Virus record (IMG/VR): IMGVR_UViG_3300027851_000094 | Location: 1 to 30,186 of that record | Source: a virus | Direction: 5' to 3' (one strand) | Length of the DNA: 30,186 nt | In this document: one piece after another, positions 1 to 30,186 of the stretch | Layout: each line of letters begins with the position of its first letter | How positions within the stretch are numbered: position 1 is the first letter of the stretch | Position numbers and translations under genes: made by a program | The notes under the pieces: model-generated | What the model was told of the DNA's origin: nothing | Seen by the model: the letters and a program-made list of their open reading frames with translations, nothing else | Database searches by the model: none

Positions 1-69
1 TCAGCAAAGCCCTTGCCCGCTTCACGCGCGCAAGGGCCCTCGCCGGGTCAGATTTTGACAAAAAGACAG
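1..69 (+). repeat. Diverged 69-bp direct repeat, copy 1 (copy 2 at 1190-1258)
   Basis: Positions 1-69 align without gaps to 1190-1258. The first 23 bases are identical, then differences cluster. A stem is kept in both copies: GCCCTTGC at 9-16 pairs with GCAAGGGC at 30-37, and in copy 2 GCCCTTG at 1198-1204 pairs with CAAGGGC at 1220-1226, while the loop differs. Both copies lie in open frames read in the same phase, so the simplest reading is gene duplication; the conserved stem may be structural or may reflect protein constraint. Confidence 0.7.
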
Positions 70-146
70 CAGCGACGGTGCCCCATCGCGAATTGATGGA
101 CGCTTTCAATCGCTGGCGGAACGCATCTCGGCAAGACCTTCGCTGA
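3..146 (+). CDS. C-terminal end of an unknown protein (cut by window edge)
   Basis: An open frame enters from the left edge and ends at TGA 144-146, giving 47 residues. Its first part (SKALARF-x-RARALAGS) matches the middle of the protein encoded at 1042-1524, so the two genes are partial paralogues; after about 23 residues they diverge. The start lies outside the window. The 3' end overlaps the opposite-strand gene ending at 106 by 41 bases. No function is recognised. Coding status rests on the similarity to the second copy and is only moderately certain. Confidence 0.45.
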   Translation, partial: SKALARFTRARALAGSDFDKKTAATVPHRELMDAFNRWRNASRQDLR

Positions 147-387
147 TGCCATCTATCAACGCATCAAATTGCCCGGCGACAGACAGGGCATTCATCGACA
201 TCGCCTCGGATGTCCTTTCGTCGACTGCGAAGTTCGACCACATCTCGGTCATGGCATGGATGCGGGTGAGCAGCTTTTGCAGCGTCCCGTCCGGGTCAGC
301 ATCCCCCAGGCACCGATCAATCATCAATTGCCGCACAGCCCATTCAAGGACCACCAGCCGGGCATTTGTATCCGCGTCATCGCTCAT
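106..387 (-). CDS. Hypothetical protein, 93 aa
   Basis: A 93-residue soluble, acidic, mostly helical protein of unrecognised family. There is no signal peptide or membrane segment. The ATG at 387 is preceded by GAGG seven bases upstream, which supports this start. It is the last of three leftward genes (with 497-907 and 904-1056) separated from its neighbour by about 110 bases. No motif suggests a role; it is treated as a phage accessory gene because of its position among other small phage genes. Confidence 0.6.
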   Translation of the reverse strand: MSDDADTNARLVVLEWAVRQLMIDRCLGDADPDGTLQKLLTRIHAMTEMWSNFAVDERTSEAMSMNALSVAGQFDALIDGISEGLAEMRSASD

Positions 388-496
388 CGAATCGCCTCAT
401 GGGTTTGGGTTGAAACACCCCATGCTGGCGAAGGCGGCGCGGCGAGTCCATTCGCCGCGCCGTCACAACCTTGTCCCTGTTGCCCGGCAGGCCGGA

Positions 497-907
497 TCAG
501 CGATGACTGCCATGGGTGCGCACCATCATGCGCAGATATTCGATTTCAACCGGATCAAGGCGCGCGCCAAGCAGGTTGAAATCAAACAGGTTCGGATCGT
601 CCTGCAAGCCGTCGCGCAGGAAATCACAGGTGGCAATGCCCCTGCCCGGTCGATCGCGGGCATCCAGTGCAGTGTAGCTGACCTTGGCCATGATATGGCG
701 ACCACCAACCTCCATGATGCCGCTGGTGGCATCAAAACCGGCATAGCTCGCCCCCGTTGCCATCATGGCGGCATATTCGCAAAGCCGCTTGGCGGTCGCC
801 TGTTCGCGCCACAGCATGTAGCCCCATGTTCCGGCTCCTGCCACGGCAAAGGCGACCAGCAGCGCAATACCACGCAACTTCGTCTCTCGGTCCATCGGCG
901 CGTTCAT
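497..907 (-). CDS. Hypothetical membrane-anchored protein, 136 aa
   Basis: The protein has a short charged N-terminus, a single hydrophobic segment at about residues 12-32 (rich in Ala, Val, Gly) and a roughly 100-residue soluble part, so it is probably an inner-membrane protein with a periplasmic or cytoplasmic globular domain. The ATG at 907 overlaps the stop of the upstream gene as ATGA and has GGGGA just upstream, consistent with translational coupling. No family is recognised. It could be a superinfection-exclusion or other lysogenic-conversion protein, but that is only a guess from its topology and context. Confidence 0.6.
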   Translation of the reverse strand: MNAPMDRETKLRGIALLVAFAVAGAGTWGYMLWREQATAKRLCEYAAMMATGASYAGFDATSGIMEVGGRHIMAKVSYTALDARDRPGRGIATCDFLRDGLQDDPNLFDFNLLGARLDPVEIEYLRMMVRTHGSHR

Positions 908-1056
908 CTTTTTCCCCGTTTTTCCGCCCGCAGGCGTCTTGCGCTTGCCACATCGGTCCGCGCCTCACGCGTGATGATGACGCGCGCCCTCTCTCTCTGC
1001 AAATCCTTGATTTCACCTTTTTTGTGAGGCCCGACAAAACCATGCGCAATGATCAC
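904..1056 (-). CDS. Small basic hypothetical protein, about 50 aa
   Basis: A very basic frame (many Arg/Lys) ends at TGA 904-906, overlapping the ATG of the 497-907 gene as ATGA, which is the best evidence that it is translated. The frame is open to 1143, but that would run deep into the divergent gene starting at 1042; a GTG at 1056 with a GGCAGG sequence upstream gives 50 residues and is preferred here. No domain is recognised; the charge would suit nucleic-acid binding. The start is uncertain. Confidence 0.4.
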   Translation of the reverse strand: MIIAHGFVGPHKKGEIKDLQRERARVIITREARTDVASARRLRAEKRGKR

Positions 1057-1524
1057 CCTGATGACCTGCCGCCTTTTGCAGGTGGTTTCACGCCTCGTCC
1101 CCATGCGCTCAATGCCCATGATGCCGCCCGCAAGGGAACGCATCAGCTTGCCGATCTCGCCACCCCGCTCGCCCCTCTCTATCAGCGCCTCAGCAAAGCC
1201 CTTGCCCGCTTCGATCGGACAAGGGCCAGCGCCGGGTCAAATACTGACATAAAGACAGGGGCCGCTTGTCAGGCCGTGTTCCATCACCGCCGCTGGGGCG
1301 GCGTCACTGCCGTTGACAGAGCCACCGGCACGATGTGCCTGATTTTCGACAAGATGGACGCGCCCGCCGACACGATCCACATCCACCTGCCCGTCTGTGA
1401 CGCGCTGATGATCGCCGCCCATATTACCCGCTACGCCAATCTCTATCTGGCAGAGACGGTGCTGGCGGAAAGCGAGCGCGCCAAGCGCAGCGCCGACAGG
1501 CGGGCCGAAAGGGACAGGGGCTGA
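1042..1524 (+). CDS. Hypothetical protein, 160 aa
   Basis: A 160-residue soluble protein starting at ATG 1042 and ending at TGA 1522-1524. Residues about 50-73 share the SKALARF motif and following residues with the truncated frame at 3-146. The C-terminal third is a predicted helix rich in Arg, Glu and Ala that ends in a basic tail (RAKRSADRRAERDRG). The ribosome binding site is weak and the frame is open further upstream, so the start is tentative. No known family is recognised. Confidence 0.5.
   Translation: MRNDHPDDLPPFAGGFTPRPHALNAHDAARKGTHQLADLATPLAPLYQRLSKALARFDRTRASAGSNTDIKTGAACQAVFHHRRWGGVTAVDRATGTMCLIFDKMDAPADTIHIHLPVCDALMIAAHITRYANLYLAETVLAESERAKRSADRRAERDRG
1190..1258 (+). repeat. 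Diverged 69-bp direct repeat, copy 2
   Basis: This is the second copy of the repeat at 1-69, lying inside the 1042-1524 gene. The pairing arms 1198-1204 and 1220-1226 are preserved although the loop between them differs from copy 1. Confidence 0.7.
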
Positions 1525-1592
1525 TGCGCCGCCCCTCAACGATAGGACCCGTGATAGCGCACAAGCGTGCGCAGGCTTTCTTTCCTCGCCTG

Positions 1593-2069
1593 TTACGGGC
1601 ACCAGCCCTGTCGGCGGCCCCCGGCATAGGGGCGCGCAAATCCATCTTGCAGCAGGGTGGCGGCGATGTCGCGGCCATCGGCCAGCATCACCTCGGCATT
1701 GATGCGGCCCTGATATTTGTCGGCCCTGATCGCGCGCAGGCTGACAATCGAGGCAACCGGCAACAGCGCCTGCAGGGCAGCGCGCGCGGCGACCGCCTGG
1801 TGCTTTTCGCGACGGCATTTGCCGCGCATTTCGGCAGCGTCAATGCCGCTGATGCGAACCGCAACAGAAACCTGAATGTCTGGCCAGACCAGCACCACGG
1901 CGCGAAATGTGTCGCCATCCGTCACCGAGACAACACGCGCCGTCACCTTGTCAGGCAGCACTGTCCCGCCCAGGGCGGCGCAAGGCAGCAGGACCATACC
2001 CAGCGACATCAGACCCAGCGACATCAGACCCAGCGCCGCAACGCCCCGCAGCCAACACATCACAGCCAT
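1593..2069 (-). CDS. Secreted thermonuclease (staphylococcal nuclease family)
   Basis: This is a calcium-dependent phosphodiesterase-type nuclease of the SNase-like fold, predicted to be exported. Residues about 1-33 form a hydrophobic signal segment containing a tandem LMSLG. The nuclease domain follows at about 42-150: DGDT (D51, D53), then RISGIDAAE with R72, D77 and E80 matching the family's metal and catalytic Arg, Asp and Glu, and YQGR with R122 matching the second catalytic Arg. Length (158 aa) is typical. The ATG at 2069 has GAGGA nine bases upstream and is preferred over the ATG at 2096. It is divergent from the 2110 operon. In a phage it may degrade DNA in the envelope or outside the cell; that role is inferred. 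Confidence 0.85.
   Translation of the reverse strand: MAVMCWLRGVAALGLMSLGLMSLGMVLLPCAALGGTVLPDKVTARVVSVTDGDTFRAVVLVWPDIQVSVAVRISGIDAAEMRGKCRREKHQAVAARAALQALLPVASIVSLRAIRADKYQGRINAEVMLADGRDIAATLLQDGFARPYAGGRRQGWCP
2001..2035 (-). repeat. 15-bp tandem repeat in the nuclease signal peptide
   Basis: Two exact copies of CAGCGACATCAGACC (2001-2015, 2016-2030) plus a partial third copy lie in the coding region. They keep frame and duplicate five residues of the hydrophobic core of the signal segment, so length changes here would alter only the signal peptide. Confidence 0.85.
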
Positions 2070-2109
2070 TTTCGTTTTTCCTCGCCGCGCAACCACGGGA
2101 GCCTAGACC

Positions 2110-2352
2110 ATGCCTGACCTGCCGAAAACACCCGATTATCCCAACATGACGCTCAGCGACCGCGCGGTGCGCATCTTCTCGCGCGCCTGTGTCGTGCATG
2201 ACGCTGCCCGCCATGGCAGCCGCGCCGCGCAGCGGGCCAGCCTTGACAAGCTCATTGACGAAGCGCGGGGCGCGTTGATGCAGCTCGACAGGCTGGATGC
2301 CGCCATGCAGGCCACCCCGTCTGGCGACAAGCCCGCTCAGGTGTCGGCATGA
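2110..2352 (+). CDS. Hypothetical protein, 80 aa
   Basis: A small soluble protein, largely helical (residues about 15-70), with no recognised domain. It is the first gene of a plus-strand operon that ends with the integrase; its stop overlaps the next start as ATGA. GGGAG lies upstream of ATG 2110. The start is 40 bases from the divergent nuclease start at 2069, so promoters for both directions would have to lie in or around this short gap or further upstream. Function unknown. Confidence 0.6.
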   Translation: MPDLPKTPDYPNMTLSDRAVRIFSRACVVHDAARHGSRAAQRASLDKLIDEARGALMQLDRLDAAMQATPSGDKPAQVSA

Positions 2353-2591
2353 GCGCCCGCATCATCCCATGGCCCGTGGTGGCCCGGCCTGCGCCGCCAG
2401 CCGATGCGGCCACAGCCGGCATGACAAAAGCCTATGCCCCCGCCCCGGTCGATCCCGTCCGCATGGCGCGTTTCGAGCCGCCCGCCTCATTGCTCAGCAC
2501 ACTGACAGAACGGGTCAAGCCGGTGGTCAAGGGCCTCATCATTCTCGAAGTCGCCGCCGCTTTGCTGTTCCTCTGGGTCGCCCTGCCATGA
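2349..2591 (+). CDS. Small membrane protein, 80 aa
   Basis: The N-terminal 60 residues are Pro/Ala-rich and probably unstructured; residues about 62-80 form one strongly hydrophobic C-terminal segment (LIILEVAAALLFLWVALP), a tail-anchored topology. Start and stop overlap the neighbouring genes as ATGA, showing tight operon packing. No family is recognised. Confidence 0.6.
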   Translation: MSARIIPWPVVARPAPPADAATAGMTKAYAPAPVDPVRMARFEPPASLLSTLTERVKPVVKGLIILEVAAALLFLWVALP

Positions 2592-2962
2592 GCCAGAGCA
2601 AGAAGAGCCGCACCCCGAGCCACAATCTGGTCACGCATCACACAGCCAAGCCGCAACCCGTCAGTGGCATGAAAAAGAATTTCGGGCCCCGTCTGGCGCC
2701 CGTCACCCTGCCACAAATCGACATGGGCAAAACCCCGATCGATTGTGTCGATCATTATTACGCCCGCTTTGTCATGGCCGGTCGTCGCGCCCTGGGGCTG
2801 GCGCTGATGGCCGTGGGCATGGGCTTGGGCATGGGCTTGGTGTTGTCCAGTCAACAGGCCGAGGCCACGCCCTTGCAGGCGGCGCGCATCGCGCCACCTA
2901 TGAAGCCTTTGGCTGGCGCATGGAGCGCCAATGGCCCTTTGCAAGCTGCAGATCGGAACTGA
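2588..2962 (+). CDS. Small membrane protein, 124 aa
   Basis: The 60-residue N-terminus is basic and Pro-rich, followed by a single hydrophobic segment at about residues 68-87 containing a GMGLGMGLV repeat, then a short C-terminal tail. ATG 2588 overlaps the stop of the previous gene; the frame is open further upstream but the coupled start is preferred. No family is recognised. The gene is the third in the operon leading to the integrase. Confidence 0.6.
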   Translation: MSQSKKSRTPSHNLVTHHTAKPQPVSGMKKNFGPRLAPVTLPQIDMGKTPIDCVDHYYARFVMAGRRALGLALMAVGMGLGMGLVLSSQQAEATPLQAARIAPPMKPLAGAWSANGPLQAADRN

Positions 2963-2965
2963 AGG

Positions 2966-3103
2966 ATGAATGAATTTCCAGACCCCGACGCCGCCGCGCG
3001 CGCGACTTATCAGATTGCCATGACCATCTTTGCGGTCGGCTTTGTCTGGGGCGCGGCGATCACATGGGTGCTGCTCAGCATCATGGATATGTGCCAGCCA
3101 TGA
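2966..3103 (+). CDS. Very small single-pass membrane protein, 45 aa
   Basis: ATG 2966 follows the previous stop by three bases, with GAAGG overlapping the end of that gene. The protein has a short acidic N-terminus and a hydrophobic helix at about residues 16-40. Its stop overlaps the next gene's start as ATGA (3100-3103), which together with codon phase argues that it is real. Function unknown; three consecutive small membrane proteins before the integrase suggest a shared envelope-directed role. Confidence 0.55.
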   Translation: MNEFPDPDAAARATYQIAMTIFAVGFVWGAAITWVLLSIMDMCQP

Positions 3104-3723
3104 CCCCGGCCCGTGTCGAGCATGTCATGACGCTTGTCGGCGCTGCCATCCGCGCCGAGCTGCGCCGCATTGCCCGGCGCAAGGCCCCGCGCGAAAGTTT
3201 CGACGCCATGCTGGCAAGGCTCGACCAGCTTTTTCCTGCCGCGACTGATCTCCGCGCGGCACCACCTGAGGCGCGGCCTGATATTCCATTGGCGGGCCGC
3301 GCCTCTTTTTCACCGCCCGAGTTTTTGTCACCCGTGAAACAAACGCCCGAGTTTCACAAGCGGCGACCGGACGAACATCGTCCGGAGGGAGCCGCCATTC
3401 CCAACCCGTCATGGCCCGGTTCGCGGGCTGTAAAAGGGAGAGGGCCATCCACGCCTTCAACTTCATCCGGCGATGTGACGGGCCTCGCCGCCATCGGGCG
3501 GCGCCATCATGTCGCCGGTGTTCTCGGCGTCTCGCTCGACTGGTTTGATCGCCATCGCAAGGCGCTGGTGGCAGACCACGCTTTCCCCGCGCCGCTGCGC
3601 CCCACAGGCCAGCCGCGCTGGCAATTGGCCGATGTCATCCTATGGGCCGCATCAAGCAATCCCCCGCTTCTGCGCCGGGCTCAGGCCGCGCATCGGCGGA
3701 CAAGCAGAAAGGTGATGCCATGA
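3100..3723 (+). CDS. Putative DNA-binding protein with C-terminal HTH-like region, 207 aa
   Basis: Residues 1-50 are helical and basic, 55-120 are Pro/Ser-rich and probably disordered, and about 125-190 (GRRHHVAGVLGVSLDWFDRH and onward) resemble a winged helix-turn-helix of the kind seen in AlpA or excisionase-like proteins. ATG 3100 overlaps the upstream stop as ATGA, and its own stop overlaps the next gene at 3720 as ATGA. Placement directly before another HTH protein and the integrase suggests a recombination or regulatory role. The family assignment is tentative. Confidence 0.6.
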   Translation: MTPARVEHVMTLVGAAIRAELRRIARRKAPRESFDAMLARLDQLFPAATDLRAAPPEARPDIPLAGRASFSPPEFLSPVKQTPEFHKRRPDEHRPEGAAIPNPSWPGSRAVKGRGPSTPSTSSGDVTGLAAIGRRHHVAGVLGVSLDWFDRHRKALVADHAFPAPLRPTGQPRWQLADVILWAASSNPPLLRRAQAAHRRTSRKVMP

Positions 3724-4010
3724 CCAACATCCATCGCCTGCATGGATCGGGCCCGACGCATGGATCGGAAAAATCGCAGCGCCTCAAGCCGCGCCACTGG
3801 GTGCCGCGCGGACTGCGCGACCGCGATGCCGCCGCCTATATCGGCGTCTCGGTCAGCAAGTTCCGCGAGCTGGTGGACGACGGCAAGATGCCACCGCCCA
3901 AGCGCGACGGCGGCATTGTCGTCTGGGATCGCGAGGCGCTCGACCTCGCATTTGACGACTGGGGCCAATCGGAGTCAGGGTCGCAGGCCCGCAACAGCTT
4001 TGATGATTGA
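3720..4010 (+). CDS. Excisionase-like helix-turn-helix protein
   Basis: Residues about 33-82 contain RDRDAAAYIGVSVSKFRELV followed by a wing with GKMPPPKRDGGIVVWDREAL. This is the pattern of the HTH_17/MerR-like domain found in phage excisionases and AlpA-type regulators. At 96 residues it is a usual size. It overlaps the previous gene by ATGA and the integrase start by eight bases, a pairing typical of xis-int. It probably bends DNA at the attachment site to direct excision, or regulates integrase expression; the sequence does not separate these. Confidence 0.75.
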   Translation: MTNIHRLHGSGPTHGSEKSQRLKPRHWVPRGLRDRDAAAYIGVSVSKFRELVDDGKMPPPKRDGGIVVWDREALDLAFDDWGQSESGSQARNSFDD

Positions 4011-5076
4011 TCCGATGCGCCCGACATCGCTGCCCTTCCTTCAGGTTTATGTTGACCGCCACGGGCGGCAGCGCATCTATTACCGCCGCCAGGGCAAGCG
4101 TGTGGCACTGCGCGGGCCGCTGGGGTCGGCTGATTTCCATGCTGACTATGCCGCCGCTCATGCCGCCATGGCCTCGCCGGACAAGCCGCAGCCCGTGGCG
4201 CGGGTGGCGGACGACAGTTTCGCCGCGCTGATCCGCGCCTATAAGGCTTCGCCCGAGTTTGCCGCCAAGGCCAAAACAACACGCGCGGAATATGCCCGCG
4301 TCCTGCGCGTCATCGAAGCGGAGGATGGTCATCGCCGCCCGCGCGACATGCGCCGCAAGGATGTGCGCAAGCGCCGCGATGCCCGCGCCGCAACACCGGC
4401 CGCCGCCAATACATATCTCGGAATCTTGTCGCTGCTCTTGGGCTGGGCGGTTGAAACCGACTGGGATGAGGCGCTGACCATCAATGTCTGCGTCGGCATT
4501 TCCAAATTCGCGAGCGGTTCCTATCGTCCGTGGACGGATGACGAAAAGCGCGCCTTTGAAGCGCGCTGGCCGCTCGGCAGCAAGCAGCGCCTTGCCTATG
4601 CGCTGGCGCGCTACACAGGCCAGCGCCGCAGCGATCTTGTCGCCATGACACGCGGCCAACTCGCCGAGGGCGGCATTGCCATGCGCCAGCAAAAGACCGG
4701 CACCCAGCTCTGGATTCCGCTGCATCGCGCCTTGCGTGCCGCCATTGAGGCCATGCCCGCCGCTGATTGCCAGCATCTCACCTTTTTGACCAATGTGGAC
4801 GGCAAGCCCTTCAATGCGGTCTATTTTGGGGCATGGGTCGCGCAAGCCATCGCCGCAGCGGGCCTGCCGGAGGATTGCGTGTTGCATGGCCTGCGCCATT
4901 CGGCAGCCACCGATCTCGCCGAGGCGGGCTGTTCCACCGAAATGATCCGCGCCGTCACCGGCCATCGCAGCATGGCCATGGTCGAAAATTATACCCGCCG
5001 GGCGGACCAGAAGCGGCTGGCCAGATCGGCCATGACGATGCTGGAACAATCCGACCGCCACCGCAAAAAATCATGA
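4003..5076 (+). CDS. int: Tyrosine recombinase (phage integrase)
   Basis: The 357-residue protein performs site-specific integration and excision. An N-terminal arm-binding region (about 10-60) is followed by a core-binding helical domain (about 70-160) and the catalytic domain (about 175-345). Visible catalytic residues are R208 in TGQRRSDL, K231 in QQKTGTQ, H295 and R298 in HGLRHSAAT, H321 in TGHRS and the nucleophile Y330 in VENYTR, so the enzyme appears intact. ATG 4003 overlaps the excisionase-like gene; ATG 4015 is an alternative. The gene ends about 115 bases before a tRNA 3' segment that is the likely attachment core. Confidence 0.95.
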   Translation: MIDPMRPTSLPFLQVYVDRHGRQRIYYRRQGKRVALRGPLGSADFHADYAAAHAAMASPDKPQPVARVADDSFAALIRAYKASPEFAAKAKTTRAEYARVLRVIEAEDGHRRPRDMRRKDVRKRRDARAATPAAANTYLGILSLLLGWAVETDWDEALTINVCVGISKFASGSYRPWTDDEKRAFEARWPLGSKQRLAYALARYTGQRRSDLVAMTRGQLAEGGIAMRQQKTGTQLWIPLHRALRAAIEAMPAADCQHLTFLTNVDGKPFNAVYFGAWVAQAIAAAGLPEDCVLHGLRHSAATDLAEAGCSTEMIRAVTGHRSMAMVENYTRRADQKRLARSAMTMLEQSDRHRKKS

Positions 5077-5103
5077 TGCGCGAACAGGAACAGAACGCGA
5101 ATG

Positions 5104-5270
5104 TGTCTAACCTCACCGCGACAGAGTGTCTAACCTTTTCAGAGCCACCGCCCGACAGCGACTAAGCCAATGATTTTTATGTAAGATTTCTGGTACGCCC
5201 TAGGGGAGTCGAACCCCTCTTTCCAGAATGAAAAGAAGGGCATTCTCTCGTTATTTCAATGGGTTAGACA
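5104..5270. repeat. Three copies of TGTCTAACC flanking the attachment core (candidate integrase arm sites)
   Basis: TGTCTAACC occurs at 5104-5112 and 5127-5135, and its reverse complement GGTTAGACA at 5262-5270. Two direct copies on the integrase side and one inverted copy on the other side of the tRNA-derived core are the layout expected for arm-type binding sites of a tyrosine integrase. Confidence 0.65.
5191..5225 (-). other. attP: Phage attachment core (attP): 3' end of a tRNA gene
   Basis: On the minus strand this segment reads as a tRNA T-arm (AGGGG, TTCGACT, CCCCT), the 3' acceptor strand AGGGCGT, discriminator A and CCA ending at 5191. No matching 5' half (ACGCCCT or GCGCCCT with D-arm and anticodon arm) lies upstream, so it is a tRNA fragment, not a gene. 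Integrases of this class commonly use tRNA 3' ends as target. Phage genes on both sides indicate attP, not attL or attR. The isotype cannot be told from this fragment. Confidence 0.8.
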
Positions 5271-5403
5271 GCAGCGACGGCATGAGCCGCGCCTATATGT
5301 TTCAATGGCTTATGCCGACATCTGGCTACCCGCAATCGCCTCGATGCGCGCCGGGTTCCATGTTCATTTTTTCCGCCTCATTTGAGGTGGAAAAAAGGGA
5401 CAC

Positions 5404-5436
5404 AAAAAAGCCCCGGCACTCTTTCGAGGCCGGGGC
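5404..5436 (-). terminator. Intrinsic terminator at the end of the late operon
   Basis: GCCCCGGC at 5410-5417 pairs with GCCGGGGC at 5429-5436 around an 11-base loop. On the minus strand the hairpin is followed by six T (5409-5404), so it ends leftward late transcription before it reaches the attachment site. The stretch 5077-5501 has no other convincing gene. Confidence 0.85.
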
Positions 5437-5501
5437 AGTCACAGCAGGTCAGCGGGAGGAGGCTGCCTGCCAGGGCGGGCTGCTCACCCGCCGGATATCA
5501 T

Positions 5502-5774
5502 TCAGTTATCAGGCTGGGCCCGCGCCTGCCCCGCCAGCTCATCATAGCGGCTCGCCAGCGCGTCATAGGCAGCGCGATAACGACCGGCCAGCGCAAAGGC
5601 ATTATCGCCTGCCTGTGGCGCTGGCAGCGGCGCGGCGGGGGCCAGCAGTGCCGGGTCAATGACCGGGCAGGCGAGCAGGCGCTGCGTCGCCGGGCTTTCG
5701 CGCGGCAGCCCGGTCGAGAGACCCGAGCAGCCGGGCGTCATCAGCATCAAGCACACAGCCAGCATGTTTCGCAT
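5502..5774 (-). CDS. Outer-membrane spanin lipoprotein (Rz1-like)
   Basis: A 90-residue protein with an N-terminal hydrophobic signal and a lipobox-like TPGC (Cys16), a Pro/Ala-rich middle (about 40-53) and a short helical C-terminus. ATG 5774 has AAAGGA nine bases upstream. It overlaps the end of the i-spanin gene (5656-6117) by 119 bases in another frame, the overlapping arrangement typical of two-component spanins. The pair would link inner and outer membranes and fuse them at the last lysis step. The lipobox position -3 is Thr, which is less usual. Confidence 0.75.
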   Translation of the reverse strand: MRNMLAVCLMLMTPGCSGLSTGLPRESPATQRLLACPVIDPALLAPAAPLPAPQAGDNAFALAGRYRAAYDALASRYDELAGQARAQPDN

Positions 5775-6117
5775 CTGATTCAATCCTTTTGAGATAATCA
5801 TCGAGCCGACCGGCAGCTGCCGCCTCTTCAATCTGGCGCCGCGCCGCTGCCCGGGTGAAGGCCCGCAGGCTCTGTTCCAGCCGCGCGAAGCCCGCCTCAT
5901 GCGCCATCAGGCGGTCACCCTGCGCCGCGATGACCTTGTTTTTCTGCGCGGCTTCTGTCTCGATGCGGCCAACATGCTTTCCCGCGCCATAGGAGGCCCA
6001 GAGAAGCGCAGCAACAATCAGCGGTGCAATAACCCGCCAGTCACTCAAAACGCGCCCCAGCCAACCAAAAATGGGCACGGCGAAGGTTTTAACGGCAAGC
6101 CATACAACTTCAATCAT
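5656..6117 (-). CDS. Inner-membrane spanin (Rz-like)
   Basis: A 153-residue protein with an N-terminal membrane segment (about residues 28-45) followed by a long helical region rich in Ala, Arg, Gln and Glu (about 50-115), as expected for an i-spanin that spans the periplasm. Its start overlaps the endolysin stop as ATGA, and its 3' end contains the start of the lipoprotein gene. Family membership is inferred from topology, position and the overlapping partner, since Rz proteins vary greatly in sequence. Confidence 0.75.
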   Translation of the reverse strand: MIEVVWLAVKTFAVPIFGWLGRVLSDWRVIAPLIVAALLWASYGAGKHVGRIETEAAQKNKVIAAQGDRLMAHEAGFARLEQSLRAFTRAAARRQIEEAAAAGRLDDYLKRIESDAKHAGCVLDADDARLLGSLDRAAARKPGDAAPARLPGH

Positions 6118-6578
6118 CTCGGCAATCCCGCTGTTATCTGCCCGTGTGAATAGGTCAGGATTTGACGGCGCTGGTATCGATCCGCCACCGCCGAGACATG
6201 CACCCAGCCGCTTGATGGATTTACACCATCCCAGTTTTCCAGAATAAGCTGGTCGAAGGACACGTTGACGGCAACGTAGTGGGCGATATCAATATTGCTG
6301 ATCCCGGCAATTTCAATGTCAACCGCCTCGCCTTTGACATGCTGCGAGTGAGCGACGCCGCCACAGGCCGCATTGACGGCCGCTGAGCGATACCAGCTCA
6401 AACTGCCATCATAAATGATCGGGCGGCCAAATTGCGCGCGGACCGGCTCAAGAATGGTCTGGGCCACAAATTCAAGGCGCGGCAGAATGGTCGGCGGCGG
6501 CATATTGTCGAGATGCATTCGCCGCGCCGTGGCGCTCGCAATAGCTTCCTCTAATGTGAAGTGGGGTGACAGCTTCAT
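6114..6578 (-). CDS. Endolysin, peptidase M15 family
   Basis: This 154-residue peptidoglycan peptidase carries the M15A pattern: SWYRSAAVNAACGG, then SQHVKGEAVDIEI with zinc ligands H80 and D87, and SGWVHVS with the third ligand H127. The family cleaves peptide cross-links in the cell wall. There is no signal peptide, so release depends on the holin gene just upstream. ATGA overlaps join it to both the holin and the i-spanin. Length matches the compact phage members of the family. Confidence 0.9.
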   Translation of the reverse strand: MKLSPHFTLEEAIASATARRMHLDNMPPPTILPRLEFVAQTILEPVRAQFGRPIIYDGSLSWYRSAAVNAACGGVAHSQHVKGEAVDIEIAGISNIDIAHYVAVNVSFDQLILENWDGVNPSSGWVHVSAVADRYQRRQILTYSHGQITAGLPR

Positions 6579-6949
6579 GCCCCACCCCCATTGCCCTGAT
6601 CGCCTTTTGCCGCCCCCGGCACCTCGTCAATCATGCCGCGTGCCTTGGCAAAACGCAGCGCCAGCGCCAGCACCAGCTCAGGCCCCGCCATGCCGATTAG
6701 CGCCGCCACGGCATTGCGCGTGTCGAGAGAGAATCCGGAATAGCTGCTGATGCCGATGGCGACGTAATAGAGGAAAAACCCGACCGGCAATTTGGCGTAG
6801 AGCACGGTCCCGAGAAAGGGATAGCGCCCCGCCTGCACCTCCATCGAGTGCTTGGCCAGAACGCCGGCAAAAACCGCGAACATGGCCGATGAAAACGCCG
6901 CCGCCGCCAGATTGCCGATCATGTCAAAAAGATTCTGCAAGCCATTCAT
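6575..6949 (-). CDS. Holin (LydA/phage_holin_3-like)
   Basis: A 124-residue membrane protein with three hydrophobic segments (about residues 15-33, 45-70 and 80-100) and the segment DTRNAVAALIGMAGPELVLA, which resembles LydA-type holins. The C-terminus is charged and Gly-rich. It lies between a tiny membrane protein gene (6946-7107, ATGA overlap) and the endolysin (ATGA overlap), the expected place for the pore-former that times lysis. The exact holin family is assigned from memory of the pattern. Confidence 0.8.
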   Translation of the reverse strand: MNGLQNLFDMIGNLAAAAFSSAMFAVFAGVLAKHSMEVQAGRYPFLGTVLYAKLPVGFFLYYVAIGISSYSGFSLDTRNAVAALIGMAGPELVLALALRFAKARGMIDEVPGAAKGDQGNGGGA

Positions 6950-7107
6950 CGGCCCCCTCCCGTCGCCAGCGCCACCGCCAGATAAATCAGATAGATCGCC
7001 AGCATCGCGCCCCAGGCGCGCCAGGGCAGATGGTGCAGCAGTTCCACCTCGCGCTTGTGAAACAGGCGACGATGCCAGCGGCAGCCGAATGACTCGCGCG
7101 CCCTCAT
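6946..7107 (-). CDS. Small single-pass membrane protein, 53 aa
   Basis: The N-terminal 30 residues are basic and rich in His/Trp, followed by one hydrophobic helix at about 32-49. The stop overlaps the holin ATG as ATGA, and the start overlaps the stop of the 26-residue frame upstream. The position directly before the holin suggests an antiholin or accessory lysis role, which is inference only. Confidence 0.6.
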   Translation of the reverse strand: MRARESFGCRWHRRLFHKREVELLHHLPWRAWGAMLAIYLIYLAVALATGGGR

Positions 7108-7184
7108 GGCCGCGCCCTCAAAACCAACTTCCAGTTGCCAGGCGTGATGGCGCCATAAGTGAATTTATTCAGGGTACAAAACAT
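7104..7184 (-). CDS. Tiny hypothetical protein, 26 aa
   Basis: ATG 7184 opens a 26-residue frame containing TYGAITPGNWKLVL and ends at TGA 7104-7106, overlapping the next ATG as ATGA. The coupling on the downstream side is the main evidence. It begins four bases after the stop of the 7189-7479 gene. No function is known; it might be only a leader that couples translation. Confidence 0.4.
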   Translation of the reverse strand: MFCTLNKFTYGAITPGNWKLVLRARP

Positions 7185-7188
7185 CGGC

Positions 7189-7479
7189 CTACTCCGTCAC
7201 AGGCTCAGACCATGCGCCATCAACCCACTTCTGCGTTCCGTAGGCTGGCGGCTCATCAACCTCGATGGCACCCGCTGGCTTCTCAGGCCCGGCACAGGCC
7301 CCGATAAAATTGCCATCAGCATCACGGTAGTAATGCACACGCCATGTCCATTGGTTGTTGGCCCAGTACTGGTCTGTTGCATCTACTGGCGCATGGTGAA
7401 CCAGCACTGCACCATCAGGCGCGCTGCCGTCTTCATATTCACCGAGATAAACGCCAGACTGATTTACATAATGACCCAT
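7189..7479 (-). CDS. Small tail-fibre-associated protein (assembly/chaperone candidate), 96 aa
   Basis: A 96-residue soluble protein with aromatic- and Gly-rich, probably beta-structured sequence (GVYLGEYEDG, WRVHYYRDADGNF, WVDGAWSE). Small proteins of this composition commonly follow tail-fibre genes and act as fibre chaperones or tip domains. ATG 7479 begins two bases after the fibre gene's stop and has AGG about eight bases upstream; a longer frame to 7512 would overlap the fibre gene. The function is inferred from position. Confidence 0.6.
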   Translation of the reverse strand: MGHYVNQSGVYLGEYEDGSAPDGAVLVHHAPVDATDQYWANNQWTWRVHYYRDADGNFIGACAGPEKPAGAIEVDEPPAYGTQKWVDGAWSEPVTE

Positions 7480-7481
7480 GA

Positions 7482-9014
7482 TTAGCACCTGCCTTTCAAA
7501 ACAATGCACCATTTGGCCGGAGTGATTGCGAGATATGCACCCGTCGATACGTTCATTAAATAGATGGGCGCGCCGCCGACAACATAACGGGTGTTTGTGG
7601 CGTCAACGCTGCTGCCAATGACACCGGATGATTGGGGCGTTGCAGTCGCAAAGAAGTTTGCAGGCACGTCTTCATCGACTGACCATCCACCCTCAGACGT
7701 TTTACATCTGAGATAGGCTTGTACGGTTGAAAGTTTGACGCCCTTTCCATGCGCGATGGTCCCGCTTGAACTCAGCGTGATCGAGATTTCCGAGCTTTCA
7801 AAATCAAGATCGGATTCATTGCTCGGCGACATTGTTTTTGTGGTTGACGATTTGGCGCGGGCTTCTGCCGCCGTCGCCATTTGATACTGCGCCTGATGCG
7901 CCAGCCGCCAGCGCGACAGCGTGCCGTCATATTTCAGGGTGACAGATTCCCCCGGCAACAGGATCAGATCATAAGGCAGGTCAAAGCGGTTTGCCGCCGT
8001 CGAAGAGGCGCTTTCATCCGACAGCGTGTGATTATAAGCCGAAATGTTGCGATATTCGATTTCCCGGCCATCTGCCTGCGCCGCCAAACCGGTGATCGTG
8101 ACATTTGCCGATGACGCCTGCCGGATGATCGAGGCGCTTGAGAGACCGGCAGGGTTATAATTGTTCTGCGTCGTCGAGATCGAGCTCGGCGAGATGACAC
8201 CGGTTTTACTGACAGCGCCACCCATGGCGACAGCCCCCGTAACTGTCAAACTCGGCAAAGACGTGATGCTGGAACGCGACAATTCATACCAGTAACTGCC
8301 GCGCCGTTGCAGCATCACCGACATCAGATTGTCGCTCAGCGTCAGGTCCGTGGCGGTCGCCAGATAAATCTGTCCCGCCCCGCCGGCATTATGCTTCAAC
8401 ACCACATCATGCGCCGTATTGGCCGCCGTCAGCAGCAGCAATCCGCCATCGCCTATATTCGTGGTCACAATGTTGGTCAGATCATCGCTCGCCGCCGCCG
8501 CCTCGGTGTCGATCAGATGCCAGGCCCGGGACGGCGTCACACTGCCGCTCGCAATCGTCAATGTCGAAGAGGCCGTCAGGCCCGGCAAGGGATTGCCAAG
8601 CGCGAACGCATTGGAATTGGAATTGACGATCAACGGCAGGCCCGCTTTGCCGGCCGCCAGCGCTGATGTCAGCAGTACCATGAGCTCGGCGGGCGGCGCA
8701 CAGTAAATATCCGTCGTGCCAGGCCCCCAGTCGATGGCGGCATTGCCATTGGTCGAATAATAAATCGTCGTGCGGGCGAGCGTGTCGGGCGAACCATGCG
8801 TCAAGGTGCCAAGGCCGCATTCGCGATAATGGGCCGTGATCTCGCCATTGGTATATTCGATGCGCTCGGCGACATAGGCGACCTGCGCGCCATTGGCAAT
8901 CCCGTTTCGCAGCGCATCAAACCCCGCCGATGCGCCCGCCAGATTATAGGTGCCGGTGCCTTGCGTCGTCGATGTTTCCTTGGCGGCATTGACCAGCAAT
9001 CCCTGGACACTCAT
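7482..9014 (-). CDS. Tail fibre / host-recognition protein, 510 aa
   Basis: The N-terminal 110 residues (with TYNLAGASAGFDALRNGI, GLGTLTHGSPDTLART and STNGNAAIDWGPGT) match the virion-attachment domain common to siphovirus tail fibres. The remainder is low-charge, Ser/Thr/Ala-rich and probably beta-helical, ending in a compact domain at about 420-510. Its start overlaps the upstream tail gene by ATGA. It probably sits on the tail tip and contacts the host surface. Confidence 0.8.
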   Translation of the reverse strand: MSVQGLLVNAAKETSTTQGTGTYNLAGASAGFDALRNGIANGAQVAYVAERIEYTNGEITAHYRECGLGTLTHGSPDTLARTTIYYSTNGNAAIDWGPGTTDIYCAPPAELMVLLTSALAAGKAGLPLIVNSNSNAFALGNPLPGLTASSTLTIASGSVTPSRAWHLIDTEAAAASDDLTNIVTTNIGDGGLLLLTAANTAHDVVLKHNAGGAGQIYLATATDLTLSDNLMSVMLQRRGSYWYELSRSSITSLPSLTVTGAVAMGGAVSKTGVISPSSISTTQNNYNPAGLSSASIIRQASSANVTITGLAAQADGREIEYRNISAYNHTLSDESASSTAANRFDLPYDLILLPGESVTLKYDGTLSRWRLAHQAQYQMATAAEARAKSSTTKTMSPSNESDLDFESSEISITLSSSGTIAHGKGVKLSTVQAYLRCKTSEGGWSVDEDVPANFFATATPQSSGVIGSSVDATNTRYVVGGAPIYLMNVSTGAYLAITPAKWCIVLKGRC

Positions 9015-9829
9015 GGGCGCAACTCCTCAATGATAAAACGCTTGGCATAACGTGCAAAGACCGGCAGCGAGACGGGCGACAGGCTCTGAAACTCGCCATA
9101 GATCGTGCGCTGAGCCAGATAGGTTGTGATTTCATGGTCGAGACAGCAAAGCACATCGCGCGCAATGCCGCGTTCCAGGTCCAGATCCAGCTGATCGCCC
9201 AGCATCTCGCTCTCGCTGCCATAATCGATTGAAAAGCTGATGACGCGCTCAGGCGGGCGGCGCGTTGAAAAGCGCTGCCCGCCGGCAGACCTTTGCTTGC
9301 GGCTCAGGTCGCCATAGCCGATCGTCGCGCCCTTGGCATGTTTCAGCGACAATTGATTTGTCGCGGCCACATAGAGCCGCCCAAAATCGAGATAGCCATC
9401 GCCATTGCCGCTGTCATCGACATCGATCCGCCACCAGCGACAGGTCAACGCCAGCGACGGATCGAGCCATTTCAGCGCAATATGCAGCGGCCAATCATCA
9501 TTGCTGCCAGGCTGGCGCATCTGGCCTGTGCCGCTGTCATAGGCCGGACTGCCCGTCAGACCGGCTTCACTGGTTGCCGCCCTTATGCGCCAGCTTGCGG
9601 CGGCGCTGATATTCAGCGCCATCAGCGCGACAACCGTGATCACCTGCGGCGACGCTGCAAAAGCCGCGCCGAGGTCGATAACCACATAGGGCGTCAGACC
9701 TTCCGGACGCCAGACATCACCGGGCTGGCGCGCTTGCAGATTCGTGACCGGCAGGGCCGCCGATTCCGATGATGCCGTCAGCGCGGCTGCATCAGACAAG
9801 CGGGCATGGGCAATGAACGGCTTTGCCAT
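9011..9829 (-). CDS. Tail-tip structural protein, 272 aa
   Basis: Start ATG 9829 overlaps the previous stop (TGATG), and MAKPFIAHARL follows; a longer frame upstream would run into the neighbour and is rejected. The protein contains LPVTNLQARQPGDVWRP and a beta-rich N-terminal half resembling distal-tail or carbohydrate-binding-like modules of tail-tip proteins, and a C-terminal half with QRFSTRRPPERVISFSIDYG. It lies between hub and fibre genes, so it probably joins the fibre to the tail tip. No enzymatic motif is seen. Confidence 0.65.
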   Translation of the reverse strand: MAKPFIAHARLSDAAALTASSESAALPVTNLQARQPGDVWRPEGLTPYVVIDLGAAFAASPQVITVVALMALNISAAASWRIRAATSEAGLTGSPAYDSGTGQMRQPGSNDDWPLHIALKWLDPSLALTCRWWRIDVDDSGNGDGYLDFGRLYVAATNQLSLKHAKGATIGYGDLSRKQRSAGGQRFSTRRPPERVISFSIDYGSESEMLGDQLDLDLERGIARDVLCCLDHEITTYLAQRTIYGEFQSLSPVSLPVFARYAKRFIIEELRP

Positions 9830-11547
9830 CAGGCAACAATCTCCAGCTCGGTATAACCGGCGTCGTAATCTTCGTTGATGGCCACAACATGCCCGAGGGC
9901 CCCGCCAAAGGCCTTGAGAAATCCGGCATTGATGCCGACGCGGCTCGCCAGCCACAGGCGCAATTGCGAGCGCAGCACGCGCAAGGCAAAACGCCGCTGA
10001 TCAGGTGCCGCCATGTCAATGATGCGGGCCGCCAGCGCGATGGCATCAGCTTCATTGACCAGCAATGTTGGCCAGTCGAGCGGCTGGGAAAAACGATGCC
10101 GCCCCCTCACTGTCGAATTGAAATCCACCGCATGGCGATATTCATTGCCGTAAAGCTGGCGCTGATCGGCGCTGACACTGCCCGCCAGCGCGGTATCGGT
10201 CTGCACCGTCCAGACGCGCCCCCAGCCAACCTGCACACGCCAGGCAGGCGGCGTCACTTCAAGCTGGCGCAGCGTGCCCCCCACCAGCTCGGCATCACTC
10301 ACCGTATAGTCCACAGCCTCGACGCGCGTAAAAAGGCCGACAGACAATTGCCCGGCGCGCGTGAAAAACCAGTAGCCATAGGCCGAGCGCATCAGCGCGT
10401 TCAGCACATCCTCGGCATTGACCGCATCGGCGGCATAAAATTGCGCGGTCGCCGGAAAACTGCTTTCAAGTTCGGCAAAGGCAACGGCATCAAGGCCAGC
10501 CGGATCAGCGAGGTTCTGGTTGCCAAGACGCGTCGTCACGATGCGGCGCAGGATAGACCCGATCGTTGACACATAGCCGCCGTCATTGTCGCCCTCAAAA
10601 TCTGCCGTCACCTCGCCATTGTCGGAGGGGATGGAGCCGAGTTTGACAAATCCGAGTGCGAGACAGGTGTCATAGCTGCCGGGCGCAGGAATGGCCGCTT
10701 CCAGCGTCGCATAATCGGCGTGATCGGCGCCCGGTGTCAGGGCCACACCCTGATCGCGCACCGCCAGAACCGATTGAATGGACCCATCATGCAACTGCCC
10801 GATCAGCCGGGCCTGATCAGTGAACAGCAGCGGCGCATTCGAGACAGCGCCAAAGCCCAAGGGTTTGGCGCGACCCTTCAGCGAGGCATCGCCATCCGCA
10901 CCGCCCATGCCGCCATAAAGATTCTGCTGGATCACACGGCGGAAAATATCCGACTGGTCGCGCGGCGAGAGCGTAATTGCAGCCTCTTCAAATGTTGCGC
11001 CGCGCAGGGTCAGGGCGGCCACAGGGCCAAAATCAGACCAGGCAAAATCCCGTAACCCGGCCTTGATGGTCAGATCACGCCCATCAAAGCTGTAGCGCGT
11101 CCATTGATCGAATTCGCCGCCCTCATTGATGATCTGGATTTCGGAGCCGGCAAACCGGGGCGTCTCTCCCGGAATGAGGCCGGAAAACAGCACGGCGGAA
11201 AGGCTGAAACTGCGGCTTAACCGGCTCGGATAGGGTGTTGAGGCAAGCGAGGTATCATCGGGCCGGGTAATGAAAGGTTCCGTAGCATTCGAGACGCGCA
11301 GAACCCGTTCGCCGCCCCGCACGGCAAAGCCCGACCCGCCATTATGCGGCAGGGTGGCAACAGGCGCGGGCAACCCCGGAAGCTGTTGTTGCAGCGAGCC
11401 GTCATAAGGTGAAATCTCGACCAGAAAGATGATCTCCGGATCGATCTCGTTAAAAAGCTGCGCGAAACGTGACGTCACCGAAGTGACGAACGCAAGCGGC
11501 TGGCTGCCAACAGGTATTGTTGCAACCGGTGTCAGGCCCGGGATCAT
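9829..11547 (-). CDS. Tail hub / baseplate-like protein, 572 aa
   Basis: A large beta-rich protein directly downstream of the tape measure gene, the usual position of the distal tail or central hub protein in siphoviruses. Sections such as YGYWFFTRAGQLSVGLFTR and the C-terminal RVGINAGFLKAFGGALGHVV resemble hub proteins that close the tail tube. The start overlaps the tape measure stop as ATGA and the stop shares one base with the next start. It is called by position and general appearance, not by a diagnostic motif. Confidence 0.7.
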   Translation of the reverse strand: MIPGLTPVATIPVGSQPLAFVTSVTSRFAQLFNEIDPEIIFLVEISPYDGSLQQQLPGLPAPVATLPHNGGSGFAVRGGERVLRVSNATEPFITRPDDTSLASTPYPSRLSRSFSLSAVLFSGLIPGETPRFAGSEIQIINEGGEFDQWTRYSFDGRDLTIKAGLRDFAWSDFGPVAALTLRGATFEEAAITLSPRDQSDIFRRVIQQNLYGGMGGADGDASLKGRAKPLGFGAVSNAPLLFTDQARLIGQLHDGSIQSVLAVRDQGVALTPGADHADYATLEAAIPAPGSYDTCLALGFVKLGSIPSDNGEVTADFEGDNDGGYVSTIGSILRRIVTTRLGNQNLADPAGLDAVAFAELESSFPATAQFYAADAVNAEDVLNALMRSAYGYWFFTRAGQLSVGLFTRVEAVDYTVSDAELVGGTLRQLEVTPPAWRVQVGWGRVWTVQTDTALAGSVSADQRQLYGNEYRHAVDFNSTVRGRHRFSQPLDWPTLLVNEADAIALAARIIDMAAPDQRRFALRVLRSQLRLWLASRVGINAGFLKAFGGALGHVVAINEDYDAGYTELEIVA

Positions 11548-14500
11548 GCCGCCGCCTTGATCGTCTTGTTGAGCTTGTCGATGGCGTCCTTGATTTCCGC
11601 CAGACTGTCCTGCAAGGCAGCCGTCTGATCGGCAATCGATGTCGCCATGCTGACGCCAAGATCGGCATAGACCTGTGACTGCGATTGTTCCAGCGTCTCG
11701 ATGCGGCCGCTGAGAACGCCATTCACCTCGCGGAAGGCGCTCTGATAGATATCGCCACTGGCGCCATAGCTGCGCGCCTGCTGCAGATAGGTTTGACCGG
11801 CAGCGACAATATCACTGGCATTGGCCGTCGAAAGGTCCAGCCCGCGAAAGGCGTCCTGCGCCTGCGCATATTGTGCCTGCGGCGCCAGCACGGAATCCGC
11901 GCCATAGGTCAGCTGGTCGCGATAGGCGAGAAGCGGATCAAGCTGGGCGCCGAAAAACTGTTCGGCCTGCGCGCGACCACTTTGCTGCAGGCTGCGGACC
12001 TGGGCATCATATTGCGCCCGGACCGAGGCAATGTCCTTGTCGCGTGCCGCATTGAGCGCATCCGTTGCCAGACCCAGCTCGTTTGCCTTGGCAATGGATT
12101 CATCATAGGCATCATTGATCGTCTTGATGGCATCAGCCAGCGCCGAAACGCCGGCATCGGCAATGGCGAGATATTGGCTGACATAGTTGATATTCTCGAT
12201 AATCTCCTGCCCGGTCGCACCACGGGCAATCGCTTTCTGATAGGCCTCGTTGGTAACCCCGGTCAGCTGGTCGGCAAAACTCTTCACCATGAAATCAAGC
12301 GCCTGCTGAAATCCGGCATCCGAATTCGCAAAACGTTTTCCGCTGCTTCCGACCATGGCATAGATGCCATCGCGCGAGCCAACCTCAAGCGAGGCTGTGA
12401 CATTCGTCGCGCCGCCGATCAGCGCCGTGATCTGTTTTTCAAGCGCAAGGAAGGCCTGCGCGCCGCCGGTCGCCGCGTCCACATTCTGTTGCGAATATTC
12501 CGACGGGTTGTAATCAAGGCGTCCAAGGGTGCCATCGGCAAGGTTGATATTCTGCCGGGCAAAAAGGTTCGAAGGCTGACTATTACCAAAAAGGCCGCCA
12601 ATAAGGGCGCCGCCAATCGACCCGATAATGGTCCCGATGCCGGGAATGATTGAGCCAATGGCCCCGCCCAAAGCACCACCAATGCCTGAGCCGGTCGAAT
12701 TGCCAATACCAAAGCCCGATATGAGCGACCCCAGACCATAGCCAATTCCGCCCGCGCCAAGCACATTGCCGATGCCCGCCAGCGACGAACCAAGACTGGT
12801 CGCATTTGCCGGTCCGATGCCCGAAAGCGCACCCGTCGATAGCCCGAGTGACTGACCAAAGCTGCCTTGCACAAAAGCATTGCCAAGCGTCCCGGCAGAG
12901 CTGTTGAGCAGTGAAAAGGCGGACCCGATAGAGCCAAAAAGACTGCTGCCAGATCCATTGACAAGCCCGCCGATCGAACCAGAAGCCCCAAGGCCCGAGA
13001 GAGTCCCGATCATCGGTTGGATGATCGGGTTGAAAATCATGGCGGCCGCGATCTGCCTGGCCACATCAAGCGCGATGCTTCTCAGGCTTTCGAACGCATT
13101 CTTGCCACTGAAAATCGCGTCGGCAATAGAGTTCTGAATATTTTCGCCAGCGCGCTCCCAAGCCCGTCCGACCTGCTCAGCCTGCTTTTGTGCCTCTTTT
13201 TCAAGCTCATGATGCGCTTTAAGTTCGGCGGTCAGGCGCTGGTTCTGCTCAACGCGCGTTTTAAGCTGTGCAATTTCCGCCGGCAGCAGATCGCGGCCCA
13301 TGCTTTCAGCAAGCTTGGCTTCTGCTTCAAGCAGTGGATTGAGCTCGCTATGACCGGAAATTTCATTTTGGAGCGCGATGTTTTTAAGATCGAGCTGCGC
13401 GAGATAACTTTCAAAAGAGGCGCTCGCTTTCTCGATCTGCTGCGTATATTTGTCGGATTCCTTGGTGGCGGCAGAGATTGATTTCGTCAGGCCGTCCAAT
13501 GTCTCTTTCTGCCCCACCAGCACCTCGGCCAGGGCGCGGGCCTGATCTTCTGTCCCGGCATACCCCCCTTTCAATATTTCAATCGTCTTCACGGTGACGT
13601 CATATTCATACTGCGACACCTGCATCGCCGCGATCAGCCGTTCATTTTCATCCGCCGTCGCGGCGAAGCTGCTGCCAAGGCCGTTGAGGCTCGCTTTTAC
13701 CCTGTCAATTTCCGCCCGTGCGGCATCGGCCTCACCGCCAAAATCATTAAGCCTTTCCTGCGCGGCATTGATTTCAGCCTGCAGGCGCGCCTGCGTGACT
13801 TGGGCGCCGGTAAAGCCACCGGCATGGGATGAATCCAGATCAGCCTGTCGCCGCGTCAGGATGGCTTGTGCGTCATACATTTCCGCCCGCGCGGCTGCCT
13901 CAGCCGCCTCGGCTTTGCGCAGAAACTCAAATGCCTGACGACGCGTCAGATCGATGCCCTTTTCAGTTGCAGCGTTCAGCTCCTTGTTGGCATCTGATAG
14001 CACACCCAGCGCATCACCCGCCGCGCCAGCGGCATCTTTCGTATTCCACAGCGAGGTATAGAGCGCGCCGAGAACGGCACCCGCTGCGCCGATGACAGCG
14101 CCCCAGGGACCAAACATCGAAATCAGCTGCGTGCCCTGCTGGATGAAGGGCCGCATGAAGCCTTGGCCCGAGGCCACCTGCACGGCAAAGTCGCCAACCT
14201 GATAACCGGCATTCTGCATGACAGAGCCCATCCGGCTGCCCGACGCTGTTGCCTGCCCGGCCCGCGCCGCAAAACCGACAACCTGCTCGCCGGCAAACTC
14301 ATACCGCGCGCGCAGCTGGTCCACCCGCAAGGCATGTTCCTGAAGGTCGATGCGGCCCTTTTCAAGCGCCTGCTGCAGAACGCGCTCGCCACGCGCAAAT
14401 TGCTGCTGGGCGGCATAGGCGGGATCAATCTGCCGCACCAGACGCTCATAACTGCCAGCCGAGGCGATGATGCGCTGATCACTGGTGGCGACACCTGCCG

Positions 14501-14624
14501 CCGTTGCCTTGGCGGCCTCGTTCACCTGCCCCAGCGAGCCTTTGACAAGCGAGGCATCGGCAGCAAACTTCTGGGCCCCTTCGAGCGTCGCGACGGCGCG
14601 CAGCTCGGAAAGCTTCTGTACCAT
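11544..14624 (-). CDS. Tail length tape measure protein, 1026 aa
   Basis: This is the longest gene. The protein has long helical, coiled-coil stretches (about 1-130, 210-500, 830-1020), hydrophobic segments around residues 150-190 (MRPFIQQGTQLISMFGPWGA), and a Gly/Ser-rich hydrophobic region at about 560-720. Tape measure proteins set tail length at roughly 0.15 nm per residue, which would predict a tail near 150 nm. ATG 14624 has GGAGGGG seven bases upstream, overlapping the chaperone gene end. Position after the frameshifting tail chaperones agrees with the lambda-type order. Confidence 0.9.
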   Translation of the reverse strand: MVQKLSELRAVATLEGAQKFAADASLVKGSLGQVNEAAKATAAGVATSDQRIIASAGSYERLVRQIDPAYAAQQQFARGERVLQQALEKGRIDLQEHALRVDQLRARYEFAGEQVVGFAARAGQATASGSRMGSVMQNAGYQVGDFAVQVASGQGFMRPFIQQGTQLISMFGPWGAVIGAAGAVLGALYTSLWNTKDAAGAAGDALGVLSDANKELNAATEKGIDLTRRQAFEFLRKAEAAEAAARAEMYDAQAILTRRQADLDSSHAGGFTGAQVTQARLQAEINAAQERLNDFGGEADAARAEIDRVKASLNGLGSSFAATADENERLIAAMQVSQYEYDVTVKTIEILKGGYAGTEDQARALAEVLVGQKETLDGLTKSISAATKESDKYTQQIEKASASFESYLAQLDLKNIALQNEISGHSELNPLLEAEAKLAESMGRDLLPAEIAQLKTRVEQNQRLTAELKAHHELEKEAQKQAEQVGRAWERAGENIQNSIADAIFSGKNAFESLRSIALDVARQIAAAMIFNPIIQPMIGTLSGLGASGSIGGLVNGSGSSLFGSIGSAFSLLNSSAGTLGNAFVQGSFGQSLGLSTGALSGIGPANATSLGSSLAGIGNVLGAGGIGYGLGSLISGFGIGNSTGSGIGGALGGAIGSIIPGIGTIIGSIGGALIGGLFGNSQPSNLFARQNINLADGTLGRLDYNPSEYSQQNVDAATGGAQAFLALEKQITALIGGATNVTASLEVGSRDGIYAMVGSSGKRFANSDAGFQQALDFMVKSFADQLTGVTNEAYQKAIARGATGQEIIENINYVSQYLAIADAGVSALADAIKTINDAYDESIAKANELGLATDALNAARDKDIASVRAQYDAQVRSLQQSGRAQAEQFFGAQLDPLLAYRDQLTYGADSVLAPQAQYAQAQDAFRGLDLSTANASDIVAAGQTYLQQARSYGASGDIYQSAFREVNGVLSGRIETLEQSQSQVYADLGVSMATSIADQTAALQDSLAEIKDAIDKLNKTIKAAA

Positions 14625-14628
14625 TATT

Positions 14629-15419
14629 TCACCCCTCCCTTTTCCGCGCCGCGCGCATCTCTGCCATGATTTTCAGATATTCCGCGTCCAGCGCCGCAAT
14701 CAGCAGCTTGACACGCTCGAATTCGGCAGCATCCAACTGGTGATGCCGCGCCCAGACCAAAAGCGCCGTGAAGGGAATGTACCCCTCGCAGCCGCCCTCG
14801 AAATAGGGCCTGTCATGCCGCAAATCATGCCAGGCGTCCCAGTAGAGCCGGTAAGCGGGGTCAAGCTCTTCCTCTTCTCGGCGCTGTAATCGCGCCGCAT
14901 GGGCAGCCGCTTCAGGATCATCGTCCGCCAGCTCGTCCAGCCAGTCGGCAGTCTGCGCCCTCGTCAGATCATATCGGAGGGCGCTGCGGAGTTTTTTGCC
15001 GCGTCCTCCAGAAACTCGATGTCCGGTTCGCCGACAATATTGGCGCAATATTCGACAGCGGCGCGCAACACACGCGCCTGCGGATGTGTCATTTCCTCCA
15101 GCGCCCGTGCCGGCGTGTAGTCGATATCCAGCCCGCGCCAGTCAAGCAGGATATGCGTGGCATAAAGCTCGCCAAAGCCGCGTTCAGCCTCGGCATCGCG
15201 CTCGACACTTTTGACGCGTTTATATTTGCGCACGATCTTCGCCATCAGCTGATCGCGCGCAATCCGATAGGGCGGATAATTGAAGCTCCGCACCTTCAGT
15301 TCAACGCCGGGTAATTCCGGAACCGCCACCCAGTCGCCACCGGTTTCCTTGTCGCCATCGGAGCGCAGGCTTTCAAGCCGGATGCGCGCCGGGTGATTTT
15401 CTGTCTTTTCGTCAGTCAT
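14629..15419 (-). CDS. Tail assembly chaperone, -1 frameshift fusion product (lambda gpGT-like)
   Basis: The second frame (open at 14629-15048) has no convincing start of its own and is in the -1 phase relative to the 14964-15419 gene. A slip at 14991-14997 joins residues 1-143 of the first frame to 120 residues of the second, giving 263 residues. The extension is acidic and helical (DELADDDPEAAAHAARL and onward) and would bind the tape measure protein, as the T part does in lambda. The arrangement is seen directly; the function is from the known family pattern. Confidence 0.85.
14955..14997 (-). promoter_or_regulatory. Programmed -1 ribosomal frameshift signal
   Basis: On the minus strand, heptamer A AAA AAC (14997-14991) is in the correct phase (GCA AAA AAC). 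After a six-base spacer comes a perfect 8-bp hairpin, GCGCCCTC (14984-14977) pairing with GAGGGCGC (14962-14955), with a 14-base loop that contains the zero-frame stop codon. Slippery site, spacer and hairpin all match known frameshift elements. Confidence 0.92.
14964..15419 (-). CDS. Tail assembly chaperone, short product (lambda gpG-like role)
   Basis: The 151-residue zero-frame product lies between the tail tube and tape measure genes, where siphoviruses encode tail assembly chaperones that coat the tape measure protein. Codons GCA AAA AAC near residues 141-143 form a slippery site; most ribosomes continue eight more residues to TGA at 14964-14966. No sequence family is certain, but residues about 30-120 are typical in size for such chaperones. 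Confidence 0.8.
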   Translation of the reverse strand: MTDEKTENHPARIRLESLRSDGDKETGGDWVAVPELPGVELKVRSFNYPPYRIARDQLMAKIVRKYKRVKSVERDAEAERGFGELYATHILLDWRGLDIDYTPARALEEMTHPQARVLRAAVEYCANIVGEPDIEFLEDAAKNSAAPSDMI

Positions 15420-15459
15420 GATGATCTTTCAATTGCAATGAATGGAAGCTGATGGCGGC

Positions 15460-16926
15460 CTATTCCCAATATTCCAGCCGGTCGATCAGCACCTGTGCCG
15501 CTGTCAGGCTGTCATAGGACGCCATCAGCTTCAGCGGCAGCATGACATCCTGATTTTTGCCACCGGCGTTTGGCGTGCCTTCCATGGCGGTCAGGCGAGG
15601 CAGACCAAGGACAATGGCTTGTGTGCCCTTGGTGATCCGCGAATTGATATTGGTCGCGGTCCCCGCCAGCAGCTTGGCGTAAAGCGTGTCGCTGCCGAAA
15701 TAGGTCGTTGCCGTCACCTCGACAGCACACTCACCCGAACCGATATCCACCGGGGCGATTTCGCCAACAGCCTCGATCGCGCGCAGATTATTGTTGAGCG
15801 AGAGCGACAATTCGCGCACCCAGTTCGGCGTCGTGACAGTCGCGCCGTTTTCGGCAATCCGCCCCACATCCGCCGATGCCGACATGATCGGATAGTTGGC
15901 ATTGTCCGGCGCGGCATCGGGCGAGGCATCCAGCGCTGTCGTGCTTTCGCCGCCGCCCATGCCGAGGAAATCAAACGAGCCGGTGATTTTCTGCTTGTTG
16001 GTCAGCGTCAGCTGCAACCGGTTGACCGTCATGCCGCGTTGCGCCACATAGGTCGGCGTCTGCTGATCCAGAAAGCCGCGTTCCAGTGTCAGACCGAAAT
16101 CACTGACACCATTCTTGATCCGGTCGCCGAACCACACATTGATGGTCTTGCCGGTGCCGACATCCGTTGTCCAGCCGCTCGGCTTGTTATCCAGCGTCAG
16201 CGCCGTGGCGGCAATGGCGATGATCCGCGCCCAGCCATTGAGGGCGGCTGTCGCGAATTTCTCCCCGGCAGCCGAGCCACCGATCTTGATCCACTGGCCT
16301 ACCGCCAGCCCCAGCGTGGTGAAATTCAGCATTGTCGAGCCCAGGCCATTTGCCGTCGCGGTTATGTCACCGCTCACCCCTTCAAAGCCGACCACCTTGG
16401 CCCGCGCCGCAGCAGGCGGGGCGATTTCATTGGTAAAGGTCGCCCCCGCACAAGCATAGCTTGTCGTGCCGCCGGTGGTCACCCTGAAGACACCATTATT
16501 GCCGACATTGGTGAAGCCGGTATGGCGCACCAGATGACCAACCACAAAGGCGGCACCCGTGACACAGGTGACAGCGCTGCCAGTACTGGCGACATCCGTC
16601 AGCGCGCTGTCAGCCGTGCCGTCATTGTCGCGCGTCGGTGTATCGACCCAGTCATTCTGCATCGCGCTGGCCAGTCCCTCGGCCAGAAAACTCGATGGCA
16701 CAGGATAGCTGAGCTCGAAATTGACGCCGCCACCAATGCTCTCACCAACCTTGATCGGATCGGAATTCATCCGGTCATCGCGCAGTTCATCGCTCTGCAC
16801 AAAATCAGGCTTGTAGGACAGGCTTTCGCTGGCGATGCGTGCCTTGCGCATACGCGGCGTGCCCGGCGTCGTGCCGCGCGTCACTTCGCGGACAAAGGCA
16901 AGTTGGACTCGATTGCTGTCGCTCAT
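15460..16926 (-). CDS. Major tail tube protein, 488 aa
   Basis: The N-terminus (NRVQLAFVREVTRGTTPGTP) and the next 80 residues match the start of siphovirus tail tube proteins, which polymerise as stacked hexamer rings. At 488 residues it is longer than the smallest family members and may carry surface Ig-like or decoration domains; the middle region (about 110-230) is Thr/Gly/Ala-rich and beta-like. ATG 16926 has CGGAGG six bases upstream, a strong ribosome site suited to a highly made protein. A terminator-like hairpin precedes the gene. Confidence 0.85.
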   Translation of the reverse strand: MSDSNRVQLAFVREVTRGTTPGTPRMRKARIASESLSYKPDFVQSDELRDDRMNSDPIKVGESIGGGVNFELSYPVPSSFLAEGLASAMQNDWVDTPTRDNDGTADSALTDVASTGSAVTCVTGAAFVVGHLVRHTGFTNVGNNGVFRVTTGGTTSYACAGATFTNEIAPPAAARAKVVGFEGVSGDITATANGLGSTMLNFTTLGLAVGQWIKIGGSAAGEKFATAALNGWARIIAIAATALTLDNKPSGWTTDVGTGKTINVWFGDRIKNGVSDFGLTLERGFLDQQTPTYVAQRGMTVNRLQLTLTNKQKITGSFDFLGMGGGESTTALDASPDAAPDNANYPIMSASADVGRIAENGATVTTPNWVRELSLSLNNNLRAIEAVGEIAPVDIGSGECAVEVTATTYFGSDTLYAKLLAGTATNINSRITKGTQAIVLGLPRLTAMEGTPNAGGKNQDVMLPLKLMASYDSLTAAQVLIDRLEYWE

Positions 16927-16959
16927 GGCGGCCTCCGGCAGTCAGGGTGAATGGAAAGG

Positions 16960-16981
16960 AAAAACCCGCTCAGGCGGCGGG
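16960..16981 (-). terminator. Weak terminator-like hairpin upstream of the tail tube gene
   Basis: On the minus strand CCCGC (16981-16977) pairs with GCGGG (16969-16965) around a seven-base loop, followed by five T (16964-16960). The stem is short, so it may only attenuate transcription inside the late operon. Confidence 0.5.
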
Positions 16982-17179
16982 CGACATCTTCTTGTTTCTG
17001 TGTGCCTGCGCCGCGGGCAGGGGCGCCAGGTCCGCGCTGTCATCGCTCAGAAAGCCGCGCGCCAGCATCGTCGCAACATCAACACCGGCGGCAACCAGTG
17101 AGGCCTTTGTCACAGGCGAACCCGCGCGAAAGCGCTGCGAGCGCGTCTGGAACGCTTTCAATACCATCAGGTCAGTCAT
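16970..17179 (-). CDS. Small hypothetical tail-module protein, 69 aa
   Basis: A 69-residue, moderately basic protein between the tail terminator and tail tube genes; it contains RAGSPVTKASLVAAGVDVAT and no membrane segment. Of two in-frame starts (17188 and 17179), ATG 17179 is preferred because AAAGGA stands eight bases upstream, whereas it touches the first ATG. Its 3' end lies within the terminator-like hairpin. Function unknown. Confidence 0.6.
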   Translation of the reverse strand: MTDLMVLKAFQTRSQRFRAGSPVTKASLVAAGVDVATMLARGFLSDDSADLAPLPAAQAHRNKKMSPAA

Positions 17180-17217
17180 GTCAGTCATCCTTTGAAAATA
17201 CGTGATCGATCACGTTG

Positions 17218-17640
17218 TCAGGCATCCCTGTAAAATTCCACGACCAGCGGCAATGCCCACCAATTGCCATTGCCATTGCCTTCCCAGGACAGACCGGCAA
17301 CGCGGCTCATGCGGCGACACACAACGCCGCCCGTCTGCAAACCGCGCAGGGCATCCGCCAGCTGGTCGCGCAGATCATTTCCCGCGCCAACACCTTCCCC
17401 CACAGGCACGATCACATAGGCCTTGATGGTGCCGGTTTCGCGCCAGATATTCTCGTCGGCAGATCCGCCGCCAATCGAGGCCTGATCCTCTTCATCGCCC
17501 TCGATCTCGACATAGACCCAGCGCACATCAAGACCGGCATCAGGTGGCGTTGCGTCCTCATTTTCAAAATAAAGTGTTGCCGCCGTGAAATTGGCTTCAA
17601 GCCAATTCCGGATGGCATCATGCGCTGCCCCGCTTGCCAT
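17218..17640 (-). CDS. Tail terminator-like protein, 140 aa
   Basis: The sequence (AIRNWLEANFTAATLYFENE, then WVYVEIEGDEEDQASIGG and WRETGTIKAYVIVPVGEG) matches the alpha/beta pattern of phage tail terminators, which cap the tail tube and join it to the neck. Size and position, just before the tail tube gene, agree. Its start shares one base with the previous stop (TGATG). Confidence 0.75.
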   Translation of the reverse strand: MASGAAHDAIRNWLEANFTAATLYFENEDATPPDAGLDVRWVYVEIEGDEEDQASIGGGSADENIWRETGTIKAYVIVPVGEGVGAGNDLRDQLADALRGLQTGGVVCRRMSRVAGLSWEGNGNGNWWALPLVVEFYRDA

Positions 17641-18314
17641 CAGCCGTCAATCCTTCTGATTTTCAGGGCCGGATAGGTCACGGCGACACCTGCTTGCAAA
17701 TCCTTGCGCGGCTTGCGTGTTGTTTTTGCACCGGTGCGAAAGGCGCGAACTTGCTGCCACGTGACAGCTCGGCCCTTCAACACATAGCCGTTTGACAGTG
17801 TGACAAAGGTCAATTCGACATCTATCACATTGCGATAGGCCCTTTTCAACGCCTGCCGGGCATCCTCATAAATGCCCTTGCTCGCGGCAAACCCCTTCGC
17901 GCCCACATGAACCTTACGGGCGTAAGGCTGGATATTCACAATCATGATATCGTCATCAATACCGATCTCGCCGCCCTGCCAGACCTTGCCATTGACAAAC
18001 AGCCGATGTGCGGCGCGATAATGCCCACCCTTGGCCGGGCCTGTCACCGGATAGCGCGCCGCCAGATAGGCCAGCCCGAATTGCGTGGCCTCTTCAAGAT
18101 AGTTGAAGAGATAGATGATCGGCCCCGGCGGCTCGACGCTTTCTTCCGCCGCCCCGATCCGGCCATTGACGATGCGCTCATACTGATCGCTGCCCTGCCC
18201 GCTGCTCACAACTTCCGCCAGCGCCGCGCGTGCCCCCACCGCCATGGTCCTGGCAAAAGCTTCACGATCCAGACCCAGCGCCGCAATATCGAATTCAATG
18301 ATCTTGAAGGTCAT
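17640..18314 (-). CDS. Neck or tail-completion protein candidate, 224 aa
   Basis: A 224-residue protein with no membrane segment, placed between connector genes and the tail terminator, where HK97-type phages carry gp10-like tail-completion proteins. It starts with MTFKIIEFDIAALGLDREAF and has a basic C-terminal section (RTGAKTTRKPRKDL). It overlaps neighbours on both sides by TGATG. The role is inferred from position. Confidence 0.6.
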   Translation of the reverse strand: MTFKIIEFDIAALGLDREAFARTMAVGARAALAEVVSSGQGSDQYERIVNGRIGAAEESVEPPGPIIYLFNYLEEATQFGLAYLAARYPVTGPAKGGHYRAAHRLFVNGKVWQGGEIGIDDDIMIVNIQPYARKVHVGAKGFAASKGIYEDARQALKRAYRNVIDVELTFVTLSNGYVLKGRAVTWQQVRAFRTGAKTTRKPRKDLQAGVAVTYPALKIRRIDG

Positions 18315-18607
18315 CAGGTCGCCAAAGCCGTCAGCATCTCATCCGGCTGATCGACCAGCACCCGGCACAACCAATCACCGGTTTCGACCATCGGCGTTGT
18401 CATCACCGTTTCGCCAGTTTCAGGGTCAGTACTATCCACCGGGGTGCCCGGAACCATCTCCGGCCACGGCATGACCACGCGGGAGGCGCATAGCACCGGC
18501 TCGCCATCGAACTGCCATACGTATGGGTCATGCCTGTCAATGCTGGCCGCCGCGAGAATGGCGATGATCCCGTCTCGATTGGCCGCGCGGATCAGATATT
18601 CATGCAT
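18314..18607 (-). CDS. Small hypothetical structural-module protein, 97 aa
   Basis: The start at ATG 18607 (MHEYLIRAANRDGI) has GAGG five bases upstream; a longer frame to 18691 would run into the neighbouring gene. The 97-residue protein is acidic at its C-terminal half (VDSTDPETGETVMTT) and may be a small assembly or tail-fibre-like accessory following the 418-residue fibre-like gene. No family is recognised. Confidence 0.6.
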   Translation of the reverse strand: MHEYLIRAANRDGIIAILAAASIDRHDPYVWQFDGEPVLCASRVVMPWPEMVPGTPVDSTDPETGETVMTTPMVETGDWLCRVLVDQPDEMLTALAT

Positions 18608-18614
18608 GGCTGCC

Positions 18615-19871
18615 TCACACGGTTGCCGCGAGCGCAAGCGCCTGCGCCTGACTGATGGCGCTGAGTGTCGCCCGGCGTTCCAGAATATCATTCAGATAGG
18701 CCCCGGCCTGACTGGACCCGACGCGCTCGCCGGTAACGCCGCTCGGCAGGCTCACGGCCCCGAAGGGTGCCACATTCCCAGCCGCATCCCCGATATAACC
18801 GCCCGCTGGCGACCAGCCGAAGGTCAGCGGCTTGCGGCCCGCAGCAATCGCCGTGGTCAGCGCCGTGTCCGTCTGCGTGACGCCGCCGGTCACGATTTTC
18901 AGCGCCGGTCGGTCGCTCGCATTCACATAGCCTCGGATGTAGTTGCTGGCGTCCTTGATGTACTCGAACAGCGGACGGTCAACGCCATCGCCGACATGGT
19001 TCCATTTCGGCACGACAATCTCGGTTGCCCCAACGCCATCAAGCGGCGCAAACCACGCCATGTTTGCCGCCGTCACGTCGCTCGCGAGGCGGGTTCCATC
19101 GACGCGGAAATTGTCGCCGGGATAGCCGCCGAGCACACAATGCGGCCAACTGAAGGAGGCCGTGCCGACCGCCGCGCCATTCTGCGAAAGGCTGTTGATG
19201 TCGGTGGTCCTGGCGGGAGTCAGGTTTATTTGGTATCCCGTGCTATTTACATTAGGGATGGTAGTAGTTACTCGCCATCGGTCGCCAAGGTCACGGACTG
19301 ATGCACCAGTACCTACATGCTGTATCCAGGCACCAGTGCTGGTGTTTATAAGCACCAACGTGTCACCTTTCGTTGGATTTGAAAGCCTGGTAAAAACACT
19401 CCGGATGGCTGTGTTTTCAGTGTCCTTCTTCAGATCAACCCAAATGGTCACCAGCAAGGTATTGGCGGGAATAGCCCCCGTCTGCACAATATAAGACGCC
19501 TGCGTCGCATTGGCATCCGTTACAGCCCAGAAATCACCATCAGCGGCGACTGTTATCCCGCCAGACTTCGTCCATGCCGCTGCATTCAGGTCATTTGGCG
19601 AGGAAATGATATTCGTCACCTGCCCGCCGATATACGCCCCGACGCCATTGTTGCGCGCCAGAACGTTGTTGCCGAAGCTCTGATAGGCGCCGCTGGCATC
19701 AGCCAGAAGGTGAGTCGAGGAGCGCGCCGTGGTAAGCAGGTCCGTCACGGCTGGGCGCAATCCTCCCTGCCAATAGCGGTTGTTGAGCAGGTCGATGTCG
19801 CGCCGGGTGGCGGGCGACAAAAGCCATCCTGACTGGCTCCTCAAAATGATGTCGACCGCCGCGTTGCGCAT
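18615..19871 (-). CDS. Fibre-like adhesin/decoration protein in the neck module, 418 aa
   Basis: A beta-rich, Ser/Thr/Asn-rich 418-residue protein. The central part (about 85-260, beginning ISSPNDLNAAAWTKSGGITV) has the look of carbohydrate-binding or head-spike fibre domains in phages. The C-terminus is more like a surface fibre tip. DNA at about 19200-19460 is visibly more AT-rich than the surroundings, suggesting that the central domain was acquired by exchange. It starts in a TGATG overlap with 19871-20404. It may be a head or neck fibre that touches host surface polysaccharide; this is inference. Confidence 0.6.
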   Translation of the reverse strand: MRNAAVDIILRSQSGWLLSPATRRDIDLLNNRYWQGGLRPAVTDLLTTARSSTHLLADASGAYQSFGNNVLARNNGVGAYIGGQVTNIISSPNDLNAAAWTKSGGITVAADGDFWAVTDANATQASYIVQTGAIPANTLLVTIWVDLKKDTENTAIRSVFTRLSNPTKGDTLVLINTSTGAWIQHVGTGASVRDLGDRWRVTTTIPNVNSTGYQINLTPARTTDINSLSQNGAAVGTASFSWPHCVLGGYPGDNFRVDGTRLASDVTAANMAWFAPLDGVGATEIVVPKWNHVGDGVDRPLFEYIKDASNYIRGYVNASDRPALKIVTGGVTQTDTALTTAIAAGRKPLTFGWSPAGGYIGDAAGNVAPFGAVSLPSGVTGERVGSSQAGAYLNDILERRATLSAISQAQALALAATV

Positions 19872-20404
19872 CAGGGCCGCACCCCATGCAGGGTGACTTT
19901 CCGGACCGAACCCACCGCCGTAAAGGCCCCCTGGGTCACCAGATAGGCATAGAGGACACCCCCGACCGGCACCGTGATCTGTGTGTTGATGCCCGCCTGT
20001 TCAATCTTGAGCGTCGAACCCCTGTCAACCGGCGTGCCGAGGGCGAGCGAAATCAGATGCGCGGCGCGGTCACCCGATGGAATGTCCCAGGCCGCACGAT
20101 CAGCATAGGCCGAGGGCGGCGTGACATTGTAGAGTTCCAGCGAATAGGCCCCCTCGCCACTGATCAGCGATGACGCGTGGACCTCCAGCATGGTCGATGT
20201 GATGAAAAGTTCACCGCCTTCCGTCAGGCCTGTATCAAGCGCAATGGCGCCCTGCATGACCGTATTTGCCGAATAGGCCGCCGCCGAAGGCGTCACGGTT
20301 GCGGAAGCAACGACGCCGCGCGATTGCGTCATTTCCGCCAGCGCGTCAAGAACGCCATCAATTGTCAACGTGCCGTCGGTGTTGCGCGCAAAGGGAGCTG
20401 GCAT
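19871..20404 (-). CDS. Structural protein, fibre base candidate, 177 aa
   Basis: A 177-residue beta-rich protein (MQGAIALDTGLTEGGELFIT and SGEGAYSLELYNVTPPSAYA) without enzyme motifs. AGAGG eight bases upstream supports ATG 20404. It is translationally coupled to the fibre-like gene 18615-19871 and could be its base or partner on the capsid or neck. No family is named. Confidence 0.55.
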   Translation of the reverse strand: MPAPFARNTDGTLTIDGVLDALAEMTQSRGVVASATVTPSAAAYSANTVMQGAIALDTGLTEGGELFITSTMLEVHASSLISGEGAYSLELYNVTPPSAYADRAAWDIPSGDRAAHLISLALGTPVDRGSTLKIEQAGINTQITVPVGGVLYAYLVTQGAFTAVGSVRKVTLHGVRP

Positions 20405-20452
20405 GTTCAGAGCCTCTTGGTCAAAACGGTGAAATCCTGCGGGCCGGAGCGA

Positions 20453-20845
20453 TCAGCCCTTGAGCCGTAATTCATAGGCAATCGCAACGTCACCCACCTT
20501 GCGCGTCTCGCTGTCCACATCTTCAATGTTGAGTTCCTGCCCCGAGGCCAGCACCAGCTTGTCATTGCGCTGCAAGGGCGAAGGCCAGTCCACGGGGTCA
20601 TCAGGATCAACCGGCGAGACCAGCGCGTCAGCGACATCAGCCACAATGATGATGGCCGTGCGCGCGCCCTGCTGCATCAGCCCGGCAAGGTCTTCGCCGC
20701 TAAAGCTTCTGATGACACAAAGAACGGGTGTTGATGTCAGGGCCGCGCGCGCCTGACCGCTGCCGATATAGCGTCTCACCTGCACCCATTGCCCGCGCTG
20801 CGCCAGCATCTGGCGATACTGCTTGAGAACGGATGCAGGAGTCAC
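20453..20845 (-). CDS. Head-tail joining protein candidate (stopper), 130 aa
   Basis: A 130-residue protein starting with GTG at 20845, two bases after the stop of the connector gene, so translation is probably coupled. Sequence (SVLKQYRQMLAQRGQWVQVRR, then LVLASGQELNIEDVDSETRK) has the small beta-barrel look of head-closure proteins. Order after the adaptor protein agrees with a stopper. Family assignment rests on position and size. Confidence 0.6.
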   Translation of the reverse strand: MTPASVLKQYRQMLAQRGQWVQVRRYIGSGQARAALTSTPVLCVIRSFSGEDLAGLMQQGARTAIIIVADVADALVSPVDPDDPVDWPSPLQRNDKLVLASGQELNIEDVDSETRKVGDVAIAYELRLKG

Positions 20846-20847
20846 AA

Positions 20848-21486
20848 TCAGCCAAATGTATGGTTGCGATAATTGTCGAGCACACTGGCCTGAACTTCTG
20901 TCAAGCCGCCGACAAGATCGGAAGGCGTGCCGACCCAGAATTGAGTGCTCAGGACGCCGGGAATATCCTGCGCCCGGATCATCGGGTCGCGCTGGGCGCT
21001 GTGCCAGCCGCCGCGCACCAGTTCCATGGCCAGATCAGCCAGATCAGCCGGCGCGCCAGACGGCAGGTCATAACCGCCATCATAGACAGTCACCAGCTTG
21101 CCGCCATTCCAGCCGCAGCGATAGCCCGTGCCATCCATCCGCCACAAGGCGCGACGATCGTCGAGTTGATAATCATCGGTATCCAGCAACACATCATCAA
21201 GTGTCACGCTTGTCAGCGTGGTGACAGGCCAATGTTTCAGCCAGACCGGCATTTCACGGCGATGATGCTGATTGCGCCCCGATGGCAGCGCCGCATAATC
21301 GGTTTGGGTCACACCAACCCGTCCGAAATGCCGCCGGGCGCAGGCGAGCGCCAGGCGCGTCGATACAGCGGCGATCAGGCGACCAAGCAAAGCCAGATCG
21401 GCGGCACTGGTCGCCGCCAGTTCGGCAGCGACAGCATCAACATCGAGCAGTGCCGTCGAAACGGGCTCGCCGGAAAAACTCAGCAT
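20848..21486 (-). CDS. Head-tail connector / adaptor protein (gp6-like), 212 aa
   Basis: An N-terminal helical bundle (about 15-60) is followed by a region WLKHWPVTTLTSVTLDDVLL that is typical of HK97 gp6-like connectors, and LVTVYDGGYDLPSGAPADLADLA, also typical of that family, then helices to the C-terminus. Adaptors of this type bind the portal ring after DNA packaging. It is longer than the shortest gp6 proteins (about 100 residues) but within the range of the family. Confidence 0.8.
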   Translation of the reverse strand: MLSFSGEPVSTALLDVDAVAAELAATSAADLALLGRLIAAVSTRLALACARRHFGRVGVTQTDYAALPSGRNQHHRREMPVWLKHWPVTTLTSVTLDDVLLDTDDYQLDDRRALWRMDGTGYRCGWNGGKLVTVYDGGYDLPSGAPADLADLAMELVRGGWHSAQRDPMIRAQDIPGVLSTQFWVGTPSDLVGGLTEVQASVLDNYRNHTFG

Positions 21487-21494
21487 GGTCTGGA

Positions 21495-21734
21495 TCAGCC
21501 CCGGTTGCCGTGCTTGTTGTTGCGCCCGATGCCGCGCTTCGGCGGCACTGTCGTTGCCGTCTCGGGCGCAACGCCAACAGCCTGTTCAATGGCTGGCGGC
21601 TCGCTCTCCACCTGTTCGGCATAGCCGCCTTCGATCAGGCCATAGGCCTCAACGCGGCTTGGAATATCGATGATGCCGCCCGCAGGGCAAGTCCCGTTCG
21701 GGCCGGCATAGTGACTAAGCATCTTGATCAGCAT
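21495..21734 (-). CDS. Small hypothetical protein, 79 aa
   Basis: ATG 21734 follows the previous gene's stop by one base (TGA C ATG), so coupling is likely although no ribosome site is seen. The protein contains PNGTCPAGGIIDIPSRVEAYGLIEGGYAEQVE, written here only by its key parts PNGT, GGIIDIPS and GGYAE, a motif pattern common in small phage head-module proteins, then a Pro-rich and basic tail ending in RNNKHGNRG. The role is unknown. Confidence 0.6.
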   Translation of the reverse strand: MLIKMLSHYAGPNGTCPAGGIIDIPSRVEAYGLIEGGYAEQVESEPPAIEQAVGVAPETATTVPPKRGIGRNNKHGNRG

Positions 21735-21735
21735 G

Positions 21736-22026
21736 TCAGGAGGCGGCCACGATGCCAGCACCCTCAAGCGCGGCGACGATAGCATTGATCTTTGCCTGCA
21801 ACTGCGAGAAAGCCGTATCAACATCGGCCTTCGCGGCGGCATTGCTGCCGGTGCCGTCAACGCCAGTCACCGCGGCGATCGACACATCCGCAATATTGGC
21901 GGCCTGCGTGCCATCAGCAAGAATCTTGCCGCCGGATTCGACATTGATGGCGCCGCCACTGGCAATGACCTGCTGATCACCGCCTGCAACCATACGCACT
22001 TTCGGCTGATAGGTTCCGTCTATCAT
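21736..22026 (-). CDS. Head fibre/decoration candidate, 96 aa
   Basis: GGAG seven bases upstream supports ATG 22026. The Gly/Ala-rich N-terminal 60 residues are beta-like, and residues about 65-92 (DVDTAFSQLQAKINAIVAAL) form a short coiled coil, as in small trimeric head-fibre proteins of phages. Position between capsid and connector genes fits. The assignment is from composition and context. Confidence 0.55.
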   Translation of the reverse strand: MIDGTYQPKVRMVAGGDQQVIASGGAINVESGGKILADGTQAANIADVSIAAVTGVDGTGSNAAAKADVDTAFSQLQAKINAIVAALEGAGIVAAS

Positions 22027-22059
22027 CTGGGTACACTCCGGTCATGATGAAGGGGACTG

Positions 22060-22084
22060 TGGCCGACCCGATCAGGACCGGCCA
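22060..22084. other. Hairpin between head-module genes
   Basis: TGGCCG at 22060-22065 pairs with CGGCCA at 22079-22084, and inner bases pair imperfectly. There is no T-run, so it is not a standard terminator; it could be an RNA processing or stability element downstream of the 22103-22552 gene. Confidence 0.4.
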
Positions 22085-22102
22085 TAGGCTTATGCGATCA
22101 GA

Positions 22103-22552
22103 TCAGGCGACGGCAACGGCATCATTGACGATGGCATAATCAAGCACCGTGCTGTCCAGCGTCACCGGGGCCTTGCGCGGCCCGAACAGCAGGACGATCA
22201 GCGGGCCATAGGCGATATTTGCCGTCGCCGACGCACGATTGGCACGCAGATAACGCTTGGCGGGCTTGGCGACTTCCACAACCAGCATCTTGCTGTTGAG
22301 ATCGTCATTGACGGCGCAGGCCTTTGACGCAACAGCGCCGGTAATGGCCGCCATCGTGCCGCCGCCCGATGCATCATCAGACTCGATCGTCAGCGTCGCA
22401 ACACCCGTTGCAACAGAGTCTTCGATCGGGCAGAGAAAAACCGCGCGCTCGTAATCCTGCATGTCGATAATGGAGGAGTCGTTGTCGATTGACGAACCAG
22501 CGGCAACAAGAGCGCCAATGATGCGTGCATCTGCATTGGTCAGAATGTTCAT
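22103..22552 (-). CDS. Head decoration protein candidate, 149 aa
   Basis: A 149-residue, beta-rich protein directly downstream of the major capsid gene (SIIDMQDYERAVFLCPIEDS, then KMLVVEVAKPAKRYLRANRA). GGAGAGGG about nine bases upstream of ATG 22552 is a strong ribosome site, suggesting high expression. Abundant proteins at this place often cement the capsid. Hairpins flank the gene on both sides. No certain family is recognised. Confidence 0.6.
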   Translation of the reverse strand: MNILTNADARIIGALVAAGSSIDNDSSIIDMQDYERAVFLCPIEDSVATGVATLTIESDDASGGGTMAAITGAVASKACAVNDDLNSKMLVVEVAKPAKRYLRANRASATANIAYGPLIVLLFGPRKAPVTLDSTVLDYAIVNDAVAVA

Positions 22553-22615
22553 GGGATCAATCCCTCTCCAAAAAATGAGCCGCCAGCGTCTGGAGCCATC
22601 TCCCGCGACGGCAAT

Positions 22616-22639
22616 CGGGAGCCGCTATCGCAGCTCCCG
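22616..22639. other. Hairpin downstream of the major capsid gene
   Basis: CGGGAGC at 22616-22622 pairs with GCTCCCG at 22633-22639 with a ten-base loop and no T-run. In the transcript it lies just after the capsid stop codon and may act as a 3' stability or partial termination element. Confidence 0.5.
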
Positions 22640-22653
22640 CCGATCAGGTGATG

Positions 22654-23898
22654 TCAGCCAAGCTTGACGCGGGCAAAGGCCTCGCCCAGAACCGGCATGC
22701 CATCGCTTTCCATGCGACCGATGAAGCCGATCTGGTTTGTCTCGGCATAAAGCTCATTCAGAACCTGAATGGTCATGTCGAGGGCATCGACAATCCAGTA
22801 CTGCTTGAAGTCGCCGAAGATGCCAACATAAAGGCCCGTGGTGAAGGTATTCGGCGCGAATTCCGACTGATTGATCGGACGGCCAAGCACCATGTCGGGC
22901 TGGGCCGATGTCAGCGACGGGTTCCACAGATATTGCCCCTCACCATCCTTCAGCTTGGAAATCTGCTTGATTGCGTCACGGTGGAAAATCCATTCACCGG
23001 TCCGCTGATACTGGCCCTTGACGGCAAATTTGGCTTCCATCAACCCGTCAAACGTGATTGACGTTGCCGTATTTCCCGCCGAAATATCGCGGGCCGTGCT
23101 GATGCCATTTGGGCTGGCCGTGAAAAGCCCCAAAGGACGTTCCTGCCCGTTGCCGGTCATGAACGCTTTTTCCTGCGTCACACCAAACTTATAGGCAAGA
23201 CGCTGCATGACCAGCTGTTCGATGCCGATAGCCGAAATCCGCATCAGTGTCTTGCTGATCTTGATGCGCTTGGCCACGGGATGCGGACGGAACTCGCGCT
23301 TGCCGAGCTTCATTGAGCTATCTTCGCCGCCGGTCGCCAGCTCGGTTGTCCAGTCGGCATCCGATACGTCAGCGTCGAGTGACGGAACGCCAAGGCTTTC
23401 CGCCTTTTCCAGCCGGAACGTCGTCGCCTTGCTGCGGATGAAGACGCTGTCGTCGACAAATTTGATCAGCGAGGCCATAAACTGCTGCGGCGCAACGACA
23501 TAACCGCCATCAGCATCGGAAGCGACAGACAGCGCACGATGTTCGACATCGGTCAGCGCTTTGAAACCACCCCGCAGGAACTTGGCAAAGGCTGCATGAC
23601 GGGCTTCAGCTTCAGGTGCCTTGTCCTTTTCACCGCCGCCCTTGCTGTCACGCGCTTCGCGCTCGCGCGCCTCTTCGGCAGCACGTGTTTCCGCCATTTC
23701 GCGTTCGGTTTCCTGCTGGCGTTCCAGCACCTGAATCTGGCTGCGAGCGGCCTCAGCCTGGTCGAACAGTTTTTCATGTTCCCTGGCGTCATCCGCTGTC
23801 AGGTCACGCTTTTCAGCTTCTGCCTTCTCGACAATAGCTTTCATGCTTTCGACGATCGCTGCCCGCTTCTCGCGCAGGGCCTTCAAACGGTCACTCAT
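22654..23898 (-). CDS. Major capsid protein, HK97 fold, 414 aa
   Basis: The N-terminal 105 residues are a highly charged coiled coil (MSDRLKALREKRAAIVESMK and onward), the delta/scaffolding domain found in HK97 gp5-type proteins. The rest (from about VEHRALSVASDADGGYVVAP) is the typical HK97-fold start, with QFMASLIKFVDDSVFIRSKA and the later FMTGNGQERPLGLF seen in this family. The protease encoded upstream would remove the scaffold, leaving about 290-310 residues. ATG 23898 has GAGGAG seven bases upstream and is preferred over ATG 23931. Confidence 0.95.
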   Translation of the reverse strand: MSDRLKALREKRAAIVESMKAIVEKAEAEKRDLTADDAREHEKLFDQAEAARSQIQVLERQQETEREMAETRAAEEAREREARDSKGGGEKDKAPEAEARHAAFAKFLRGGFKALTDVEHRALSVASDADGGYVVAPQQFMASLIKFVDDSVFIRSKATTFRLEKAESLGVPSLDADVSDADWTTELATGGEDSSMKLGKREFRPHPVAKRIKISKTLMRISAIGIEQLVMQRLAYKFGVTQEKAFMTGNGQERPLGLFTASPNGISTARDISAGNTATSITFDGLMEAKFAVKGQYQRTGEWIFHRDAIKQISKLKDGEGQYLWNPSLTSAQPDMVLGRPINQSEFAPNTFTTGLYVGIFGDFKQYWIVDALDMTIQVLNELYAETNQIGFIGRMESDGMPVLGEAFARVKLG

Positions 23899-23969
23899 GA
23901 CTGAGCTCCTCAAGGTTGCGACGCCGCCCATGCGGCATCAGGGATACGTCGCCTGCGCGACGAAACAGG

Positions 23970-24551
23970 TCAGAGGCGGGCGAGACGTTCGCGCGCCCGC
24001 ATCAGATTGACGGGAATGATGGTCTTGCGGGCCGCCATGACGCTGCGCATGTCGCGCAACGCAACATCGGTGGCCTGATAGGCGGGATAAACGACCGGGC
24101 TGATGTCATAGAGCCTGAGCGCTTTCAGCGTACGGATCATCATGCCATCAGCATCTTCGCTCCAGTCCTGCCCATCGGGCATGACCGAAAAAGCAAAACT
24201 CATCTGCGTCACATCACCCCGTTCAATGGGCGCAGCAACGAGATCGCGAATGGTCTGCGTATCGGGCAGAACGCAGTCAATGGCGAGACCCGTCTGATCT
24301 TCAGCCAGACTCAGCGTCCCCGATCTGTTTCGGCCCAGAATGAAATTGGCATCATGGTTCCACAGCGCCCGGACATCATCGCGGGCGATGGCGTCACGAA
24401 AGGCCCCCGGCAAAACCCGCTCGCGAAAACCGCCCAGGTCTTCAGAAAGCGAATTGAAGACAGCCGCATGGCCCCGCAGGCGAGCAGGCTGCCCCTCACG
24501 ACGCTCGATGCGCAGCCCATCAGCCGCAATAAACCGGCGTTCCTGATCCAT
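23970..24551 (-). CDS. Prohead maturation protease (HK97 gp4/U35 family)
   Basis: The 193-residue serine protease carries the family signature: RLRGHAAVF, FRERVLPGAF, ALWNHD with catalytic H66, MSFAFSV with catalytic S118, and LYDISPVVYPAYQATDVALR. It removes the scaffolding part of the capsid protein within the prohead. AGGAG six bases upstream supports ATG 24551. The gene lies between portal and capsid, as in HK97-type phages. Confidence 0.95.
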   Translation of the reverse strand: MDQERRFIAADGLRIERREGQPARLRGHAAVFNSLSEDLGGFRERVLPGAFRDAIARDDVRALWNHDANFILGRNRSGTLSLAEDQTGLAIDCVLPDTQTIRDLVAAPIERGDVTQMSFAFSVMPDGQDWSEDADGMMIRTLKALRLYDISPVVYPAYQATDVALRDMRSVMAARKTIIPVNLMRARERLARL

Positions 24552-24568
24552 TCATCTCTCCTGAAATT

Positions 24569-25897
24569 TCATGCAGCGCGGGGCAAGCCGCGCAATTCGG
24601 CAATAGCGGTGATCAGATCGCGCGTCAGCTGATCAGCATTTGCTGCCTGCCCGCCCGACTTACGCATCAGAACATCCATGATCTTGGTGGCGGGGGCCAT
24701 ATTGAGCGGATGCATCCGCTCTTCGCCGCCTTCGACCGGCACGAGATTCATCAGTTGCCGGATTTCGTTGATGCTGGCCAGACCCCATTGGATCAGAACG
24801 GCATAACCATCCATGCGTGACTTGAAATCGCCGCGCAGCAGGCCGTCTGCATTGAACTCGAAATAAAATCTCCGCCGCATCTCGCTCGACATCAGCGCGG
24901 CGTTCAGCGCCTGCTCCCAGCGCACGAATTTCGGGCGCATGAAATAGACCAGATAGCCGAGCGAAAGTTGCTCGATGCCGGTTCCCCAGCTCGTCGTTTT
25001 TTCCTGCGCCCCGATCAGATGTTGCGGCACGCCCCAGATCCGCGCGATCCGCTGCACCGCCAGTTGATAGCTTTCAATGACCTGCGAATCCTCGTTCGTC
25101 GCGCCGATGGTCTTGATGTCAAGACCGCCCTGCAGCAAGGCGATGCGATGGGCATTTTCAAGCCCCGCATGTTTGATATCCCAGGTGTCCTGCAGCTGTT
25201 GGGCGGCAGTGTCCGTCAGCAGACCGGGCGAAACCAGTGCGGTTTTTGGGGTTGCATAATTCGAAAAGAAGCGGCTGAGATACTCAACCGTTGCCATCGC
25301 CAAACCGATTGTTTCGCGATGCCGCGTCACGCGGCTGTCGCCTTCAATCAGATTTGGCTTCAGCAGCTTGTCCTTGAGATGCAGGAACTCATCAGGCATC
25401 AAGACATAGCTTTTGCCGCCATTGTTTGGGCGCCATTCCAGCGCCACACCACCCGAAGGCGAACGAAACGGCCGGCATTCACTGATGGCAAGCGGCTCCA
25501 GCGCATCGGGCAGGCCATGGCGCATCACGATCCGCGCATAGGCATTACCTTCCGTTTCTACCTGCCCTTCCATATGAGCGCGGAACTCCGCCGAGGTCAT
25601 CCAATCATTGGGACGATCATGCAGCAACTGATGCAGCCGATGATCGTCACGACGCTCCCGCCCACCATCCGGCCGCCGCTCATAAAAATCGAGCGGCACC
25701 GTCGAGAGCGTATCTTCATTCAGGCTGATACAGGCATCGACCTCGGCGCATTGCCGCGCCGTGGCAGGCGTCACGCTGACCCCGGAAGCCGTGCGGGAAT
25801 AATTGCCAAACCATTCCGCCAGCACAGGATCGCGCGGATGCGCCGAAACACCCGACCGGGACTCACGCTGCAACAATTTGGCAAACAGGCTCGCCAT
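24569..25897 (-). CDS. Portal protein, HK97 gp3-like, 442 aa
   Basis: The sequence has the HK97-type portal order: an N-terminal clip/wing with FGNYSRTASGVSVTPATARQ and NEDTLSTVPLDFYER, then EGNAYARIVM, WGVPQHLIGAQEKTTSWGTG and EQLSLGYLVYFMRPKFVRWE, which is highly characteristic. Twelve copies form the DNA entry ring and docking site for terminase and tail. ATG 25897 shares one base with the upstream stop (TGATG); the frame extends to 25978 but would overlap that gene, so the coupled start is used. Confidence 0.95.
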   Translation of the reverse strand: MASLFAKLLQRESRSGVSAHPRDPVLAEWFGNYSRTASGVSVTPATARQCAEVDACISLNEDTLSTVPLDFYERRPDGGRERRDDHRLHQLLHDRPNDWMTSAEFRAHMEGQVETEGNAYARIVMRHGLPDALEPLAISECRPFRSPSGGVALEWRPNNGGKSYVLMPDEFLHLKDKLLKPNLIEGDSRVTRHRETIGLAMATVEYLSRFFSNYATPKTALVSPGLLTDTAAQQLQDTWDIKHAGLENAHRIALLQGGLDIKTIGATNEDSQVIESYQLAVQRIARIWGVPQHLIGAQEKTTSWGTGIEQLSLGYLVYFMRPKFVRWEQALNAALMSSEMRRRFYFEFNADGLLRGDFKSRMDGYAVLIQWGLASINEIRQLMNLVPVEGGEERMHPLNMAPATKIMDVLMRKSGGQAANADQLTRDLITAIAELRGLPRAA

Positions 25898-26070
25898 CAG
25901 CGCTGCGAACCGCGCAAGCCAAAGCCGAGCAGCAGCAACCCGCCAACCATGAAGCCCGCAGGCACCCATGCGAGCCACGCGCCATAGGCAACAAGGAAAG
26001 ACCCGCCCAGAATGAAAGCGTCTGTCAGCAGGTCAACCAGCCCATACCCATAACGTGATTTGATATTCAT
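25897..26070 (-). CDS. Small membrane protein between terminase and portal, 57 aa
   Basis: A 57-residue protein with two hydrophobic helices (about 18-35 and 38-52) with Gly/Ala-rich faces. Its stop shares one base with the portal start, and ATG 26070 lies nine bases after the large-terminase stop. Tiny membrane proteins at this place are known in some phages, but their role is not known. Confidence 0.7.
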   Translation of the reverse strand: MNIKSRYGYGLVDLLTDAFILGGSFLVAYGAWLAWVPAGFMVGGLLLLGFGLRGSQR

Positions 26071-26079
26071 GGCTTGACC

Positions 26080-27843
26080 TCACATCAGCGCTCGACCGCT
26101 TTTAATCAGCGCGTCCAAATCAGGTTCCTGTGCCGCCACCAGACAGCGCCCGAGAGCCATGATGCCGGCCATCAGACTGTCGATGTGCAGGCGGCTTTTC
26201 TGCTTGTCGGGCATGTAATTCATGTTTGCATCATGCCGGAAGATCAGGCCCTGCAGCTGAGCGCGCAGCAAAGGATTGCCGCCATGGCGCAACTGTTCAG
26301 CAAAGACCTGATCCTCGAATTCCTTGGTCGGCACATTCATCGTGCGCATGCCCTGACGCATCAGATACATGTCAAGACCGTCATCATCCTTGAGCAGCTG
26401 GACCAGCGCGCGGGCGTTCCATTCATCAAAGCCGATGGACCGAATATCAAAAATATCCGCGTCAGCCTGCACCTGCCTGCGAATGGCCTTCTGATCCATC
26501 GTATTGCCGTCTGTAATCGTCAGAAAGCCAGCCTCGGCATAAAGGCGATAGGGCAGCTTTTCCTTCCGCTCCCGTTCGTCAATATCCGCGCCGACCAGAA
26601 AGCTGCGCACCAGCCAGCGCCAGAAGGGGTCTTCATCCGTGGGCGGAAATACCATGGCGAAGGCCGAGAGGTCGCGCACTGACGAAATATCCAGCGCACC
26701 ATGACAGGCACGCCCATGCAGCAAGGACTCGTCGAATGCCTCGCCGCCCTTGTCCCATGTCTCGACCGGGATGGCGGTGGAAAGAGAGGATGTCCGGATG
26801 TTCAGATAGAGGCGCTTGAAGCTCAATTGCCGAGACGGCATCGCCTTGGCCTGGATCAGCGCCCGGTGCAGTTCCGATGCCGGAATGCTGACCCCGAGAT
26901 TTGGATTGGCCTTGCCCCAGCAGGCCGGGTCCGTCCAATCGTCACCCTCATCGATCGTCGCGATGTAGGCGAAAAAGCTGTCATCCTTCAATCCGGCGCG
27001 CTTGTCGAAGCCTTCCAGAACCTGTCGCGCATATTCATGCTGTTCGGCATAGATGCTGTTTGTGACGGTCCCATCGCCCGCCGTTGTAATGCAGAAGAGA
27101 AGCGGCTGACGCCGCGAAGCGGTGGCCGTGTCCAGGAGGTCAAACACCATGCGATTTTTATGTGCATGCAATTCATCAATCACTGACGTGGACGGGTTCA
27201 GGCCGTCCAGACTATCGCTATCAGCACCCAGCGGCAGAAACACGCCATCATTGCTGATGTAATGCAGCGAGTGCGCGCGAATATCCATGCGGCGGCTGAG
27301 GGCAGCTGAGCCCTTGGCCATGCGCTTGGCCTCGTCCCAGACAATGCGCGCCTGATCTTTCTTGGTCGCGGCGGCATAGACTTCCGGCGCGCCTTCCCGA
27401 TCCGCCGCCAATCCCTTCAACCCGACGCCAGCACCCAGTGTTGACTTGCCATTCTTGCGCGGCAATTCGCCATGGGCCGTGCGAAAACGCCTTGGCCAGG
27501 TCTCAGGCACGGCGGACAGATCCGGCGTCAGGCCGTCAGCCTTGCGCGGCGCCTTCTTCCAGCCATAGATCGAGCCGATAATGAAACATTGCCAGGGACC
27601 GAGGATCAGACGCCTGCCGCGCCAGCGACCCTTGCTGTGTTTCAGCCGCTGGAAAAACTGTATGGCCCGACTGGCTTCTGCCTCATCAAACCAGATATCA
27701 GCGCGACGGCGCTGGGCACGCTTCAGGTCATGCAGATGGCGCTGACAGGCGCGCTTGACCAGATAGCCCGCCAGAATGTCATCAGCAAGAACGGCTTGAG
27801 CATAGGCCGTTACGATGTGAGGCAAGGCCTCCAGCCGCGCCAT
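26080..27843 (-). CDS. Terminase large subunit (HK97-type TerL), 587 aa
   Basis: This DNA-packaging motor has an N-terminal ATPase with Walker A at about 127-135 (LPRKNGKST), then VYAAATKKDQARIVWDEAK, and Walker B at about 219-224 (TSVIDE, D223 and E224). The C-terminal nuclease contains DISSVRDLSAFAMVFP, and a HGGNPLLRAQ...K...IDSLMAG ending that matches HK97-type TerL. It is full length and intact. ATG 27843 lies two bases after the small terminase stop. Confidence 0.95.
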   Translation of the reverse strand: MARLEALPHIVTAYAQAVLADDILAGYLVKRACQRHLHDLKRAQRRRADIWFDEAEASRAIQFFQRLKHSKGRWRGRRLILGPWQCFIIGSIYGWKKAPRKADGLTPDLSAVPETWPRRFRTAHGELPRKNGKSTLGAGVGLKGLAADREGAPEVYAAATKKDQARIVWDEAKRMAKGSAALSRRMDIRAHSLHYISNDGVFLPLGADSDSLDGLNPSTSVIDELHAHKNRMVFDLLDTATASRRQPLLFCITTAGDGTVTNSIYAEQHEYARQVLEGFDKRAGLKDDSFFAYIATIDEGDDWTDPACWGKANPNLGVSIPASELHRALIQAKAMPSRQLSFKRLYLNIRTSSLSTAIPVETWDKGGEAFDESLLHGRACHGALDISSVRDLSAFAMVFPPTDEDPFWRWLVRSFLVGADIDERERKEKLPYRLYAEAGFLTITDGNTMDQKAIRRQVQADADIFDIRSIGFDEWNARALVQLLKDDDGLDMYLMRQGMRTMNVPTKEFEDQVFAEQLRHGGNPLLRAQLQGLIFRHDANMNYMPDKQKSRLHIDSLMAGIMALGRCLVAAQEPDLDALIKSGRALM

Positions 27844-27845
27844 GG

Positions 27846-28364
27846 TCAGTCGTAAAGATCGCCCTGATCACCCGCCCCGCCGCGGCCCGCCAGACCGAGA
27901 AACTTGAGGCGTTCACGATCAGCCGGTGACAGCCCGAAGTTTGAGCCAAACTGCCCGATCGCCCGCTCATATTCGCGCGCCTGTGCAAGTTCCGGCATGG
28001 TTTTGTGCTGCTGCCCGTTTCGCCCGCGCACGACATAGGACAGCGTGCCTTTTTCCGCCAGGATCACGTTGATGCGCTCCTGAAGGGCCTGCCACATGGC
28101 GATATTGCGCGCAAGGATCTGCAGCTGGATCTGGTCGACGACCTCAAGCAGCCTGGCCTGACGCAGATGGTCCTGCAGAAAATCGAAAATCCGGCGGTCC
28201 GACTCGGTAAACCAGTCAGGACATTCAAAGCGCTCGAGCGGCGCAGTTTCCTTTGCCGCGCCGCTCTTTTCTGTCAGCGTCTCAGCACCAGATGCCTGCG
28301 CATTCACAACCTGCAAATAGGCTGGAGACGCCGACGGCTTTGGCTTGCGCCCTGCCTTGCTCAC
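27846..28364 (-). CDS. Terminase small subunit, P27 family, 172 aa
   Basis: The N-terminal basic MSKAGRKPKP tail followed by PDWFTESDRRIFDFLQDHLR and a helical core with GRNGQQHKTMPELAQAREYE and the FGLSPADRERLKFLG ending matches P27-like small terminases, which recognise the packaging site and load the large subunit. It starts with GTG at 28364. The spacing to the large subunit (two bases) shows coupling. The candidate cos site lies just upstream. Confidence 0.9.
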   Translation of the reverse strand: MSKAGRKPKPSASPAYLQVVNAQASGAETLTEKSGAAKETAPLERFECPDWFTESDRRIFDFLQDHLRQARLLEVVDQIQLQILARNIAMWQALQERINVILAEKGTLSYVVRGRNGQQHKTMPELAQAREYERAIGQFGSNFGLSPADRERLKFLGLAGRGGAGDQGDLYD

Positions 28365-28470
28365 TCCCCCGTGCCCCCAGACAAGGCGACAAAAGAACCC
28401 ACACCCGCGAAAGCCAGAATCCCCGCGTCAAACCGGGGCGTTTCCTGCAATTCTTTGCAATGGGCTTTTC

Positions 28471-29073
28471 TCATGAATTCAATCCTCGCATCTCCGCTTT
28501 CCCCGTACGGTCTAGGGGGTAGGGGCCGGACTTTCGCACCCCCCCACCCCTAGGGCCAAGGGCGTAGGGCATTGAAGCGTTCGCCGCGGCCCTCGGCGCG
28601 CGTCTTGGCGCCATGACAGCCCGCGCAGAGCGGCTGGTGGTTAGATCCCTGCCAGAAGAGGGGGTCATTGGGACCGACGATCCTGACGATGTGGTCAACC
28701 ACCGTTGCCGCAACCACCATGCCGCGCAGCTGGCAGCGCAGGCACCAGCGATGCCGACCGAGATAGGCCTTGCGATAGCGCTGCCATGCAGCGCCATAAC
28801 CGCGCGCGCTTGATGATGGCCGCCCTTCACGCCCACCATGTCGCTTGTAGCCATGGAAGGCTGGCGGCTGATGCACCTTGGGCGCGTCAGGCAATGACCG
28901 AACCTCGACTTATTGGGAAGATACCTGAAACAGTAACGCCCCGTCTGATCAATCAGCATCGGGGCGCAGTTCCGCAGTTCTGCCAGTAGAGGGCCAAATT
29001 TCATCCCCGATGTCAAGCGCCCGCCGATCACCATCAGGCCAACGACAAACAAATGCAGCAATATCAACATCAT
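28471..29073 (-). CDS. Possible small membrane protein, extent uncertain
   Basis: ATG 29073 overlaps the stop of the upstream gene as ATGA and opens with a strong hydrophobic helix (MMLILLHLFVVGLMVIGGRL) and about 60 plausible residues. The frame then runs without stop through the whole HNH gene in a different phase to 28471, which is improbable as one protein. The first 180 bases probably encode a real small membrane protein that either overlaps HNH or has lost its original stop by a frameshift. Confidence 0.3.
   Translation of the reverse strand: MMLILLHLFVVGLMVIGGRLTSGMKFGPLLAELRNCAPMLIDQTGRYCFRYLPNKSRFGHCLTRPRCISRQPSMATSDMVGVKGGHHQARAVMALHGSAIARPISVGIAGACAASCAAWWLRQRWLTTSSGSSVPMTPSSGRDLTTSRSARAVMAPRRAPRAAANASMPYALGPRGGGVRKSGPYPLDRTGKAEMRGLNS
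28512..28553. other. Candidate cos (cohesive-end) packaging site
   Basis: Between HNH and small-terminase genes lies an imperfect inverted repeat: CTAGGGG at 28512-28518 and CCCCTAG at 28547-28553, with further G-run and C-run pairing inside and an asymmetric CCGGACTTTCGCACC centre (28526-28540). In HK97 the HNH gene and small terminase flank cos. The position and GC-rich symmetry suggest a cos site; the nick positions cannot be read. Confidence 0.5.
28550..28894 (-). CDS. HNH endonuclease (HK97 gp74-like)
   Basis: The 114-residue protein has the HNH fold: zinc-binding CLRC (C51, C54), the DHIVRI motif with D67 and H68, N85 in SNHQPLC and CAGCHGAKT with C90, C93 and H94. HNH proteins next to the terminase help cos cleavage during packaging. 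The start is TTG at 28894, with GAGG eight bases upstream and an in-frame stop just before, so no earlier start is possible. The gene ends with TAG inside the candidate cos repeat. Confidence 0.9.
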   Translation of the reverse strand: MPDAPKVHQPPAFHGYKRHGGREGRPSSSARGYGAAWQRYRKAYLGRHRWCLRCQLRGMVVAATVVDHIVRIVGPNDPLFWQGSNHQPLCAGCHGAKTRAEGRGERFNALRPWP

Positions 29074-29801
29074 TTGCACCGCCTCACCGTCGCCTTGATT
29101 TCCTCCCAGGTGACATAACGTGACAGCCCGTCGCGAATCACCCGCCGTGCCTGCCCGTTGCGCAGATGGCCGAGCCGGTCCAGCTCCAGCAGGGGCGGCC
29201 CCTGCAAGACAGCCGCAAGCACGACAACCAGCGCTGATGCCAGCGACCGGCCCTTGCCATCCACAGGCGGGCGCTTCGTCATGTCGGCCACCCAGGGCAG
29301 GAAGCAAGCCCGCGTCACAGTCTCGACTTGCAGCCCGACAGGCACGGGCTGGCTTGGCATGCCGCCCTTTCCGCCGCCCATGCCGCCCATGTCGATCGCG
29401 CGCACGATGCCCCCGCTCTGTGCCATCTCATGCAGCCACCTGATCTCGTCAGCCGCCTCCTGATGATGCGCCCCCATCGCCTCCAGCGCGGCCAGCTGAC
29501 CTGTCATGACGGCTGACTGATCCCGCGCGATCATGCGTTCGATCAGCGGCACCGCAATCTGTGCCCGGCGCAAACCGTTCAGCCCGGAAAACGGCCCGGC
29601 CACCCGCCCCGCCCGCTCGATGCGCGCCCGCTGCAGCGCAGCTTCCACATCGGGCATGCCCGCCGCACCATCTTCCTGCGATGATTGACGCGCCCGCGCA
29701 TGATCTTCCCGCTCCGCCAGCTGGCGCTTCATCGCCATGGACAATGGCGATTGAGGCTTTTCGCCGCCGATTTTTGCCGTCTTCCGCCGCATCGCGCCCA
29801 T
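29070..29801 (-). CDS. Hypothetical phage protein at the head of the late operon, 243 aa
   Basis: The protein has a basic helical N-terminus (about 1-60), a central helical part, a Gly/Met-rich loop (MGGMGGGKGGMP) and a basic C-terminus (GHLRNGQARRVIRDGLSRYV). The frame is open upstream to 29975, but that part translates the repeat array (VECVECVEF), so the start is taken as ATG 29801; ATG 29792 with AGG nine bases before it is equally possible. As first gene of the late operon it could be a late regulator; no family is recognised, and GGKGG lacks the Ser/Thr of a Walker A motif. Confidence 0.65.
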   Translation of the reverse strand: MGAMRRKTAKIGGEKPQSPLSMAMKRQLAEREDHARARQSSQEDGAAGMPDVEAALQRARIERAGRVAGPFSGLNGLRRAQIAVPLIERMIARDQSAVMTGQLAALEAMGAHHQEAADEIRWLHEMAQSGGIVRAIDMGGMGGGKGGMPSQPVPVGLQVETVTRACFLPWVADMTKRPPVDGKGRSLASALVVVLAAVLQGPPLLELDRLGHLRNGQARRVIRDGLSRYVTWEEIKATVRRCK

Positions 29802-29824
29802 CCTGTTGCTTGCCGTCTTGTCAC

Positions 29825-30083
29825 TGTCGAATGTGTCGAACCGACTGTCGAAGCCCTGCCAAGTCCATTTTCTTTTTATCTCTATGGAGTTAGAGATATA
29901 GAGAGGGGTAAATTCGACACATTCGACACATTCGACACAGGGTTTACGCGCCTGCACACGCGCGCCCGCACACATGAGGCCTGTCGGAAATACTGTCGAA
30001 TGTGTCGAATATCTCTAATTCATCATTACTTTCATATACTTATCGTTCGACACTGCATTCGACACACCATTCGACATGTCGAA
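29825..30083. repeat. Iteron-like array: 12 copies of TGTCGAA / TTCGACA in two inverted cassettes
   Basis: TGTCGAA lies at 29825, 29834, 29846, 29994, 30003 and 30077; its complement TTCGACA at 29913, 29922, 29931, 30046, 30058 and 30070. Start-to-start spacing is 9 or 12 bases within groups. Each cassette has TGTCGAA copies on the left, an AT-rich core beginning with TATCTCTA (29877 and 30010), and TTCGACA copies on the right. In cassette 1 TATCTCTA pairs with TAGAGATA at 29891-29898. The last two copies form the perfect palindrome TTCGACATGTCGAA (30070-30083). It may be a replication origin or a multi-operator control region. The rest of 29802-30186 shows no convincing gene. Confidence 0.85.
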
Positions 30084-30186
30084 TTCCCGCGCCCCCCGCA
30101 TGAAGGAAAACACCCGCGATTGCCTTGTTTTTAGGCACATCCCTTGCGCTGCGCTGTTCTTTTGATCCCTTTGGGGGGTGGGGGTG

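Follow-up and report, generated by a model that had tools for sequence, protein, structure and literature searches.

A probable replication origin built of opposed heptamer iterons in a temperate phage contig

PICI origins comprise two sets of short iterons, opposed across an AT-rich region and located 3′ of the primase/initiator gene; in 2018 this layout was described as unique to PICIs (PMC6092414). For Lactobacillus phage A2, GenBank entry AJ251789 annotates a rep_origin directly 3′ of the primase. The sequence there has an AT-rich core, and its repeats, spaced 8 and 12 bases, oppose each other. Iteron plasmid origins, e.g. those of RK2 and P1, also place repeated initiator sites by an AT-rich region, applying longer (about 17–22 bp), mostly direct repeats and DnaA boxes. 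The array described here is a fresh example of an element type already known from the A2 and PICI origins. The initial annotation had cited no named phage element of such a layout; both the PICI/SaPI origins (PMC6092414) and the A2 origin share it.

The window is the whole IMG/VR contig IMGVR_UViG_3300027851_000094 (30,186 bases), by gene content a temperate tailed phage or prophage. Its region 29825–30083 is probably the replication origin of the phage, bound by a predicted primase-helicase of the D5_N, DUF3987 or VapE type. This assignment is based on the recurrence of similar opposed arrays just 3′ of primase-helicase genes in many phages and satellites, which makes an origin with initiator sites the best-supported of the functions proposed initially.

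Twelve exact TGTCGAA/TTCGACA heptamers in about 260 bases had been reported, and all were recovered at their positions. They form two cassettes, the first with three left heptamers, a 60-bp core and three right heptamers, the second with two left heptamers, a 36-bp core and three right heptamers:

29825–29852, plus strand: left arm of cassette 1, three TGTCGAA (29825, 29834, 29846; spacing 9 and 12)
29853–29912, no strand: core of cassette 1, 60 bp, candidate unwinding region; AT 0.60, and 0.68 over 29869–29912
29877–29898, no strand: TATCTCTA/TAGAGATA inverted repeat with a 6-base loop, in core 1
29913–29937, minus strand: right arm of cassette 1, three TTCGACA (29913, 29922, 29931; spacing 9 and 9)
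29994–30009, plus strand: left arm of cassette 2, two TGTCGAA (29994, 30003; spacing 9)
30010–30045, no strand: core of cassette 2, 36 bp, starting with TATCTCTA; AT 0.75
30046–30076, minus strand: right arm of cassette 2, three TTCGACA (30046, 30058, 30070; spacing 12 and 12)
30077–30083, plus strand: twelfth heptamer, right of cassette 2 in the orientation of a left arm

Over the whole window, 20 copies of the heptamer compare with an expectation of 3.25. When 29800–30186 was shuffled 1000 times with dinucleotides preserved and all heptamer sequences were counted, none exceeded five copies, compared with the twelve real ones. The periodicity of 9 or 12 bases was borne out in both cassettes. 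The orientation rule, initially regarded as strict, is followed by eleven of the twelve heptamers and broken by the one at 30077, which forms a perfect 16-base palindrome with its neighbour (ATTCGACATGTCGAAT, 30069–30084). A single near-miss, TGTCGGA at 29982, precedes the left arm of cassette 2. Both cores are AT-rich as proposed (0.60 and 0.75 versus 0.40 for the window). The statement that each core begins with TATCTCTA holds for core 2 (30010); in core 1 the octamer is found 24 bases in (29877–29884), followed by its inverted copy TAGAGATA at 29891–29898. As a special structure the potential hairpin was rejected, its stability being no better than that of shuffles (z −0.16).

The array is located upstream of the late operon, in agreement with the initial annotation. 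The structural and packaging genes are transcribed leftward in the order HNH, TerS, TerL, portal, protease and capsid; tail and tape-measure genes are present as well. The genes relevant here and the contig end are:

3742–5076: integrase
26080–27843, minus strand: TerL (PF03354, PF20441)
27846–28364, minus strand: TerS (PF05119)
28550–28894, minus strand: HNH endonuclease
29070–29801, minus strand: ORF of 243 amino acids between the array and the HNH gene
30084–30186, no strand: right end of the contig; from synteny, the 3′ end of a leftward primase-helicase gene is predicted here or beyond

No Pfam or PHROG family matched the 243-aa ORF. In Pseudanabaena phage Pan4, the corresponding position is taken by a hypothetical gene unrelated to it. 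Only 103 bases of contig follow the array on its right. Since the window matches syntenic phages up to the array and ends so shortly thereafter, an initiator gene is predicted to the right. A search for contigs continuing past position 30186 yielded only L005, which ends at the same G run (window 30158–30186). L005 is the sole near relative, identical over its 8082 bases, and the two contig ends lie within 8 bases of each other. The shared end is likely an assembly break, but may also be a genome end. No DNA similarity to the window was found among phages and plasmids, and L005 provided the only relative of its TerS. GC skew shows no switch along the window and, as the contig ends at the array, is uninformative on an origin.

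Gene orders in other phages and viral contigs place similar arrays next to primase-helicase genes. In Pan4, a primase and a primase/helicase are followed by a gap of 432 bases, which contains inverted repeats of 9 bases, and then by a hypothetical gene, HNH and TerS. Contig L369 carries a VapE-type helicase, the array, VRR-NUC, HNH, a TerS-like gene and TerL. The window agrees with this type of order up to the array (array, ORF, HNH, TerS, TerL). In L342, L477 and L476, a D5-type gene is followed by an array and a TerL gene, the latter with 37–43% identity to that of the window; the array of L476 scored weakly. The D5-type genes of L477 and L476 lie on the strand of the packaging genes, with the array in between. 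Among TerL-related viral contigs with an initiator, only two of eight carried an array; most TerL relatives had neither an array nor a recognised initiator in the stretch examined. Arrays were present in 6 of 12 3′ flanks (A2, T25, R18.1, Pan4, AcaML1 and Ruthiejr) and in 0 of 12 5′ flanks of the phages examined, which had been picked from hit lists and do not represent a random sample.

Enrichment of arrays 3′ of primase-helicase genes was measured at DUF3987 loci chosen by protein family alone without use of the heptamer. The genomes were alpha- and betaproteobacterial, an assignment that follows the titles of loci L137, L144 and L149. Any hexamer with tandem copies at 8–12 bases on both strands was counted as an array. 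Arrays occurred in 28 of 84 3′ flanks, in 0 of 71 5′ flanks and in 1 of 1680 shuffles. Exact heptamers gave 14/85 and 0/78, respectively, and none in shuffles. The array-positive DUF3987 loci belong to 22 of 67 protein clusters (70% identity). With the hexamer test, arrays were detected in 12 of 28 D5_N and 3 of 11 VapE 3′ flanks. Control flanks of TerL genes contained none (3′ 0/20, 5′ 0/18; 0/38 in total). For the 5′ flanks of the DUF3987, D5_N and VapE genes the figures are 0/78 plus one misassigned case; for shuffles, 1/2860. That lone 5′ hit, L454, has its D5_N match on the minus strand, indicating a strand misassignment and an array that is really 3′.

Iterons differ from element to element (TGCTA..., TGCGACA..., TGTCGGG... 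and others), with a period of 8–12 and mostly 9 bases. A detectable array is present at only about one third of the primase-helicase loci, so the association is an enrichment rather than a rule; array-negative loci may have degenerate iterons, be inactive elements or use other origins. Rhodobacterales, the order of L144, have DUF3987 arrays of opposed TGCTA/TGCGA-type units with period 9 (L276–L302). In many of these the cores are short (11–25 bp) and not AT-rich, so not all DUF3987 arrays need be the same thing. The short-core arrays are possibly an origin sub-type or a different site, and they may differ in strand opening.

The heptamer itself recurs elsewhere. The search for it that had been suggested initially revealed opposed TGTCGAA arrays in other viral contigs. 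Three of these, L067, L104 and L109, carry 7 to 12 copies directly 3′ of a DUF3987 gene; the encoded proteins are divergent, with 21–26% identity to the first of the set. In L208 an inverted TGTCGAA array follows a D5-type gene. Three tandem TGTCGAA copies were found in 91 stretches of IMG/VR, and most matches of a genome-wide pattern scan were weak ones of three copies, alongside several interspersed repeats peculiar to single genomes. Period-9 tandem copies occur within long ORFs of L028, L083 and L093 (e.g. VEDVEDVED, VEVVEVVEV); the bare three-copy pattern is therefore unspecific for origins.

Other occurrences of the heptamer have different surroundings. About 14 related viral contigs (L004, L006, L009, L017, L024, L033, L037, L039, L044, L054, L056, L080, L089, L090) contain opposed TGTCGAA arrays with spacing 11 and a core of about 80 bases between PDDEXK nuclease-like and TerS-like genes, and no primase was seen alongside. 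In L022, two mixed-orientation clusters (7310–7600) immediately precede a DUF5906-type primase gene on its 5′ side, opposite to the usual one. In Plantibacter genomes (L112, L113, L175), opposed TGTCGAA pairs at a distance of about 55 bases are numerous within one genome and look like a genome-specific interspersed repeat.

Control of paired divergent promoters by a co-operatively binding repressor was the other function proposed initially. In this reading a phage repressor or activator would bind the heptamers co-operatively and control divergent promoters between the early and late genes. The array separates the late operon from the presumed early region, a place that would suit operators; opposed sites can be operators, and one palindrome is present (30069–30084). 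However, repressor operators are usually palindromes, while eleven heptamers form directional tandem arrays. A scan of 29600–30186, covering promoters of the sigma-70-like type only, found neither a promoter nor a terminator and lends the proposed divergent promoters no support. Arrays also recur 3′ and not 5′ of primase-helicase genes. A role as operator array is accordingly unlikely.

In a further reading, the heptamers would be repeats of a pac or cos region to which the small terminase subunit binds, and the contig would end near cos; such a packaging signal is very unlikely. HK97-like phages carry cos next to an HNH gene near terS, and the array lies beside an HNH gene at about 1.5 kb from terS; the nearly coincident ends of the window and L005 would fit as well. 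However, both contigs end in the G run of the likely assembly break, in Pan4, L369, L342 and L477 the primase-helicase gene has the array directly behind it, and at many loci arrays lie 3′ of such genes with no terminase known nearby. Short tandem iterons are also used in some partition systems, and the heptamers might be centromere-like iterons of a plasmid-like prophage. The integrase of the window, the location of the array 3′ of primase-helicase genes in comparable loci and the lack of any partition family among the scanned window proteins, a subset of the ORFs, leave a partition site hardly credible.

As a replication origin, the region would act with an early primase-helicase of the D5_N, DUF3987 or VapE type. 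The gene for this protein would run leftward and lie a short way past the right contig end. Monomers of this initiator would bind the 7-base iterons of each arm, 9 or 12 bases apart and thus roughly on one helix face. The arms opposed across each AT-rich core would position opposed initiator complexes, two in all. The core would then melt and helicases would be loaded, probably in both directions. Primers might come from the initiator itself or from a partner protein. The place of the initiator gene is predicted from synteny, and heptamer binding, core melting and bidirectional loading by parallel with PICI and A2. Observed features are the array with its symmetry and AT-rich cores, its place by HNH-TerS-TerL and the fact that arrays of this kind recur 3′ of initiator genes.

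Opposed-iteron origins probably constitute a general class in phages and satellites initiated by D5_N, DUF3987 or VapE primase-helicases; they would lie just 3′ of the initiator gene and vary in iteron while keeping the 9-base period and the inverted layout. The layout called PICI-only in 2018 appears widespread in phages with structural genes of their own. The arrays of A2, T25, R18.1, Pan4, AcaML1 and Ruthiejr, although from hand-picked phages, argue against that restriction (PMC6092414) and put the uniqueness of the PICI origin layout in question. Origins of phages and satellites could thereby be sought with a simple rule open to testing: opposed heptamers with a 9-base period just 3′ of a D5, DUF3987 or VapE gene. 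Matched pairs of initiator and iteron represent material for studies on the site choice of initiators.

Compared with known systems, the window resembles the PICI/SaPI origins (SaPI and Gram-negative PICI; PMC6092414) in its opposed short iterons across an AT-rich region. Their position 3′ of the primase/initiator gene is the place predicted for the window array. PICI origins have one cassette, whereas the window has two cassettes and a predicted initiator gene. PICIs are satellites without a capsid and large terminase of their own; the window itself is not a PICI, as it carries TerL, portal, protease, capsid, tail and tape-measure genes. RK2 and P1 origins share the repeated sites beside an AT-rich region. 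An origin of this plasmid type was rejected, since the window has opposed heptamers and no TTATCCACA-like DnaA box (up to one mismatch) in or near the array. Pan4 offers the gene order of the window between its primase/helicase and the hypothetical gene, HNH and TerS, together with inverted 9-base repeats. Its iteron is of the GGGGAGGAT type, unlike that of the window, its array-adjacent ORF is unrelated to the 243-aa ORF, and its right-hand primase/helicase gene is known, whereas the window contig lacks it. The A2 origin and the similar regions of T25 and R18.1 share with the window inverted repeats of 8–12 base spacing around a core rich in AT; they likewise comprise more than one cassette and are carried by phage genomes. 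They belong to phages of Gram-positive hosts, have iterons of the ACGGGAG/GGGAGGATG type instead of TGTCGAA, and differ in the downstream genes (VRR-NUC in T25). All three lie directly 3′ of a D5_N-type primase, the counterpart of which is predicted past the end of the window contig; the A2-type feature of a phage-borne AT-rich core flanked by inverted iterons is present in the window.
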